A stretch of DNA of 64,000 bases from a virus: IMG/VR virus record IMGVR_UViG_3300017917_001914, positions 35,207 through 99,206 of that record. The stretch is one strand, 5' to 3'. How positions within the stretch are numbered: the first letter of the stretch is position 1; every line of letters starts with the position of its first letter. Made by a program: the position numbers and the translations under genes. This document shows, in pieces, positions 1 through 64,000 of the stretch. The notes beneath the pieces were generated by a model. It was given only the letters and a program-made list of their open reading frames with translations, did not search any database and was not told the DNA's origin.

Positions 1-2
1 CC

Positions 3-752
3 CCTCCGTTTATTACCATTGTAAGAAATCCTGAAGTTAAATTCGGAACTAATCCTGCATTACTTTATAACATTCCAAATAGAAAACAATATTTTTATGC
101 TCAAGTACCTACTTGGGATGGAAATAGAAATGGTATGGACATATATAAAATACCTCAACCTGTTCCGGTAGACATTACATATTCTGTTAAAATTATTTGT
201 AATAGAATGAGGGAATTAAATGCTTTCAATAAAAACATTCTTGAAATGTTTGCATCTCGTCAAGCCTACACAACAATCAAAGGTCATTATATTCCAATCA
301 TAATGAATAACATTACTGACGAATCAGTTATGAATATTGATAAAAGAAAATATTATATTCAAAGTTATGATTTTACAATGTTAGGATTTTTAATTGATGA
401 AAATGAATTTGAAGTTACACCGGCAGTTTCAAGAGTTTTAACTGTTATTGAATTTGAAAAAGAATCCTTTATGAAAGGACGAAGAAAAAATATTACAGAT
501 GAAGGGACTGAAACAAATATTTTATTTGTTGTTGGTAACAATACTATTTCACAAGTTTTTGATTATACCGTTGATTTAAATTTAGGTGAAACAACTAATA
601 TTGAATCATTTGATGTGTACTTAAATAATCAATATTATGGGTCTGATTTATATCAAATACAAATCAACACCAATGATGTTTTGAAAATTGTTGTGGTTAA
701 AAATGATGATACTTTAGAAGGTTCTATTGTGTTACAAAACCAATTAGTTTAA
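3..752 (+). CDS. Tail sheath stabiliser-like protein (gp15-like), 5' partial
   Basis: The reading frame is already open at the left edge (first full codon at position 3), so the gene begins outside the window; the ATG at 135 is internal. A segment reading VPVDITYSVKIICNRMRELN, followed by a helix with ILEMFASRQAY and then a beta-rich stretch, has the same order as T4 gp15: a strand, a helix naming the 'ILPYF' region, then strands. In T4, gp15 caps the tail tube and sheath at the neck end. The next + strand gene is the tail sheath, which fits a tail-completion role. I see no catalytic motif. The gp15 assignment comes from pattern memory and position, so it is tentative; a generic virion protein is the alternative. 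Its last 4 bases overlap the end of the convergent gene at 749-913. Confidence 0.5.
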   Translation, partial: PPFITIVRNPEVKFGTNPALLYNIPNRKQYFYAQVPTWDGNRNGMDIYKIPQPVPVDITYSVKIICNRMRELNAFNKNILEMFASRQAYTTIKGHYIPIIMNNITDESVMNIDKRKYYIQSYDFTMLGFLIDENEFEVTPAVSRVLTVIEFEKESFMKGRRKNITDEGTETNILFVVGNNTISQVFDYTVDLNLGETTNIESFDVYLNNQYYGSDLYQIQINTNDVLKIVVVKNDDTLEGSIVLQNQLV

Positions 753-913
753 TCCTCACCGTAGATATCCTTCTTTTCCTTACATTTATCAATAATCATT
801 CTTTCTAAAAAACGATACATTTTAATCCCCCTCTTTTCACAATAGGTCTTTAGGATATTATGAACCTCAATTGATATCTTTAGGTTCTTTATTTTTTTTT
901 CGTTATCTGCCAT
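749..913 (-). CDS. Small ribbon-helix-helix (Arc/MetJ-type) DNA-binding protein
   Basis: A 54-codon gene on the minus strand, from ATG at 913 to TAA at 749. The product starts MADNEKKIKNLKISIEVHNI and continues with YCEKRGIKMYRFLERMII. A short basic beta strand (KNLKISI), a helix, a glycine turn and a second helix is the ribbon-helix-helix layout. Such proteins dimerise through the strand and bind short palindromes. A perfect 11-bp palindrome starts immediately upstream of its ATG (914-942), which fits autoregulation or control of the divergent sheath unit. It is the only minus-strand gene in the left half of the window and overlaps the end of the preceding gene by 4 bases. The fold is inferred from pattern; the DNA target is inferred from context. 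Confidence 0.7.
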   Translation of the reverse strand: MADNEKKIKNLKISIEVHNILKTYCEKRGIKMYRFLERMIIDKCKEKKDIYGED

Positions 914-942
914 GGTAGAATAAAGGCAGAATTTATTCTACC
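914..942. promoter_or_regulatory. Perfect 11-bp inverted repeat, operator-like
   Basis: GGTAGAATAAA (914-924) and TTTATTCTACC (932-942) are exact inverse complements around the 7-base spacer GGCAGAA. The repeat touches the start codon of the ribbon-helix-helix gene and lies between two divergent genes. An operator for that protein is the simplest reading. A hairpin in the leader RNA that would mask the small gene's start is the alternative. Confidence 0.6.
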
Positions 943-950
943 TAATTTAT

Positions 951-977
951 AAATACTTCTTACGAAGTAAAGTATTT
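951..977. repeat. Inverted repeat upstream of the sheath gene
   Basis: AAATACTT (951-958) pairs with AAGTATTT (970-977). Inside it ACTTC (955-959) can alternatively pair with GAAGT (964-968). The left arm overlaps an exact T4-type TATAAATA (948-955). Function unknown; it may be a second operator or an RNA hairpin in the sheath leader. Confidence 0.4.
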
Positions 978-992
978 TGGTTTTTTTTATAA

Positions 993-1001
993 TATTTATC
1001 A
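993..1001 (+). promoter_or_regulatory. TATTTATCA box before tail sheath
   Basis: One copy of the recurring TATTTATnn box, ending 35 bases before the sheath ATG at 1037. A T4 late-type TATAAATA also lies farther upstream at 948-955. Confidence 0.45.
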
Positions 1002-1036
1002 ATAAAAATAAATTTACAAATAAAAAAGACAAACTA

Positions 1037-4000
1037 ATGGCATCAAATCAAAAAGTATTCGTATCTCCTGGAGTATATACTTCTGAAGTTGATTTAAGTT
1101 TCGTAGCACAAAGTGTGGGGGTTACCACATTGGGAATTGTAGGTGAGACCTTAAAAGGTCCAGCTTTCGAACCTATCTTTATACGAAATTTTGATGAATT
1201 CACAAATTTCTTCGGTGGAACTTCTCCAGAAAAATTTATAAATACACAAATTCCAAAGTACGAAGCGGCTTACATTGCCAAATCCTACTTACAACAATCT
1301 AACCAATTATTCGTAACGAGAGTGTTAGGATTATCTGGTTATGATGCAGGCCCATCTTGGTCTATAACAACTAAAGCTAATGTTAACCCAACAACGGTTG
1401 ATTTCTTTTGTGAAAGTGCAACTACAGTTAATTGTGTTAATGAATGTGTTGACTTTAAAACTATAAACTATTCTGTTGATTTCTCGGCATGTACAAATAG
1501 TGTTGATAGTGTAATATTCACAAACACATCTAACTTACCGGCAGAAATATCTACAATTTTATATGAACCTTACGAACAATTTGATGGTTCTACAAGTTCA
1601 TTATATCAAGATATGTCTAAACAAATTTTTGATATTGTTTCAACACCGGCGAAAGAAGATACTTCAATCTATTACTACGGAGCAATACCAACTAGTGTAT
1701 ATTCAGGATTAAGTGAGGTATATACAGGTGAAACTAATGTTTATGAGGTTGATAATGTAAGTGCTAACTTATGTAATTATTCAGCACCTCAAAATGACCC
1801 TTGGTATTATTCATTATTTGATAATGTGGGTAATGCTGTTTATACAGGATATTCGTTTTGGTCAGTTGTAACAGGTTTAACATTAACACCTATTATTACA
1901 ACAACAACATCAACATCAACTACTACTACAACTACAGACCCTTGTACGACAACTACTTCAACCTCAACTACTTCAACAACAACGGCAAAACCGGTTAATT
2001 GTTATACAGGTACATTGATTGGGGTAATTTATGTTTATTCAGGAACTGCATATACTGATTATGATGATTTAGTAATTGCAACACTTCGTTCAAGAGGTTT
2101 ATCAACATATGGTCTTGATGATGGCCCTGTTTATGAAGTACCGGGTGGTGTTGATGGATATGGTAATTTTGATGGTTCAGCGGTTACTTTAGATTGTACA
2201 GGAACATATTCAGGAGTTACTAAGAATCCATTCTCAACTTTTGGAGTTAATATAACAAGTAAAGATGGTGACCAATATTTCTTTGAAACATCATTCTCTA
2301 ATTCTGATTCAAAATACATTAGTAAAGTATTTGGTTCAACTAACTTCTCTAAACCAAGAACTGTAGTTCCATTATTTGTTGAAGAAAGATTCCAAGCTTT
2401 ATTAACAAATGCTTGGAGAATGGGTTATATTAGAGGTTTAAATTGTGAATTAACGGCATTACCTGATGCTAGACAAGCTAAAGACCCTACGTCAATTGCG
2501 TTTTACTTAGAAAAATATCAATCTCCGGTATCTCCATGGGTTGTATCTGAATTAAGAGGTAATAAAGTTTATAACTTATTTAAATTTACTACAATTGCTG
2601 ATGGTGATTCTGCGAATGTTGATATTAAAATATCGTTAGCTAACATGTCATTTAATAATGGTACGTTTGATGTATTAGTAAGAGATTTCTTCGATACTGA
2701 TTCGGCACCTGTTGTTCTTGAAAAATATACTAATTGTAGTATGAACCCTCAAGACAATTCATTTATTGGTAAGAAAATTGGTAGTTTAGATGGAGAATAT
2801 CCATTATTATCAAGTTATATTATGGTTGAAATGAATGAGGATGCACCGATAGACGCACTTCCTTGTGGATTCTTAGGTTATGATTATAGAGAATATGCTG
2901 GTGTAAGACCACCATTCCCATTAATCAAAACTAAATATTACTATCCTGGTGAAGTTGTTTACAACCCACCATTTGGATTAGCATCAGGAGCGGATGACGC
3001 AACAACAAGTGCAGGTGATAATGTAAGAAGAACTTACTTAGGTATTTCAGATACTGAAGGTATAGATGTTGATTTCTTCCAATATAAAGGAACACAACTT
3101 CCATTAGACATTTGTAATGATACAGAAGGATTACCTTGGAACTTTAGAACAAGAGGTTTCCACATGGATAAAAATGCGAGTGGTATTACTATTCCAAATA
3201 TATTTGTAACTAGTGGTACACCGGCATTCTTTGTTGGTGATGCAACATTTACCTCAGACCCTGATAGTGAAGAAAATCCTTACTACAGAATTTTCGCACG
3301 TAAATTTACATTATTAGTTAAAGGTGGTTTTGACGGATGGGATATCTATAGAGAATTTAGAACCAATAAAGATGAGTTTATGTTAGGTAGAAGAGGTTAC
3401 TTGAAAGGTGCTTGTCCTACTATCAAATATCCAACAGCTACAGGTTGGGGAGCATTTAAACAAATCATTGTTGCTGATAATACTCAAGATTACGCTAACA
3501 CAGATTATTACGCATATTTATTAGGTCAACAAACATTTGCAAACCCTGAGGCGGTAAATATTAACGTATTTGTAACACCTGGTATTGATTATGTAAATAA
3601 CTCTAATTTAGTTGAAAATGCAATTGATATGATTGAATATAGTAGAGCGGATTCATTGTACATATGTACTACTCCTGACTACAATATGTATGTTCCATCA
3701 AATAGTAATCAATTAGATTTTATTTACCCTCAAGAGGCTGTAGATAATTTAGCTAATTCAGGTATTGACTCTAACTACACAGCTACTTATTACCCTTGGG
3801 TATTAATGAGAGATACGGTTAATAATACACAAATTTATATACCGGCAACGGCTGAAGTTACAAGAAACTTAGCGTTAACCGACAACATTGCGTTCCCTTG
3901 GTTCGCTGCGGCGGGTTATACAAGAGGTATTGTAAACGCGGTTAAAGCGAGAGTTAAATTGACTCAAGAGAATAGAGATACTCTATATCAAGGTCGTTTA

Positions 4001-4390
4001 AATCCAATCGCAACTTTCTCTGATGTTGGAACAGTAATTTGGGGTAACAAAACTCTTCAAATTAGACAATCGGCTCTTGACAGAATCAACGTAAGAAGAT
4101 TATTACTTCAAGCACGTAAATTAATATCTGCAGTTTCTGTTAGATTATTATTTGAACAAAACGATGCTAAAGTAAGACAAGATTTCTTAGATTCAGTTAA
4201 CCCAATATTAGATTCGATAAGAAGAGATAGAGGTCTTTATGATTTCCGTGTAACAGTTTCGTCTGACCCAGCTGATTTAGACAGAAATCAAATGACAGGT
4301 AAGATTTATATCAAACCAACCAAATCGTTAGAATTTATAGATATTACGTTCTATATTACTCCAACCGGAGCGTCTTTCGAGAATATATAA
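1037..4390 (+). CDS. Contractile tail sheath protein (T4 gp18-like)
   Basis: Sheath subunits stack around the tail tube and contract to drive it into the cell. The N-terminus MASNQKVFVSPGVYTSEVD and the C-terminal region with VRLLFEQNDAKVRQDFLD and RDRGLYDFRVTVSSDP are classic sheath signatures. At 1117 residues it is much longer than T4 gp18 (659). The excess includes a surface-type insertion with a Thr/Ser-rich run at about residues 288-318, interrupted by DPC, followed by a Cys-containing beta-rich segment. I chose ATG 1037 over an in-frame TTG at 977, because MASNQKVFVSPGVY is the usual sheath start and the stretch before it is low-complexity leader. The tube gene follows after one intervening HAD-like gene. 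Function is firm; the role of the insertion is unknown. Confidence 0.95.
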   Translation: MASNQKVFVSPGVYTSEVDLSFVAQSVGVTTLGIVGETLKGPAFEPIFIRNFDEFTNFFGGTSPEKFINTQIPKYEAAYIAKSYLQQSNQLFVTRVLGLSGYDAGPSWSITTKANVNPTTVDFFCESATTVNCVNECVDFKTINYSVDFSACTNSVDSVIFTNTSNLPAEISTILYEPYEQFDGSTSSLYQDMSKQIFDIVSTPAKEDTSIYYYGAIPTSVYSGLSEVYTGETNVYEVDNVSANLCNYSAPQNDPWYYSLFDNVGNAVYTGYSFWSVVTGLTLTPIITTTTSTSTTTTTTDPCTTTTSTSTTSTTTAKPVNCYTGTLIGVIYVYSGTAYTDYDDLVIATLRSRGLSTYGLDDGPVYEVPGGVDGYGNFDGSAVTLDCTGTYSGVTKNPFSTFGVNITSKDGDQYFFETSFSNSDSKYISKVFGSTNFSKPRTVVPLFVEERFQALLTNAWRMGYIRGLNCELTALPDARQAKDPTSIAFYLEKYQSPVSPWVVSELRGNKVYNLFKFTTIADGDSANVDIKISLANMSFNNGTFDVLVRDFFDTDSAPVVLEKYTNCSMNPQDNSFIGKKIGSLDGEYPLLSSYIMVEMNEDAPIDALPCGFLGYDYREYAGVRPPFPLIKTKYYYPGEVVYNPPFGLASGADDATTSAGDNVRRTYLGISDTEGIDVDFFQYKGTQLPLDICNDTEGLPWNFRTRGFHMDKNASGITIPNIFVTSGTPAFFVGDATFTSDPDSEENPYYRIFARKFTLLVKGGFDGWDIYREFRTNKDEFMLGRRGYLKGACPTIKYPTATGWGAFKQIIVADNTQDYANTDYYAYLLGQQTFANPEAVNINVFVTPGIDYVNNSNLVENAIDMIEYSRADSLYICTTPDYNMYVPSNSNQLDFIYPQEAVDNLANSGIDSNYTATYYPWVLMRDTVNNTQIYIPATAEVTRNLALTDNIAFPWFAAAGYTRGIVNAVKARVKLTQENRDTLYQGRLNPIATFSDVGTVIWGNKTLQIRQSALDRINVRRLLLQARKLISAVSVRLLFEQNDAKVRQDFLDSVNPILDSIRRDRGLYDFRVTVSSDPADLDRNQMTGKIYIKPTKSLEFIDITFYITPTGASFENI

Positions 4391-4397
4391 TAAATAA

Positions 4398-4430
4398 AAT
4401 TATGACCCATTGTAATAGTGGGTCATAATT
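4398..4430 (+). terminator. Terminator-like hairpin after sheath gene
   Basis: A perfect 12-bp stem, AATTATGACCCA (4398-4409) with TGGGTCATAATT (4419-4430), and a 9-base loop. It has no strong U-tract after it, so it may be a 3' stabilising or attenuating structure instead of a full terminator. Confidence 0.6.
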
Positions 4431-4446
4431 AAGCCAAATAACAATT

Positions 4447-5268
4447 ATGTTAAAGAATAAAATTTTAAGAGAAGGTATTGATGAGGTGGGAGCACCTGAT
4501 GAAAAATACTACGCATTTGATTGGGATGATAATATTGTTACTATGCCAACCAAAATTATTTTAAAAGATGATGGAGGACGTGAAGTAGGTATGTCAACTG
4601 AAGATTTTGCGGACTATAGAACTGAGATTGGGAAAGAACCTTTCGAGTATGAAGGACATACTATAGTAGGTTTTGCAGATGAACCATTCAGATATTTTAG
4701 AGATAAAGGAGACAAACAATTTATTGTTGATGCTATGTTAGCAAAACCAGGGCCGGCTTGGCCTGATTTTGTTGAGGCGATAAACAATGGGTCTATTTTT
4801 TCGATAGTGACTGCAAGAGGTCATAACCCTAATGTCCTTAAACAAGGAGTTTATAATTATATTGTTTCAAATACCAATGGTATTGATTCAAATGAATTAG
4901 TTAAAAATTTAGAAAAATATAGAGATTTGGCGGATGAGGAAGAAATATCTAAATCTGAAATGATTAAAGAATATCTTGATATGTGTCGTTTTTATCCGGT
5001 GTCTTTTGGTGAGGGTTCTGCGACTAACCCTGAAGAAGGTAAGATTAATGCTTTAAAAGAATTTGTTAGTTATGTTAAAGATGTTTCAAAAAAAATTCAA
5101 AAGAAGGCTTTCTTAAAAAATAAGATAAGTAATTATTTTGTACCAAAAATAGGTTTTTCTGATGACGATTTAAGAAATGTGGACGTAGTTAAAAAACATT
5201 TTGAGCAAGACCCAGAAAATATTATTAAAACTTATTCAACAGCAGGAGGAATAAAAAAAGAATATTAA
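4447..5268 (+). CDS. HAD-superfamily hydrolase-like protein
   Basis: A 273-residue protein whose N-terminal part carries AFDWDDN (about residues 23-29), the DxD nucleophile motif of haloacid dehalogenase-type phosphatases and kinases, and IVTARGHNP (about residues 120-128), matching HAD motif II with its Thr. A later acidic stretch, FSDDDLRNVD, could supply motif IV. HAD enzymes use the first Asp to accept a phosphoryl group. The substrate cannot be told from sequence. It sits alone between sheath and tube, after a hairpin terminator, so it may be a morphogenesis-linked moron. The C-terminal third is Lys-rich and lacks further recognisable motifs. No TATTTAT box precedes it, so it is probably read through from the sheath. 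Confidence 0.75.
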   Translation: MLKNKILREGIDEVGAPDEKYYAFDWDDNIVTMPTKIILKDDGGREVGMSTEDFADYRTEIGKEPFEYEGHTIVGFADEPFRYFRDKGDKQFIVDAMLAKPGPAWPDFVEAINNGSIFSIVTARGHNPNVLKQGVYNYIVSNTNGIDSNELVKNLEKYRDLADEEEISKSEMIKEYLDMCRFYPVSFGEGSATNPEEGKINALKEFVSYVKDVSKKIQKKAFLKNKISNYFVPKIGFSDDDLRNVDVVKKHFEQDPENIIKTYSTAGGIKKEY

Positions 5269-5289
5269 ATACTTATAATAAAATAGAAT

Positions 5290-5327
5290 AAACTAGTAAT
5301 AAAAAAACTAGTATTAAATAAACTAGA
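5290..5327. repeat. Three AAACTAG direct repeats at 15-bp spacing
   Basis: AAACTAGT, AAACTAGT and AAACTAGA begin at 5290, 5305 and 5320, exactly 15 bp apart, in the 169-bp AT-rich gap between the HAD-like gene and the tube gene. The rest of the gap shows no gene. Regular spacing suggests a protein-binding array, but this is inference. Confidence 0.5.
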
Positions 5328-5390
5328 CTGGATTATAATGATAATAAATTAAAATCTAAAAGTCAATAAAAAATATTTTTTAAATAGAGA

Positions 5391-5399
5391 TATTTATTA
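5391..5399 (+). promoter_or_regulatory. TATTTATTA box before tail tube
   Basis: Recurring box, ending 38 bases before the tube ATG at 5438; the sequence between is A-rich and has no Shine-Dalgarno. Confidence 0.45.
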
Positions 5400-5437
5400 A
5401 ATAAAGATAATAAAAATAAAATTAAAAACAATTTGAA

Positions 5438-5926
5438 ATGGCTGATTTATTAATGAAAATGCCCATACCTTACGAACCTAAAAGACAAAATAGGTTTATT
5501 TTACGTTTTCCTTCAACATTAGGGATTAATGAATGGTTCGTAGAATCGGCTGCAAGACCAAAAATAACAATTAATCCGGTAGCAATTCCTTTCTTAAATA
5601 CTGAAACTTATGTTGCAGGACGTTTTACGTGGGGAACTATTAGTGTTAAATTCCGTGACCCAATTGGGCCTTCGGCGTCTCAAGCTCTTATGGAGTGGGT
5701 ACGTTTATGTGCTGAATCAGTTACAGGTCGTATGGGGTACGCTGCGGGTTATAAAAAAAATATTGACCTTGAGATGTTAGACCCAACAGGTGTTGTTGTG
5801 GAAAAATGGATATTAGAGGGAACTTTCTTATCTGATGTTAACTTTGATTCTTTGGGGTATAGTACAGATGCGTTAGCAACAATTTCTGCAACACTTCGTA
5901 TGGATAGATGTATATTAGTTTACTAA
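5438..5926 (+). CDS. Tail tube protein (T4 gp19-like)
   Basis: This is the building block of the inner tail tube through which DNA passes. The 162-residue length matches T4 gp19 (163). Family signs include KRQNRFILRFPSTLGINEWF near the N-terminus, AARPKITINP, a central TWGTISVKFRDPIGPSASQAL, and the C-terminal VNFDSLGYSTDALATISATL, in the order typical of tube proteins. It is flanked by its own upstream TATTTAT box and a downstream terminator, so it can be expressed at high level as a separate unit, as expected for a protein needed in many copies. Confidence 0.93.
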   Translation: MADLLMKMPIPYEPKRQNRFILRFPSTLGINEWFVESAARPKITINPVAIPFLNTETYVAGRFTWGTISVKFRDPIGPSASQALMEWVRLCAESVTGRMGYAAGYKKNIDLEMLDPTGVVVEKWILEGTFLSDVNFDSLGYSTDALATISATLRMDRCILVY

Positions 5927-5950
5927 AATTATAATTTATATTTAAAATTA

Positions 5951-5983
5951 AAAGTCCACATATCAAAAATATGTGGATTTTTT
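5951..5983 (+). terminator. Rho-independent terminator after tail tube gene
   Basis: TCCACATAT (5955-5963) pairs with ATATGTGGA (5969-5977) around a CAAAA loop, followed by a T-run. Confidence 0.85.
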
Positions 5984-5989
5984 ATTAAC

Positions 5990-5998
5990 TATTTATAA
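5990..5998 (+). promoter_or_regulatory. TATTTATAA box before gp26-like gene
   Basis: Recurring box directly after the tube terminator, ending 42 bases before ATG 6041. Confidence 0.45.
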
Positions 5999-6040
5999 AA
6001 AACCATTTAAGATTATATTTTATAATAAAAACAAATTAAT

Positions 6041-6796
6041 ATGGATGAGAGTTTAATTAACGCAGGAACGGAAAATTTCACATTACCACATGATGTGGTA
6101 TCATTACCAAGTGGTGGGATTTTTTATAAATCTAAAAAAAAGTCGGTTAAAGTTGGTTATTTAACGGCATCTGATGAAAATTATTTAATTGGTGCAATAT
6201 CAGGTAAAGAAAATGTTGTTTTAACATTATTAAGAAATAAATTATATGAACATGATTTACGTCCTGAAGAATTGTTAGATGGTGATGTTGAAGCTATTTT
6301 AATCTTTTTGAGAAATACTTCTTTTGGCCCGGAATATATAATTAATTTAGTTGACCCACAAACTAATAAAACATTTAGTCATACTGTTATATTGGATGAA
6401 TTAAATATTAAAAAATCTCAAAATCAACCAGATGAAAATGGTTTTTTCACTACAATGTTACCTAAAACAGGTGTTACTGTTAAATTAAGACCAACAACTT
6501 TTTATGATACTGTTGAATTAGATAAGATGGTTGAACAATATCCGGTTGGAAGACAGGCACCAAGAATTACTTGGAAATTACAAAAACAAATTGTAGAAAT
6601 TGATGGTGATAATGATAAAGGTAAAATAGCTATGTTTGTAGATACGTTACCAATTATGGATTCTAAATATATAAGAACATTTTTAAGAGAAAATGAACCA
6701 TCGTTAGACCTTAAAAGAACTGCAATCGCCCCATCAGGAGAAATGGTATCTTTCGAGATAACCTTTGGGGTGGAGTTTTTTCGGCCTTTCTTTTGA
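6041..6796 (+). CDS. gp26-like baseplate hub / tail assembly chaperone
   Basis: A 251-residue protein with the gp26-type opening LPSGGIFYKSKKKSVKVGYL and SDENYLI, and an ending with SFEITFGVEFFRPFF. T4 gp26 is a hub assembly factor. The slot between tail tube and tape measure is where other contractile and siphophages place their tail assembly chaperone pair, which commonly uses programmed frameshifting. Here the gene ends ...TTC TTT TGA, and the +1 frame continues without a break into a 47-codon extension (next entry). Six Ts at 6776-6781 and TTTTGA at 6791-6796 are candidate slip sites. The gp26 link is family knowledge plus pattern; the chaperone role is inferred from position. Own upstream TATTTAT box. 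Confidence 0.65.
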   Translation: MDESLINAGTENFTLPHDVVSLPSGGIFYKSKKKSVKVGYLTASDENYLIGAISGKENVVLTLLRNKLYEHDLRPEELLDGDVEAILIFLRNTSFGPEYIINLVDPQTNKTFSHTVILDELNIKKSQNQPDENGFFTTMLPKTGVTVKLRPTTFYDTVELDKMVEQYPVGRQAPRITWKLQKQIVEIDGDNDKGKIAMFVDTLPIMDSKYIRTFLRENEPSLDLKRTAIAPSGEMVSFEITFGVEFFRPFF

Positions 6797-6938
6797 TTAC
6801 CGACAACTTCTAATTGAGGAATATTATTTGATGGCTAGATTTTTAAGAACATCATATAATGACTTCAACGGGATGCCTACATATGTTAGAAAATTTTTAA
6901 TAAACAGAATAATAGACGATAATACACCAAAGACGTAA
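6762..6938 (+). CDS. Out-of-frame extension of gp26-like gene, probably reached by +1 (or -2) frameshift
   Basis: This frame is open from 6762 to TAA at 6938, overlapping the gp26-like gene's last 35 bases in the +1 frame. A shift at TTT TGA (6791-6796) gives ...RPFF followed by DYRQLLIEEYYLMARFL, then YNDFNGMPTYVRKFLINRII. The motif 'MP...R.f.i' near a chaperone C-terminus resembles small proteins found beside gp26 in other T4-type phages. Independent translation could only start at ATG 6831 (35 residues, MARFLRTSYNDF), which would discard conserved-looking sequence before it. The site UUU UGA resembles the +1 shift site CUU UGA of prfB. The coding character is visible; the frameshift is inferred. 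Confidence 0.6.
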   Translation, partial: PLGWSFFGLSFDYRQLLIEEYYLMARFLRTSYNDFNGMPTYVRKFLINRIIDDNTPKT

Positions 6939-6960
6939 ATTAAAATATGTCTTTGGTGTA
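6923..6960 (+). terminator. Hairpin terminator after gp26-like unit
   Basis: TACACCAAAGAC (6923-6934) and GTCTTTGGTGTA (6949-6960) form a perfect 12-bp stem around a 14-base loop. The stem overlaps the end of the extension frame (stop at 6936-6938) and is followed by TTTATTTAT. Confidence 0.75.
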
Positions 6961-6962
6961 TT

Positions 6963-6971
6963 TATTTATAA
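6963..6971 (+). promoter_or_regulatory. TATTTATAA box before tape measure
   Basis: Recurring box directly behind the terminator hairpin and only 12 bases before ATG 6984. Confidence 0.45.
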
Positions 6972-6983
6972 AACAAATTTAAT

Positions 6984-8864
6984 ATGCAAGACGCGGGAAG
7001 TAATTTAGATTCTAGTGCCAATAAAGGTAAGGACATTCTTAATGAGTTAGGTAAAGCATTAAAAAGTAATTTTAGTGTTGAGGCCATTGGTATGGTTGTT
7101 GCAGAACTTGATACTGGTGCTAGTCTACTATTAAAACAATTTGGTGTTGGTCAAGAAATGGCTCAAACATTAAGAGCAACCATGGCGGATGCTGTTAGTA
7201 ATGTTAGAGCTTTAGGTGGTGATATATCGGACGTTATTAAAACTCAAGAGGCTGCATCAAAAGCGTTAAGTAGAAATGTTATTTTATCTGCCGAAGTTAC
7301 TAAAGACCTTTATGCAACATTTAAAGTAACCGGAATAGAAGCTGGTAGAGTTGTTACGGCTATGAAAGATGTTGGTATTGGTTCAGGAAAGGCGGCTGAA
7401 GAGATGAAAAAAGTTGTTGATATTGCGGTACAATCAGGTGTAAATGCTCAGGCGGTATCTGAAAAAGTTGTCGCAAATATGGATGCACTTAATAAATATA
7501 ATTTTGAAGGTGGTGTATCAGGATTGGCTAAAATGGCGGCACAAGCGACAATGTTAAGAATTGATATGGGTCAAACTTTAGCTTTTGCTGAAAAAGTATT
7601 TGACCCTGAAGGTGCTATTGAAATGGCCGCGGCGATGCAAAGATTAGGGGTATCTCAAAGTAGTTTACTTGACCCATTAAAAATGATGGATTTAGCTCAA
7701 AATGACCCTGCTGAGTTACAAAATCAATTGGCTGAAATGGGTAAACAATTTGTTCAGTTAAATGAAAAAGGCGATTTTGAAATTATGCCGGGGGCAAAAC
7801 GTCAATTAAGAGAAATATCCAAAGCTATGGGTATTCCTTATGAACAATTAACAAAAATGGCGTTAGGTAGTGCTGAGTTGGAAGATAAAATGAGTAAAAT
7901 TCGTTTTCCTGATTTAGATATAGATGAGGACAAACAGAAGATGATAGCCAATATGGCTGAAATGGGTAAAGGTGGTAAGTATGAAGTACAAGTTAAAGAT
8001 GAGGAAACAGGTCAAACAATAACAAAGGCTATTGATGAATTAACTAAAAAAGATGTTGAAAATCTTGAGAAAATGGCTAACACTGCTCCAAAAACTATGG
8101 AGGAATTGGCTAAAGACCAATTAAGTGCTTTAGAATCTATTGCTGCGGATATTAAATCAATGGCTGATAAAACAGGATTGGCTGCTGCAAGAACTAAAGC
8201 GATGGGAACTACTTTAAGTTATGGTAGAGATTTATCAAAAAGTGTTGCAAAAACTCTTTCACCAAAACAATTAGAAACTAAAACTCTTGCTGCAACTATT
8301 GACGCAGGAATTGATAAAAATTTAAACGTTCTTCAAAGATTAACTGATGGTGAAATAACAGCATCTCAAGCAAGAAAAGAAGTTGGTGAAAATTTAACAA
8401 AATTGAATTCATTACTAAAGGCTGCGTATAATGAAGGTCTTGATAGTGCTAAAGAGGAACAAAAAAAATTAAATGAAAAATATCCTGTTCCTGAGCAACT
8501 TATGAGACTTGCAACAGGTGATTTACGTGGGGTTAAAAGTAGTGAAAAACCTCGAACTAATATTACTAGAGAAATTGGAAATGTTAGAAATACATCTTCA
8601 ATACCGACAAATAATACTCAACCTCAATCAAGTAACGTATCTACTGAAAAACCAATTGAAATTACGTTGAATCATAATATTGATTTAAAAACAAATGGTA
8701 ATATTGATACTAATCAAGTTGTTATGGCTCTTAAGAATACAGATGTTCAACAAGGTATGGTTAGTGCCTTAAAAGAAGCTATGTATAATAATGGATTATT
8801 AGCACCAACTTCAAATAAAACACAACTAATGAATCCTAACTTATCTCAAAATTTAGTTGGATAA
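6984..8864 (+). CDS. Tape measure / tail length-determining protein (gp29-like)
   Basis: The 626-residue product is Ala/Met/Lys-rich and almost entirely predicted helical, with Gly-punctuated helices such as GQEMAQTLRATMADAV and EMAAAMQRLGVSQSSLLDPL. This is the usual look of tape measures, which set tail length and occupy the tube lumen. It is close in length to T4 gp29 (590) and lies directly after tube and chaperone and before baseplate hub genes, the standard order. The last quarter is less ordered and Asn/Ser/Pro-rich, with NTSSIPTNNTQPQSSNVSTE. There is no lysozyme or peptidase motif. Function is inferred from composition, length and order. Confidence 0.78.
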   Translation: MQDAGSNLDSSANKGKDILNELGKALKSNFSVEAIGMVVAELDTGASLLLKQFGVGQEMAQTLRATMADAVSNVRALGGDISDVIKTQEAASKALSRNVILSAEVTKDLYATFKVTGIEAGRVVTAMKDVGIGSGKAAEEMKKVVDIAVQSGVNAQAVSEKVVANMDALNKYNFEGGVSGLAKMAAQATMLRIDMGQTLAFAEKVFDPEGAIEMAAAMQRLGVSQSSLLDPLKMMDLAQNDPAELQNQLAEMGKQFVQLNEKGDFEIMPGAKRQLREISKAMGIPYEQLTKMALGSAELEDKMSKIRFPDLDIDEDKQKMIANMAEMGKGGKYEVQVKDEETGQTITKAIDELTKKDVENLEKMANTAPKTMEELAKDQLSALESIAADIKSMADKTGLAAARTKAMGTTLSYGRDLSKSVAKTLSPKQLETKTLAATIDAGIDKNLNVLQRLTDGEITASQARKEVGENLTKLNSLLKAAYNEGLDSAKEEQKKLNEKYPVPEQLMRLATGDLRGVKSSEKPRTNITREIGNVRNTSSIPTNNTQPQSSNVSTEKPIEITLNHNIDLKTNGNIDTNQVVMALKNTDVQQGMVSALKEAMYNNGLLAPTSNKTQLMNPNLSQNLVG

Positions 8865-8878
8865 AATAAAGTACAATC

Positions 8879-8887
8879 TATTTATAG
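8879..8887 (+). promoter_or_regulatory. TATTTATAG box before giant baseplate gene
   Basis: Recurring box, ending 14 bases before ATG 8902. Confidence 0.45.
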
Positions 8888-8901
8888 ATAAATAATAATA
8901 T

Positions 8902-11900
8902 ATGTCAGACAGTCCATTATCATTTGCATCCACGGCATCCTTTAGAAATTCTCTAATGGCGAAAAACTTGGCCCCATATAGTGTCCAAGGGGTTTATACA
9001 CCACCAGCAAATCAAGTTAATTACGAAACTGTTTTAGGTGTTAGTAATGTTATTGATTCACCTGGTGAATTAATTACAGGTGACCCGTATGCAAATTTAT
9101 TATATCCATTAAATGAATATGGGCCAAATGGAGGTTATAATTTACAAATAAATTATAACGGGCCTCCATTACCTGTTAATTCTAATCAAGGAGAATACAA
9201 CCCTAATGATACTGTGTTAGATTTAGTTAATGAGTTTTTTATTGACGCTGCGTACATTCAAAACAGATATGGGCCTGCCGGTAGTTTTAACGATATGGTT
9301 ATTATTACTGATGTTGAGAATAACAATAAGATTTATCAACCTTATTGGGAGCCACCAAGTTTTGCACCCTCTTCATATTCACCATATAATATTTTATTAT
9401 CACCAAATCCTATTGGTAGTAATGGTTTATTATCTCAAGATTCATTTATCGCGAGATTTGGGGCATCAGAATTAAACTCTTTATTGAAAAAAAGAATTGA
9501 CGCTGAATTATTCCAAAACACATTAGGTCAAATCAACTTACAATCTCTACAAGACCCTTTTGAGATTAGTATGATGTTGTCAGGACAACAACCTTTAGTT
9601 TATAAAAATTGGAAGATTACAGTGCCTGAAAACCCTGTTGTTGCGGCTGCCGACTTCTTAACAAGATTAGCGGGGGCTTATTGGCCTGTTTCCTTAATAC
9701 CGGGGGATTACTTTAATGATAATAACGAAAATAGTCAAACACAACAAACATCAAACGCCTTAAATACTGTAAATCAATTAACAGGTGGTTTATTAGGCCC
9801 AATATTAAATTTTAATAGAAGTGGTTCTCAAATATTTTTGGCTAACACCGGTAACGGACAAAGGTCTGTTTTATTTGCAAATATAAATTACAATAGATAT
9901 CAACCATCTTATGATAAAGATTATGGTTTATTATTTGGTGTTGCACAAGGACTTGTTAATTTATTAGTTCCAAATATTAATCCGGGTAATGGTACACTAG
10001 TTGGTGGTTATTATGTTGGTAATAGAACATCAGAACCTTCTTACATTACATCACCCCCAAATCAAATACCGGTTAACGCCTTTGGTCAACAAGACCCTTC
10101 ACCTGTTTATGGCCCATCTGAGATGGGTATTTTATATGAAGGTAATGAATCAACACTTAGTAATTTTGGTTTAGGAGGTAAGTCCTATAGTGATGGTGGT
10201 GGTATTGACGGAGGATTTGTTTGGGTATCTCCAAAATATAAAGCCAATGCAGGATTCCGAGCAATACCGGGAGGTGGTTCGGGAACAATGGATGAAGATT
10301 ATCAATTGGTTAGTGGAAACATTACAAGAGATGAATCTACAAATATTGAATTTAAAGAAACATCAATATTAGACCAAACTCAAAGATTAATTGATTCGGC
10401 GGATGGTGTTACAGGTATTGCCCGATTAAAACATGTGGGTAATGCGATGAACCAAATTAGTAAAGTATTCAATGATGGATATAAAGAAATTACTAAAGGT
10501 TCTCAAGTGTTGTCGTATACAGATAATACAACCGGTGGTGCTGCGGGAATTGAATATTGTAGAGTTTTTACAAAAGACAATCCTTATTACACATATAATG
10601 ATTTACAAAAAACAGATGGTATAACAACTTCAGGAAGAAGGTTTACTCACTCTGTGTTAGATAATACATATAACTTAAACATAGTACCATTAAGAAATCC
10701 GGGGTCAACAAACATTATTGCTAATAATGTTAATGGAACGGGGGGTTATGCTAAAAAATATATGTTTTCTATTGAAAATTTAGCATGGAGAACTTCAAGT
10801 AGACCTGGGTTTACTTACGATGAATTACCTGTTTGTGAAAAAGGGCCAAATGGTGGTAGAGTTATGTGGTTTCCACCTTATGATTTAAAATTTTCAGATA
10901 GTAGTACTGCAAATTGGAATGATACTTCATTTTTAGGTAGACCTGAACCAATTTATACATATAAAAACACTAGTAGAAGTGGACAATTAAGTTGGAAGAT
11001 TATTGTGGATAGTCCTTCGGTTATGAATACTGTTGTTGAAAAACAATTAAAAGGTCAAAATAAAGAAAGAATTAATTCAATTATTGACTCATTCTTTGCT
11101 GGATGTGTTAAATATGACATCTATGATTTAGCATTAAAATTTAATACAATTCCAACTAAGGATTTATATACGTATCAAGAGATTTTAAGTAATCCAAGAT
11201 TAACGGATGAAGAGTTAAAGAATGTTAGTGCAAATATTCCAAGAGAAAATTCTGTACCTCAAGGTGGTGCGGGTAGTCCGGCTGATTCTTCAGTACAAAC
11301 GGCAAATCCTGACACATCTATTGATGATTTTAAAAAGAATTATTCACAATTAGCGTTTTATTTTGATAATGATATTCCTGACCCAAAATCAAATGGAACA
11401 GTTTCTTCTGTACCATATGATGTAACATATGCAGCTTATACAAGTGCCGAAAATAAAAAAACATATGTTGATACTGCAAGTGGAATTTTTAATGAGGGTA
11501 GTATTAATAGAAATGTTGGTGAATTTTTCACAAATATTGTAGAATCTAATTATAAAAAAATTGCTCTTAATGATAATAATTTCATAAAAGATGCTTATAA
11601 TATTCTAAAAGAGAAAAAAGGAACTATAAGTATTCAAATGGTTGGTTCGGCATCTGCGACAGCAAGTGTTAAATATAATGAAAATTTGTCTAAACGAAGA
11701 AATGATTCGGTTATTGACTTTTTAAGAGCGTATCCTGTTGGTGGTGAAACATTGGCACAATTTTTTGATAATAAAACATTACAAGTAACATTACAAACAG
11801 GTGCTGGTGAACAAATTGTTATTCCTCAAGGAGAATCAGGTACAGGTACACAAGTTAATTGTACTCAAGATGTAAAAGATAAGAATGGTCAAGTTACTAA

Positions 11901-13905
11901 ATTTTCTCAAGTATATTCTACTGATGCTATGGCGTGTAGAAGAGTTAAGATTAATAATATTCTTGTAACACCAACGGTAACTACAACAACGACTACTTTA
12001 AAAGTTGAAATAACTACACCTGAAGTTAGTGCAACAACAATCAATACTATAAAACCTGTTCAAACTGTTGAAATACAACAAAAATTAAAAGAAGGTATTG
12101 GTAAAAGAATTTTAAGACAATTATTAAGTGAATGTGATTATTTTGAAGTTATTAAAGAAAATAATCCTATACTATATGGGTCAATTGCGGATAAGATTAA
12201 ATTTTTTAATCCTGCATTTCATTCCATGACACCTGAAGGGTTAAATTCAAGATTAACATTTTTAAATCAATGTGTTAGACCTGGTGAAACAATACCGGTT
12301 ATTGGTACGGACGGTAAACCAAAATACAATGATGCTGTAAATACTTCTTTTGGTGCACCACCGGTTTTAATATTAAGAATTGGTGATTTCTACAATGGTA
12401 AAATAATACCAAAAACAATTTCATTTTCATATGAACCATTAGTGTTAGATATGAATCCTGAAGGTATAGGTGTTCAACCAATGATTGCAAATGTTAATTT
12501 AAGTTTTGATATGATTGGTGGTATGGGATTAGCTAAACCTGTAGAACAATTACAGAATGCGTTATCATTCAACTACTACGCAAATACTGAAATTTATGAT
12601 GAAAGAGCAACATGGACTGAAGACACTTCAGCTTTAGATGCTAAATTAATTCAATCAATATTAGATGCTCAACCACCGGTTACGGTTAACAATGTTCAAA
12701 ATGGTGTTGTTAATGATGGTGGAAATACCATTGGGGAAATATTAACTAATATTCCGGTAACTAATGGTCAAACAGGTGAAATAACCTATATGAGTATAAT
12801 GGATAAAATATTAGACGCAACTAAAGAATATTATACTAATGTTTTAAATCAAAGTGATAGTATAGTTAAATCGTACAATTATGGTGTGTGGCAATTAATT
12901 ACTCAAGATAGATTATATACTTCGGGAGAAATAAGTTTAAATTCTAGTAGTATATTGGCACCAATTTACGGAAAACCGGAAGGTGTTGAAACTAAAGTGG
13001 ATTCATTGTTTAGTACGTTTATTTCAGATATTAATGCTGATAATCCAACAAATAAAAATTATATCATATCACGATTAGTTGGTTTTAAATTTACTGATGC
13101 GACAATTCAAAGAGTTAAAACTAATATGAATCAATATATTAATACATTAAAAAGTGATTACAGTAGTGGTTTATTTACTAAAATTCAAGAAATAGTTGTG
13201 TTAGAACAAAGTATGGTTCAAATAATTAGAAAAATTAATTTAGTTACAACTAAAACTGATGGTAAGATTTTAGATACGGGAGTTCCAAGAGTTTATACAA
13301 TTTCAGGTACAACTGAAGTTAATAGTGCTAGTCTTGGGTCTCCATTAGATACATATCAAGAGTTATGTGATGATTATCGTTTAGTTGGTCTTAGATTAGA
13401 TGAATTTAATGTATTGATGGAGTCTGAAAAAATAATAACAACTATTACAGTTCCATATGAAGGGCCGGGTGAATTTGAACCAATATCGAAAGAGTTTGCA
13501 ACAGCATCAGTTGAAGACAAACGTCAATTTATGGTTATGGCACAAATTTTTAATGATAAAAATAAATTAACGGAATTTAAAAATGCAATTATTAGTGGTG
13601 AGTTAAAGAATGATAATAAATTAGTTAGAAAATTTAATAACATTTGTGATGATTTTGCGGATTTAACTAAAAAAGAATTAATTGCTGAACAAAAATTTAT
13701 TAAAACAATTAGGGATAAAGAATCGTATTCAAAATTTGTAAATCAAACCGCTTATCCTAAAGGTAAGTTAAGAAAATTTACATATACTACTGTTCCTGAC
13801 CCTGCAACTGAAACACAACAAAAAACAGATATTGCGAATTTATATAAAACAGTTAATGTGAATAATGATAAATTAACATTTGACGGTAAAATAAAATTTG
13901 ATTAA
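8902..13905 (+). CDS. Giant baseplate/tube-initiator protein with an OmpA-like domain
   Basis: A 1667-residue virion protein. Around residues 650-715 it reads GRVMWFPPYDLKFSD, then GRPEPIYTYKNTSRSGQLSW, and around 1155-1210 VLILRIGDFYNG, NPEGIGVQPMIANVNLSFD and LQNALSFNYYANTEIYD. These are patterns of baseplate hub and tube-initiator proteins of contractile tails. Between them (about residues 810-1020) lies an OmpA-type peptidoglycan-binding region: opening LAFYFDNDIP, central SIQMVGSASATASVKYNENL followed by SKRRNDSVIDFL, and closing ACRRVKINNI. OmpA domains bind diaminopimelate-containing peptidoglycan, so this could anchor the baseplate tip in the host wall. The domain is interrupted by insertions and its key Asp/Arg geometry cannot be verified by eye. 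It ends 2 bases before the LysM-like gene. Confidence 0.8.
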   Translation: MSDSPLSFASTASFRNSLMAKNLAPYSVQGVYTPPANQVNYETVLGVSNVIDSPGELITGDPYANLLYPLNEYGPNGGYNLQINYNGPPLPVNSNQGEYNPNDTVLDLVNEFFIDAAYIQNRYGPAGSFNDMVIITDVENNNKIYQPYWEPPSFAPSSYSPYNILLSPNPIGSNGLLSQDSFIARFGASELNSLLKKRIDAELFQNTLGQINLQSLQDPFEISMMLSGQQPLVYKNWKITVPENPVVAAADFLTRLAGAYWPVSLIPGDYFNDNNENSQTQQTSNALNTVNQLTGGLLGPILNFNRSGSQIFLANTGNGQRSVLFANINYNRYQPSYDKDYGLLFGVAQGLVNLLVPNINPGNGTLVGGYYVGNRTSEPSYITSPPNQIPVNAFGQQDPSPVYGPSEMGILYEGNESTLSNFGLGGKSYSDGGGIDGGFVWVSPKYKANAGFRAIPGGGSGTMDEDYQLVSGNITRDESTNIEFKETSILDQTQRLIDSADGVTGIARLKHVGNAMNQISKVFNDGYKEITKGSQVLSYTDNTTGGAAGIEYCRVFTKDNPYYTYNDLQKTDGITTSGRRFTHSVLDNTYNLNIVPLRNPGSTNIIANNVNGTGGYAKKYMFSIENLAWRTSSRPGFTYDELPVCEKGPNGGRVMWFPPYDLKFSDSSTANWNDTSFLGRPEPIYTYKNTSRSGQLSWKIIVDSPSVMNTVVEKQLKGQNKERINSIIDSFFAGCVKYDIYDLALKFNTIPTKDLYTYQEILSNPRLTDEELKNVSANIPRENSVPQGGAGSPADSSVQTANPDTSIDDFKKNYSQLAFYFDNDIPDPKSNGTVSSVPYDVTYAAYTSAENKKTYVDTASGIFNEGSINRNVGEFFTNIVESNYKKIALNDNNFIKDAYNILKEKKGTISIQMVGSASATASVKYNENLSKRRNDSVIDFLRAYPVGGETLAQFFDNKTLQVTLQTGAGEQIVIPQGESGTGTQVNCTQDVKDKNGQVTKFSQVYSTDAMACRRVKINNILVTPTVTTTTTTLKVEITTPEVSATTINTIKPVQTVEIQQKLKEGIGKRILRQLLSECDYFEVIKENNPILYGSIADKIKFFNPAFHSMTPEGLNSRLTFLNQCVRPGETIPVIGTDGKPKYNDAVNTSFGAPPVLILRIGDFYNGKIIPKTISFSYEPLVLDMNPEGIGVQPMIANVNLSFDMIGGMGLAKPVEQLQNALSFNYYANTEIYDERATWTEDTSALDAKLIQSILDAQPPVTVNNVQNGVVNDGGNTIGEILTNIPVTNGQTGEITYMSIMDKILDATKEYYTNVLNQSDSIVKSYNYGVWQLITQDRLYTSGEISLNSSSILAPIYGKPEGVETKVDSLFSTFISDINADNPTNKNYIISRLVGFKFTDATIQRVKTNMNQYINTLKSDYSSGLFTKIQEIVVLEQSMVQIIRKINLVTTKTDGKILDTGVPRVYTISGTTEVNSASLGSPLDTYQELCDDYRLVGLRLDEFNVLMESEKIITTITVPYEGPGEFEPISKEFATASVEDKRQFMVMAQIFNDKNKLTEFKNAIISGELKNDNKLVRKFNNICDDFADLTKKELIAEQKFIKTIRDKESYSKFVNQTAYPKGKLRKFTYTTVPDPATETQQKTDIANLYKTVNVNNDKLTFDGKIKFD

Positions 13906-13907
13906 TT

Positions 13908-14234
13908 ATGGGTACTAGAGATTATTATAATAGATACAATAATTTTATTGTTAATGGACAACAAACTGTTGTTCCATATATTACTCTGCCAAGTAAAACC
14001 ACCGATAAAAAATATATTTACAAAGTTGCTCAATCTAGATTAGATAAAGTTTCACAACAATTTTATGGTAGTCCTTATTTTGGTTGGTTAATTTTACAGG
14101 CAAACCCATTATACGCTGGTCAAGAGTGGAATATCCCTGATGGGGCTATCTTGACAATCCCTTATCCTTTAATAGCATCTTTACAGGATTACAACAATGA
14201 CTTAGAAAATTACTTCTTTTATTATGGTAGATAA
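13908..14234 (+). CDS. gp53-like baseplate wedge protein with LysM-type fold
   Basis: 108 residues with RLDKVSQQFYGSPYFGWLIL, then QANPLYAGQEWNIPDGAILTIPYPL. This is the pattern of T4 gp53-like and other baseplate LysM domains: a helix with 'D.is.q.YG.p...w.il..N', then 'ip.G..l.iP'. Such proteins hold wedges or hub parts together, sometimes in contact with peptidoglycan. Shorter than T4 gp53 (196), it is essentially only the LysM-like part. It is coupled to its neighbours: 2 bases after the preceding gene, and its last 11 bases overlap the start of the next. Confidence 0.75.
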   Translation: MGTRDYYNRYNNFIVNGQQTVVPYITLPSKTTDKKYIYKVAQSRLDKVSQQFYGSPYFGWLILQANPLYAGQEWNIPDGAILTIPYPLIASLQDYNNDLENYFFYYGR

Positions 14235-17200
14235 ATCGGAAAATATATTAGTTGAGTTTGATTATAACAACATATCAATCATTGACCCAAATAAAGTTAT
14301 AGATAATGACGGAAGAGTACAAGAAAGATATGTAAAACAGGAAAACTTAGTTATGTATGCTAATTTAGAGTGTAAAGTTTTACCACGTACTAAATTAGCA
14401 CTTGGTGTTGCAAACAACGACCAAGTACAAACAGTTTCAATTGCGAGTATTAATTTTTTAAAGCCGGGTGATAAAACATATTTAGATAACTCATATACTG
14501 ATGAGTTAACCGGTAAAGATACTATTACCGGTAATGGTGTTAATCAACCAAAATTAACATCAGTGTCTAATCCAAACAAAAGTAGTGATTATTATATTAA
14601 ACAAACAATAAATTCAGGTGGTAAACAAGCATCTGTTGATAATGGATTGTTAGGTATAACATCAATTAATATTAGACAAGGATTAGATTTCTTACCTTCA
14701 ATAACAATTGAATTAGAAGATGTTAAAGGTAGAGCAATGTTTGAGGCGGGTGATAATTCACCATACGCAGCTTTCTTTAATTTACCTTATCCGATGTTTC
14801 AATTAACTATAAAAGGATTTTATGGTAAAGCCGTTAAATTACAATTAATGTTACAAACATTTTCGTCAAGATATGATACATCAAATGGTAATTTCAAAAT
14901 TAAATTACATTTCTATACGTACAAATATACTTTATTAAGTGAAGTGCCTATGGCAGCATTAACAGCTGTACCACATATGTATCAATCAAGAGTTAATATA
15001 CAAACTGTTAAAGGTAGTTTAACTAATTTTTCAAATGTTCAAGATTCTATTGTATCAAGAGGTTATCAAAAGGTTAGAGAGTTATATAGTGAATACAAAT
15101 CAAAAGGTATGATTCCTGATGATTTTCCTGAGATTACCGTTGTACAAATGAGGGATAGAATTGAAAATTTTATTAAAAATATTTTAACATCATTTTCACA
15201 ACAAAATTTAGACCCATTAACTTATGTTGAAGAATATCAAACATTGTTAGGTAATTTAGATAAAGATGTTTATGTTGGTGCCGGAACTTCTTGGTTTTCA
15301 AAATATATGGATACGGAAAATTATTTGGTAAAAACAGATGGAAATAAGGTATATACGTTCAAACCTGAAATTAATACTTCACAAAAAAGACAAAATGCTT
15401 TAGCAGAATTACAAGGTATTATTAGTAAAGCTCAAGAAAAAATGGATGCTAATTCTGTTTGTGGAATAAACGGTAAATATACAATTGATGGTAAAACAAA
15501 CAATAATTCACACGTCCCATTTAAAATTAAACCGGAAATATTCCCAATAGATTTAAAAGAATCGGATGTTAATGTTAGTGAAACATATAGACAAAGAAAA
15601 AAATTATCAACACAACCAACACCATTACAACTTCAGGAATTTAAAAATCAATTATCAGAAGAAGGTATTTTTAATTCATTAGTTATAACTAATAAAGGTG
15701 GTTCTGAAGAAAAAAAATTCCAATTTTATACTTTTGAAGGTGTGGGTCGATTTGAGGATTTAATAAATCAAATGGGTAAAGATGTTAAAACCGCTAAAGA
15801 AAATATTCAAGAGGGGTTAACTGAAGCTTTAACTAATTTATTACAAAAAAAAGATAATGGTATTGGATTTGTTCCAAATATTAGAAATGTACTTGCAGTT
15901 ATTTTTGCAAATGGAGAGGCATTTTTAAGATTAATGGATGATGTACATGTTCAAGCTTGGAATTTAAATGATACTCAAATAAAGGCTCGAAGAAATGCAA
16001 TTTTAAATCCTGAAACCGCGAATGCTTGTGTGGATAATCTATCAACAGGTGATAATAAAACATTACCTATTTATCCTTGGCCTCAAATGTTGGTTGCAAC
16101 ATCAGGAAAAGATGGTCGTGAACAATTTGAACTTACATATCCTGGAGATAAGAGTGTAATAAATCAAACTAAAGCTTATCTAACTGATTTATGGCCTGAA
16201 GTTGAATTTGTTGAAGAGTTTATAAGAGCAACAACTCAAACAGTTAAACCGCCTGCAGACCCTTTAACCACGACAAATCCATTAACTGATGTTCAAAGAG
16301 TATCGTTAGATGCAATTGAATTTCCAATTAGTAATGCGGTTTATGATAATAAGGAAGAAATTAAATATTTTTATGAAATATTTGAAAGAATATTTTTAAC
16401 ATCAAATTATTCGGGATTATTAAGAAGTAATGGTAATACTCAAGACCAAGATAAAGTTACTGATGTTATTGCTGAGGCGGAAAGTATTAATATTCTACAA
16501 AGTTTATCAAACGATAATCCTTTTATAATTAAAAAATTAAAAGAGTTTGGTATTAACGCTGGAAATTTTGAGATATTGATGAGACATATTTCTAATGACG
16601 GTACAGGTGAAAGTTGGCAAAATTTTATTAGAGGTATCTTTAATACATCATATATTAAAAATAAAGTTAATAATTCAAGTTTTGAATTTTTAAGTCAAAA
16701 TTTGTTAAATGAATCTAAATCACAACCGTTAGTATCGTTACCAGGTGAAAACAATGTTGTTAATTTTATTTCAAATTCAACGTCAAGTAATATTTTTAAT
16801 TTAACGGATACATATCCATTTACAAATTTTACTTGGGTTAAAAACGAGTTAGCGAATGGTAATTCAATATCAGATATTAAATCATCATATAATACAACAA
16901 AAGTATTAACGTATAATACTAACAAAAAAATAATATCTAATTTTTTAGATATTACAAACAATAATGATAGAAGACCTTTTACTAATTTTTTATTTAATGA
17001 TATTAAATCACCAATTTATACTTTTGATTTAAAATTATTTTATGAAAATAGAAGTTTTGATAGACAATTACCAACAGAAGGTAATTTAAGGTATAATGAT
17101 TATTCAGGGTTAGTTACTAGTAATCAAACAGTTTCAATGTTTAATACACCATATTTTGTTAATTCAATTCAAGAAGGTGTTAAGAATTTCAGAAATAATA

Positions 17201-20200
17201 GTGAGTATCCGTTTGTGGCTTCGGCGTATTTGTTTTTAAATAGTTTACCATTATCAACTCTTAGAGAGAAATATAAAACATATGAATCAAATTCAGTTAC
17301 TGATTTAGATTACATTTTTGCTACTCTAAAGAAATTTGGTGCGGTTCATAAATTACCATATCCTTGGATATTAAAAATAGGTTCTGTTTGGAACAGATAT
17401 AAAAACTTTGTTGAAACAGGTCAAGATATTTTAGACACATCATGGTCAGGATTTAGTTATGTACACAATTATGACCCAGTAACTAATTCACCAACAAGAA
17501 ATTACGGGTTAACAATAAATGGTTCTCAAATAGATATTGTATTAGAAAAAAACACAACATTAGGACTTGAAACCTCGTCGTTAATTAATACGGGATTTTA
17601 TCCATTATTGATAAATGATTTTAATGTTTTTTATCAGGGATTCCAAATATATTCAGGTTACACTGATACTGACATTCAAAACGGATTTAGTTCAGGTGTT
17701 ACATTAAATTATGTTCCGGAAGCAATTATTAATTTACCTGAAGGTTTTGACCCAAATAACCCAAAAAGAGATTTAAGAGTAATCCCTTGGTCAGTTTATA
17801 TTACAACTTTAGACCAAACAGCGTCTTATATTGTGCCATCACAAGGTGCGTTAATTAATCAAACAAGTAATGAATGTATAACTGAAGAAACTAATCAATT
17901 AAAATATGAAATAACAGGTAATACTGCAATGTACAATGGTTCAGTTAGATTATTTTGGGCGGCACCTAATTATGGTTATTTTGATGTTGATAAAGTAGTT
18001 AAACCTACTCCGTTAAAATATTTAAAACAAGTTTTTAATATTACCGGTGACACTAAACAAGAAAACTTTTCTATTAACGGAAAACAAGACCAATATACTG
18101 AAATTAGTGAAATGTTTTCTGTCTTTGAAAAAGAAGTTTTAGATAGTTTTGAGTTAGAGTTTTTAAATTTCTCAAAATCAATATATGATTTTGATGATGA
18201 ATTTATATCAAATACTGATACTGAAACAACAAAATCATTCAAGAATTTCCAAATGTTAATGAGAAGTTTAATGAAAATTCCAAAAGTTACTGGAACAAAT
18301 ATTAACACTGAATTAGTTTCTACGGTTTCGGAATCACAATTAAATGTTTTATCTAATATTTTACAATCATTTTTAAATTATGATGTTGTTTTCAAATATG
18401 GTAACCCTGCAAATTTTGATAAAAGATTATTTTATACATTTTCAAATAAATTAATCGCTGACCCATATACTTGGAGTAAGTATTCATTTCAAACACCAAC
18501 ACCATTACCAACATCAGGTGGTACGGTAACTTTATCTCAATCAATTATAAACTATCCAAATGAATGGGAGGCGTTACAACTATATGTTGGTTTTTCGGAA
18601 ATACCTCAATTACAATATACAAATAATGGTTCATATATAACCGATTTCTTTGTTGATTGTAATATAGATTTTAGTGTTGATAATATTAAAACATTTGCCC
18701 CAATTATTAAAATTTATGCGACACAAAAATTAAATGATAATACATTAAATTATAATAAATTTGTAACATTAATGAATCAATACATTGATAGTACAGATAA
18801 GTTTCAAAATATTATTATTAATAAATTGATGCCTAAATTACAAAAACAATTACCGGATGTTGGTAGTACACCTGACGCTGCTTTAGCAACAGCATTAGAA
18901 GGGCCTCAAACAAAGTTAGAATATTGGGAGTCATTTAAAGCGTTAAACGATAAATGGATATCAGGAAATGATTTTAAAACTAAAACATTATTTGAGGATG
19001 TTTTATTAATGGATAGGGCAAATAGAAATATTGGGGATAAAATTTTAGTTGATGTTAATAAATTAAAAAATAGATTAAGTAAGATAAATCCAAAAACAAG
19101 TATGTTAACTTTTGTTCAAACAATTTTAGTTGAAAACAACTTTGTTGTTATGAATATACCATCTTACGTTAATTTTTATAATGTACAAGATGCGGTAAAA
19201 AATCCTGTACCAAAACCTGAAGGAAGTCTTGAGTTTGCGAATACAATGTTTGGAACATTCTTAAATGTTGATTATCGAAATTCTTCAGCAAAAATGGTTT
19301 GTTTTTATGCGGGAAAACCAAGTGAACAACCTGATTTTAAAAATAACGCTAATGTAAGATTTAAAGGTGATTCTTTTGATTTACGAAGAGCATCGGATAA
19401 CCCATTAATTGAAGACCAAATAGGTAAAATAGATTGGGATAAATCTAATAAAGTTGTTGGATTTAATGTTGATGTTGGGCCACAAAATCAATCAATTTTC
19501 CATGGATTCCAAATAGACCAAAGTGCTGGTCAAGCAACAGCCGAATCTTTACAACAAACGGATGAATTGGTTAAACAATCTTCAGGTAAAGTTGCGGGAA
19601 CTCAAAATATTTCATTATATAATTTATATAAAAATAGAAGTTATGCTTGTACGGTATCTATGATGGGTAATGCTATGATTCAACCAACGATGTATTTTAA
19701 CTTGAGACATGTGCCTATGTTTAGTGGGGCATATATGATTCAAGAAGTTAATCATAGTATTGGCCCGGGAACTTTTGAAACGGTATTTAAAGGTATCAGA
19801 CAAGCGGTATCAAATTTACCTGAAATTGATAGTTATATTCAAACTTTAAAAACTAATTTATTAACATCTATTATTGAAAAGAATAAACAAGATAAACAAG
19901 CTGCGATAAAAGAAAGTGGTACAAAACAAAATAATGTTATTAGTCAGTCTAATAACACAGTTAAAGATGCTACAACTAAACCGGCAAATACCTCAACTGA
20001 TTATCCAAGTTGTACACCAATTAGGAATTATGAGAAATATCAAAAAATAGATTCTCCGACAACAACTAAATCTAAATATAAAGATGTTATTGCAACAATT
20101 ATAAATCAAACTCAAGACCAAAAATTAAGATATTTAGTTTTTGCAACAATCTATTTAGGTTCATCAAACGGAACTGAATTAGAAACAAATGAGAATAACT

Positions 20201-21096
20201 ATTCAGGTGTTGATTTATTACAAAATTGGGGTCAAGCGGGTGTTTCGTACTTTAGTAACGAATTTTATTGTAATTCAAGTAATATACCATATGCTATTTT
20301 TTCAGATTTATCTAAACATGTTGAATTTTTAATTGCAAGATTTAGTGGTAAGATAGGATTATTACCGGCAATTACTGCTAAAGATATTACTAAATTCTAT
20401 ACGTTATATTTTTCTGCGGTACAAAAGAATATTGATGTTTATAATAAATTAGTTGAAAATCCAAGTCAATTAAGTGAAATTGAAACTAGTGTTCAACAAT
20501 CTATAGATTTATTTAAAACAGGTAGTGGTAACGAAAGTGGTTCATTACCACCTAGTACTCCACCAACCGCTAATACGGATGAAGGTATTTTTAAAGACGC
20601 AAAAGCGTTTAGTACAACTTCATTAAATAATCTTGATATAAAAAATGGGGTTTTAACTGGTAATTTTGTTGTTTATTATGAAGGGGAATTATTATCTCAA
20701 GATTATCCGGCTAAATTATATATTGCAGGAGGGGTGAATAATAGAGTTGAAATTGGTAGTTTTGTAATAAAACCAACAACAAATAAAAACGTTGGTTCAT
20801 TTGTTTCTGTTCCTAAAATTACAGAAATTTTAGATGTGGCAAAAAATGATGAAACATATCGTATTACATTTATAGTTGTAGTTAATGCGTTCCCCAACAT
20901 TAGTTATGGGTTTACAAGAGTTTTAGCACCAATAAAATGTCCTGATGAAGATTTTGATTATCGTGATATAATTTCGGTAAGTACTTGGGATTCAGTTAAG
21001 GGTAATATTTGTTGTAATTGTTATAGTGAACCATATGAAGGTTCAGAAATTATTTGGGATGGTAAACGTTGTTCAAAAAATGGAACAACATGTTAA
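14224..21096 (+). CDS. Giant baseplate hub protein (2290 aa)
   Basis: The largest gene in the window. The N-terminal part (about residues 150-260) has SITIELEDVKGRAMFEAGDN, then FFNLPYPMFQLTIKGFYGK and FYTYKYTLLSEVPMAAL, resembling hub/gp27-type tube-like domains. Around residues 1800-1860 lies YACTVSMMGNAMIQPTMYF with FSGAYMIQEVNHSIGPG, as in hub proteins that measure the tube-to-spike junction. After residue 1950 a compact region with NNYSGVDLLQNWG and PYAIFSDLSKHVEFLIARF has the look of a glucosaminidase-like fold, but I see no certain catalytic pair. The extreme C-terminus is Cys-rich (GNICCNCYSEPY ... CSKNGTTC), perhaps metal-binding. The 500-residue middle is unassigned. Start ATG 14224 overlaps the upstream gene by 11 bases. 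Confidence 0.7.
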   Translation: MVDKSENILVEFDYNNISIIDPNKVIDNDGRVQERYVKQENLVMYANLECKVLPRTKLALGVANNDQVQTVSIASINFLKPGDKTYLDNSYTDELTGKDTITGNGVNQPKLTSVSNPNKSSDYYIKQTINSGGKQASVDNGLLGITSINIRQGLDFLPSITIELEDVKGRAMFEAGDNSPYAAFFNLPYPMFQLTIKGFYGKAVKLQLMLQTFSSRYDTSNGNFKIKLHFYTYKYTLLSEVPMAALTAVPHMYQSRVNIQTVKGSLTNFSNVQDSIVSRGYQKVRELYSEYKSKGMIPDDFPEITVVQMRDRIENFIKNILTSFSQQNLDPLTYVEEYQTLLGNLDKDVYVGAGTSWFSKYMDTENYLVKTDGNKVYTFKPEINTSQKRQNALAELQGIISKAQEKMDANSVCGINGKYTIDGKTNNNSHVPFKIKPEIFPIDLKESDVNVSETYRQRKKLSTQPTPLQLQEFKNQLSEEGIFNSLVITNKGGSEEKKFQFYTFEGVGRFEDLINQMGKDVKTAKENIQEGLTEALTNLLQKKDNGIGFVPNIRNVLAVIFANGEAFLRLMDDVHVQAWNLNDTQIKARRNAILNPETANACVDNLSTGDNKTLPIYPWPQMLVATSGKDGREQFELTYPGDKSVINQTKAYLTDLWPEVEFVEEFIRATTQTVKPPADPLTTTNPLTDVQRVSLDAIEFPISNAVYDNKEEIKYFYEIFERIFLTSNYSGLLRSNGNTQDQDKVTDVIAEAESINILQSLSNDNPFIIKKLKEFGINAGNFEILMRHISNDGTGESWQNFIRGIFNTSYIKNKVNNSSFEFLSQNLLNESKSQPLVSLPGENNVVNFISNSTSSNIFNLTDTYPFTNFTWVKNELANGNSISDIKSSYNTTKVLTYNTNKKIISNFLDITNNNDRRPFTNFLFNDIKSPIYTFDLKLFYENRSFDRQLPTEGNLRYNDYSGLVTSNQTVSMFNTPYFVNSIQEGVKNFRNNSEYPFVASAYLFLNSLPLSTLREKYKTYESNSVTDLDYIFATLKKFGAVHKLPYPWILKIGSVWNRYKNFVETGQDILDTSWSGFSYVHNYDPVTNSPTRNYGLTINGSQIDIVLEKNTTLGLETSSLINTGFYPLLINDFNVFYQGFQIYSGYTDTDIQNGFSSGVTLNYVPEAIINLPEGFDPNNPKRDLRVIPWSVYITTLDQTASYIVPSQGALINQTSNECITEETNQLKYEITGNTAMYNGSVRLFWAAPNYGYFDVDKVVKPTPLKYLKQVFNITGDTKQENFSINGKQDQYTEISEMFSVFEKEVLDSFELEFLNFSKSIYDFDDEFISNTDTETTKSFKNFQMLMRSLMKIPKVTGTNINTELVSTVSESQLNVLSNILQSFLNYDVVFKYGNPANFDKRLFYTFSNKLIADPYTWSKYSFQTPTPLPTSGGTVTLSQSIINYPNEWEALQLYVGFSEIPQLQYTNNGSYITDFFVDCNIDFSVDNIKTFAPIIKIYATQKLNDNTLNYNKFVTLMNQYIDSTDKFQNIIINKLMPKLQKQLPDVGSTPDAALATALEGPQTKLEYWESFKALNDKWISGNDFKTKTLFEDVLLMDRANRNIGDKILVDVNKLKNRLSKINPKTSMLTFVQTILVENNFVVMNIPSYVNFYNVQDAVKNPVPKPEGSLEFANTMFGTFLNVDYRNSSAKMVCFYAGKPSEQPDFKNNANVRFKGDSFDLRRASDNPLIEDQIGKIDWDKSNKVVGFNVDVGPQNQSIFHGFQIDQSAGQATAESLQQTDELVKQSSGKVAGTQNISLYNLYKNRSYACTVSMMGNAMIQPTMYFNLRHVPMFSGAYMIQEVNHSIGPGTFETVFKGIRQAVSNLPEIDSYIQTLKTNLLTSIIEKNKQDKQAAIKESGTKQNNVISQSNNTVKDATTKPANTSTDYPSCTPIRNYEKYQKIDSPTTTKSKYKDVIATIINQTQDQKLRYLVFATIYLGSSNGTELETNENNYSGVDLLQNWGQAGVSYFSNEFYCNSSNIPYAIFSDLSKHVEFLIARFSGKIGLLPAITAKDITKFYTLYFSAVQKNIDVYNKLVENPSQLSEIETSVQQSIDLFKTGSGNESGSLPPSTPPTANTDEGIFKDAKAFSTTSLNNLDIKNGVLTGNFVVYYEGELLSQDYPAKLYIAGGVNNRVEIGSFVIKPTTNKNVGSFVSVPKITEILDVAKNDETYRITFIVVVNAFPNISYGFTRVLAPIKCPDEDFDYRDIISVSTWDSVKGNICCNCYSEPYEGSEIIWDGKRCSKNGTTC

Positions 21097-21120
21097 ATTA
21101 AGTTTTTTCAAAATAAAAGA

Positions 21121-21129
21121 TATTTATAA
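21121..21129 (+). promoter_or_regulatory. TATTTATAA box (also contains TATAAATA)
   Basis: Recurring box 10 bases before ATG 21140. Its extension TATTTATAAATA also reads as the T4 late sequence TATAAATA on the same strand. Confidence 0.45.
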
Positions 21130-21139
21130 ATAAAAGATT

Positions 21140-21364
21140 ATGGACACAAAATTAATATTAGACAACTATTTAGGTAAAAATACCAGAAGTACCGAAAAAG
21201 ATTTGGGAGATGGTTCTAAACAAGTATGTGATTTAGATACAGGAGATTGTTATACTATCAGAATGAAAGATGGTTTAATTGAAAGAGTTGATAATACATT
21301 AAATAAAAATAAAAAAATTCAAGTTGAAACCTTAACAGGAGTAAAACAACTATTAAACGGTTAA
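21140..21364 (+). CDS. Small hypothetical protein, 74 aa
   Basis: The product is polar and Lys-rich, with LGDGSKQVCDLDTGDCYTIR in its first half, a possible two-cysteine beta hairpin. I do not recognise the family. It follows its own TATTTAT box and lies 4 bases ahead of the Pro/Ala-rich gene, so the two are likely co-expressed late, at the border between the baseplate and replication regions. No membrane or signal segment. Confidence 0.7.
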   Translation: MDTKLILDNYLGKNTRSTEKDLGDGSKQVCDLDTGDCYTIRMKDGLIERVDNTLNKNKKIQVETLTGVKQLLNG

Positions 21365-21368
21365 TAAC

Positions 21369-22040
21369 ATGAAAAAAATAGACAATCAAATTTTAGAAGA
21401 GATTGCTAGATATAATTCTATCAATCAATATATTGTTGAACAAGATGCTACATTACCTCCACCACCTGGTGAGGTTGACCCAAACGCCGCTCCGGCACCT
21501 GATGCGGGATTAGCACCACCGGCTGACCCAAACGCGGCACCACCGGCACCGGCAGCACCGGCTGGCCCTCAACCTGTTGATGTTGCTAATGACCCTGATG
21601 TTGAGAAAGTTGGTGAAGATGAAAAATCAGAATCAAAAACTGAAGAAATGGATATTACTGATTTAGTAAAATCTCAGAAAAAAGTTGAAGAAAAACAAGA
21701 AGAATATTTTAACAACCTATTTCAACATTTAGATAATTTAGAAACTAAATTAGGTGAAATGGATGGTATCATGACTAAATTAAATGACTTGGAGGCTAAA
21801 GTTGAAAAATACAGAGAAAAAACACCTCAAGAAAGATTAGAATTAAGAACATTAGATTCAGGGCCTTTTAATCAAAAATTAAGTCAATTCTTTGATGATA
21901 AAGAAGAAGATATGGAAAAATCGGGAAAAAATGAATATGTTTTAACCCAAGACGAAGTTGAAGATTATTCACCAAATGAGATTAGAAAAACCTTCAGAAA
22001 TTTTGAAGATGAAACAAATCCATTTAGACAAGTAAAATAA
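21369..22040 (+). CDS. Pro/Ala-rich coiled-coil protein, probably structural
   Basis: 223 residues in three parts: a helical start (MKKIDNQILEEIARYNSINQ), a Pro/Ala-rich low-complexity linker at about residues 27-70, and an acidic C-terminal part with a coiled-coil stretch (EEYFNNLFQHLDNLETKLGE ... KLNDLEAKVEKYREK). The linker is markedly richer in GC than its surroundings, because Pro and Ala codons are GC-rich. I do not recognise the function. A scaffold, prohead or baseplate accessory role is possible from composition. It ends at a strong terminator. Confidence 0.75.
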   Translation: MKKIDNQILEEIARYNSINQYIVEQDATLPPPPGEVDPNAAPAPDAGLAPPADPNAAPPAPAAPAGPQPVDVANDPDVEKVGEDEKSESKTEEMDITDLVKSQKKVEEKQEEYFNNLFQHLDNLETKLGEMDGIMTKLNDLEAKVEKYREKTPQERLELRTLDSGPFNQKLSQFFDDKEEDMEKSGKNEYVLTQDEVEDYSPNEIRKTFRNFEDETNPFRQVK

Positions 22041-22043
22041 TAT

Positions 22044-22070
22044 AAACGGTCTTAATGACCGTTTTTTTTT
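22044..22070 (+). terminator. Rho-independent terminator
   Basis: AAACGGTC (22044-22051), loop TTAAT, GACCGTTT (22057-22064), followed by a long T-run. It separates the late tail unit from the replication unit. Confidence 0.92.
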
Positions 22071-22081
22071 ACTAATATTAT

Positions 22082-22110
22082 TTGACAAACACACGGCTGA
22101 CACTTATACT
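22082..22110 (+). promoter_or_regulatory. Host-type promoter before gp32
   Basis: TTGACA (22082-22087), exactly 17 bases, then TATACT (22105-22110), a near-perfect housekeeping-sigma promoter, 29 bases before ATG 22140. A TTTG at 22081 would also serve as a Bacteroidota -33 element, although the -7 box TAnnTTTG is only partly matched. No TATTTAT box occurs here, consistent with early or middle expression. Confidence 0.65.
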
Positions 22111-22139
22111 TTAATAAACCTTTAAATATTTTAAACACT

Positions 22140-22994
22140 ATGGCGACAAATTCATTAGACGCAGTTTTGGCTCAATACGAGCAATCAAAACAAGGTGGTT
22201 CTTCTAACACCTCAAAATTCACACAAGAAGAAAGAATGAAAAAATACTTCGCGGCAATCCTTTCAGATAAGGAAACTCAAGGCCAAAGAAGATTAAGAAT
22301 CTTACCAACTAAAGATGGTTCTTCACCATTTAAAGAAGTTTGGTATCACGAGATTCAAGTTGATGGTAAATTCCAAAAATTTTATGACCCGGGTAAAAAT
22401 GACAATGAACGTTCACCTTTAAATGAGGTTTACGAAGAACTTCGTTCTACCGGAAAAGAATCTGACAAAGAGTTGGCTAAACAGTACTTATCACGTAAGT
22501 TTTATATTGTGAAAGTTATTGATAGAGATAACGAGGAAGATGGGGTTAAATTTTGGAGATTTAAACATAACTACAAAAATGAAGGAATTTTAGATAAAAT
22601 TATTCCTATTTGGAGAAATAAAGGTGATATTACCGACCCTGTAACAGGTAGAGATATCATTTTAGAATTAACTAAAGCAAAAACTCCAAAAGGTGCTCAG
22701 TACACTGTAATTCAAACGGTTATGTATGATGATGCGGCTCCGGTTCACGAAGACAAAACAACAGCAGATAGTTGGATTAACGATGAGTTATCTTGGGAAG
22801 ATGTTTATTCTAAAAAACCTGTTGAGTATTTAGAAGCTATTGCAAGAGGAGAAACTCCAAAATGGAATTCTGATAAAGGTGGTTACGACTATGGTAATTC
22901 AGATGAGGATGAAACTTCATTTGGTGGAGCAAAACCTTCAGGTTATGAAGACCCACAAGCGGGTGCTGAAGGGGAAGATGATATGCCATTCTAA
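22140..22994 (+). CDS. Single-stranded DNA-binding protein (T4 gp32-like)
   Basis: Coats single-stranded DNA during replication and recombination and recruits partners through its acidic tail. At 284 residues it is close to T4 gp32 (301). The N-terminal basic region, an OB-like core with RRLRILPTKDGSSPFKEVW and FWRFKHNYKNEGI, and an acidic C-terminus ending EGEDDMPF fit the family. The Cys/His zinc site of T4 gp32 is absent: no cysteines appear in the core. It sits behind a host-type promoter and ahead of uvsX, its recombination partner. The stop is followed 3 bases later by a mini-ORF. Confidence 0.88.
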   Translation: MATNSLDAVLAQYEQSKQGGSSNTSKFTQEERMKKYFAAILSDKETQGQRRLRILPTKDGSSPFKEVWYHEIQVDGKFQKFYDPGKNDNERSPLNEVYEELRSTGKESDKELAKQYLSRKFYIVKVIDRDNEEDGVKFWRFKHNYKNEGILDKIIPIWRNKGDITDPVTGRDIILELTKAKTPKGAQYTVIQTVMYDDAAPVHEDKTTADSWINDELSWEDVYSKKPVEYLEAIARGETPKWNSDKGGYDYGNSDEDETSFGGAKPSGYEDPQAGAEGEDDMPF

Positions 22995-22997
22995 TCA

Positions 22998-23102
22998 ATG
23001 AAAATAACTTGGACAAATAACTTGGACACGAACTTAGACATCGTGTCCAAGTTGTCTAAAAAACTTACAAAAAATAACATTTACTTGGACATATGGGAAT
23101 AA
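22998..23102 (+). CDS. 34-codon mini-ORF between gp32 and uvsX
   Basis: ATG at 22998 lies 3 bases after the gp32 stop, and the frame runs to TAA at 23102, overlapping the uvsX start (23093) by 10 bases. The product begins MKITWTNNLDTNLDIVSKL and ends YLDIWE. The tight spacing on both sides suggests translational coupling. However, its sequence is dominated by a decamer DNA repeat read in two frames, so it may be a by-product of a regulatory region. Function unknown. Confidence 0.4.
   Translation: MKITWTNNLDTNLDIVSKLSKKLTKNNIYLDIWE
23006..23091. repeat. Cluster of AACTTGGACA decamers with a 13-bp palindrome
   Basis: AACTTGGACA at 23006 and 23019, AACTTAGACA at 23031, TACTTGGACA at 23082, and an inverted copy TGTCCAAGTT at 23044. 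AACTTGGACACGA (23019-23031) and TCGTGTCCAAGTT (23041-23053) form a perfect 13-bp stem around a 9-base loop that itself is most of the third repeat. The cluster occupies the gp32-uvsX junction. It may be a binding array, a translational operator or an origin-type iteron set. Confidence 0.7.
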
Positions 23103-24091
23103 AAAAGAAAACCTTCTCTATGGAGGATATAAAAAACAAATACTCTACTAAAACAAAATATAAAGACGAAAGTTATTATAATTGTGGTGAAGCGTTTATG
23201 GAGGCTTGTGGATTACCAGGGCCTATTATGGGTGGAATCAATATGTTTTTAGGTCATTCAAACTCATCAAAAACAACCGCAATGATTTTAGCTGCGGCTG
23301 ATGCTCAAAGAAGAGGTGATTTACCGGTTCTTATGATTACAGAAAAAAAATGGAGTTGGACTCACGCTGTTGAGTTAGGATTACAAGCGGAACAAGATGA
23401 AGATGGTAATTGGGATGGTCATTTTATCTTTAATGATAGTTTTGATTATATTGAACAATTAACTGACTATATGAATGATATATTGGATGCTCAAGAAAGT
23501 GGGGAAATTCCTTATAATATTTTATTTTGTTGGGATTCTGTTGGTTCAGTTCCTTGTAAAATGACTTACGAAGGTAAGGGTGGAAAAATGCACAACGCTG
23601 CGGCACTTGCTGATACAATTGGTATGGGTATTCACTCGAGAATTTCTAAAACCAAAAAAGAAAGTGTTCCATATTACGCAACTATGGTTGTAATTAATCA
23701 ACCTTGGGTTGACTTACCGGACAATCCTTTTGGACAACCTGAGATTAAAGCTAAAGGTGGTGAGGCATTATGGTTAGCATCAAGTTTAGTATTCTTATTT
23801 GGTAATCAGAAGAAAGCGGGTATTAACCACATCACAGCAACTAAGAATGGTAGAACAGTGGCTTACGCTACAAGAACTAAAATATCTGTATTGAAAAACC
23901 ACGTTAATGGTATTTCATTCAAAGATGGTAAGATTATTGCAGTACCCCAAGGGTATATTAAAGACGATAAAGTGGCTTTAGACAAATACAAAAAAGAATA
24001 TTCAGAATTTTGGAATAAAATCTTATCAGGTGATGGTGACATTATCTTCAAAGATGTTGTAACAAAAGTAGAAGAAGAGGACGAAGACTAG
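23093..24091 (+). CDS. uvsX: UvsX-type RecA recombinase
   Basis: Forms filaments on single-stranded DNA and drives strand exchange and recombination-dependent replication. The 332-residue protein has GGINMFLGHSNSSKTTAMIL with Walker A at about residues 54-62 (GHSNSSKTT in place of the bacterial GPESSGKT), LFCWDSVGSVP as Walker B, and MVVINQPWVDLPDNPFGQPE with KAKGGEALWLASSLVFLF, the L2 and following core strand of RecA/UvsX. The C-terminus is acidic (KVEEEDED). Shorter than T4 UvsX (about 390). Its start lies within the last codons of the mini-ORF and directly after a decamer repeat, which could control its expression. Confidence 0.9.
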   Translation: MGIKKKTFSMEDIKNKYSTKTKYKDESYYNCGEAFMEACGLPGPIMGGINMFLGHSNSSKTTAMILAAADAQRRGDLPVLMITEKKWSWTHAVELGLQAEQDEDGNWDGHFIFNDSFDYIEQLTDYMNDILDAQESGEIPYNILFCWDSVGSVPCKMTYEGKGGKMHNAAALADTIGMGIHSRISKTKKESVPYYATMVVINQPWVDLPDNPFGQPEIKAKGGEALWLASSLVFLFGNQKKAGINHITATKNGRTVAYATRTKISVLKNHVNGISFKDGKIIAVPQGYIKDDKVALDKYKKEYSEFWNKILSGDGDIIFKDVVTKVEEEDED

Positions 24092-24113
24092 TACTAATGT
24101 AAACAAACAAAAA

Positions 24114-25115
24114 GTGGTTAAAACACTATTAGTGGATGGTAACAATTTAACAAAAATTGGATTCCACGGGGTTAAAGATTTTTTTAATAAAGGTAAACAC
24201 ATAGGTGCCGTATGGCACTTTGTGAATACCCTTCGTAGACTTATAGACGAAGAAAACTACGACAAAGTAGTTGTGTTTTGGGATGGGGATGATAATTCCC
24301 TTACCCGAAAAACATTATATCCCCAATATAAAGAAAAAAGACGTACAACCGATGAGTTCAAAGACCAATCTTTTGAAGAACAAAAAGAGAGGATTAAGGC
24401 GTATTTGGAAGAGTGTTATGTAAGACAAATAAACGTTGAAAAAAATGAGGCGGATGATTTGATTGCTTACTACTGCCAAATCTCGGAGAACGAACAAAAG
24501 ACCATATTCTCGGGAGATAAAGACCTTATTCAACTTATCTCTGATAAGGTATCTTTATATTATCCAAAAACAAAACAAACATTTAGAAATGGAGACAAAG
24601 TAATGTTGGAATATTATTATTTCCCACATCAAAATGTTCGTACCTATAAAATTTTATCAGGTGATAAATCCGATAATATTGATGGTATTTCCGGACTTGG
24701 AGAGAAAACTCTTGTAAAGTTTTTTCCTGAGTTACTTGAAAAACCGGTTTCTGTTTCCGATATTTTAGAAAAGGCTGAAATCCTACTAAAAGAGAATAAA
24801 AGTAATAAAACTTTACAAAATCTATTATCCGGAAAAACAAGAACCGGAGTATATGGTAATGAGTTTTTTGAAGTTAACCAAAAGATTGTTGACTTATCAA
24901 ATCCTCTGATAACAGAAGAAGGTAAAGAAATGGTCGAATTATATTATAGGGAAACTTTAGACCCTGACGGAAGGGGTCATAGAAACCTAATAAAGATGAT
25001 GATGGAAGACGGATTTTTTAAATATCTACCGAAAGGGGATGACACTTGGGTGAATTTTGTTAGACCCTTTTTAAAACTAACAAGAAAAGAAAAAAGAAAT
25101 TATAACAACAATTAA
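24114..25115 (+). CDS. 5'-3' exonuclease / RNase H (T4 Rnh-like, FEN family)
   Basis: Removes RNA primers from lagging-strand fragments. The 333 residues begin with TLLVDGNNLTKIGF (first metal-binding Asp). VVVFWDGDDNSLTRKTLYPQ, YKEKR, EKNEADDLIAYYC and TIFSGDKDLIQLI follow in the order of the PIN/FEN nuclease core. Next comes LSGDKSDNIDGISGLGEKTL, the helix-hairpin-helix DNA-binding part. These acidic residues are the two-metal active site of the family. Length fits T4 RNase H (305). The start codon is GTG at 24114, since the conserved first strand begins directly after it and no ATG fits. It lies between uvsX and the helicase operon. Confidence 0.88.
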   Translation: MVKTLLVDGNNLTKIGFHGVKDFFNKGKHIGAVWHFVNTLRRLIDEENYDKVVVFWDGDDNSLTRKTLYPQYKEKRRTTDEFKDQSFEEQKERIKAYLEECYVRQINVEKNEADDLIAYYCQISENEQKTIFSGDKDLIQLISDKVSLYYPKTKQTFRNGDKVMLEYYYFPHQNVRTYKILSGDKSDNIDGISGLGEKTLVKFFPELLEKPVSVSDILEKAEILLKENKSNKTLQNLLSGKTRTGVYGNEFFEVNQKIVDLSNPLITEEGKEMVELYYRETLDPDGRGHRNLIKMMMEDGFFKYLPKGDDTWVNFVRPFLKLTRKEKRNYNNN

Positions 25116-25123
25116 TTAAAACT

Positions 25124-25576
25124 ATGAAAGACCAAGAATCGGTAAAATTAGAGTTCTTAATGATGGTAAACGACAACATCATTGTACAGAGATTTTTTAA
25201 TGTGAGAGAGTTTAACAATGAGGCTAAAAACTCATTAGAACTTTATGAATTACTTCGTGAATTTAAAGACGATATTCAATCACAATTAGCATTGAAAACC
25301 GTAACGTATATGACGGACAATATGTACGAAATTATTAACAATCCGGCGATTTTAGAAACGTCATACACTGACGGCCCGGAGTACTTCAACATCTTCATCA
25401 AACAAAATGATGTGACAATTTGTCATAGACAAGTGGACGCTAAAGTATACCCTCCAAAGATAAGATATACTGTGGATGTACGCCCACACCTAAAAAACTT
25501 ATTGATGAACTTGACTGACATTTTTTCATCTAAAAATTTAACAAAAAAATATCTAGAAGTTAACCTAAGTGTGTAG
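25124..25576 (+). CDS. Hypothetical protein in replication operon, 150 aa
   Basis: It starts 8 bases after the RNase H gene and ends 30 bases before the helicase gene. The product begins MKDQESVKLEFLMMVNDNII, has a helical middle (YELLREFKDDIQSQLALKTV) and a beta-rich second half with FNIFIKQNDVTICHRQVDAK. I do not recognise the family. Position suggests a replication accessory factor; T4 has a helicase loader and other small factors in comparable clusters, but no motif supports naming one. Confidence 0.75.
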   Translation: MKDQESVKLEFLMMVNDNIIVQRFFNVREFNNEAKNSLELYELLREFKDDIQSQLALKTVTYMTDNMYEIINNPAILETSYTDGPEYFNIFIKQNDVTICHRQVDAKVYPPKIRYTVDVRPHLKNLLMNLTDIFSSKNLTKKYLEVNLSV

Positions 25577-25585
25577 TATTTATTA
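25577..25585 (+). promoter_or_regulatory. TATTTATTA box before helicase gene
   Basis: Recurring box, ending 21 bases before ATG 25607. This is the one copy ahead of a replication gene, so the box is not strictly limited to structural genes. Confidence 0.35.
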
Positions 25586-25606
25586 TTACACTAAAAGAAA
25601 AAATAT

Positions 25607-26992
25607 ATGGCGTCAAACAAAAATTTCGAGTATCTAGGTAGTACCTTTCAGATACAATTATTAAACCAAATCATTATCGATAAAGATTTCTCAAGGTCTA
25701 TTATAGATGTGATTGAAACAAGTTATTTTGAGAATAAATACTTCAAATTAATCATTCAAATGATTAAAGAGTATTACACAAAATACGAACACACACCAAC
25801 CTTTGACACATTAGAACAAATCACAAAATCTGAGATACAACAACCTCTGGCTGCAAAAATCATTATTGATACCCTTAATAAAGTTAAGGAATCAACACTT
25901 GAGGGGGCGGAATTTGTACAAGAAAAATCGATGAAGTTTTGTAAACAACAAGAGTTACAAAAAGTTATGGTTAAGGCTCAAAAAATCATCGACACGGGTG
26001 AATTTGAGAGTTATGACACATTAGAAGAGATGGTTAGTAAAGCTCTTCAAGTGGGTGAACATGATAAGGGAACTGAAAGTGTTTTCAGTAATTTAGACGA
26101 CGTTTTAAACGAGGATTATCGTCATCCGATACCGATGGGTATTCCGGGGATAGATAGACTCTTAAAAGGTGGTTTAGCTAAAGGTGAAATTGGTGTTGTT
26201 TTAGCACCAACAGGGGTAGGTAAATCGACTTTACTAACAAAAATCTCAAATCACGCATTTAATTTGGGATACAATGTTTTACAAATTTTCTTTGAGGATA
26301 ACCCAAAGATTATCCAACGTAAACACATTACTTTATGGACAAAAATCCACCCGGATGAATTGTCTTTAAGAAAAGATGAAGTTATGGTAAAAGTTAAAGA
26401 GGTTAAAGAAAAAATGACTAATGAACTTATACTTAAAAAACTTCCATCTGATACCGTAACAATGATGCAAATTAAGAATCAAATTAGAAAAATGATTTCT
26501 GAAGGAAACAAAATTGATATGGTATTATTAGACTACATTGATTGTGTTGTTCCTGATAAAAACTTGGGGGATGAATGGAAATCTGAGGGGTCTGTGATGA
26601 GAGCATTTGAGGCTATGTGTCACGAGTTGGACATCGTTGGGTGGACTGCAACTCAAGGTAATAGAAGTTCAATATCTTCAGATGTAGTAACTACCGACCA
26701 AATGGGTGGTTCTATCAAAAAAGCTCAGGTTGGACACGTAATCATTTCCGTGGCTAAATCTCTACAACAAAAAGAAATGAAATTAGCAACAATAGCTATT
26801 ACAAAATCACGTATTGGTGATGATGGGATAGTATTTGAGAATTGTAAATTTGATAATGGTATGTTAGAGATAGACACAGAAAGTTCAGTAACATTCTTGG
26901 GTCTTGAAGAACAAACCGAAGAAAGAAACCGTCAAAGAATTAAAGATTTGATGGACAAAAGAAAAGAAAAAAACCAAACACAAAATAATTAA
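25607..26992 (+). CDS. Replicative DNA helicase (DnaB / T4 gp41-like)
   Basis: Hexameric 5'-3' helicase that unwinds the fork and interacts with the primase. The N-terminal helical part (about residues 10-150) is followed by the RecA-like motor. It contains [20 protein letters not shown], Walker [10 protein letters not shown] at residues 200-208, the H1a-type [13 protein letters not shown], and Walker [11 protein letters not shown] near residues 303-312. Motif H3/H4 elements follow in [10 protein letters not shown] and [17 protein letters not shown]. Its 461 residues fit gp41 (475). NrdB starts 4 bases after its stop, so it leads a helicase-ribonucleotide reductase operon. The matching primase is at 61,649. 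Confidence 0.92.
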
Positions 26993-26996
26993 AAAA

Positions 26997-27947
26997 ATGG
27001 AAGAAAAAATATTAAAAGAAAATCCGAATAGATTCGTGATTTTCCCAATTGAACATAATGATATTTGGGAATTTTACCAACAACATCAATCGGCATTTTG
27101 GACGGCAGAAGAAGTAGATTTATCTAATGACATTAGAGATTGGGAAAATTTAACTGATAACGAAAGATTCTTTGTGAAGAATGTATTATCATTTTTTGCG
27201 GCATCTGACGGAATTGTTAACGAAAATCTTGCGGAGAATTTCTTAAAAGAAGTTCAATACCCTGAGGCTAAGTTTTTCTACGGATTCCAACTTATGGCTG
27301 AGAATATTCACTCTTTAATGTATTCATTATTGATAGATACTTATATTTCAGATGCTAATGAGAAAGACGAATGTTTTCACGCAATTGATAAATTACCTGC
27401 GGTTCAAAAGAAAGCAAAATGGGCTTTGGATTGGATTGAAAATTCAACATTCCAAGAAAGATTAATCGCGTTCGCGGCTGTTGAAGGTATTTTCTTTTCT
27501 GGTTCGTTCTGTTCAATCTTTTGGTTAAAATCAAGAGGGATTATGCAAGGTTTATGTAATGCTAATTCATTGATATTCAAAGATGAAAACTTACACTGTG
27601 ATTTTGCAATTCATTTGGTTAATAATCATTTAGAAAACAAACCAAGTGAGAAAAGAATTAGAGAAATTTTATTATCTGCTTTGGAGATTGAAAAAGAGTT
27701 CATTACAGAATCTATACCAGTTTCATTAATCGGTATGAATTCAAATTTAATGAAACAATATCTTGAATTTGTAACCGATGGTTTATTAGTTAAATTTGGT
27801 TGTAAAAAACAATTTAATGTGGAACAACCATTTAAATTTATGGAACAAATAGCTGTTGAAACAAAAGGTAACTTTTTTGAATCTAGAACTATGGAATACC
27901 AAAAGGCTAAATTAGGTGAGTCATTAACATTTACAGACGATTTTTAA
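26997..27947 (+). CDS. nrdB: Ribonucleotide reductase class Ia, beta subunit
   Basis: Holds the di-iron tyrosyl radical cofactor for deoxynucleotide synthesis. All ligands can be read: D71 ([11 protein letters not shown]), E102 and H105 ([10 protein letters not shown]), E163 (VEGIFFS), E197 and H200 (ENLHCDF). The radical tyrosine is Y109, four residues after H105, as in the family. The C-terminus LTFTDDF resembles the tail that docks onto the large subunit. 316 residues, slightly shorter than E. coli NrdB (376). It is joined directly to nrdA, with 1 base between stop and next start, so the two are co-translated. Confidence 0.97.
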
Positions 27948-27948
27948 T

Positions 27949-30363
27949 ATGATGTCATTAAAGATAAAAAAAAGAGGGGGGGACGAAGTTTCGTTCAACC
28001 CCCAAAAAATTTATAATAGAGTTAAACGAGCGGCAAGAGGTTTAAACGTAAATGCTGATGAGGTATTCATTAAGGTGATTACTTCAGTTCCAACGGAGGG
28101 TGTTATTACAACCAAAGAGTTGGATAAATTGGTTTATGAGATTGCGGCGGCTTATACCGGAAGTCACCACGATTATTCAAGATTGGCGTCTTCAGTGGCG
28201 ATTTCTGCATACCACAAAGAAACTGATGATAGTTTTTGTAACACAATGCGTATATTACACGTTAATGGTATCATTAACGATAAATTAATGGAAACTATTG
28301 AACAATATGGTTCTGAAAATATTGATTCTGTAATTAATCACGATAATGATTACAATTTTGATTATTTTGCATGGAAATCATTACAAGAAATGTATTTGTT
28401 AAAAACTCCTGAAGGTAGAGTAATTGAAAGACCTCAACACATGTATATGAGAGTGGCTTTGTGGGTGACTAAGTCATTTGAACAAGCGGTTGAGTATTAT
28501 CAATCATTATCAAATCAACTTATTTCTCCGGCAACACCAATTATGATTAATGCAGGTACAAGAACACCACAATTGGCTTCTTGTGTATTGAAATATAATC
28601 ATGGGGATTCAAGAGAAGGTTTATTACAAACATTCAACGATATTTCGACTTATTCATCTGATGCTGCTGGTATTGGATTATGTATGTCTAATGTTCGTAG
28701 TAAAGAGAGTCGTATTAACTCATCAGGAGGATTTGCGGGTGGTTTATTGAAATACCTAAAGATTGTTAATGAAGGATTAAGATTTTTCAACCAACAAGGA
28801 AGAAGACCGGGAAGTGCGGCTATCTACATTGAACCTTGGCATAAAGACATTATTGATTTACTTGATATAAAAAAGAATACAGGGGCTGAGGAATTAAGAG
28901 CAAGAGATTTGTTTACATCTATTTGGTTACCGGACAACTTTATGGAAGCAGTTAAAAATAATGATGATTGGTATTTGTTCTGTCCTAATGATATCTTGAA
29001 AGCGGGTATCAAACCATTACAGGAAACTTATGGTGTTGAGTATGAAGCAAACTACAACAAAGCGGTTGAACTTGGTCTTGGTAAGAAAGTAAAAGCACAA
29101 ACTATTTGGAATAAAATTATTGAATCTCAAGTTGAAACTGGTGTTCCTTATTTATGTTCTAAAGATAGTGCTAACAGAAAAACAAACCATCAAAACATCG
29201 GGGTGATTAAACAATCTAACCTATGTAATGAAATTTACCAATATACTGATGAGAATACTACGGCAATCTGTACATTATCATCTATGGTGTTGAAAAACTT
29301 TATTGTTAAAGGTGAGTTTGATTTTAAATTACTTTATAGTGAGGTTAGAAAGGTTGTAAGAGCACTTAACAAAGTTGTTGACATTAATAGTTATTCAACT
29401 GAACAAGGTAGAAAAGGTGGTTTAGAACAAAGAGCAATCGCTATCGGAACTCAAGGTTTAGCTGACGTATTCTATTTAATGGATTACATCTTCACATCTG
29501 AAGAGGCGAGACAATTAAATAAAGAAATCTTTGAAACTATCTACTTTGCGGCAATTACCGAGAGTATGGAATTATGTAAATCAGGTGAATACAAACCATA
29601 CAAATTCTTTAATGGTTCACCAATGTCAAAAGGTGTATTCCAATTTGATATGTGGGGATTAGATTATGAAGGGTTAGGAAGAATGTGGGATTGGGACTCA
29701 CTTAAATTAGAAGTATCCAACCACGGGGTTTGTAATTCGTTATTCACGGCTCAGATGCCAGTAGCATCTTCAGCTAAGATTACAGGTTCATTTGAAATGA
29801 CAGAACCAGCTCACTCGGCATTATTTAATCGTCGTGTAGTTGGGGGAGAAATCTTAATTGTTAACAAATACTTAATTAACGATTTTGAGAAAATTGGTAT
29901 TTGGTCTGAAGATTTGAAAAATGAGATTATTATGAATGAAGGTTCTATTCAAAATATTAACTTCAATCATTACCTTGACCCTGAAGAAAAAAACTATAAC
30001 AAAAAGGTTAAAAGAATTGAACATTTAATTCCAAAATATAAAACTATTTGGGAGATATCACAAAGAGAACTTATTGATATGGCGGCTGACAGAGCACCAT
30101 TCATTGACCAATCACAATCGATGAATATCTATATGTCAAACCCAACATTATCAAAAATTTCATCATCACACTTCCATTCTTGGGGTAAAGGATTGAAAAC
30201 TCTTTGTTATTATGTTAGAACTAAAGCTATATCTACCGGAGCAAAACACTTGGCGGTGGACATATCTAAAGTAGGTCAACCAAAACCAATTGAGAAACCA
30301 AAAGTTGAATTAACACAAAAACCTTCGGATTCCGAGTTTGAGTGTTTCGGATGTGGTTCTTAA
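27949..30363 (+). CDS. nrdA: Ribonucleotide reductase class Ia, alpha subunit
   Basis: Reduces ribonucleoside diphosphates to deoxy forms. Catalytic residues are in place: C212 in QLASCVL and C441 in AICTLSS (redox pair); N424, C426 and E428 in SNLCNEI (thiyl radical site); and LKTLCYYVRT with the tyrosine pair for radical transfer. The last residues FECFGCGS (C799, C802) supply the shuttle cysteines. An ATP-cone-like start (SLKIKKRGGDEVSFNPQKIY) suggests allosteric activity control, though it may be shortened. 804 residues is in the usual range. A terminator follows. Phage ribonucleotide reductase supplies dNTPs for fast replication. Confidence 0.97.
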   Translation: MMSLKIKKRGGDEVSFNPQKIYNRVKRAARGLNVNADEVFIKVITSVPTEGVITTKELDKLVYEIAAAYTGSHHDYSRLASSVAISAYHKETDDSFCNTMRILHVNGIINDKLMETIEQYGSENIDSVINHDNDYNFDYFAWKSLQEMYLLKTPEGRVIERPQHMYMRVALWVTKSFEQAVEYYQSLSNQLISPATPIMINAGTRTPQLASCVLKYNHGDSREGLLQTFNDISTYSSDAAGIGLCMSNVRSKESRINSSGGFAGGLLKYLKIVNEGLRFFNQQGRRPGSAAIYIEPWHKDIIDLLDIKKNTGAEELRARDLFTSIWLPDNFMEAVKNNDDWYLFCPNDILKAGIKPLQETYGVEYEANYNKAVELGLGKKVKAQTIWNKIIESQVETGVPYLCSKDSANRKTNHQNIGVIKQSNLCNEIYQYTDENTTAICTLSSMVLKNFIVKGEFDFKLLYSEVRKVVRALNKVVDINSYSTEQGRKGGLEQRAIAIGTQGLADVFYLMDYIFTSEEARQLNKEIFETIYFAAITESMELCKSGEYKPYKFFNGSPMSKGVFQFDMWGLDYEGLGRMWDWDSLKLEVSNHGVCNSLFTAQMPVASSAKITGSFEMTEPAHSALFNRRVVGGEILIVNKYLINDFEKIGIWSEDLKNEIIMNEGSIQNINFNHYLDPEEKNYNKKVKRIEHLIPKYKTIWEISQRELIDMAADRAPFIDQSQSMNIYMSNPTLSKISSSHFHSWGKGLKTLCYYVRTKAISTGAKHLAVDISKVGQPKPIEKPKVELTQKPSDSEFECFGCGS

Positions 30364-30372
30364 TAAGAATAT

Positions 30373-30400
30373 AAATCACGGCTTATGTCGTGATTTTTTA
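30373..30400 (+). terminator. Rho-independent terminator after nrdA
   Basis: AAATCACG (30373-30380), loop GCTTATGT, CGTGATTT (30389-30396), then a T-rich run. Confidence 0.85.
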
Positions 30401-30409
30401 TTTTGGGGG

Positions 30410-30418
30410 TATTTATAA
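30410..30418 (+). promoter_or_regulatory. TATTTATAA box before baseplate wedge operon
   Basis: Recurring box between the nrdA terminator and ATG 30448 (29-base gap). A second TATTTATAG at 30437-30445 is probably too close to the start to serve. Confidence 0.45.
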
Positions 30419-30447
30419 AAAATAATTACGACACTATATTTATAGAT

Positions 30448-30906
30448 ATGGCAGATGGAAAAACATATGGTATTAATTTCCCTTTTAGGGATTCTTATGA
30501 TGGAAAGTATTTAGACCTTTCTAATGATAGTGCAGAAGAAACTAGAACTGACTTAATACATTTATTATTAACTAGAAAAGGAAGTAGATATTTTTTACCC
30601 GATTTTGGAACAAGATTGTATGAGTTTATTTTTGAACCATTAGACGGCCCAACTTTTTCAGATATTGATGCTGAAATTAGAGACGCGGTTGAAGAATATA
30701 TCCCCGGAATAACAATAAAAAATATAAGTATTACTGCGGCATCAGATGGTGAGGAGGATAAAGGTACTTATATTGACCAATACGATACTCGTGTCTATAG
30801 AGTACCGGGTATTGGAACTAAAGAACATACTGCGAAAGTAAAAATAGATTATCAACTAAATAACGACGTGTTTAACGCTAGTGATTTTGTAATCCTAAAT
30901 ATTTAA
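30448..30906 (+). CDS. Baseplate wedge protein gp25-like
   Basis: gp25 is a small, widely conserved wedge core protein that helps lock the sheath to the baseplate. The 152-residue product has INFPFRDSYDGKYLDLS, TDLIHLLLTRKGSRYFLPDFG, TRLYEFIFEPLDGPTFSDID and IRDAVEEYIPGITI, the full gp25 pattern including its 'RKGER...P.FG..L...LFEP' core. An upstream in-frame non-ATG start at 30403 is rejected, since ATG 30448 begins the conserved part. It is followed 5 bases later by gp6, as in other contractile tail systems. Confidence 0.93.
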   Translation: MADGKTYGINFPFRDSYDGKYLDLSNDSAEETRTDLIHLLLTRKGSRYFLPDFGTRLYEFIFEPLDGPTFSDIDAEIRDAVEEYIPGITIKNISITAASDGEEDKGTYIDQYDTRVYRVPGIGTKEHTAKVKIDYQLNNDVFNASDFVILNI

Positions 30907-30911
30907 AGAAT

Positions 30912-32750
30912 ATGGCTAATAAAAAAATATCGTATACTACGAGAGATTTCCAATCAATTAGAACTGAATTAATAAACTTCACTAGAACTTATTATCCGGA
31001 TTTAGTTGACAACTTTAATGATGCGAGTGTGTTCTCAGTATTATTAGATTTAAATGCTGCGGTTACCGACAACCTTCAATTTAATATTGATAGAAGTATT
31101 CAGGAAACTGTATTACAATATGCTCAACAAAGGTCGTCAGTTTTTAATATTGCCAAAACTTATGGATTAAAAGTTCCGGGACAAAGACCATCAGTGGCTT
31201 TAGTTGATTTTTCAATAACTGTACCGGCTTTCGGTGATAAAGAAGATTTAAGATATTGTGGTATATTACGTAGAGGTTCTCAAGTAAATGGTGCTGGTCA
31301 AGTATTTGAAACGGTTTATGATATTGATTTTTCATCACCTACAAATGCTGAAGGATTTCCAAATAGATTAAAGATACCAAATTTTGATTCTAATAATAAA
31401 TTATTGAATTATACGATAACTAAACGAGAAACTGTGGTTAATGGAATTACCAAAGTTTTTAAGAGAGTTATTACCGCAAATGATGTAAGACCATTCTTTG
31501 AATTATTTTTACCTGAAAAGACAGTTTTAGGTGTTACTAGTGTTTTATTGAAAGATGGTACACAATATGCGAATGTTCCTTCAAACCAAGAATTTTTGGG
31601 TGTTGAGAACAGATGGTTAGAAGTACAAGCTTTAGCTCAAGATAGAGTGTTCGTTGAAGACCCAACCAAAGTTTCGGATAATCCGGGAATTAAAGTTGGT
31701 AGATATGTTGCAACATCAACTAAATTTATTACTGAATATACACCTGAAGGTTTCTTCAAACTAACTTTTGGGGGAGGTAGTCAATCGGCTGATGAACAAT
31801 TAAGAGAATTTGCTAGAGATGGTAAGCCATTAAATTTATACAAATATTCTAATAACTTTGCTTTAGGTAGTACTTTAAAACCTAACTCAACTTTATTTGT
31901 TCAATATAGAATTGGTGGAGGAACGGGAAGTAATTTAGGTGTTGGAGTTATAACTCAAATAGGTACTGTTTCATTCTTCGTGAATGGGCCGTCGGAATCT
32001 GTAAACACAACTGTTGTTAATTCGTTAAGATGTAATAATGTAACTGCGGCTATTGGTGGGGCTAATTACCCAACAACAGAAGAAGTAAGAAATTTAGTAT
32101 CATACAACTTTACCGCTCAAAATAGAGCTGTTACCGTAAATGATTACGAATCAATTATTAGAACAATGCCATCACAATTTGGAGCACCGGCTAAAGTTGC
32201 GATAACTGAAGAAAACAATAAGATTAAAGTTCAAATGTTATCTTATGATGAAACCGGTAGATTGACTGAAATAGTTTCTAATACACTAAAAAATAATGTT
32301 GCAAATTACCTGTCAAATTATCGTATGATTAATGATTATGTATCAATTGAAAGTGCTAACGTTATTGACTTAGCTATCAATGTTGACGTGGTATTAGATA
32401 ACTCACAAAATCAAGGTTCTATTGTTTCTCAAATAATTAATATAATATCCGACTATTTTGACCCAACAAACCAAGAGATGGGTGAAAATGTTAATGTATC
32501 GGAATTAAGAAGATTAGTTCAAAGTGAAAATGGGGTAATCTCAGTTTCTGATATGACATTCTTTAATAAAGTTGGTGGTCAATACTCTTCTTCTCAAACA
32601 TCTCAAAAATACATTGATTCTGAAACTAAACAAATTGAATTAGTTGATGATACAATTTTTGCAGAACCAAGACAGGTGTATCAAATTAGATATCCTAATA
32701 AAGATATCAACGTTAGAGTTAAAAATATTAAAACAGTTAATTTCTCTTAG
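30912..32750 (+). CDS. Baseplate wedge protein gp6-like (baseplate J type)
   Basis: gp6 forms the wedge ring that triggers sheath contraction. The 612 residues (T4 gp6: 660) open with KISYTTRDFQSIRTELINFT and include PDLVDNFNDASVFSVLLDLN and AAVTDNLQFNIDRSIQETVL, characteristic of gp6. The second half has RNLVSYNFTAQNRAVTVNDY followed by IRTMPSQFGAPAKVAI, typical of J-type proteins. It is adjacent to gp25. No unusual feature beyond an ordinary divergent sequence. Confidence 0.9.
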   Translation: MANKKISYTTRDFQSIRTELINFTRTYYPDLVDNFNDASVFSVLLDLNAAVTDNLQFNIDRSIQETVLQYAQQRSSVFNIAKTYGLKVPGQRPSVALVDFSITVPAFGDKEDLRYCGILRRGSQVNGAGQVFETVYDIDFSSPTNAEGFPNRLKIPNFDSNNKLLNYTITKRETVVNGITKVFKRVITANDVRPFFELFLPEKTVLGVTSVLLKDGTQYANVPSNQEFLGVENRWLEVQALAQDRVFVEDPTKVSDNPGIKVGRYVATSTKFITEYTPEGFFKLTFGGGSQSADEQLREFARDGKPLNLYKYSNNFALGSTLKPNSTLFVQYRIGGGTGSNLGVGVITQIGTVSFFVNGPSESVNTTVVNSLRCNNVTAAIGGANYPTTEEVRNLVSYNFTAQNRAVTVNDYESIIRTMPSQFGAPAKVAITEENNKIKVQMLSYDETGRLTEIVSNTLKNNVANYLSNYRMINDYVSIESANVIDLAINVDVVLDNSQNQGSIVSQIINIISDYFDPTNQEMGENVNVSELRRLVQSENGVISVSDMTFFNKVGGQYSSSQTSQKYIDSETKQIELVDDTIFAEPRQVYQIRYPNKDINVRVKNIKTVNFS

Positions 32751-32800
32751 CAATTTATTTTAAATTTTATTGAATTATCTTTTGAAAATAGTATATAAAC

Positions 32801-32809
32801 TATTTATTA
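32801..32809 (+). promoter_or_regulatory. TATTTATTA box before 1771-aa gene
   Basis: Recurring box, 12 bases before ATG 32822, in a 71-bp AT-rich gap. Confidence 0.45.
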
Positions 32810-32821
32810 AAAAAGATTATT

Positions 32822-35800
32822 ATGTCCAATTCATTTAGAATACGTACTGAGCCTGGTGTTGATAAATCACTTAACGTCTTGATAGACCAAGAATTTGAGT
32901 ATTTAGAAATATTATCTCTAAAATTATTACAAAGTCAAATATATACTAGACAATGCTCTGATTATGGGGTTATTGTTGGTAGAGTAAGTGTTAACAATGG
33001 TTTTGGTATTCCAAATGCTAAAGTATCTGTATTTATTCCTTTAGATGCTCAAGACGAACTTAATCCTGTTGTATCTGATTTATATCCTTATAAATCATTA
33101 ACAGATTTAAATGAAGATGGTTATCGATATAATCTATTACCATATGTTAAATCACATTCGGGGCATAATCCAACAGGAACTTTTTTTACAAGAGATAATG
33201 TTTTAACTGACCCAACATTAATACAGGTATATGACAAGTATTACAAATATTCTACAGTAACCAATTCTAGTGGTGACTATATGATTTTTGGTGTACCTAC
33301 CGGAAGTCAAACTATTGTTGTTGATATTGACCTATCTGATATTGGTGAATTTTCATTATCACCTCAAGATTTAATAAGAATGGGTCTTGCAACACCAACT
33401 CAAGTTGCGGGTATAAATTTTAAAGCATCATCAAATTTAAATTCATTACCTCAAATTATTACTATTAATAGAACTATTGAAGTTGAACCTTTGTGGGGTC
33501 AACCTGAAATATGTAATTTGGGTATAACAAGAACAGATTTTGACTTATCTAATGAGGCGGGGATTGATATTAGACCGACAGCTATTTTTATGGGTTCAAT
33601 TGTCTCAAGTAATGACGATGAGGCTCTTCCAAGAAATTGTAAACCTAGACTTAAATCCGGTTCACAATGTACTTTAGTTACAGGCCCGGGGGAAATATTG
33701 GCAATAAGACAAACTATTTTTTTAGACGCTCAGGGTAAACCAATTTTAGAGACAGTTGATTTAGAAGAAGGTGGACAAGTTATTGATGATAACGGTACGT
33801 GGTTAGTTGATGTCCCAATGAATTTAGATTATTTAATAACTAATGAGTTTGGTGAACAAGTTATATCTGATGACCCTAAAAAAGGAATTCCAACAAAAGG
33901 TAAATATCGATTTAAAGTTAAATGGAATCAATCGCCTTCATTATCCGAAAATGTTAAACGTGGATATTTTTTAGTACCAAATATTAAAGAACATGGATGG
34001 ACTTCATCAGATACCGACCCAAATTCGACTCTTAAACATAAGTCATATGCGTTTAGTTTAGATTGGGATGATTATGTTGATTTTCAATCGGCAATTGATT
34101 GTACAGACACGTTTTATTTGATGCAGTATAATAAAGTTTACACGGTATCTCAATTAGTTGACCAATACAGAAAAGGATATTTAAATACTCAATTTATTGG
34201 TATTAAAAATATTTTAGATGAATCTTGTGAAAGTGAAAATAATAAGTTCCCAACTAATGATGGTGTTTTTAGGTTTGATTTAATTTATTTCTTATTTTGG
34301 ATAATGTTGTTTTTATTCAGACCGGTTTTTATTTCATTAATACCTGTTATCCATATCCTTTGGTTTGTTCTTAAAGTTATTGGTATAATTTTAGTAGTGA
34401 TTCTTTATCCATTAATACTCGTTGTTGGGTTTATTTGTAGTATTTTAAAAGGACTTTTAGGTATTCTTGGAGCATTACCATTTGGTCTTGGTAGAAGATT
34501 TAGAAGATTAAGAGACAAAATGTCTTGTCCTGGATTAGCGGATGCTAATCGTCTTGCTAAACAAATTCTTGAATTTCCTGATAAGTTAAAAAATATTAAA
34601 ATACCAAATTTATCTTATCCGGAATGTTCATTTTGTGATTGTGGAGATAATGGTGATTTACCTAAAGATGAACCTGGTGTTGAACAGTTAGAAACAGAAC
34701 CTGTAGACACGGCACTTCCTGAAGGTGCTGGGTCATCATTATTAACCCCATTTGAAATTGCTTCACAATATAAGATTAATAGATTAAATAATGGAACACC
34801 TGGCGTGCCCGGTGTTAATACTGCTGATTCGGTTTATCAAAATTTATTTGCCGGAAATGGTTTAGGTAACGAAGAGGATGCTTCATTTATACCATCAACA
34901 AGAGTACCTACTTCATTTATATCAACAAATGATGACGAAAACCCAACGGTAACACCACCTGAAAATGGCCCTGAATATTTGTATTTTTCATCAAGTTTAA
35001 CTGTGTCTGAAAGATTAAATTTATTTAATACTAAAGGAAAATATTTTAACGATGGGCCTAATAATCCTGGAGGAGGAGTTAATAGAATTAAAGTAACATT
35101 TCAACCGGATTTGAATAATCCGGCAACTAATTTTCACTATGATAATGTGGTTGCGATAGTATGTACTCAAAGTGCTACAAATTTAGAGGCTGGTGTTATG
35201 TTGTCTTTTCAAGATTTTGCTTTATCAAAAGATATAAATGTTATTAATACCGGAACTACACTAAATGATTATGGTACTAATACTATAACAGGTACAACAA
35301 TAAATAGCGGTACAACAACTAATCCCGGAACAATAACCGTTAACTATGCGAATCCTGATGGTTCTGGTAATATGGCTACACCGGTAACATATCAAATTGT
35401 TACTTTTTCAGGTGACCCTAAATACGCTAGATTTCCTATGGATGTTGAGTATTTTCAAGTGATTACTGGAATGACTTATTCTGAATATAGTGGAATGTGT
35501 AATAGTGGTTCTATTTCTATTAATGGTGATTGGGATAATAATAATTCATTTAATAATAGGTTTTTAAGTAACGATATGAGATTTTATCGTGTAAGACAAC
35601 CTCAAGAAAATGAAGCAAATGGTTCTTACAATTGTGGTAAAAATTTGTCTTGGTCGACAATAGAAAGATTTTTTTCACCTGTCGATTATTATAAATCAAT
35701 GGATAAACAAAAAGTTATATTCATGGTTAGAGGTGTTGACCCTAATTCATCTAGAACTAAAGTTCAATATGATTTAAGTCGGTTATTTGGTTATAATTTT

Positions 35801-38137
35801 GGTAATTCATCAACAATAGTAACAGGTAATAATTATAAATTAAATTATCCAATTCAAGGTAATTTAAATTGTGTTAATCATATTGCCACAGATAATATAA
35901 CATCTAATTTTTATTTTGATTCGTTTCGTTTTCGACCATCTATAACACCTCCTGACCCATTAATTCAAACGTTTGGTTTTAGTTCGTTCACTAGTAATCT
36001 ACATACGTATTATTCTAATTTAGATACAACAAACGGTGGTTTTACTCCGGTAAATGGACTTCCTACGTTATCATCCGTAACATTACCATCGTCTTCAGTT
36101 TCTAAAGTGGTTAGGCAATATACTAATGATTCACCACCACCATATTTTCTACCACCAGCAACTCCTATAACAGGTGGGACACAAGGTTGGAATGGGTTTA
36201 TTGTTGAATGGGATATTCAATATACTTATGATATAAGATGTACATTTATTATTTCTTATTTAGACACTCCTTATGATAGAAGAGCGGGAACTTACAATAT
36301 TTCACCTAATGATAATAGAGGTTATTATCAAGGTGAAATAGTTGAAGGTGGTACTATGTTTTATCAGAAATTAGATATTAATCAAACTGTGGGTGATTCT
36401 CCATTTTTTATTGAAGGTATTTACTATGCCCCAAAATATCCAAGTACGGGAGTAACATCGTCTTTAAATTTCACATTAAATAGTGGCAATCAAACTAAAA
36501 TAGTGATGAGGTCTGATAGATTACCGACCTCGACAGTTGTACAAAATAATTTAGGAAATAGTTTTCCATTACACACAAATACTAATTTTGCAATTTTTAT
36601 TGTAACTGATGATGGTGCAACGATTAATCAAAGTGTTGGTGGGACGGGGTCAAATTCAATTTTTAGTGGTGAAACAGGTGCGTTTGTTCCTGAAGCTGAC
36701 GAACCAGCGGTTGTTAATCAAATTTTAGAATCATTTAATTGTGGTAGTATGGCACCATTAGGTTGTTATTATAGTGAAGAACCTTCTCCTGGTAAATATA
36801 ATTTAAGAATTAGAGATAAAGGTAATGATTGTTGGAGTTTTGGTAGTGGTAAAGTTAAATTTGATGGTGGGTGTTATATATTAATTACACAACCAATATT
36901 GTCGTTATTAAGTGGTCAAGATTTTCAAATAGTGTTTGAATGGACAAATAGAATTCAAGTAATGTTTGGTGCGTGTAGAAATGTATTCTCTCATTTATTT
37001 ACAAACAATTGGATTAATGGTACTCTTTATTCTTTTTCGTTTTCAAATGATGTATTTTTTGATAGTTTAAATAGACCTCAAAGTAACATTTGTGATGATA
37101 ATATCTATTTTGACCAAGTTACTAATAATTTTTATTATAGAAGTAGTCCTTGGAATGATAGTACTTCAGAATTTGTTGGTATGGATAGACCTGAACCTAG
37201 TTCATTTATACGTGGTATATTTGGTGGTTATGGTGGTAATTTTACAAATTTAAAATATCCTACAACTATTATGGATTTAGGGCCAAGAAATTTATATTTA
37301 CAAGAATTAGTAATGTCTGATGATTTTGATGGGTATGTTGCTAATCGATTAAATACTACAACTTATGGGGATGTGTCTGAATTATTGAATCTTTTAATTA
37401 TTACAAGATTAGCGAGTCCTACTTTTTTAACACAAATCGCGGGGGTTGGTATTCTAACATTTTTCACTAGAACTAAACTTATGGTTGACGGTGATTACGC
37501 TCAAATGATTGCGATTAATTCTGAGTTATCGGTGGCACCTTTCCAATCTATAAATTATCCTGATAATCCTATTGGAGAGCAAAATCCAATATATTATAAT
37601 CCATCAGGTAATATTAACGATATAGTATTTGGGGTTTTCTTTTCTTCGGATACTCAAACACGAGATTTTATATCACCAAAAAGAACAATTATTGACCCTG
37701 ATGGACTTGTTACTGATGATTGTACTTTTAGTTATTTTTCGGTGTTTACTCAAGAAGTACCATTTTATCAATGGAACATTAAAGGTGAAGACACTAATAG
37801 TATTTTTGGGTCTCAAGAAAATGAATGGTATTCTGAACCATTAAACGGGTCGGCATTTTTTAGTTATCCATATCAATTATTAGATAGAACAAAACCTTCA
37901 TCAAGATATATGAGAACATCACAAAGAGCTGAAAATAAATATTTTAAAGGTTACATTTATTCTGTTTATCCTGATGGTACTTTAAATCCGGAGTTTAATT
38001 CAATTGACCCAAATTCATATAACGATAGATTGTTTAATACCGGTGCACCGTTTTATTTTTATTTTGGATTGAAAAAAGGTAAATCGGCGTTTGATAGATT
38101 TACAACTAAATGGTTAGATACAACAACAACAACATAA
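32822..38137 (+). CDS. Large baseplate/tail structural protein with hydrophobic block
   Basis: A 1771-residue protein. The N-terminal part has a carboxypeptidase-regulatory-like beta-sandwich: GVIVGRVSVNNGFGIPNAKV, then SSGDYMIFGVPTGSQTIVVD, common in Bacteroidota surface proteins. At about residues 485-555 lies an unusual run of roughly 65 hydrophobic residues, able to form about three membrane helices (FLFWIMLFLFRPVFISLIPV ... VILYPLILVVGFICSIL). It is directly followed by basic GRRFRRLRDK and a Cys-rich CSFCDCGD. The rest is beta-rich and Asn/Ser/Thr-rich, like fibre or wedge proteins. A virion role is inferred from neighbours and size; a membrane-inserting role for the block is a hypothesis. 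The next gene starts 1 base after its stop. Confidence 0.7.
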   Translation: MSNSFRIRTEPGVDKSLNVLIDQEFEYLEILSLKLLQSQIYTRQCSDYGVIVGRVSVNNGFGIPNAKVSVFIPLDAQDELNPVVSDLYPYKSLTDLNEDGYRYNLLPYVKSHSGHNPTGTFFTRDNVLTDPTLIQVYDKYYKYSTVTNSSGDYMIFGVPTGSQTIVVDIDLSDIGEFSLSPQDLIRMGLATPTQVAGINFKASSNLNSLPQIITINRTIEVEPLWGQPEICNLGITRTDFDLSNEAGIDIRPTAIFMGSIVSSNDDEALPRNCKPRLKSGSQCTLVTGPGEILAIRQTIFLDAQGKPILETVDLEEGGQVIDDNGTWLVDVPMNLDYLITNEFGEQVISDDPKKGIPTKGKYRFKVKWNQSPSLSENVKRGYFLVPNIKEHGWTSSDTDPNSTLKHKSYAFSLDWDDYVDFQSAIDCTDTFYLMQYNKVYTVSQLVDQYRKGYLNTQFIGIKNILDESCESENNKFPTNDGVFRFDLIYFLFWIMLFLFRPVFISLIPVIHILWFVLKVIGIILVVILYPLILVVGFICSILKGLLGILGALPFGLGRRFRRLRDKMSCPGLADANRLAKQILEFPDKLKNIKIPNLSYPECSFCDCGDNGDLPKDEPGVEQLETEPVDTALPEGAGSSLLTPFEIASQYKINRLNNGTPGVPGVNTADSVYQNLFAGNGLGNEEDASFIPSTRVPTSFISTNDDENPTVTPPENGPEYLYFSSSLTVSERLNLFNTKGKYFNDGPNNPGGGVNRIKVTFQPDLNNPATNFHYDNVVAIVCTQSATNLEAGVMLSFQDFALSKDINVINTGTTLNDYGTNTITGTTINSGTTTNPGTITVNYANPDGSGNMATPVTYQIVTFSGDPKYARFPMDVEYFQVITGMTYSEYSGMCNSGSISINGDWDNNNSFNNRFLSNDMRFYRVRQPQENEANGSYNCGKNLSWSTIERFFSPVDYYKSMDKQKVIFMVRGVDPNSSRTKVQYDLSRLFGYNFGNSSTIVTGNNYKLNYPIQGNLNCVNHIATDNITSNFYFDSFRFRPSITPPDPLIQTFGFSSFTSNLHTYYSNLDTTNGGFTPVNGLPTLSSVTLPSSSVSKVVRQYTNDSPPPYFLPPATPITGGTQGWNGFIVEWDIQYTYDIRCTFIISYLDTPYDRRAGTYNISPNDNRGYYQGEIVEGGTMFYQKLDINQTVGDSPFFIEGIYYAPKYPSTGVTSSLNFTLNSGNQTKIVMRSDRLPTSTVVQNNLGNSFPLHTNTNFAIFIVTDDGATINQSVGGTGSNSIFSGETGAFVPEADEPAVVNQILESFNCGSMAPLGCYYSEEPSPGKYNLRIRDKGNDCWSFGSGKVKFDGGCYILITQPILSLLSGQDFQIVFEWTNRIQVMFGACRNVFSHLFTNNWINGTLYSFSFSNDVFFDSLNRPQSNICDDNIYFDQVTNNFYYRSSPWNDSTSEFVGMDRPEPSSFIRGIFGGYGGNFTNLKYPTTIMDLGPRNLYLQELVMSDDFDGYVANRLNTTTYGDVSELLNLLIITRLASPTFLTQIAGVGILTFFTRTKLMVDGDYAQMIAINSELSVAPFQSINYPDNPIGEQNPIYYNPSGNINDIVFGVFFSSDTQTRDFISPKRTIIDPDGLVTDDCTFSYFSVFTQEVPFYQWNIKGEDTNSIFGSQENEWYSEPLNGSAFFSYPYQLLDRTKPSSRYMRTSQRAENKYFKGYIYSVYPDGTLNPEFNSIDPNSYNDRLFNTGAPFYFYFGLKKGKSAFDRFTTKWLDTTTTT

Positions 38138-38138
38138 T

Positions 38139-39992
38139 ATGGGAAATAGAATTGATACTAGAGTAATTTTAGGTTCTTTACGATATAAATCGGCACCAGA
38201 TACTAATCTGATGTTTAATGTTCCGTTAATTCAAACCGCTCAAATAAATGTTGAGTTTGATAGAAATATTGATATTAGTTTAGAACAAGTATTTGATGAT
38301 GAAAGACAAAAATCTGATATATTTAGACCGACATGTAAGTTTTCATTACTTTTTAATAACTCATATACAGGTAATACAAATTATCAACCATTTGAAAATA
38401 ATTTATATTATGTTAATGAGGCTCAAGCGGCAATAAATAATTGTCCAATTAATTTAAACGTTGCTTGGACAGGGTTACCCCAATATAATGAATTTGATTT
38501 TATTAGAACTGATTATGATGTTCCGGGTTATACTCAACCACCATATAATCATTTAACTTTTGTAAGTAAAAGTGCTTCAACATATAATTGGAATCATTTT
38601 ATAAGTTATCCTTTTGAAAATGATTATCAAAAACAATTACAAGCGGTTACCAAAATACCTTCAATTTCAAACGCGATAACGTTAGATTGGGTGGCATCAG
38701 ATGGTATACCATTTGTTATTGAAAATGATGATACTACAGTTTATAATGGTAGAAACATTATAAAATTTACCTGTCCTATGAAACACGGATTAACTCCGGG
38801 TGAATTTGTTAAATTAAGTTTTGGTTACAACAATGTGGATACATTTGAAGTATATAGTTTAGGTGACGGAAAATATGAGAGTGATTTGTATATCTTTAAC
38901 ATTTTTAATGTTGGGTTTACGGGAACTACATTTACAACAGGTACTGAAGGAACGTTTAGACGAATTATAAATAATGATAACCCAAACGACACTATTTCAA
39001 CATACTATGTTAGAAGACATAAAATATTAACAAATCCTGAAAATGCTATTTTAGTGAATGCAGGATTTGACCAAAATATTTTTGGTGTTAAAAGAAAATA
39101 TGAAAGTAGTGGTTTTACTCCAAACAGAATTGCTAGAGTTTCAATAAAGGAAGGTGCTCAATCTTATACATTATCATTTGATAAAGATGTCAGAATTAAT
39201 GATTTAATTGATAATCAAAAAAGACCATTAACTGAATTATTTTTTACAACAATTTGGAAAGGTTATTTTGGTTATATGTTTGGTAGATTAATAGGGCCGG
39301 GAATGGGATATCAAGGTATGAAGTTTGGATATGATTTTAATTTACCGTTAAATCCTCAAACTAAATTACCAACTGATTGGTGGAGTGAGGCTGAAAATTT
39401 GTCGGACACAAACATTCCTATAGACACATATGTAAATACAACGTTAGGGCCAAATGGATTACCATTAGGTGAGTATAATGGTGCTCCAATAGTTTTCACA
39501 TACAATAGGTCTTTAAAAGAAGGTGATACGTTAGATGGTGATTACTGTGAATGGAATAATTTTGAACAAACAGAAAGAGTTATATCTAATTTATACCATA
39601 AAATAACGTATAATGCTAAAGTATTTAACATTGGACGACCAATTAGTTCGACAGGTTATAGAATGTCATTAACAAATCCGTTTGGTTATTATTATCAACC
39701 TCATAATTCTTTAACAATAAGACAATTCTCTGATTACATTGAGGAGGGTAATAAGAAAAATGTTGTGGATGTACCTAATTATGCGTATTACTCCCCAAGT
39801 AAAGATACTTTTTTATGGAAAGATTTATATAGTTATGGGTTCGTTGACTCTAATGGTATTGGAGTTAATTATCCATTTTTAAATGGGGCTCATTACCCTT
39901 ATGATAATATTATTTTTAGAATAATACCTGAAGGTACTAATTATAATGAACAGATAATAACCGCAGAACCAATAATAGACGATTGTGAGTAA
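38139..39992 (+). CDS. Structural protein, probably baseplate, 617 aa
   Basis: It begins MGNRIDTRVILGSLRYKSAP and is rich in aromatic residues, Asn and Thr, with PFENNLYYVNEAQAAINNCP and KRPLTELFFTTIWKGYFGYM. I do not recognise a named family. Location inside the gp6-to-fibre operon, with 1 base from the preceding gene and 8 bases overlap with the next, supports a baseplate or tail peripheral component. No catalytic motif, signal peptide or membrane segment is visible. Confidence 0.65.
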   Translation: MGNRIDTRVILGSLRYKSAPDTNLMFNVPLIQTAQINVEFDRNIDISLEQVFDDERQKSDIFRPTCKFSLLFNNSYTGNTNYQPFENNLYYVNEAQAAINNCPINLNVAWTGLPQYNEFDFIRTDYDVPGYTQPPYNHLTFVSKSASTYNWNHFISYPFENDYQKQLQAVTKIPSISNAITLDWVASDGIPFVIENDDTTVYNGRNIIKFTCPMKHGLTPGEFVKLSFGYNNVDTFEVYSLGDGKYESDLYIFNIFNVGFTGTTFTTGTEGTFRRIINNDNPNDTISTYYVRRHKILTNPENAILVNAGFDQNIFGVKRKYESSGFTPNRIARVSIKEGAQSYTLSFDKDVRINDLIDNQKRPLTELFFTTIWKGYFGYMFGRLIGPGMGYQGMKFGYDFNLPLNPQTKLPTDWWSEAENLSDTNIPIDTYVNTTLGPNGLPLGEYNGAPIVFTYNRSLKEGDTLDGDYCEWNNFEQTERVISNLYHKITYNAKVFNIGRPISSTGYRMSLTNPFGYYYQPHNSLTIRQFSDYIEEGNKKNVVDVPNYAYYSPSKDTFLWKDLYSYGFVDSNGIGVNYPFLNGAHYPYDNIIFRIIPEGTNYNEQIITAEPIIDDCE

Positions 39993-40785
39993 TAAATTTA
40001 GATTTGTAATACCTAATGATGAACAGTACATTCTTTTACCGATTGAACTGAAATGGGATATGTACGGACAGGAAGATAGTATTGAACTTTATGAAGAAGA
40101 TGTTATAAAGGACATAATTGGTGTTGCTGAAGATTTTGAATTATTAAGATTTTCACATAAACCATATAATGATGATACAAAAACCGATGTAAAATATGAT
40201 TTTTATTTTTATAGTGGTAATGTTAATAATGTGACAACTGCGACTAGTAATGATTGGGTAAATAGTTACTTACCTGAAGGATTTGATAAAAGTGAAATTT
40301 ATTATTATGAAAAACCTTTTACAAAATCATTTTTCAAATTGGATTTTTACGATACAATGGATGGTAAATCTCAAACTAATTATTTTACAATTATTATACC
40401 GGTTCAACAAGGATTTACAGAATCAGTAACTTTATCCCCATATATTCCGGATGTTTTGATTAAACGACCATCATATAAATTAGATTTTGTTGGTGATAAG
40501 GAAGGGTTTTTCATTTATTGGTTAAAAAATATTAAGTTTTATAACTTAACAACTTTTTATATGAGTGCTAAGTTTTTTGATGGTAAATTGGGGGTTTATG
40601 TTAAAATGATGAAAGTACCTCAATCATCTCCATTGATTCCTAGTGCTTTTGAGTTTGATTCAAAATATTTCTATTACAAAGTTAATTTAGATTATGTTAA
40701 TAAAACTTATGAAATCTTGGATGATTTAAATGTTAGAGCAGGAACGACAAGTTCCATAAAATGGTATGAATATATAAATCCATAA
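39985..40785 (+). CDS. Hypothetical structural protein, 266 aa
   Basis: Starts with GTG at 39985, inside the last codons of the preceding gene, and overlaps the next start by one base (ATAATGAG). The protein opens MSNKFRFVIPNDEQYILLPI and is rich in Tyr, Phe and Asp, with beta-type stretches such as SFFKLDFYDTMDGKSQTNYF and GVYVKMMKVPQSSPLIPSAF. Family unknown. Tight coupling suggests a stoichiometric partner of its neighbours in the tail periphery. Confidence 0.65.
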   Translation: MSNKFRFVIPNDEQYILLPIELKWDMYGQEDSIELYEEDVIKDIIGVAEDFELLRFSHKPYNDDTKTDVKYDFYFYSGNVNNVTTATSNDWVNSYLPEGFDKSEIYYYEKPFTKSFFKLDFYDTMDGKSQTNYFTIIIPVQQGFTESVTLSPYIPDVLIKRPSYKLDFVGDKEGFFIYWLKNIKFYNLTTFYMSAKFFDGKLGVYVKMMKVPQSSPLIPSAFEFDSKYFYYKVNLDYVNKTYEILDDLNVRAGTTSSIKWYEYINP

Positions 40786-42011
40786 TGAGTGCAAATACGT
40801 ATCGTATAAGAATATCTCCTGAAGTAATTAATGGTGATGTTTTTAAAATTAGTTATATCGGAGACCCATATCTTGAGCAACAGAAGATTCCATTTTGTTG
40901 TGATATCTATACTCGTGAGGTGACCAAATATGTTGATGGGAATGCTTATGTATATTCATCAATGACTCAAATATTAACAGGTGCAACAGGTACAACTGCG
41001 ACTTCTAATATTTCAAAGGCAACACTCAAACCAGGAACATCATTATTAACAGGTTTGACTATCCCAATATTAATTACTGAAAATACGGTTGATGTTGGAT
41101 ATTATTCAGTTTTTGATGGAATGATAGTCCAACAAGAGGTTATGACTAACTTTTTGTTCTCCGCTAATACAACTGACCCATATACTTACAATTTTTATAA
41201 TACTTCGGATATTGAGTTTAAAAAATATTTGGAATTTTCGTCTTATGAAATAGATTGGGGTGATGGTACACCAAAACAAACAGTTACAAATGTTAGTCCT
41301 AATTTTTATTCACATACATATTCACAAGATGGTGAATTTACGATTAGTATGTCAGGTATGAGCCCGTGGGGTTCTAATGTGGTAAAGAAGACGGTTAATA
41401 CTCCATTTACAAATATAACAATATTAGACCCTAAAGGAACAACTTGTTTTACTCCAATGGGTGGTAGTTGGTCGGCAACTCCAATTTGTTATGATTTTAT
41501 TTACAGTGGTGATGCTAGTTGTGATACATATCAAAGTGGTATTAACCCTTATTTAACAGTACCATTAGTTGTTACAGGTTATACCCAATCATCAGTGGCG
41601 GATTTAAGAGTTTATGGTAAAAAAACCGATTTAGATGATGAATATTATAAGATAGGCGTCCAAGTAACGGGTACGACCGGTGTGGTAGGTACATATTGGG
41701 GTGGAAGAGCAAGTGGTAATCAATTATACACTGGGTATACAATTAATGGAGTTGATTACTATGATTATAGTGATGGTACAACACTCTTTGTAGTTAGTGG
41801 TGTAACACCAATAGATACGGTATGTGAACCAATTGTAAAAAATGAGGCATTATTAAATGTAATTGATGAGCCTGAAGTTCAATCCAATGTGTTCATTGAA
41901 CGTGGGAAAGTTTCCGGATTAGAATCAATGGAAAGATTAGGGGAAGTTGATAATTTGGGTGACCTTGAAAAATATGGGTATAAGTTTTTTAATATAATTA
42001 AAATTGATTAA
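40785..42011 (+). CDS. Tail structural protein with PKD-like domain
   Basis: 408 residues. The middle has YEIDWGDGTPKQTV, then FYSHTYSQDGEFTISMSG (about residues 160-200), the WGDG...HTY...G.yt.. pattern of PKD domains, which are beta-sandwich spacers in surface and adhesion proteins. The C-terminus NVFIERGKVSGLESMERLGE followed by LGDLEKYGYKFFNI looks like a conserved assembly tag that I associate with virion proteins of related phages. Overlaps the preceding gene by one base. Probably a baseplate-proximal fibre or wedge component. Confidence 0.7.
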   Translation: MSANTYRIRISPEVINGDVFKISYIGDPYLEQQKIPFCCDIYTREVTKYVDGNAYVYSSMTQILTGATGTTATSNISKATLKPGTSLLTGLTIPILITENTVDVGYYSVFDGMIVQQEVMTNFLFSANTTDPYTYNFYNTSDIEFKKYLEFSSYEIDWGDGTPKQTVTNVSPNFYSHTYSQDGEFTISMSGMSPWGSNVVKKTVNTPFTNITILDPKGTTCFTPMGGSWSATPICYDFIYSGDASCDTYQSGINPYLTVPLVVTGYTQSSVADLRVYGKKTDLDDEYYKIGVQVTGTTGVVGTYWGGRASGNQLYTGYTINGVDYYDYSDGTTLFVVSGVTPIDTVCEPIVKNEALLNVIDEPEVQSNVFIERGKVSGLESMERLGEVDNLGDLEKYGYKFFNIIKID

Positions 42012-42025
42012 AAATATAAATTTGA

Positions 42026-42034
42026 TATTTATCA
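42026..42034 (+). promoter_or_regulatory. TATTTATCA box
   Basis: Recurring box in the 75-bp gap before the gene at 42087 (52 bases from box end to its ATG; 2 bases before a leader mini-ORF). Confidence 0.4.
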
Positions 42035-42036
42035 AT

Positions 42037-42087
42037 ATGAGACAAAAAAACACTAAAAATAATAAATTAATTAAAAAAGAAATATAA
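42037..42087 (+). CDS. Possible 16-residue leader peptide
   Basis: ATG 42037 opens MRQKNTKNNKLIKKEI with a TAA whose last A is the A of the next gene's ATG (42087). The perfect TAATG overlap is the same arrangement used between real genes downstream. It could be a coupled leader peptide or chance in an A-rich leader. Confidence 0.25.
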   Translation: MRQKNTKNNKLIKKEI

Positions 42088-43001
42088 TGGCGACTGGCAC
42101 CTATGGAACTATAAGACCCGCAGATGTATCACCGGAAGATGTGGACATCATTCTTAATTATACACCATCAAGAGATGAGACAGATAATTTTGTATTAACA
42201 AAGTTAGATGCTGTGTCAATATTAAGACCTTATTTTAATAATCAAGAAACAAGTTCAAGTCCTAACCCTAATGTTGAAATATTAGGCGGATTATACAATT
42301 TAAGACTGCCTGCGGAACAATTTAACCAATTAGGTATCTACACCTTATATATTAGACCTGCGGAGATTAGAACGAGTATTTTGGATTGTGGTGTGTTATC
42401 GTCATTACCTAACGTAAAAGGACTTGTAATAGATTTGAATAATGTACCATCTCAATTTAGAAATAAATTTGTTAATCAAGGTTTAGTTGGTTTTAGAATT
42501 GAATACTTAAACTCTGATGGAACAAAAATACCTAATTTCTTTAGAATTGTTACATCATCATTCTTTTGTGAACCAGTTGTTCAAAATTTAACAAATACAT
42601 CACAAAAAGCGATAAGATATAGATATACTGATAATAATACAAATTTAATCTTTTGTACGGTTTCTCCGTCGTCATCTCCGACAAACAAACCAAACGCAAC
42701 ACCATATATTGGACAGCCAAATCAAAATATTATAATGTCTAATACCTTCTTTAATCCTATTACACTTGATATTGAAATTGCTGACCAAGATTTCTCAACA
42801 TTGGCAATTGCTCTTTATGGTAATCAAACTAAATCTATGGATGATGGTATCTACACTATTTACGATGCGAATAATAACATTTACCAACAATATAACTTAT
42901 ACGAAATTAGAGACCAATTTAATACGTTGTTATACGAAGTTAGACAAAATAGAGGTGATAATATTGATTTTAGTAAAAACTTTACAAACATAACTGAATA
43001 A
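42087..43001 (+). CDS. Baseplate/tail structural protein, 304 aa
   Basis: It begins MATGTYGTIRPADVSPEDVD and contains NLRLPAEQFNQLGIYTLYIR, typical of well-ordered virion beta proteins, and ends with QYNLYEIRDQFNTLLYEVRQ. I do not recognise a named T4 homologue. A wedge connector similar in role to gp8 is possible from its position between gp6-like genes and fibres. Its stop overlaps the next start as TAATG, indicating coupled translation. Confidence 0.7.
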   Translation: MATGTYGTIRPADVSPEDVDIILNYTPSRDETDNFVLTKLDAVSILRPYFNNQETSSSPNPNVEILGGLYNLRLPAEQFNQLGIYTLYIRPAEIRTSILDCGVLSSLPNVKGLVIDLNNVPSQFRNKFVNQGLVGFRIEYLNSDGTKIPNFFRIVTSSFFCEPVVQNLTNTSQKAIRYRYTDNNTNLIFCTVSPSSSPTNKPNATPYIGQPNQNIIMSNTFFNPITLDIEIADQDFSTLAIALYGNQTKSMDDGIYTIYDANNNIYQQYNLYEIRDQFNTLLYEVRQNRGDNIDFSKNFTNITE

Positions 43002-46000
43002 TGGCGTTACAAAAATTTACATGTCCTCCACAAGGCCCATCCGGAGCAAGTTCATTCTCTGATGATTTAGTTGGTTTCCAATTAGTCACGGGGGGTGGTT
43101 TGACGCAAGGTAATTTTGAATTTGCGACTTCTTTTAATGAGAAAACTAATAGAACTTTTAGTACAGGGACATTTTCTGACCCAATTAGTTTAGAAGGTTT
43201 AGGATTAGATAGTACAATTCAATCAAGAACAATTTTTGAGAATAATTTTAAAGTTTATCCAAATTTTGATTTAAGTCAAATTACCAATTTTACCCAATAT
43301 GGTTCTTTAGTTAAAAGGTTATCAACTTCAGTTGAAACAATTATATCTAAATTCCCTGCGGCTCTTGAGGCTACTACTATGGGTGAAAATTATGTTAAAG
43401 GTGAAACTGCTACAAATATAACCTATAATGAGGTTGATAACATAACAAGTTTTGATTTAGATGTTTCTCGTTTAAGAAATCCATTTGCTATTGATTTTAC
43501 TGTGAATTCAACAAGAAATATTCAATTAAAAGAAATTGAGGTATCTCCTCTTAGAGATATGACGGTTGAATATGCTAATTATAGTTTATACTATAATGGT
43601 AATGGATATAATGTAACAGCAATTATTCCTACAACATCTTTAACATCCGGGACTTTAAACATAAGTGTTAGTGGACATCCATTTCCATTTCAGACAGTTA
43701 CTTTTGATGATTTGGTTATTAGACCAAATGATTATGAAGTTAATAGAATTTTTAATGAAGATTTAGATGAGGTTGAAAATTTCTTATTAAATAGAAATAT
43801 AACCCCAAAATATACCGCTAATTTTAATGTGCCAAGAGAAGCTGAAGATGGTAGTTATTTTACTTCACAAGAGTTTGTAACATTCCCATTAAATGGTTCT
43901 TGGAATCTTGATATCGTAACCAATGCTTTTACAAATTATTTAGTTCAGTTAAATGATATTGGTGCATCAATGGATGAGTATAAAACAAACATTATTGCAA
44001 GATTTTTAACAACGGGTGCTTTCCAAGAGTTTGACACAATAGGTCAAAAAATGGAAAAAGTGTTACAGATTTATGGTAGAAGTTTTGACGAGACAAATAA
44101 GTTTATAAGTGCTTTGGCGTTTATGAATTCTGTACATTATAATCCCGGTGATGATATTCCATCTCAATTACTTAAAAATTTATCACAAACATTAGGTTGG
44201 CAAACAAATATGTCACCGGTATCTACTGATGATTTTTTAAGTTCAGTATTTGGTCAAAGAAATACCGACAGGTCTCAATATCCTGGTATATCAGATGCGA
44301 CAACACCTGATGAGTTAAATTATCAATATTATAGAAATTTAATATTAAACTCAGCATATCTTTTCAAATCAAAAGGAACAAGAAAATCAATTGAAACTTT
44401 AATGGCTTTAATTGGTGCACCTGAAGCTTTAATTGAGTTTAATGAGTACATTTATTTAGCAGACCAAAGAATTAATGTTAATCAATTTAATACTCAGTTT
44501 GCTCAAATATCGGGTGGTACATATACTCAAGAATTACCAACACTTGAGGCGGGTAATACGTATAGATTTAGAAATGTAGAGTATACAGGATTTACAACGA
44601 CATCAGTAATTCAAGATGTTAATATAACCAAAGATGAATATCCAATGGATGCGTTTGGTTTCCCTAAAGCACCGGCAAATACCGAAGATTTTTTCTTTGA
44701 AAAAGGTAGTGGATGGTTTGAACAAACACCAAAACACAGAGCCCCTGAAGAAGTAAGTTTTACCAATAGTGTATTTACCGGAGCAAACCCTAACTATCAA
44801 ACAGTTTTGACACCATATAGTTATGGTCAAGAATATTTTGATAGATTTAGACAATTTCCTTTTATGAATTTAGGGTATAATCTAACACAAACTATTGATA
44901 ACAATAAAAGTTGGGTTGATACAGAAGTTGGGGTACGTTCAAATTTAGATGGTGGTTATAATGCTTTATATTATACAACAAATGATGCGTTAGTTCTTAA
45001 CGCCAAAAATACTGATTTATTTTTAAATCCGGCGCAAGGTTTATCATATGATGTGTGGACAATGTCGAGAGAATATAATTTCCCAATACCTAATGAAGGT
45101 TTAAATTATGTTCAACCAACTTATTGCGACCCAAATCCGGTTTCTAATTATCCAATGAGAGGTGGGGTGGATTGGACTGAAATAAATCCACAACCAAAAC
45201 GTAAAACATTCTTTGAGTTTGCCCAAACATTTTGGAAAAACATGATTAATGTTAGAAATAGACAATTTTCGACTGATGGTAAGACAATGGGTTACCCAAC
45301 TCTTCAGTCAATTTATTGGAAATACTTAGACGCTCAAAAATTAGCCGGAGTACCTGATGGTAGTTTCAACTATACTAACATGATTGAATATGTTGATGGT
45401 ATGGGTGATTATTGGGTACGACTTGTTGAGCAAATGATTCCTGCAAGTACTATTTGGAATACGGGTGTTAAATATGAGAATTCAATCTTCCATAGACAAA
45501 AATTTGTTTGGAGAAGACAAGAGGGTTGTCAATTAATTCCGGTGCCGTGTAATCCATGTTCAATGATTAGTAATATCTTTACGTATGATTGTTATGTTCA
45601 ATCAACACAATGTTCTATTTATCCATGGCAAACTAATCCACAATTACAATCATTTAGTGCGGTCTTAGGTTATTTATTGAATAATTATTTAACATCACAA
45701 GGTTATGAATTAAATGATTGTTTACTGAACACATTAAAAAGTACTTGGTATGTTGTTTTAAGTTTAGATGACGTTGAGATTGTTCAATATCAGTTTTTTA
45801 CAGGTATAGGATATCTTAATACAGGTTTGAGTTCACCAACAACAGAACAATGGAACGAGGCGTTAATCCCCGCTTTAAATGGTTTAGATTTATATGGGTT
45901 TGAGTATATTTTAAATGATACGGATGTGGTTATTTACAGTTCAATTTGTTCAGTAAATGACGTTGGAATCAATTTTAAATTGAATGTTGGAATAAATTTT

Positions 46001-46018
46001 GAAATTTTATGTAATTAA
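43001..46018 (+). CDS. Large baseplate wedge-like protein, 1005 aa
   Basis: It begins MALQKFTCPPQGPSGASSFS. The middle (about residues 445-490) has NSAYLFKSKGTRKSIETLMA and LIGAPEALIEFNEYIYLAD; the 'KsKGT..sietl...iGa' pattern resembles tail protein I and wedge components that attach fibres to the baseplate. The C-terminal part has a Cys-rich region (CQLIPVPCNPCSMISNIFTY). Both ends show TAATG overlaps with neighbours. It directly precedes the SprB-repeat fibre, consistent with a fibre-attachment role, which is inferred. Confidence 0.7.
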   Translation: MALQKFTCPPQGPSGASSFSDDLVGFQLVTGGGLTQGNFEFATSFNEKTNRTFSTGTFSDPISLEGLGLDSTIQSRTIFENNFKVYPNFDLSQITNFTQYGSLVKRLSTSVETIISKFPAALEATTMGENYVKGETATNITYNEVDNITSFDLDVSRLRNPFAIDFTVNSTRNIQLKEIEVSPLRDMTVEYANYSLYYNGNGYNVTAIIPTTSLTSGTLNISVSGHPFPFQTVTFDDLVIRPNDYEVNRIFNEDLDEVENFLLNRNITPKYTANFNVPREAEDGSYFTSQEFVTFPLNGSWNLDIVTNAFTNYLVQLNDIGASMDEYKTNIIARFLTTGAFQEFDTIGQKMEKVLQIYGRSFDETNKFISALAFMNSVHYNPGDDIPSQLLKNLSQTLGWQTNMSPVSTDDFLSSVFGQRNTDRSQYPGISDATTPDELNYQYYRNLILNSAYLFKSKGTRKSIETLMALIGAPEALIEFNEYIYLADQRINVNQFNTQFAQISGGTYTQELPTLEAGNTYRFRNVEYTGFTTTSVIQDVNITKDEYPMDAFGFPKAPANTEDFFFEKGSGWFEQTPKHRAPEEVSFTNSVFTGANPNYQTVLTPYSYGQEYFDRFRQFPFMNLGYNLTQTIDNNKSWVDTEVGVRSNLDGGYNALYYTTNDALVLNAKNTDLFLNPAQGLSYDVWTMSREYNFPIPNEGLNYVQPTYCDPNPVSNYPMRGGVDWTEINPQPKRKTFFEFAQTFWKNMINVRNRQFSTDGKTMGYPTLQSIYWKYLDAQKLAGVPDGSFNYTNMIEYVDGMGDYWVRLVEQMIPASTIWNTGVKYENSIFHRQKFVWRRQEGCQLIPVPCNPCSMISNIFTYDCYVQSTQCSIYPWQTNPQLQSFSAVLGYLLNNYLTSQGYELNDCLLNTLKSTWYVVLSLDDVEIVQYQFFTGIGYLNTGLSSPTTEQWNEALIPALNGLDLYGFEYILNDTDVVIYSSICSVNDVGINFKLNVGINFEILCN

Positions 46019-48972
46019 TGGCTTGTAGTTTATCTTATATATTAACTAGTTTATCGGGAGATTGTACTAATTCTAATTTAGGAGGATTTAGTATTGATAT
46101 AACAGGAACTGCTCCTGATTATAGTATTCAGTGGGTTAATCCCGCTTTAGGGACTATTGTTTTAGGGGCCGGAGTTACCGGATATACCGCAACTACATTA
46201 TCTGCGGGGACATATTCGTTTAATATTCTTGATTCTTGTTCACCAACAAATACCTCGTTACCGGTAAATATTTATATTTCTAGTGGTACTTGTGCGAGTA
46301 TTACAGGAATTGCAAATACGACGTGTAATGTCGGCAATGGTTCTATAACAGGACAAACATCTAATTTATATGGTATAGGTACGTTTAGTTTATATGAAAC
46401 TACCGAAGGTTTTATTAGTTCAGGGGTATCATTTACTAATACATATTCTTTTACAGATTTATCACCAGGTATTTACTACATTATTGCTGATGATGGTGGT
46501 GGATGTAGTGGACAAAGTGAAACTACAATAATACAACCATCAACTAATATTAATTGGGGTTTTTATACTGTAATGGATTCCGGTTGTGCAAATGTAGATT
46601 CCGGTAAAATATACATAACAGGATTAACAGGGACACCACCATTTACTTATTTATGGTCTAATGGTGAAACAACAGATTTTATTACAGGATTAACCGCTGG
46701 CAGTTATTCGGTACTTGTTACGGATAGTTTGGGATGTACATTATCTAAATCTGCGACAATAACTGAAGTTGACCCATTAGGATTTGGTTCATTTACTGTT
46801 GTCCCACCATCATGTTTTAGTAATAATGGTGAGGTAACCCTTACAATTACAGGTGGTACAGGCCCATATTATTATTCAGCTTCAACTGGGGTGATTAATG
46901 TTTCTTTTAGTTCTTCACAAACATTTTACAATATTGGTGGAGGCCCTTTTTCAGTTCAAGTTACAGACGCTGCTTTATGTAAAATAACACCAACTACTAC
47001 AATAATACCTCCAAATGGTTTTAACATAGTTAGTGTTAATACAACTAATTCAAATTGTGGTGGTAGTGATGGTAAAATAACTATTAATATATCTGACGGT
47101 GCAGTACCATTTACTTACACATTAACTAATTCATTGGGGGATAGTTATGTTCAAACTAATAATTTTAGAAATTGGGTATTTACTAATTTAGAATCGGGAA
47201 CTTATACCCTAACAATTTCTGATAATGGTGGTTGTACTTTTACTAATACATACACTATAAATAATTCGCCTTTATTTGTATTTACGGCTGACACAACCGG
47301 AACAACGTGTAATTTAAACAATGGTTATGTTGAAATAACAGTATCAGGTGGTACTCCACCATATACTTATAATATTGGTAGTGAATCTATTACCACACCA
47401 TTAAGTGCTTATACTTTTGATAATTTATTTTCAGGTGTTTATTCTTTGGAGATAACAGAATCAACCCCAAGGGTGATTTGTAGACAAACATCAAGTTTTA
47501 TTATTGACCCGTCAAATGATGTTGATTTTATGTTATCAGGAACTGATGCCAATAATGGTAATGATGGTACGGTTTCTGCTTATATAACAAACGGGGTGCC
47601 TCCATTTACATTATTATGGAGTGATAACGTAAATGGTCAAACAGGTTATTATTTAAACAATTTAAGTGCTGGAACATATAGTTTACAAGTTACAGATAGT
47701 GATGGGTGTGTTAAAACTAGAGAGGTGACTATAGATGGTTTTGATTCGATATCATCGTATCAAACATTTAATATTTGTGATAGTGAATTTGAAAACATTG
47801 GTGAATTAGTTAAAAAAGGGCCGAAAGAAATGTTAAATGAAGGTTTTTATGATTTAACATCAGAGTTTACTAATTGTATACTTAATCAAGCAATTTTTAA
47901 TATTGTAGTTCAAATTGGAAATGTTACTAATATTTCTCAATTATATATTAGTACGGCTTTAAATGATTACCCAACAGATAATGAATATTTTGATGCTTTA
48001 GTTGCTTTGATTGAAACTTTTGACCAAGTTGCTCAAGTTAATATTGACCCATTAAATAACGGTATTCAAATCATTGCGAAATGTGAAGAACAATATTTGG
48101 TTGCTACCGACGTTAGTGTTAATATGTTTATTGAATATAACATATCGTGTCAATATTGTTCATTACCACCAACAGCGACACCAACCTCGACACCAACAGC
48201 AACACCAACACCGACTTTTGGGCCAACAGCAACTGCTACACCTACACCAACAACTACACCAACAACCACACCAACACCAACAACGACGCCAACTGCAACA
48301 CCAACACCTACTCCAACCCCAACATTACAACAACAATGGTATTTATATAAATCATGTTTATTAGTTAATGAAGAATACCAATATATTTTACAACCTGTTT
48401 TAGCATTAAATAGTTTAATTATTGGTGATGTATTTTTAGATAGTACAGGTGGAAAACCAATTTGTTGGTCATTAGAATCTGTATATAATGGTCAACCTTC
48501 ATTACCATTCTTAAACCCTACAATTTATAACACAAATTATTTTGAAGCGGTTACCAATACAAATTATGGTAGTGTTGATGAAAGAGGTTGTGAATTATGT
48601 GAGATAAGTAAAGATGAGATTGTAGAATCAACAAATAATTTCCTTGTTACTATTATCAAAGAGGAAACGCAAATTTTAGAAATTAATCCACCATTCTATT
48701 CATACAGTAGTAGTTATAGTTTCCCAATAACAGCGTTTGATTCTTTCCAAGGTACTCATGGAGGATTAACTAATCAAATTATTGAAATTACTGTTAGAGC
48801 TTTAGTACCTAATACATCGCAATGTATTTCTTTAATTGTTAATGGTAGTGTATACTTGACACAAACATTACAAGTAACTAATACGGGTCTTTATCTTGTT
48901 CAGTTTTATAATGTAAATGTTTTATCAACCGATACATTACAAATTCAAATATTCCCTGGAGCATGTAATTAA
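46018..48972 (+). CDS. Tail fibre/adhesin with seven SprB-like repeats and Thr-Pro linker
   Basis: 984 residues. Roughly residues 8-580 hold seven beta-sandwich repeats of the SprB type. Each has a pattern like C...dG.i...i.GGtpPytY.Ws.g.....nL.aGtYsv.vtDs.GC; for example NSNCGGSDGKITINISDGAV, GTPPFTYLWSNGE and AGSYSVLVTDSLGC. SprB is the gliding adhesin of Flavobacterium. A globular domain (about 590-715) follows, then a Thr-Pro linker (about 718-771, TPTATPTPTFGPTATATPTP) and a C-terminal head domain. The role is probably host recognition, with the linker as a flexible stalk. Strong terminator follows. Repeat identity is visible; the receptor is unknown. Confidence 0.85.
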   Translation: MACSLSYILTSLSGDCTNSNLGGFSIDITGTAPDYSIQWVNPALGTIVLGAGVTGYTATTLSAGTYSFNILDSCSPTNTSLPVNIYISSGTCASITGIANTTCNVGNGSITGQTSNLYGIGTFSLYETTEGFISSGVSFTNTYSFTDLSPGIYYIIADDGGGCSGQSETTIIQPSTNINWGFYTVMDSGCANVDSGKIYITGLTGTPPFTYLWSNGETTDFITGLTAGSYSVLVTDSLGCTLSKSATITEVDPLGFGSFTVVPPSCFSNNGEVTLTITGGTGPYYYSASTGVINVSFSSSQTFYNIGGGPFSVQVTDAALCKITPTTTIIPPNGFNIVSVNTTNSNCGGSDGKITINISDGAVPFTYTLTNSLGDSYVQTNNFRNWVFTNLESGTYTLTISDNGGCTFTNTYTINNSPLFVFTADTTGTTCNLNNGYVEITVSGGTPPYTYNIGSESITTPLSAYTFDNLFSGVYSLEITESTPRVICRQTSSFIIDPSNDVDFMLSGTDANNGNDGTVSAYITNGVPPFTLLWSDNVNGQTGYYLNNLSAGTYSLQVTDSDGCVKTREVTIDGFDSISSYQTFNICDSEFENIGELVKKGPKEMLNEGFYDLTSEFTNCILNQAIFNIVVQIGNVTNISQLYISTALNDYPTDNEYFDALVALIETFDQVAQVNIDPLNNGIQIIAKCEEQYLVATDVSVNMFIEYNISCQYCSLPPTATPTSTPTATPTPTFGPTATATPTPTTTPTTTPTPTTTPTATPTPTPTPTLQQQWYLYKSCLLVNEEYQYILQPVLALNSLIIGDVFLDSTGGKPICWSLESVYNGQPSLPFLNPTIYNTNYFEAVTNTNYGSVDERGCELCEISKDEIVESTNNFLVTIIKEETQILEINPPFYSYSSSYSFPITAFDSFQGTHGGLTNQIIEITVRALVPNTSQCISLIVNGSVYLTQTLQVTNTGLYLVQFYNVNVLSTDTLQIQIFPGACN
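48165..48330. repeat. Thr-Pro codon tandem repeat (ACA/CCA)
   Basis: Imperfect tandem ACA-CCA type units encode the Thr-Pro linker of the SprB-repeat fibre. Near-identical DNA occurs inverted at 51363-51540 and 60480-61085, giving possible recombination sites across the fibre cassette. Confidence 0.85.
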
Positions 48973-48974
48973 TA

Positions 48975-49008
48975 TAAAAAAACCCCTCCGTTAAGAGGGG
49001 TTATTTTT
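48975..49008. terminator. Bidirectional terminator between convergent units
   Basis: AACCCCTC (48981-48988), loop CGTTAA, GAGGGGTT (48995-49002). It is flanked by an A-run on the left and a T-run on the right, so it works for both strands. Confidence 0.95.
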
Positions 49009-49608
49009 TTACCATATTTTTTCTTGTTTCATATGACCGATAACACAACAATAAGCGTCTGTTTGGTCAAAGTTTTCTTTTTTTAGGGTATTGTTTCTTG
49101 TATATTGCCAAGTTATTTGAGGTTCTCTTTTGGCGACTAAATCCCATATAATCATTTTCTTATCAACATTTTTATCTAAACCCCCAAATAAAACAAATTT
49201 ACCTTTGTCGTTTGCTTGAACTAATTCCGGGAATGCAAATTTTCTTGAATTGTATGTTGAAATAAATTCAGGTACAACACCTAAAGTATCATATATTTGT
49301 TTTGTGATAAGAGTGTTAAAACGTAACAAAGTTTGAATAGTGTAAACATTATTAGAATTTAATAATGGTTCTTCTATTACTACTTTAGTTATACCTAAAT
49401 CCTTATAATCTAAAAGTTTAGTTTTAAAAATTTCACTTTTAAGTAATAATTCTTTTATCTTATTTTCTTCTTTTGGTTTTGGTACAGGTGATATGTGAGT
49501 TAATTCAAGTAATTCTTGACTTTGTATATCAAATAGTGCCCAACCAATTGTTTTGGTACTAACATCTAATCCCAAAACTTTAGGACTTTCTTTAAGAGTT
49601 TTTTTCAT
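49009..49608 (-). CDS. RuvC-like RNase H-fold nuclease (Holliday junction resolvase type)
   Basis: 199 residues with the RuvC-type catalytic set: D15 in VLGLDVSTKTIGWALF, E79/E80 in KVVIEEPLLNS, and D181/D184 in FDQTDAYCCVIGH. Such enzymes cut four-way DNA junctions. In large phages they debranch replicated DNA before packaging, replacing T4 endonuclease VII. It is the last gene of the minus-strand cassette, ending at the bidirectional terminator, and is an enzyme among structural genes. It starts 6 bases after the preceding fibre gene. Confidence 0.85.
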   Translation of the reverse strand: MKKTLKESPKVLGLDVSTKTIGWALFDIQSQELLELTHISPVPKPKEENKIKELLLKSEIFKTKLLDYKDLGITKVVIEEPLLNSNNVYTIQTLLRFNTLITKQIYDTLGVVPEFISTYNSRKFAFPELVQANDKGKFVLFGGLDKNVDKKMIIWDLVAKREPQITWQYTRNNTLKKENFDQTDAYCCVIGHMKQEKIW

Positions 49609-49614
49609 ATTTTA

Positions 49615-52101
49615 TTAGAAATCAAATTTAACCAAAAACTGTTGAATCCCTTGTCTTAACACAGGAGATTGTAGCTTTGATATAATCATAAGATTCTTAT
49701 CAGAATCGTAAAGACCAATTTCAGTAATATATGAACTTGTTCCTTTAGTCCACGTTGGATTTGAGGTTGATTGAAACTCTGCTTGACCAAGATTTATTTT
49801 ATATTTCATCTCATATATTGTTGCTTCAATATCAGTTTCTAATGAACCATAGAAATAATATTCATCACCAAAATTCAATGAAGGTGTTGTTGTGTTATTT
49901 AAAACTAATGGGATAAAATCATTTAAATTATAATCGTCAGCTGCGGCATAATTCTCTTCAGTGATTGTAAACGTTGTTCCTGTTAAACTATCTACTGTTA
50001 GATAACCATTAATTGTTGTTGCACTTATTTGAGGTGTAAAATCAATGATTTTCCATTCATCTGGGTCAGGTCTACCATTACCAATAACTTTTTGACAAAT
50101 AACTTGGAAAGTATCAGCATAAAACCCTGTTATTAAATCACAAGAAGGACATAGAGTCGTTGTTGTGGTTGTTGTGGTAGTGGTTGTTGGAATTAATGTT
50201 GGTTGATTTAAACATGGGAACTCAGCACCAAATCTAATTGAAACGTTTTGTTCTGTTAAACCTCCACAAGAAATATTTGGCCCTTGAATTTTGGTATAAT
50301 AATTACAATGTAATGAATTTGTGAATATATCACTATTACTAAATCTGTAAGTTACATACATATATTCAGTATCCGCAGTTAAAATACCATTAACTGTTGG
50401 TTGATTATTTTCTATAACACAAGTGTTTGGTGTTGTTAATCCGATTTTAGGTGCAGGTAATGTCCAATTACGATTTGATTTATAAGACATTGCAGCAATG
50501 ATTTCTTCATCATCAATTATAATGATTTGTGAATCAGGGAATACTTTACCAATTCTATTTGGATATCCATTATCATTTGGGTTATTATCCCAAAGTTGGT
50601 AATATCTAATACCCGGAGTATTCATATCCGGATTTTTAGTTGATTCTATATAGTATTCTCTGAATATTAAACTTTGTCCGTCATTTGATACTAAATCTTC
50701 AAATCCTGGTGGGTCAACCCAAAAAGTTTGACCTTTACAACACTCAGGGTTTTTATGCCACATAAGCCATGGTAAATGTAATTTGAAGTTACGAGCTTCA
50801 CCTGTTGTATCTGTAGGATTATTAGGGTCATAAGGTTCAAAGGCAAATTTCTCACCATAGAAGAAATCAATTGATTGGTTAGTATAGTGAATAATAGCAA
50901 TAGCTTTTTGTTCACTAGGTTGAACAACTACAGTTTCATCAAATGAATTGTAATAGTAAACAATACCCGTATCTGTTTGTCCACTATCAGACATATATCC
51001 GAAATATTCTTTACTACCTAAATAAGATGCTGAACCAAAATATTGATAACCTTTATAAGTAGATTCATATAATCCTGCAGGATTTTCCGACCAAGGAATA
51101 TTCATATTCCAAATTTTAACATCAGATTCGTCCGTACTACATAATGACTCAAAATTAATAACATTTTGATTCCAATGAGAACTTGGTGTAACACTATCGT
51201 ATATTGTTGTCATATTTGGTGGGTATACTAATACTCTAGCATAACATCCACTTGAAAAGTTTGAAAAATCAGGTGTAGGTCTATCTAACGTATAATTACC
51301 GTTACAAATATCTATAATTTTATATGTTAATATTGAATAACAACTACTCATAGACATCTCACAATTAGGAGGTGTTGGAGTTGGTAAAGGGGTTGATGAA
51401 CAAGTTATTGTTGGAGTTGGGGTTGGAGTAGGTGTTTGACATATAGTTGATGTATGTGTTGGTGTAGGTGTTGACATAGGTGTTGATGTAGATGTCAACC
51501 CTGGCGTTGATGTAGGTGTTGGTGTTGGGCCTGGTTCACAATAACAATTGTTTTTACCTTGTCCGTCATAATATATTGTTACAAAATCACCTATAGATGG
51601 TAATCTTACAATATTTGAATTACATCCTGAATATATTAATTGAATAACACTACCACCTGTCAATGTAGACATATCTACAAGGTAGTTAGAATTTATAGTG
51701 TATTGGCTATTAGTTAACGCACTCCAAGTTATAGTTGTTGCAGTTGTATCACCGGTGAAAAATCCTCTCATTGCTGCTCTATTATAAACTGCTTGAGGAA
51801 CTGATGCCATATATGGAATTCCATAAGTATTACCGGTTATTCCATCAACATAGTATGGGTATTTAACATTTTGTTTATTAGATTCAGGAGCTCCTGTTGA
51901 ATTTTGAGCGTTAAACGCTGGTTCAAGAATGTTTGTTGAGGTTTGATTATAAGGTGTCCCGGTTAATGTGTTATAAGACACTTCACTATCACCTACTTGA
52001 AAATAAGAAATGTTAAAACTACCTTGTGATAGTTTTTGTCTTGCGGTATCGGTTAATCTTGTGCTAAGTAAACCTTGTGTATTTTTTAATATGTATCCCA
52101 T
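49615..52101 (-). CDS. Tail fibre/structural protein with Thr-Pro linker, 828 aa
   Basis: It begins MGYILKNTQGLLSTRLTDTA and continues ARQKLSQGSFNISYFQVGDS, a common opening of baseplate-attached fibre proteins in related phages. Residues about 187-247 are a Thr/Pro/Ser linker (PTPTPTSTPGLTSTSTPMST) and about 634-649 a Thr-only run with LCPSC. Between and after are beta-rich, aromatic-rich globular parts. The C-terminus ends QSPVLRQGIQQFLVKFDF. Probably a fibre whose N-terminus docks to the tail and whose distal part faces the host. A TATTTATAT box stands 3 bases before its start. Confidence 0.75.
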   Translation of the reverse strand: MGYILKNTQGLLSTRLTDTARQKLSQGSFNISYFQVGDSEVSYNTLTGTPYNQTSTNILEPAFNAQNSTGAPESNKQNVKYPYYVDGITGNTYGIPYMASVPQAVYNRAAMRGFFTGDTTATTITWSALTNSQYTINSNYLVDMSTLTGGSVIQLIYSGCNSNIVRLPSIGDFVTIYYDGQGKNNCYCEPGPTPTPTSTPGLTSTSTPMSTPTPTHTSTICQTPTPTPTPTITCSSTPLPTPTPPNCEMSMSSCYSILTYKIIDICNGNYTLDRPTPDFSNFSSGCYARVLVYPPNMTTIYDSVTPSSHWNQNVINFESLCSTDESDVKIWNMNIPWSENPAGLYESTYKGYQYFGSASYLGSKEYFGYMSDSGQTDTGIVYYYNSFDETVVVQPSEQKAIAIIHYTNQSIDFFYGEKFAFEPYDPNNPTDTTGEARNFKLHLPWLMWHKNPECCKGQTFWVDPPGFEDLVSNDGQSLIFREYYIESTKNPDMNTPGIRYYQLWDNNPNDNGYPNRIGKVFPDSQIIIIDDEEIIAAMSYKSNRNWTLPAPKIGLTTPNTCVIENNQPTVNGILTADTEYMYVTYRFSNSDIFTNSLHCNYYTKIQGPNISCGGLTEQNVSIRFGAEFPCLNQPTLIPTTTTTTTTTTTLCPSCDLITGFYADTFQVICQKVIGNGRPDPDEWKIIDFTPQISATTINGYLTVDSLTGTTFTITEENYAAADDYNLNDFIPLVLNNTTTPSLNFGDEYYFYGSLETDIEATIYEMKYKINLGQAEFQSTSNPTWTKGTSSYITEIGLYDSDKNLMIISKLQSPVLRQGIQQFLVKFDF
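51363..51540. repeat. Thr-Pro codon tandem repeat in 828-aa fibre gene
   Basis: TGTTGGTGT-type units on the top strand (ACACCAACA on the coding strand) encode the linker. Same unit family as at 48165-48330 and 60480-61085. Confidence 0.8.
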
Positions 52102-52104
52102 GTG

Positions 52105-52113
52105 ATATAAATA
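52105..52113 (-). promoter_or_regulatory. TATTTATAT box (minus strand)
   Basis: ATATAAATA on the top strand, i.e. TATTTATAT on the coding strand, ending 3 bases before the ATG at 52101. If it is a promoter -10 box, the message would be nearly leaderless. Confidence 0.4.
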
Positions 52114-52131
52114 TTCTTATTTTTTTTATTT

Positions 52132-53151
52132 TTAACTAACACTTATTATTTCTACACGACAACACCCACAACCGGATATCGTTGCATTACCAATACTAAA
52201 TGAATCTTGACTTGATGTATAAGTACAAGGTGTTAATGGTTCGTTTTGTGTAATTGTTGTTGTTGTGTTTAGTACTATTGAATCTGAATTTGAAAATGTT
52301 AATGTCTCCCAACTTTCAGTATAAAAATCAATATAATTTGTTAAATTTTGACACCCTTGAATTGGGTTATAATTTGTGTTTGATGTTGTAGACCCTGTAG
52401 TTGTAACAGTTATTGGTGTATTATTTTTAGTTAATATTGTATTAGTAGTCAAAGTGGCTGTTGAGGCACTTGGTGAATAATTAAATTGATTATTATGATA
52501 AATATTAAAACTAATAGTTGTTCCACTTGGTAATTCAGGTGTAACACTAACGGTTGTTGTATATTGATTAGTTAATGTCGTATTATTATTTACCGGATTT
52601 GTTGATGTTGTAATTAATTTTACACTATATAATGTTGGTGGTGCCGGTTCATTTAATGTTACATTATTACTATTGGTATTACCACTTAAATCAATTACTT
52701 TAATACTATATATACCCGAACATAAATTATTAAAAATTGGTGAATTAGAATAAGTTACACCATTATCTATTGAGTATTGGTACGGAGGGTAACCACCTGA
52801 AGCTGTAATCATCAAATTACCATCACACGTACATATTGGTTGATTAACACTATAAGTTAACGAGTTAACACCTAATGGATTACAAACACCTTCATTTGCT
52901 ACTACAGTTCCGTTAGCTCCTAATATGTACCAAGAGTTAAGAGGAGGATAAGATGCTGATGAATAAACTGAATAAGATAAATTACCTCCATTCAATTTCC
53001 ATCTACTTAATGAAATGTCCCAATTAATTGAATAGGCATAATCATCGGAAATCCATTGATTATATCCATTACCATCTAACCCATTTGGATTAAAATGAAT
53101 TTGTAAGTTATTAATACTAATATTTAAACAAAAATTATATTCAATTTCCAT
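52132..53151 (-). CDS. Adhesin-like protein with one SprB-type repeat
   Basis: I chose ATG 53151 (MEIEYNFCLNISINNLQIHF), which lies 2 bases after the upstream stop; a start at 53205 would overlap that gene by 52 bases. The first 110 residues are a compact Trp/Tyr-rich domain. Then comes an SprB-like unit with CTCDGNLMITASGGYPPYQY and NLCSGIYSIKVIDLSG. The last part is Thr-rich and beta-type (TTTVSVTPELPSGTTISFN) and closes with Cys-rich SGCGCCRVEI. Probably a peripheral tail or decoration protein contributing to host binding. Family assignment beyond the repeat is not possible. Confidence 0.7.
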   Translation of the reverse strand: MEIEYNFCLNISINNLQIHFNPNGLDGNGYNQWISDDYAYSINWDISLSRWKLNGGNLSYSVYSSASYPPLNSWYILGANGTVVANEGVCNPLGVNSLTYSVNQPICTCDGNLMITASGGYPPYQYSIDNGVTYSNSPIFNNLCSGIYSIKVIDLSGNTNSNNVTLNEPAPPTLYSVKLITTSTNPVNNNTTLTNQYTTTVSVTPELPSGTTISFNIYHNNQFNYSPSASTATLTTNTILTKNNTPITVTTTGSTTSNTNYNPIQGCQNLTNYIDFYTESWETLTFSNSDSIVLNTTTTITQNEPLTPCTYTSSQDSFSIGNATISGCGCCRVEIISVS

Positions 53152-53153
53152 AG

Positions 53154-53714
53154 TTAAGTTGTTGAGGTTAATTGACATGTTGTTGTAGCGGTAAAATCTC
53201 CCCAATAATCTACAATAGTTACAGGATAAGACCCAACAGATAAATTCATAACCGCAGGGCTAATATTTCCTGAAATACTACCACCCCAAATATATTTGTA
53301 TGGTGGAGTACCACCGGTTATTGAAACCGAAACTCTCCCATCATTTGATGTTGAACTTGAAGGATTAATAGAATCACATTCAATGGTCATTGGAAATATT
53401 GTAATTACATCACATTCATTTGATTGAAGATAAGTAATTGCTGGTTGTGGTGGTGGAGGTGGAAAACAACTATAAGCATTTTCTAAACAATCTTGACAAT
53501 CAGGATGTAACGTTACAGTACCATTTGTTCCGTTATATATTAACGAACCTGATGGTATTGGCCCTTCAATTAAAGTTGCACACCCACTGAATGAAGGAAC
53601 TTCAATTGAGTAAACATTACCATATATGGGTAAAGTTAGTAAAAGGTCATTTACTCCGAAATAATTATCGGATTCATTTAATTTGACGCAACATGTTTGA
53701 AAATAATATATCAT
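53154..53714 (-). CDS. Small adhesin-like protein with C-terminal SprB-type repeat
   Basis: 186 residues. The first half contains YFGVNDLLLTLPIYGNVYSI, whose VNDLLLT motif recurs in the insert of the YadA-like fibre (54967-57870). A Pro run (CFPPPPPQP) links it to an SprB-like unit: SNDGRVSVSITGGTPPYKYI, then NLSVGSYPVTIVDYWG. It probably works together with the following gene, which starts 2 bases after its stop and also carries an SprB-type unit; the two may once have been one protein. A TATTTATAG box precedes it. Confidence 0.65.
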   Translation of the reverse strand: MIYYFQTCCVKLNESDNYFGVNDLLLTLPIYGNVYSIEVPSFSGCATLIEGPIPSGSLIYNGTNGTVTLHPDCQDCLENAYSCFPPPPPQPAITYLQSNECDVITIFPMTIECDSINPSSSTSNDGRVSVSITGGTPPYKYIWGGSISGNISPAVMNLSVGSYPVTIVDYWGDFTATTTCQLTSTT

Positions 53715-53734
53715 TATAATGTTTTTCTGTTATA

Positions 53735-53743
53735 CTATAAATA
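53735..53743 (-). promoter_or_regulatory. TATTTATAG box (minus strand)
   Basis: CTATAAATA on the top strand; ends 20 bases before ATG 53714 and overlaps the stop codon of the upstream glycosyltransferase gene. Confidence 0.4.
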
Positions 53744-54715
53744 ATCCTTTATTTGTTTTTTAACCAAAGATTTCATAACTTCTACATATTTTTTTGTAGA
53801 ACTTTGAGAACTAACATAATCAAAAAAGTTAATATCCTCTTTTAGTTTATCTAATGGATTAATATTAATAAAATCTCCTTTATAAAATTTATCTTGTTTT
53901 TGGTTACCGGTAACTCCTGCCATATGAAGAATTGGTTTATCTTCATATATTTGTATTGAATCTGTTGCCCATGAAAAATCTAATTCAGGTGTTATTCGAG
54001 TTTCAATTCCATGTAACCATAAGTTCCATAATAATGACCACATTTCTGCAGTCCAAAATTGAATTTCACCGGGACTAATTGGGAATCTTTTTTGATAATC
54101 TAACATTTGGTCATATAATGGAACACAATCTGCATAAATTTTTTCCCATAATAACCAATCAGTATTTTTGATTATATATTGTCCACCACCTGAATTCTCT
54201 TGATTACATTCGATACATTCAACAGAAACACCTATAACGTCTGCCATTTCTTGAATTAATTGACCTTTACCGGAAGTTGGGTGTGCATTCTCATAACGTT
54301 CACAACAATCCATAATATATCTGTAACCAATATAACCTATTGTATCAGATAGATATGTTATATCGTCATTAATTAAACTATCAAAATTTGGTAATTTTCT
54401 GAAGATAATATCAGAGTCGTGTAAGAAGAAACATTTACCATATTCAGGAAAATCTTTTAACCATTTTGAAATTAAAAAAGGCTTTACTGTTGGTATATAA
54501 TGTTTTTGAGGTCTGTCGTCAATATAATGATGAACATTAACACCTAAATCTTTAATTTTTAAAGATTCTTCAGTTGGTTTACCATCCTCACTTATAATTC
54601 CAAGTAATATGTGTATTTGATTGGGGGAGATTCCATGTTCAATAAAGTTATGTATATACACCATTATTTGCCAATGGAAATATGGTACATCAGGTTGTGC
54701 TGTAACAAAAATCAT
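53735..54715 (-). CDS. Glycosyltransferase-like protein (GT-A type, DxD)
   Basis: 326 residues beginning MIFVTAQPDVPYFHWQIMVY. The sequence YGKCFFLHDSDIIFRKLPNF places a DSD (D100-D102) at the end of a hydrophobic strand, the metal/nucleotide-sugar site of GT-A enzymes. Downstream SGGGQYIIKNTDWLLWEKIY and GEIQFWTAEMWSLLWNLWLH fit acceptor-side elements. The DSDIIF.KLPNF pattern reminds me of the plant hydroxyproline O-arabinosyltransferase group ('EPDH.f.kplPN'), but that is from memory. It lies among fibre genes rich in Thr-Pro repeats, so modification of virion proteins or host glycans is plausible. Confidence 0.7.
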   Translation of the reverse strand: MIFVTAQPDVPYFHWQIMVYIHNFIEHGISPNQIHILLGIISEDGKPTEESLKIKDLGVNVHHYIDDRPQKHYIPTVKPFLISKWLKDFPEYGKCFFLHDSDIIFRKLPNFDSLINDDITYLSDTIGYIGYRYIMDCCERYENAHPTSGKGQLIQEMADVIGVSVECIECNQENSGGGQYIIKNTDWLLWEKIYADCVPLYDQMLDYQKRFPISPGEIQFWTAEMWSLLWNLWLHGIETRITPELDFSWATDSIQIYEDKPILHMAGVTGNQKQDKFYKGDFININPLDKLKEDINFFDYVSSQSSTKKYVEVMKSLVKKQIKDYL

Positions 54716-54781
54716 AATAATTAAAACGTTTTTAATTAAATATAAATGACAATCAAATGTAATAAATGGTAAAGATGATGA

Positions 54782-54790
54782 TATTTATAT
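54782..54790 (+). promoter_or_regulatory. TATTTATAT box before small + strand gene
   Basis: Recurring box, ending 3 bases before ATG 54794; the same 3-base gap as at 52105-52113. Confidence 0.4.
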
Positions 54791-54793
54791 AAT

Positions 54794-54964
54794 ATGAAAC
54801 TGATTAGAACAATATCAAATTTGGTTACAGAATCTAAAAGAATTTACGAAGAGGCCTGTGAAAAAGGTGTCAACGAAAAAGAATTAGATAGATTAGAAAA
54901 AAACTACAATGAATCTTTAAAACTTTTAAAGTTGTATGAAGGTTTAGGTAAAAAAACAGAATAG
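54794..54964 (+). CDS. Small helical protein, 56 aa, isolated on + strand
   Basis: The product begins MKLIRTISNLVTESKRIYEE, continues ACEKGVNEKELDRLEKNYNE and ends LYEGLGKKTE: two amphipathic, highly charged helices, probably a helical hairpin. It is the only + strand gene inside the 12.5-kb minus-strand fibre cassette, and ends 2 bases before the convergent stop of the YadA-like fibre. It has its own TATTTAT box. Codon usage resembles its neighbours. The family is unknown; a chaperone for the adjacent fibre is one idea from position only. Confidence 0.6.
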   Translation: MKLIRTISNLVTESKRIYEEACEKGVNEKELDRLEKNYNESLKLLKLYEGLGKKTE

Positions 54965-54966
54965 TT

Positions 54967-57870
54967 TTACGTTCCGTAAGCTATTTCAACACCCTCAATA
55001 TGTATCGTCCATCTTAATGTTTCACCAACCGCACCTGTTACTTGTACTTGTAAAGCATCGTTAGTATTGTCTGCGGTAATTGTAACATCATAAGACGCGT
55101 TATCTTCCATATCAGTACCAATAGTTGATACTGTACCAATTAAAGATGTTGTCCCACCTACATTCTTAATAGCCACTTTTCTGATGTAATGAGCCCCTGC
55201 AGAACCATCAGATTTAATACCACCAATATTAACAGTCACAAACATTGCTGTTCCATTAATAACACTTATAAGTTCACTTGTTCCATTTAAGAATATATTA
55301 ACTGGTGTGGCATTTGTTGTTTTATTTCTACCAACTAAATCGATTTGTTGTGAGGCGGCCGGAGCTGTTGTTCCACTCCAAACACCTGTTGCAAATGACC
55401 TTTGACCAAAACGAGGTGCACATGCGAAACTTCCTCCCATGATTGCAGAATATCGACCCGATGTTTCGTTTCCTGCCCCACCACCTATAAAAGTTGAAGT
55501 TTCATTTGATATGTTACAATTTCCTCCAGCAATAACTGATGAACTGGCATATAGTGTCATAGTATTACAAAGACCACCACCAATAAATGAAAGAGTTCCT
55601 CGAGTATAGTTGCAAAAACCACCCGCAATTGTTGCTTGTGACCGATTTATTATATTTCCTTGTCCACCACCGATTGTTCCGTAAGGTTCACAAACACAAT
55701 TACATCTACCTCCACCGATTGTTGCGTAGGCACCATATGTTGATGCTAGATTTAATCTACCACCACCAATAAATGCAAAACATTCTGAAACGGTATTACC
55801 TGAACCACCACCTATTGTTGATAATAAACCTTGTGTATTGTTTTGAAAACCACCACCTATTGTTGATAATTTACCTGCATTGTTTTTTGTTGGTGACACA
55901 TTAAATATTCCCGTAGAACCAAAAGTTCCTCCAGAAGTATTATTTCCAGCACCACCACCAATAGTTGCGCCTAATGAACAACTTTCATTTGTTGGGGATT
56001 GTATTATATTACATCTACCACCACCAATTGTTGAATTGCTTGCATTAGTGCAGTTAGTTGAACCACCACCAATCGTTGAATGACTTCCACATGATATATT
56101 AGATTCACCACCACCAATTTTTGACCATGAAGAAAACACGCAATTGCTTCTACCACCATTAATAACTGAATAAGTACCTCCTGAAATTGTGTTACATTGA
56201 CCACCACCTATAACATTTTTTTGATTAGTAATTGTATTATTAAAACCACCACCAATTACAGACAAACAACTTGCGTAATTTGGAATAATACTATTTCTTA
56301 AACCACCACCAATAAATGATAAATCACTTGTAATTATATTAGCAGTTCCCCCAACAATAGATGATGTACGACCTGATACGGTATTCCCTAAACCACCACC
56401 AATAAATCCTTGGTAACACCCACTTGAGCTTGTTGTAAAATTTCTTAAAAATGGTACAGATAAAGAGAATGGATTTACTGCCGCAGTTGCACCACTAACA
56501 TATAAGTTAGTATATGGTGCGGAATATGTTTGTCCCGTAACAACTACGTTTCGACTACATCCAAGATTATCGTATGTTAATAAAAGGTCATTTACACTAA
56601 ACGATGATGATTGATTCCCGTACAATTGTATTGTACAATTATTCGCGGAATATGATTGTATTACTTGAGAATTACCTATAAAGTTTAATGCTCCACCACC
56701 AATTATAGAATGTGCCCCACGACTTACGTTAACACTTCCTCCTCCAATAACCCCAAATGGTTCGACCACTCTATTATTATTACCACTAACAATACCACCA
56801 CCATAAGAATTTGAACCTAAACAGTTCCCACACCCACCTAATATTGCTGCTCTAACCCCATATGTTTTATTTTTAAAACCACCAACAATAATACCATCTT
56901 CACCAACACCTGTTGTTCCAGATATTTGATTACATCTACCACCACCAATAAATCCGTATGATTGACAAATTGTATTATTACCACCACCGGCGATTACTGA
57001 CCTTATTGGATTTAATGTATTACTGTTAATACAGTTAAAAACACCACCACCTATTGAAGAATCTGTTCCACAAATAAAATTAAATCTACCTCCCGCAATT
57101 GTTGTATAATTACAACATATTGTATGACTACGACCACCACCGATAAATGAATCAATTCCTGATGAAGTGTTATATCTACCACCACCAATTGTTGAATAAT
57201 TACCTAAAGAACAGTTACATCTACCACCACCAACAAATGATTGAAAACACGCTGTATTATTTCTACCACCGACTATTGTTGCGTAAGTACTTAATGCAGA
57301 ATTACCACAACCTCCGGCAATTGTTGTTGAAATTCCTGAAGTTTGGTTAGACCTACCACCACCAACAAATGAACATCCACACAACGCGGTATTTAAACGA
57401 CCACCGGCAATTGTTGAGGACGTACCTGATATGCTATTACCACAACCACCACCAACAGTTGAACCAAAACATCCTGATATATTACAACGACCACCACCTA
57501 TTGTTGAATAACAACCTGCATTATTATTACCATAACCACCTCCAATGAATGAATGTGTTCCACCACTAACTATGTTTTTTCTACCACCAACAACCATTGA
57601 ATTATTTGTTGTTGCTGAGTTTGAATACCCTCCTAAAGCTCCGGAATTATTACCTGATGCAAGATTATTAACATCTCTTCTTATAGAAGAATTAACACCT
57701 GTCCCACTAACAATAACAACAAATGGTGAGCCACTAATTGCTTCGTCAATGGTTGATTTATAAGATGAACCTGCCGGGTTTTGAGTCGGGTTATTAGTAT
57801 CAACAATATGTATTAATGTTTGACTAGTTGTAAAACCTGATGGTGAATATGTTCTTTGAGTTAATATCAT
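54967..57870 (-). CDS. Tail fibre with YadA-like beta-roll repeats, 967 aa
   Basis: From about residue 77 to 820 the protein is a long series of short repeats of the form s.IGGG..N...g.y (STIGGGRCNISGCFGSTVGG, SFIGGGRSHTICCNYTTIAG), about 14-18 residues each. Conserved Gly-Gly-Gly and Asn positions are typical of trimeric autotransporter (YadA) head-type left-handed beta-rolls. An insert at about 390-490 without the repeat carries SFSVNDLLLTYDNLGC. The C-terminal 140 residues form a different domain, with FGQRSFATGVWSGTTAP and RWTIHIEGVEIAYGT, probably the receptor-facing tip. Trimeric fibre assembly is inferred from the fold type. Unusually many Cys occur in the repeats. Confidence 0.88.
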   Translation of the reverse strand: MILTQRTYSPSGFTTSQTLIHIVDTNNPTQNPAGSSYKSTIDEAISGSPFVVIVSGTGVNSSIRRDVNNLASGNNSGALGGYSNSATTNNSMVVGGRKNIVSGGTHSFIGGGYGNNNAGCYSTIGGGRCNISGCFGSTVGGGCGNSISGTSSTIAGGRLNTALCGCSFVGGGRSNQTSGISTTIAGGCGNSALSTYATIVGGRNNTACFQSFVGGGRCNCSLGNYSTIGGGRYNTSSGIDSFIGGGRSHTICCNYTTIAGGRFNFICGTDSSIGGGVFNCINSNTLNPIRSVIAGGGNNTICQSYGFIGGGRCNQISGTTGVGEDGIIVGGFKNKTYGVRAAILGGCGNCLGSNSYGGGIVSGNNNRVVEPFGVIGGGSVNVSRGAHSIIGGGALNFIGNSQVIQSYSANNCTIQLYGNQSSSFSVNDLLLTYDNLGCSRNVVVTGQTYSAPYTNLYVSGATAAVNPFSLSVPFLRNFTTSSSGCYQGFIGGGLGNTVSGRTSSIVGGTANIITSDLSFIGGGLRNSIIPNYASCLSVIGGGFNNTITNQKNVIGGGQCNTISGGTYSVINGGRSNCVFSSWSKIGGGESNISCGSHSTIGGGSTNCTNASNSTIGGGRCNIIQSPTNESCSLGATIGGGAGNNTSGGTFGSTGIFNVSPTKNNAGKLSTIGGGFQNNTQGLLSTIGGGSGNTVSECFAFIGGGRLNLASTYGAYATIGGGRCNCVCEPYGTIGGGQGNIINRSQATIAGGFCNYTRGTLSFIGGGLCNTMTLYASSSVIAGGNCNISNETSTFIGGGAGNETSGRYSAIMGGSFACAPRFGQRSFATGVWSGTTAPAASQQIDLVGRNKTTNATPVNIFLNGTSELISVINGTAMFVTVNIGGIKSDGSAGAHYIRKVAIKNVGGTTSLIGTVSTIGTDMEDNASYDVTITADNTNDALQVQVTGAVGETLRWTIHIEGVEIAYGT
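55430..57640. repeat. Degenerate tandem repeat array (coding, YadA-like)
   Basis: Units of about 42-54 bp with recurring top-strand core ACCACCACCAATnnnTG encode the IGGG repeats. Spacing and unit length vary and units are coding, so this is a protein-repeat array. Confidence 0.85.
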
Positions 57871-57887
57871 TGGTTTTTTGTTTTATA

Positions 57888-57896
57888 TTATAAATA
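57888..57896 (-). promoter_or_regulatory. TATTTATAA box (minus strand)
   Basis: TTATAAATA on the top strand; ends 17 bases before the fibre ATG at 57870, in the 31-bp gap to the upstream gene. Confidence 0.45.
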
Positions 57897-57901
57897 GTTC
57901 A

Positions 57902-58207
57902 TTATTGGAAATCGAATATCTCAAAATCCATAAATTCAAAATATTCATAATCTTGAAATTGTTTTGGAACTGGTGGTAATAAATTACAATATACTACTTC
58001 AAATCTTTCACAACCATCACCATAAATAACTTTAATACCTACTGCCGCCACATTATTAAATTGTGGTGGTAATACTATAACATTGTCAGGTGGTACTGAT
58101 GTTGTAATTGTTGCAATTAAAATACATTGGTTACCATAGACATCACACGCATAAATTATATACGGAAAGTTTGAACCTGTGATTGATTGTATGTTAATTG
58201 CTGTCAT
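57902..58207 (-). CDS. Small beta-rich virion-associated protein (paralogue of 61348-61563)
   Basis: 101 residues: MTAINIQSITGSNFPYIIYA, CDVYGNQCILIATI, PDNVIVLPPQFNNV and GIKVIYGDGCERFEV. The same order of elements (I..ITG..PF.iY.CD, a Thr-rich strand, v.PP....., lkVi...C) is found in the 71-residue gene at 61348-61563, so the two look like paralogues flanking a pair of fibre genes. This copy has an extra acidic, aromatic tail (FQDYEYFEFMDFEIFDF). Possibly a tail-tip or fibre cap subunit; family unknown. Confidence 0.65.
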   Translation of the reverse strand: MTAINIQSITGSNFPYIIYACDVYGNQCILIATITTSVPPDNVIVLPPQFNNVAAVGIKVIYGDGCERFEVVYCNLLPPVPKQFQDYEYFEFMDFEIFDFQ

Positions 58208-58210
58208 ATC

Positions 58211-60430
58211 TTAAAAAGTATATAATGGGTTTGGTATTCCGACTATTGAACCATTGACAACTGTTACGACAGTATCAGGATAATTTGTTGCGGTTCTAAC
58301 ACCATTAACAATTGGGTTTGCTTTAATTGTGTATGATGTTAAATTAGGTGGTGATGTTAATCGTAGGTCATAATCATAAACATATACTTGTTGTAACTGA
58401 TATCGTTGGTTACCTGGATTTAAAGTCACCCCTTTAGTACTAAAATCACAGGTTTGTGCTGATAATGATGTTATTGGTGTGTATGGTGACGAGTTACCTG
58501 AAAAAGGTATTGTTAAATTATATGAATTATAAAACTGATATACTCCTTGTATTGTAGCGCCTGTCGCGGGGTTATTCACATTAAAAGTTAGTTTTCTATC
58601 TTGATAAAATGGAGATACATATCTTTGACCTCTATTAGTGGTTCTAATCATGTTATTTGTAGTTCCGGTTGACGAACTATTAATAGTATTCACTAAACTA
58701 TTTAATGTAGATTCACAAAATTGTTCACAAGTTGTATAATTAATTTGTTTTGTTATTGTAGGCATATCCATAGTTAATGTATAACTATTAGATGTACTTC
58801 CAGTTGTTATCACACTTGAATAATGTATGTCAAAATATGTTGGAGTTGTATTATCGCCACATTCTTGAAGACCGGTACTATTTTGTATTGCTAACGTAAT
58901 GTATTGATAATAATTAATGTTAGTTGGGTTTGAGTTATATCCGGAGGTTGCTTTTCTACTTTCATATGAATTTTTATAAACGATTAAATCATTTAAATCA
59001 CTAAAAATCATATTAATTTTACCAATTCCTGATACAATTGTCTTTTCAAATGTTATTGTGTTATTATTTGGTGGTTCAGCACACACTAAAGTTGTGCTGA
59101 AGTTAGAACCAAAACTACATGTGGTAGTACCTGTCGTAACATTTATTTGTCTTTGTAATAAGTTTGTTAAATTACTTGTATTCACATTAGCGAATTGATT
59201 CACCGCGTCACTTGTTGCACCCATGGAATATTTCCAAAGGTCTGATGAATTTATTTGACTAGTAGAACAACCTGATAATTCTAACGGTATTGTACTTTGA
59301 CCACAACTTCCCGGAATAATATTGGTTATCGAGCTCGTTTTAATTTTATAAGGTGTGTTTAAATAACTATCTAAACATAATGAACAATCAAAAGAATCTA
59401 AACAAGTGAAATAAAAATCCCAATTTGTTTGTGTATTTAATTGATTTGGAATTACTTCTAAAATTAAATAATCACCTGAATTTATTGTTAATGAAGTTAA
59501 TGAAGTTACTTTAAAAAAATAACTTGGGTCAGGAGTTACGTAATTAGCGGTTCTACCTGATTTTGGTAAAGTTAATAATGATATGTCTGAAATTAAATTT
59601 GACCCAGTACCGATAGTCCAATATTCTAAAATAAGTGGTTCATCGTAAGAAGAACCTGAAAAAGTTATTTTAAGCGAATCTGATACAGCAAAACCGTTAA
59701 ATTTCCACGCAAAATAATCAGTTGTTGGGTCTAAATCAAAGGTTGTTTGTAATGATTCGGGTGTCACACCAATACCCGCACCGGTAAAATTAACTCTATG
59801 TGTGTAATCATTATTAATTAAGTTACCATTATCACAATTGTAAGATGTGATTGTTATTGGAGACAAACAATTCATTTCGGCTTGGACAACACCATTATCT
59901 CCTGTTTGAGAAAAATTAAGTCCGTTTAAGTTAACTTGATTTATTATCGGAGTGTAAACTCCTGATGGTTGTATTACAGCATTTGTACCTGTTAACGGGT
60001 GAGTGTATTGGTAAGTTAAGTTATTACCAAACCCTGATGTAAAGGCTAATGTTGTTGTACTATTTGGGCCATACCAATATATCTGATAATCACTAATTTG
60101 ATTATCACAATTACCTGTTAAATTCCCCACAACAATTTGACCAATACTGGTTGATTCATATGTATCAAAATTTAAATCACATGTGATACATAAATCATTT
60201 GATTGTAGGTCAATAGTTGCGCAACATTTATTTCCTGTGTCAATAATTTTTATAGACGTAGTATTATCTGGAACATTACCCATAATATATGGACAAGTTG
60301 TTAATGTTAATAATGGTATACTTACTTGAAATGGTGTTGTATAGTTATCAACATTTGAATAAATGTTAAATGCTCCAGTTGATACAAAACCTTGAGGGTA
60401 AGTTAAACAAGTTGACGCTGAAAATGGCAT
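58211..60430 (-). CDS. Large fibre/structural protein, 739 aa
   Basis: It begins MPFSASTCLTYPQGFVSTGA and is rich in Thr, Asn, Tyr and Cys, with many beta-type stretches. A first domain has YIMGNVPDNTTSIKIIDTGN with CCATIDLQ. A later domain has DPTTDYFAWKFNGFAVSDSL and KITFSGSSYDEPLILEYW, which looks like a carbohydrate-binding-type beta-sandwich, though this is only an impression. The C-terminus has YVYDYDLRLTSPPNLTSYTI. It starts 10 bases after the preceding gene and ends 3 bases before the small paralogue gene. A host-recognition or fibre role is inferred from the cassette. Confidence 0.65.
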   Translation of the reverse strand: MPFSASTCLTYPQGFVSTGAFNIYSNVDNYTTPFQVSIPLLTLTTCPYIMGNVPDNTTSIKIIDTGNKCCATIDLQSNDLCITCDLNFDTYESTSIGQIVVGNLTGNCDNQISDYQIYWYGPNSTTTLAFTSGFGNNLTYQYTHPLTGTNAVIQPSGVYTPIINQVNLNGLNFSQTGDNGVVQAEMNCLSPITITSYNCDNGNLINNDYTHRVNFTGAGIGVTPESLQTTFDLDPTTDYFAWKFNGFAVSDSLKITFSGSSYDEPLILEYWTIGTGSNLISDISLLTLPKSGRTANYVTPDPSYFFKVTSLTSLTINSGDYLILEVIPNQLNTQTNWDFYFTCLDSFDCSLCLDSYLNTPYKIKTSSITNIIPGSCGQSTIPLELSGCSTSQINSSDLWKYSMGATSDAVNQFANVNTSNLTNLLQRQINVTTGTTTCSFGSNFSTTLVCAEPPNNNTITFEKTIVSGIGKINMIFSDLNDLIVYKNSYESRKATSGYNSNPTNINYYQYITLAIQNSTGLQECGDNTTPTYFDIHYSSVITTGSTSNSYTLTMDMPTITKQINYTTCEQFCESTLNSLVNTINSSSTGTTNNMIRTTNRGQRYVSPFYQDRKLTFNVNNPATGATIQGVYQFYNSYNLTIPFSGNSSPYTPITSLSAQTCDFSTKGVTLNPGNQRYQLQQVYVYDYDLRLTSPPNLTSYTIKANPIVNGVRTATNYPDTVVTVVNGSIVGIPNPLYTF

Positions 60431-60440
60431 ATTTTAATTT

Positions 60441-61346
60441 TTAAGTTTTATTATACATATATCCACCTAAACCACAATCAATACATTCTGAAGGAACAGG
60501 TATTGGTGTAGGTGTTGGTGTAGGTGTTGGTGTTGGAACAATAGATTCTGAACATAATATACAATCCCCTTGGTCTAAAAATCCATACGGGCCTTCTAAA
60601 AGTGTTATATTATCAATACCTATAGTATTATTATTAACTCCTATGTAAGAGATACAAATAACTTCACCATTAACATTTGCTTTATAAACTTCAAATTTAG
60701 TTATAGTATTACCGTTAGGTGTTATGATTTGGTTTGTTGTAAACAACATCTTACCTGTGCCGTAACACTCTTGGAATTGATAACTATATGGACAAACTAT
60801 ACTATCATCTATTGTATTAAAAGTCACTCCTGCCTCAAAAGTACAATCACGAGAGATTGTTGGAGACGGAGTTGGTGTTGGGCTGGACGTAGGAGTTGGT
60901 GTAGGTGTTACACTTTGAATACTTGCACTTATAACAACATTACACGGATTAGTTGGTGTAGGTGTTGGTGTAGGTGTTGGTGTGGATGTAGGTGTGGCGG
61001 TTGGTGTAGGTGTTGGAACGTCACAATCAAAAATTGCTGAAAAATCTAAACTAGAACAATTTGCGGTTGGACTTGGTGTTGGTGTTGGACACACTCCACT
61101 AAAAAAATAAACACTATCTAAATCCGGACATGGATTAAAACAAGGAGATTGACCTGATAATAAACAAGTTCCATCTAAAACTGTTGATAAACACCATTGA
61201 GTTGAACCTGTATTATAGTAGATGAATAAGTTATTTGTTTGACCAGTCCAATATAGTTCAGAGTTATGTGTTCCGGCGCTAAAATAAACATCGTCAAAGG
61301 TTGGATAACCTGTATTAGATAAGCAATATGTTGAACTACAAGGCAT
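60441..61346 (-). CDS. Cys-rich tail protein with four Thr-Pro linkers, 301 aa
   Basis: Small Cys-containing domains are strung together by Thr/Pro/Ser linkers. The order is an N-terminal domain with [20 protein letters not shown], a short linker near residue 90, a longer one at about 109-132 ([20 protein letters not shown]), a third at about 144-162, a globular domain with [19 protein letters not shown], and a fourth at about 270-285. It closes with [14 protein letters not shown]. The layout is that of a flexible, mucin-like spacer. Its start is 1 base after the stop of the upstream small gene. Likely part of a host-binding fibre; family unknown. Confidence 0.7.
60480..61085. repeat. Thr-Pro codon tandem repeats (GGTGTTGGTGTA units)
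   Basis: Several blocks of GGTGTTGGTGTA-type units on the top strand (about 60490-60537, 60860-60915, 60950-61020, 61065-61085) encode the linkers. They are near-identical to those at 48165-48330 and 51363-51540. Confidence 0.8.
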
Positions 61347-61347
61347 G

Positions 61348-61563
61348 TTATAATGTTAAATTTAAAATTGATTCACAATTATTGTCATCAATTACTTTTA
61401 GGTTAAAAGATGTTAATGAACTCCAAATAGGTGGTACTATAAAATTATATGGAAACGTTGAAATTGTATCTATATAAATTGATAGAGTAATTGGATTGTC
61501 ACACAGATAAATCTGAAATGGCAGTGTTCCGGTAATATTACTGATTGTTATTTGTGCACTCAT
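61348..61563 (-). CDS. Small beta-rich protein, 71 aa (paralogue of 57902-58207)
   Basis: [54 protein letters not shown] and [10 protein letters not shown] align with the elements of the 101-residue gene downstream but lack its acidic tail. It is the first gene of the minus-strand cassette, with a TATTTATTG box 15 bases upstream. Function unknown; probably a small virion subunit, possibly a cap or adaptor in the fibre complex. Confidence 0.65.
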
Positions 61564-61578
61564 TTTAATATGTTATCT

Positions 61579-61587
61579 CAATAAATA
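61579..61587 (-). promoter_or_regulatory. TATTTATTG box heading the minus-strand cassette
   Basis: CAATAAATA on the top strand; ends 15 bases before ATG 61563. It faces away from the host-type promoter at 61614 in the same 85-bp divergent gap. Confidence 0.45.
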
Positions 61588-61613
61588 TAATGGGAATGAA
61601 AAACTTGTGAAGA

Positions 61614-61644
61614 TTGACTGTTATATTATTTTTTCTTATCTTTG
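61614..61644 (+). promoter_or_regulatory. Host-type promoter before primase
   Basis: TTGACT (61614-61619), 17 bases, TATCTT (61637-61642); TATCTTTG (61637-61644) is an exact match to the Bacteroidota -7 consensus TAnnTTTG, with an upstream TTG 20 bases away. The -7 box ends 4 bases before ATG 61649, so the message would be nearly leaderless. Confidence 0.6.
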
Positions 61645-61648
61645 ATGT

Positions 61649-62548
61649 ATGTCAGATGATGCCGAAATTTTATTAGAAATACTACACGATATATTAGGTG
61701 ATGAAAAACTTCACTATGAATCAAAAGGTCAAATATCTTTTGATTGTCCCGTATGCGATGAAGACAGACATAAAGGGAATCTTGAGGTGAACTACTTTGA
61801 ACACGTATATAAGTGTTGGAGTTGTGGTGATGAGAATGGGACTCACGGGCCACTTGGAAAACTAATAGATAAATTTGGTAACAAGAAACAACGTAAAGTT
61901 TATAACCTACTTCAACCTGAAAATCACAAACCAAAAGAGAAACGAGTTAATAAATTAAAACTACCTGAAGGGTTTACCCTATTCAAGGATAGTAGTTTGG
62001 TTTATCCGGTTCGTCGTCAGGCTTACAATTATTTAACACAGAGAGGTATCACTGATGAGATTATTGAAAAGTATGGTATTGGGTTCTGTGATAAAGGAGC
62101 ATTCTCTGGTAGAATTATTATACCATCTTATGATAGTAAGGGTGAGTTAAATTATTTTATTGCTCGAAGTTGGGATTTAAATTCAAGAGCCAAGTACAAA
62201 AACCCCGAAGCCGCAAAAGATGAAATAATTTTCTTTGAGAATACAATCAATTGGAACGAAGACATCCATCTTTGTGAGGGTGCATTTGATGCTATATTCC
62301 TACCTAATAGTATCGCTATGTTGGGAAAACATATGTCTGACTTATTACTTAACACCTTATATGAGAAAGCGAATGGTAATATAATCATATGTCTTGACTC
62401 AGACGCTTGGGCTGACGCTGTTAAATTATATCATAATTTAAATGGTGGTAGATTATATGGTAAAGTTAAAATAATAAAATTAACAGGTGATGCTGATGTT
62501 GCCGATTTAAGGGGTGACATCAGTAATTACTTTTATAAAATGAAATAG
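61649..62548 (+). CDS. DNA primase (T4 gp61 / DnaG-like)
   Basis: Makes RNA primers at the fork with the gp41-type helicase. The 299 residues contain an N-terminal zinc ribbon (C33, C36, C56, C59 in FDCPVCDEDRHK and YKCWSCGDE), a basic linker, and a TOPRIM core. The core has LTQRGITDEIIEKYGIGFC, then HLCEGAFDAIFLPNSIAMLG (catalytic Glu near residue 210) and IIICLDSDAWADAV (Asp pair near 250). T4 gp61 has 342 residues. It leads a + strand operon with a nuclease and an SbcD-like gene; the next gene starts directly after its stop. Confidence 0.9.
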   Translation: MSDDAEILLEILHDILGDEKLHYESKGQISFDCPVCDEDRHKGNLEVNYFEHVYKCWSCGDENGTHGPLGKLIDKFGNKKQRKVYNLLQPENHKPKEKRVNKLKLPEGFTLFKDSSLVYPVRRQAYNYLTQRGITDEIIEKYGIGFCDKGAFSGRIIIPSYDSKGELNYFIARSWDLNSRAKYKNPEAAKDEIIFFENTINWNEDIHLCEGAFDAIFLPNSIAMLGKHMSDLLLNTLYEKANGNIIICLDSDAWADAVKLYHNLNGGRLYGKVKIIKLTGDADVADLRGDISNYFYKMK

Positions 62549-63412
62549 ATGAAAGATTTAAATGAAGTTGCAAAAGAAATTAGAGATTTACTAGATAAAA
62601 GAAGACAAGAACTTGAACTAACATTCGTTGAGGACACCCACACCTATTATATGAAAGATATAAATGGTGAGATGAGAAGTGACTTTCCATCGGTAAGTAA
62701 GGTAATCAAATATTTCTACGATGAATTTGATAGTGAAGGGATATCATTCAAGAAAGCCAAAGGTGACGTGTTTGTTCAACAACAACTATTAGATGAATGG
62801 AAAGCGGCTGGTGATTATGCAACAAATATGGGTAGTAGAGTCCATTATTTGTTGGAGAAAAAAGTTATTGATATGTTTGGTGGTTATAAAGATGTGAGAC
62901 AACCAATATTTGAATGTGACTTTACTCAAGTATTAAAAGGAGATTCAATGGTATCTGCGGGTACATCATATCTAAACCTTATGGTTGAAAGAGGTGCCGT
63001 ATTATTGGATACGGAGATTGTATTGGGTGACCCTGAATTGGGTTATACAGGACAACCGGATAAGGTGTGGTTGATAATGAATAAAGAACAAACCGAATTT
63101 GGGTTGGTTATAACCGATTGGAAATCAAACAAGCCAAAGAACTTTGAGGAAACTCATTTTACCACGAGAATGAAATACCCATTTCAAAAACACCCGAACA
63201 ATGCGTTGGGTCATTATTTCACCCAATTACCTTTTTATGGTAAACTTCTTCTTAAAATGTTACAGGGAACTAAATACGAAAATATGAAATTATTTGGGTG
63301 TATTATTGTCTTGGTAAAAGAAACGGGTGAGTACGAAGAATTTAGAGTTCCAAAGGAAGTAATCACAACCATATTAGATATGGATATGAAAAAGTATTTG
63401 ACAAAGAAATAA
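62549..63412 (+). CDS. PD-(D/E)XK nuclease (RecB/Cas4-type exonuclease)
   Basis: 287 residues. The core reads DTEIVLGDPELGYTGQPDKV then GLVITDWKSNKPK, giving the PD...(D/E)xK signature (D171, D190, K192). Later QLPFYGKLLLKM corresponds to the QxxxY helix of RecB-like nucleases. Such enzymes resect or degrade DNA ends, often with recombination proteins such as UvsX. I see no Cys cluster for a 4Fe-4S site, so it is closer to RecB-like exonucleases than Cas4. The gene abuts the primase with no gap. Confidence 0.82.
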   Translation: MKDLNEVAKEIRDLLDKRRQELELTFVEDTHTYYMKDINGEMRSDFPSVSKVIKYFYDEFDSEGISFKKAKGDVFVQQQLLDEWKAAGDYATNMGSRVHYLLEKKVIDMFGGYKDVRQPIFECDFTQVLKGDSMVSAGTSYLNLMVERGAVLLDTEIVLGDPELGYTGQPDKVWLIMNKEQTEFGLVITDWKSNKPKNFEETHFTTRMKYPFQKHPNNALGHYFTQLPFYGKLLLKMLQGTKYENMKLFGCIIVLVKETGEYEEFRVPKEVITTILDMDMKKYLTKK

Positions 63413-63440
63413 AAAATAATTAAATTTAAAATAAAAACGT

Positions 63441-63656
63441 ATGGACGATTTATTAAAACCAAAAATTGACTTAAAACAACAACCAACATTAGTATGTGAA
63501 GAATGTGGTGGAATGTTCTTCAGAGAAGTTGTTATGATAAAAAAAGTTAACAAATTGTTAACGGGGGGTTCTGAAGATACTATTGTACCTTTCCCAACTT
63601 ACAGATGTGATGATTGTGGTCACGTAAATGAGGATTTTAAATTATTTGATAAATAA
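63441..63656 (+). CDS. Zinc-ribbon protein, 71 aa
   Basis: Two CxxC knuckles, C19/C22 (LVCEECGGMFF) and C56/C59 (YRCDDCGHVNE), separated by about 33 residues, form a rubredoxin-like zinc ribbon. Small proteins of this kind accompany replication and recombination genes in T4-type phages and may modulate polymerase or RNA polymerase. No other domain. Its stop overlaps the next start (TAATG), so expression is coupled. Confidence 0.75.
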   Translation: MDDLLKPKIDLKQQPTLVCEECGGMFFREVVMIKKVNKLLTGGSEDTIVPFPTYRCDDCGHVNEDFKLFDK

Positions 63657-63844
63657 TGAAAATAGTTAAACGACCTGAAGTTTGTGGTATATGTACAGCA
63701 TCATTATGGTGGATACCGACAATGACTTACTTCATTATGAAAATGAATGATATAATATCACCAAGAAAAGAATGGGTATGGTGGGTAGCAATACCAACTA
63801 TGTTTTTAATATGGGGATTGTTAAATTGGAAAATAAAAAAATAA
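63656..63844 (+). CDS. Small membrane protein, 62 aa
   Basis: It begins MKIVKRPEVCGICTASLWWI and has two hydrophobic stretches: about residues 12-28 (with PTMTYFIMKM) and 41-58 (VWWVAIPTMFLIWGLL), separated by a basic segment (SPRKEW) and ended by KIKK. That is a two-helix inner-membrane layout. Trp content is high. Function unknown; holin-like size but not in a lysis context, since its neighbours are recombination genes. Confidence 0.65.
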   Translation: MKIVKRPEVCGICTASLWWIPTMTYFIMKMNDIISPRKEWVWWVAIPTMFLIWGLLNWKIKK

Positions 63845-63845
63845 G

Positions 63846-64000
63846 ATGATAAAAAAATTAGTTCACTTTAGTGACTTACACATACGATTATTTAAAGACC
63901 ACGATTTATACCGTGGAATCTTGAATAATATGTTGGAACAATTCAGAGAGATTGCTCCGGACAGAATTGTCTTCACAGGAGACTTAGTTCATTCCAAAAA
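63846..64000 (+). CDS. SbcD / T4 gp47-like nuclease subunit, 3' partial
   Basis: The window cuts the gene after 51 codons. The visible N-terminus MIKKLVHFSDLHIRLFKD has the SDLHIR metal-binding motif, and DRIVFTGDLVHSK the GDxxH motif, of SbcD/Mre11 metallophosphoesterases. In T4, gp47 with gp46 (SbcC-like) processes DNA ends for recombination. It starts 1 base after the membrane protein gene. A gp46-like gene would be expected beyond the right edge. Confidence 0.88.
   Translation, partial: MIKKLVHFSDLHIRLFKDHDLYRGILNNMLEQFREIAPDRIVFTGDLVHSK

Follow-up and report, generated by a model that had tools for sequence, protein, structure and literature searches.

In the 64,000-nt stretch of viral DNA analysed here (the window), we found a locus that would encode the chaperone for tail assembly in a contractile-tail phage of the T4 type. 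A single gene there very likely gives rise to two chaperone forms through a +1 shift on TTT-TTT-C at 6776-6782. Judging from the sequences of the window and its relatives, the programmed frameshift seems to be real and deeply conserved, and its direction is very probably +1. The initial annotation had proposed a programmed +1 shift where the gp26-like gene ends, in the slot between tail tube and tape measure, and the proposal gained support from the conservation of the two frames and from selection in the +1 frame. Most ribosomes would stay in the 0 frame as far as the stop at 6794-6796 and make a 251-aa short form; a minority would move +1 on the tandem UUU-UUU-C, continue to 6935 and make a predicted 298-aa long form (TAC-NC), whose C-terminal domain has 51 residues. 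If lambda gpG/gpGT is a guide, the region common to both forms would coat the tape measure and the extension would bring in tail tube subunits. The sequences themselves show two overlapping, conserved frames, both under selection, a lack of alternative starts in many relatives and constraint on the nucleotides of the motif; from these we infer that ribosomes shift at this place, the direction of the shift (+1 rather than -2), the slipping codon, the ratio of the forms and the roles of both. The features of the locus are as follows.

5438-5926, plus strand: tail tube (gp19-like) gene, upstream (phrog_4542, E 2.4e-25)
6041-6796, plus strand: gp26-like gene, predicted tail assembly chaperone, short form (TAC-N), 251 aa (PF12322, phrog_150, AF2 model)
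6776-6782, plus strand: proposed shift site TTT-TTT-C, P-site tRNA-Phe moving +1 onto UUU or UUC (codon counts, synonymous diversity)
6782-6784, plus strand: CGG Arg codon after the slip codons, rare, candidate slow A-site codon (codon usage)
6783-6938, plus strand: +1-frame extension (TAC-C), GLSFDYRQLLIEEYYLMARFLRTSYNDFNGMPTYVRKFLINRIIDDNTPKT (kept in all relatives, pN/pS 0.32, profile match to the gp51 C-terminus)
6785-6787, plus strand: CCT codon, Pro in the 0 frame, giving in the +1 frame the first two letters of Leu CTN (CCT in 193/195)
6794-6796, plus strand: 0-frame stop TGA (stop type and distance vary among relatives)
6921-6962, plus strand: terminator-like hairpin with a 17-bp stem and T-rich tail, overlapping the stop codon of the extension
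6984-8864, plus strand: tape-measure-like gene, downstream, 626 aa (position and composition)

The 0-frame protein belongs to the T4 gp26/gp51 family. In the profile search it matched PF12322 with 33.6 bits, above the cut-off of 24.5, and it matched phrog_150 with an E-value of 1.9e-11. Its AF2 model (pLDDT 86.9) found the 'baseplate hub' of Bacillus phage SP-15 and Aeromonas gp26 in BFVD, where the named matches were mostly gp26-like baseplate hub proteins, pointing to the same fold. The PDB fold search returned no solved structure similar to this model. Single-sequence AF2 of the fusion protein reached a pLDDT of 32, and the modelled fold is that of the 0-frame protein only. The PF12322 gene is single in the 99-kb record, which is incomplete, and therefore no second gene like gp51 was found in it.

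Regarding the surroundings, the gene occupies the chaperone slot between tail tube and tape measure, with the tape measure of the window assigned by position. The same slot holds the locus in isolates too, and the gene at the tape-measure place is annotated as tape measure in immuto, SP-15 and LIS04. Profile searches with the tape-measure-like gene of the window gave no convincing family match. The hairpin at 6921-6962 sits directly 5′ of this gene, and its stem encodes the conserved C-terminal NTPKT of the extension. We also observed a long Thr/Ser-rich stretch (TTTSTSTTTTTTDPCTTTTSTSTTSTTTAKP) within a virion protein, the tail-sheath-like ORF at 977-4390 (1137 aa), and a Thr run is present in 8902-13905 as well. 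The gene at 4447-5268, between sheath and tail tube, carries a HAD-like motif (FDWDDNIVTMPT) and had no match in the family search. No tRNA genes were detected in the window.

The initial annotation had described the end of the gp26-like gene followed by an open +1 frame of 47 codons, and we reproduced both at the same coordinates. The gene ends with TTC TTT TGA (6788-6796), and the overlapping +1 frame is open from 6762 to 6938; beyond the 0-frame stop it holds 47 codons, the first GAT at 6795 and the last ACG at 6933-6935, before a TAA stop at 6936-6938. At this locus alone the signal is weak, as about 1 % of Markov-1 shuffles stay open as long. Relatives were collected by viral-contig scans using the window protein, the family alignment and the immuto, Mel-JY01 and SP-15 homologues as queries (from Flavobacterium, Microcystis and Bacillus phages, respectively), and annotated isolates were added. 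This resulted in 310 usable loci with 195 distinct gene ends: 70 window-like, 73 immuto-like, 50 Mel-JY01-like, SP-15 and Streptococcus GXN1. In all 195 the +1 extension is kept and runs on for 139 nt or more after the 0-frame stop. The same two-frame layout occurs in Listeria LIS04 and Rhodothermus RM378, and nine MAG loci with about 35-64 % identity to the immuto-type query share it. The genome collection searched for hosts yielded no window-family proteins, its MAGs giving more distant relatives only.

Purifying selection acts on the extension in the +1 frame alone, and it covers also the codons that precede the first ATG. For the window family, pN/pS of the extension was 0.32 in the +1 frame versus 0.87 and 1.39 in the other frames, and 0.30 in the first 11 extension codons, which lie upstream of the ATG at 6830. 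The remaining (-1) frame closes within 8-35 nt in this family. The extensions have a common pattern, roughly GL..eYR..L....l...(gg)fs...vy.mP...RkfyinkI. In the public records of immuto, SP-15 and Mel-JY01 the frameshifted product is unannotated: the extension appears as a truncated hypothetical protein in immuto and SP-15 (NC_055915, NC_031245; L162, L164) and as a separate hypothetical protein in Mel-JY01 (PP395634; L163).

To characterise the shift site, codons of the 195 loci were aligned on the Phe-Phe (or Phe-Leu) dipeptide. The conserved site belongs to a family YTT-YTT-Y..-CCT. The first motif codon is TTT in 191 of the 195 loci (CTT in three, TTC in one), the second is TTT in 162, CTT in 29 and CTA in 4, and the third is CGN or TGG in nearly all, with TAC/TTC in the CTA class. 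The T6 run at 6776-6781, which the initial annotation had named as a possible place of slippage, falls on a conserved TTT-TTT with almost no synonymous variation: in each of the three families the first TTT and the CCT had a synonymous diversity of 0.00 and the second TTT one of 0.00-0.11, against an upstream background of 0.5-0.8, and one codon 5′ of the site the value was already 0.28-0.61. Diversity was also low in the window family at codons -6 to -4 (ACC TTT GGG), where a local stimulator or the +1-frame TTG may be the reason. Of the window-family loci, 69 have Arg behind the second TTT, and every one of them uses CGN and none AGA, whereas in the gene body AGA makes up 81 % of Arg codons (550/679), CGG none of the 679 and CGC one. 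AGA at this place would destroy both the re-pairing of UUU-C to UUC and the +1-frame Phe. Binomial figures overstate the certainty, related sequences not being independent; the pattern recurs in separate families. The share of CCT among Pro codons elsewhere is 22-45 %.

A slip on the first Phe codon fits every sequence except GXN1 (TTC-TTT-C), and a slip on the second codon fits all except the four CTA loci and LIS04 (TTT-TTT-AGT); +1 re-pairing is possible on at least one of the two codons in essentially all loci. The peptide would be identical for either slip, and the two codons may also slip in tandem. Depending on the phage, 12, 15 or 21 nt separate the second Phe/Leu codon from the 0-frame stop, and in the window family this stop is TAA in 60 loci, TAG in 6 and TGA in 4. 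The suggestion of a prfB-like shifty stop at UUU_UGA was accordingly dropped, as both the identity of the stop and its distance vary and most relatives end in TTC/TTT-TAA. We found no conserved SD-like stimulator: most loci have matches of 3-4 nt, and GGGGTGGAG is partly constant in the window family only. The search for downstream RNA structure gave an unremarkable z-score of -1.45 on folding of the window and a weak consensus in ungapped alifold, and thus no conserved structure.

As an alternative to frameshifting, ribosomes could initiate independently at TTG 6765 or ATG 6830, which would make the downstream ORF a small gene in its own right. Annotators do call short ORFs at this place, the ATG exists in the window, and almost every window-family locus has TTG 6765 in the +1 frame, because of which internal initiation is conceivable for that family taken alone. 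However, ATG 6830 is absent from a whole subgroup of relatives (L049-L079), and 37 of the 195 loci have no ATG, GTG or TTG in the +1 frame ahead of the 0-frame stop. In 26 loci the opening of the +1 frame is just 5-11 nt away from the motif's second Phe/Leu codon, on its 5′ side, and 11 loci lack even CTG, ATT, ATC or ATA there. The second frame is thus conserved and overlapping, with an extension that has no start of its own, and from the missing starts together with protein-level selection upstream of ATG 6830 we conclude that translation enters the +1 frame from the gp26-like gene; a separate gene seems very unlikely. Within the clade examined, no relatives were found in which the frames had become well-separated genes with their own starts, an arrangement seen only in T4 proper (genes 26 and 51). 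The homopolymers at the site could also raise the suspicion of a split gene created by a one-base sequencing error in the T-run, a caveat of the initial annotation. This has a negligible probability: 195 distinct loci and sequenced isolates show the same frame relation, and hundreds of independently assembled contigs agree in layout with several isolates, which excludes a base-calling error.

The remaining explanations accept a shift and differ in how it would occur. The initial annotation had allowed +1 or -2, of which +1 is upheld here. A -2 shift on the T-run, as in phage Mu, would give the same product with one extra Phe, and the T6 of the window and the T7 of many relatives would let tRNA-Phe re-pair two bases back. 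The frame alone cannot separate the two directions, but 29 loci with TTT-CTT-TGG and 4 with TTT-CTA would re-pair poorly, UUC two bases back being ill-suited to tRNA-Leu, which makes -2 quite unlikely. Slightly less improbable, and a rival for the exact site only, is a +1 slip on CCU (6785-6787) instead of the Phe codons. It draws on the near-fixation of CCT and on the +1 shift on CCC in Listeria phage PSA and relatives (PMC5009743). Against it, CCC would be the better slip codon and is almost never used, retention of a Leu (CTN) in the +1 frame accounts for CCT as well, and RM378, SP-15 and LIS04 have no Pro at that place; the fixation of TTT-TTT and of CGN, never AGA, would moreover be left without reason. 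Transcriptional slippage on the T6-T7 runs, producing a mixed mRNA population, we regard as highly improbable. T6 is short for this process, and in the TTTCTTTGG and TTTCTATAC variants the longest run is three T; the TTTCTTTGG variants fit a slipping tRNA and not slippage of transcription on a T-run. A +1 slip on the Phe codons is therefore the reading we prefer. The predicted junction peptides of the window phage are given below.

+1 on Phe: TAIAPSGEMVSFEITFGVEFFGLSFDYR / VEFFGLSFDYR
-2 shift: VEFFFGLSFDYR
Slip on CCU: VEFFRPSFDYR
Slip on UUU_UGA: ...PFFDYR

For immuto 2-6A, an isolate with the same layout, the predicted +1 junction peptide is FFPEDGPDGGVDIPIGVSFLGLTPEYR.

We compared the extension with a set of cyanophage, Vibrio and Pseudomonas phage sequences and T4 gp51. 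The profile of the other side was built from the T4 gp51 C-terminus, the -1 extensions of S-RIM8, Bakedbeans and Cygsa01, and the S-SCSM1 short ORF, and hhalign returned a modest match with an E-value of 6.4e-6 and a probability of 85 %. In this comparison, the extension resembles the C-terminus of T4 gp51. The extension-only comparison was the informative one, the profile of the whole fusion matching T4 gp51 weakly. A tree of 28 proteins split the T4, cyanophage, Vibrio and Pseudomonas types (two genes or -1) from the clade of the window (+1) with support of 100/99, so the +1 system appears to characterise a deep sister clade of the T4/cyanophage group. The jumbo phages Atu_ph07 (L330) and LR756511 (L329) fall in the +1 clade, yet have the extension in the -1 frame; their branches are long or unresolved. 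This suggests a further direction change or a separate start, and LR756511 may use its own ATG instead. In cyanophage S-SCSM1 (L334, 2471-3374) a short 'gp51' ORF lies in the +1 frame at the stop and may start on its own ATG; that of S-RIM8 is in the -1 frame.

The T4-like chaperones treated by Vladimirov and colleagues are reportedly the products of T4 genes 26 and 51. According to the accounts in PMC10885494 and PMC12846349, Vladimirov et al. 2022 (doi 10.1016/j.virol.2021.11.003) identified which proteins of T4-like phages are the tail assembly chaperones and reported a frameshift, given as -1, in T4-like groups. The remark of the initial annotation that no well-described case existed for the T4 gp26 group is, on these accounts, out of date. 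As far as the same sources describe them, the systems of Vladimirov, Gautam and Davidson share with ours a PF12322 0-frame protein, a related C-terminal domain, the slot, the idea of a short and a long form, and a shift at the same Phe-Phe position. Their sites, however, are presented as -1 (GTTTTT), and the extension here is in the +1 frame; a -1 shift on a slippery heptamer of the lambda, P2 or T4-like GTTTTT kind does not fit, the -1 frame of the window family being closed as given above. T4 itself has two genes, 26 and 51, and G-T frameshifting was believed to be absent from it (PMC5009743), in contrast to the one gene with overlapping frames in the window phage. Measured against what those accounts report, the kind of gene and its place are known, and the direction, signal and extent of the frameshift appear to be new.

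Among other known systems, lambda gpG/gpGT and P2 E/E+E' likewise have a gene before the tape measure that gives a short and a rarer extended form. Their shift is -1, unlike the +1 here, and the likeness drawn here is one of layout. The prfB (RF2) site CUU_UGA shares with ours the +1 slip of a YUU codon onto UUU/UUY, but its A site holds a stop codon and 3 nt upstream there is an SD-like sequence; our loci conserve neither, and their slip codons lie 12-21 nt before the stop. The prfB +1 shift is present in 72 % of the Bacteroidia genomes examined, and prfB of F. johnsoniae has a strong SD-like sequence despite the hidden anti-SD (PMC8710568). A 'very likely +1' shift was reported in the chaperone gene of the archaeal myovirus Halorubrum virus HSTV-2 (PMC5009743), a case like ours in the kind of gene, although from an archaeal virus and likened by description. 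The Listeria phages PSA, A118 and A500 have +1 shifts in structural genes (PMC5009743), that is, in a tail or capsid gene as here in a tail gene. There, unlike here, a CCC Pro codon slips beside a stop or pseudoknot and the products are structural proteins.

On balance we lean towards the view that a deep T4-type clade (Flavobacteriia-associated, Microcystis and Bacillus/Listeria/Streptococcus phages) uses an undescribed +1 signal, YUU-YUU-Y with a rare CGN/UGG and CCU, without a stop, SD or RNA structure, that the direction switched between -1 and +1 at the same Phe-Phe, and that T4 replaced the shift by gene duplication. To our knowledge, bacteria have few programmed +1 shifts, and the known ones are mostly of the prfB type, with a stop codon and SD. 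Here the +1 site is conserved over hundreds of phages, many of them in Flavobacteriia-associated data, whose ribosomes hide the anti-SD. Public records miss the long form or call it a stray hypothetical protein or 'baseplate hub assembly catalyst'. If our reading is true, a +1 shift operates without stop codon and SD, and with three solutions (+1, -1 and two genes) in one protein family the evolution of shift direction would become testable.
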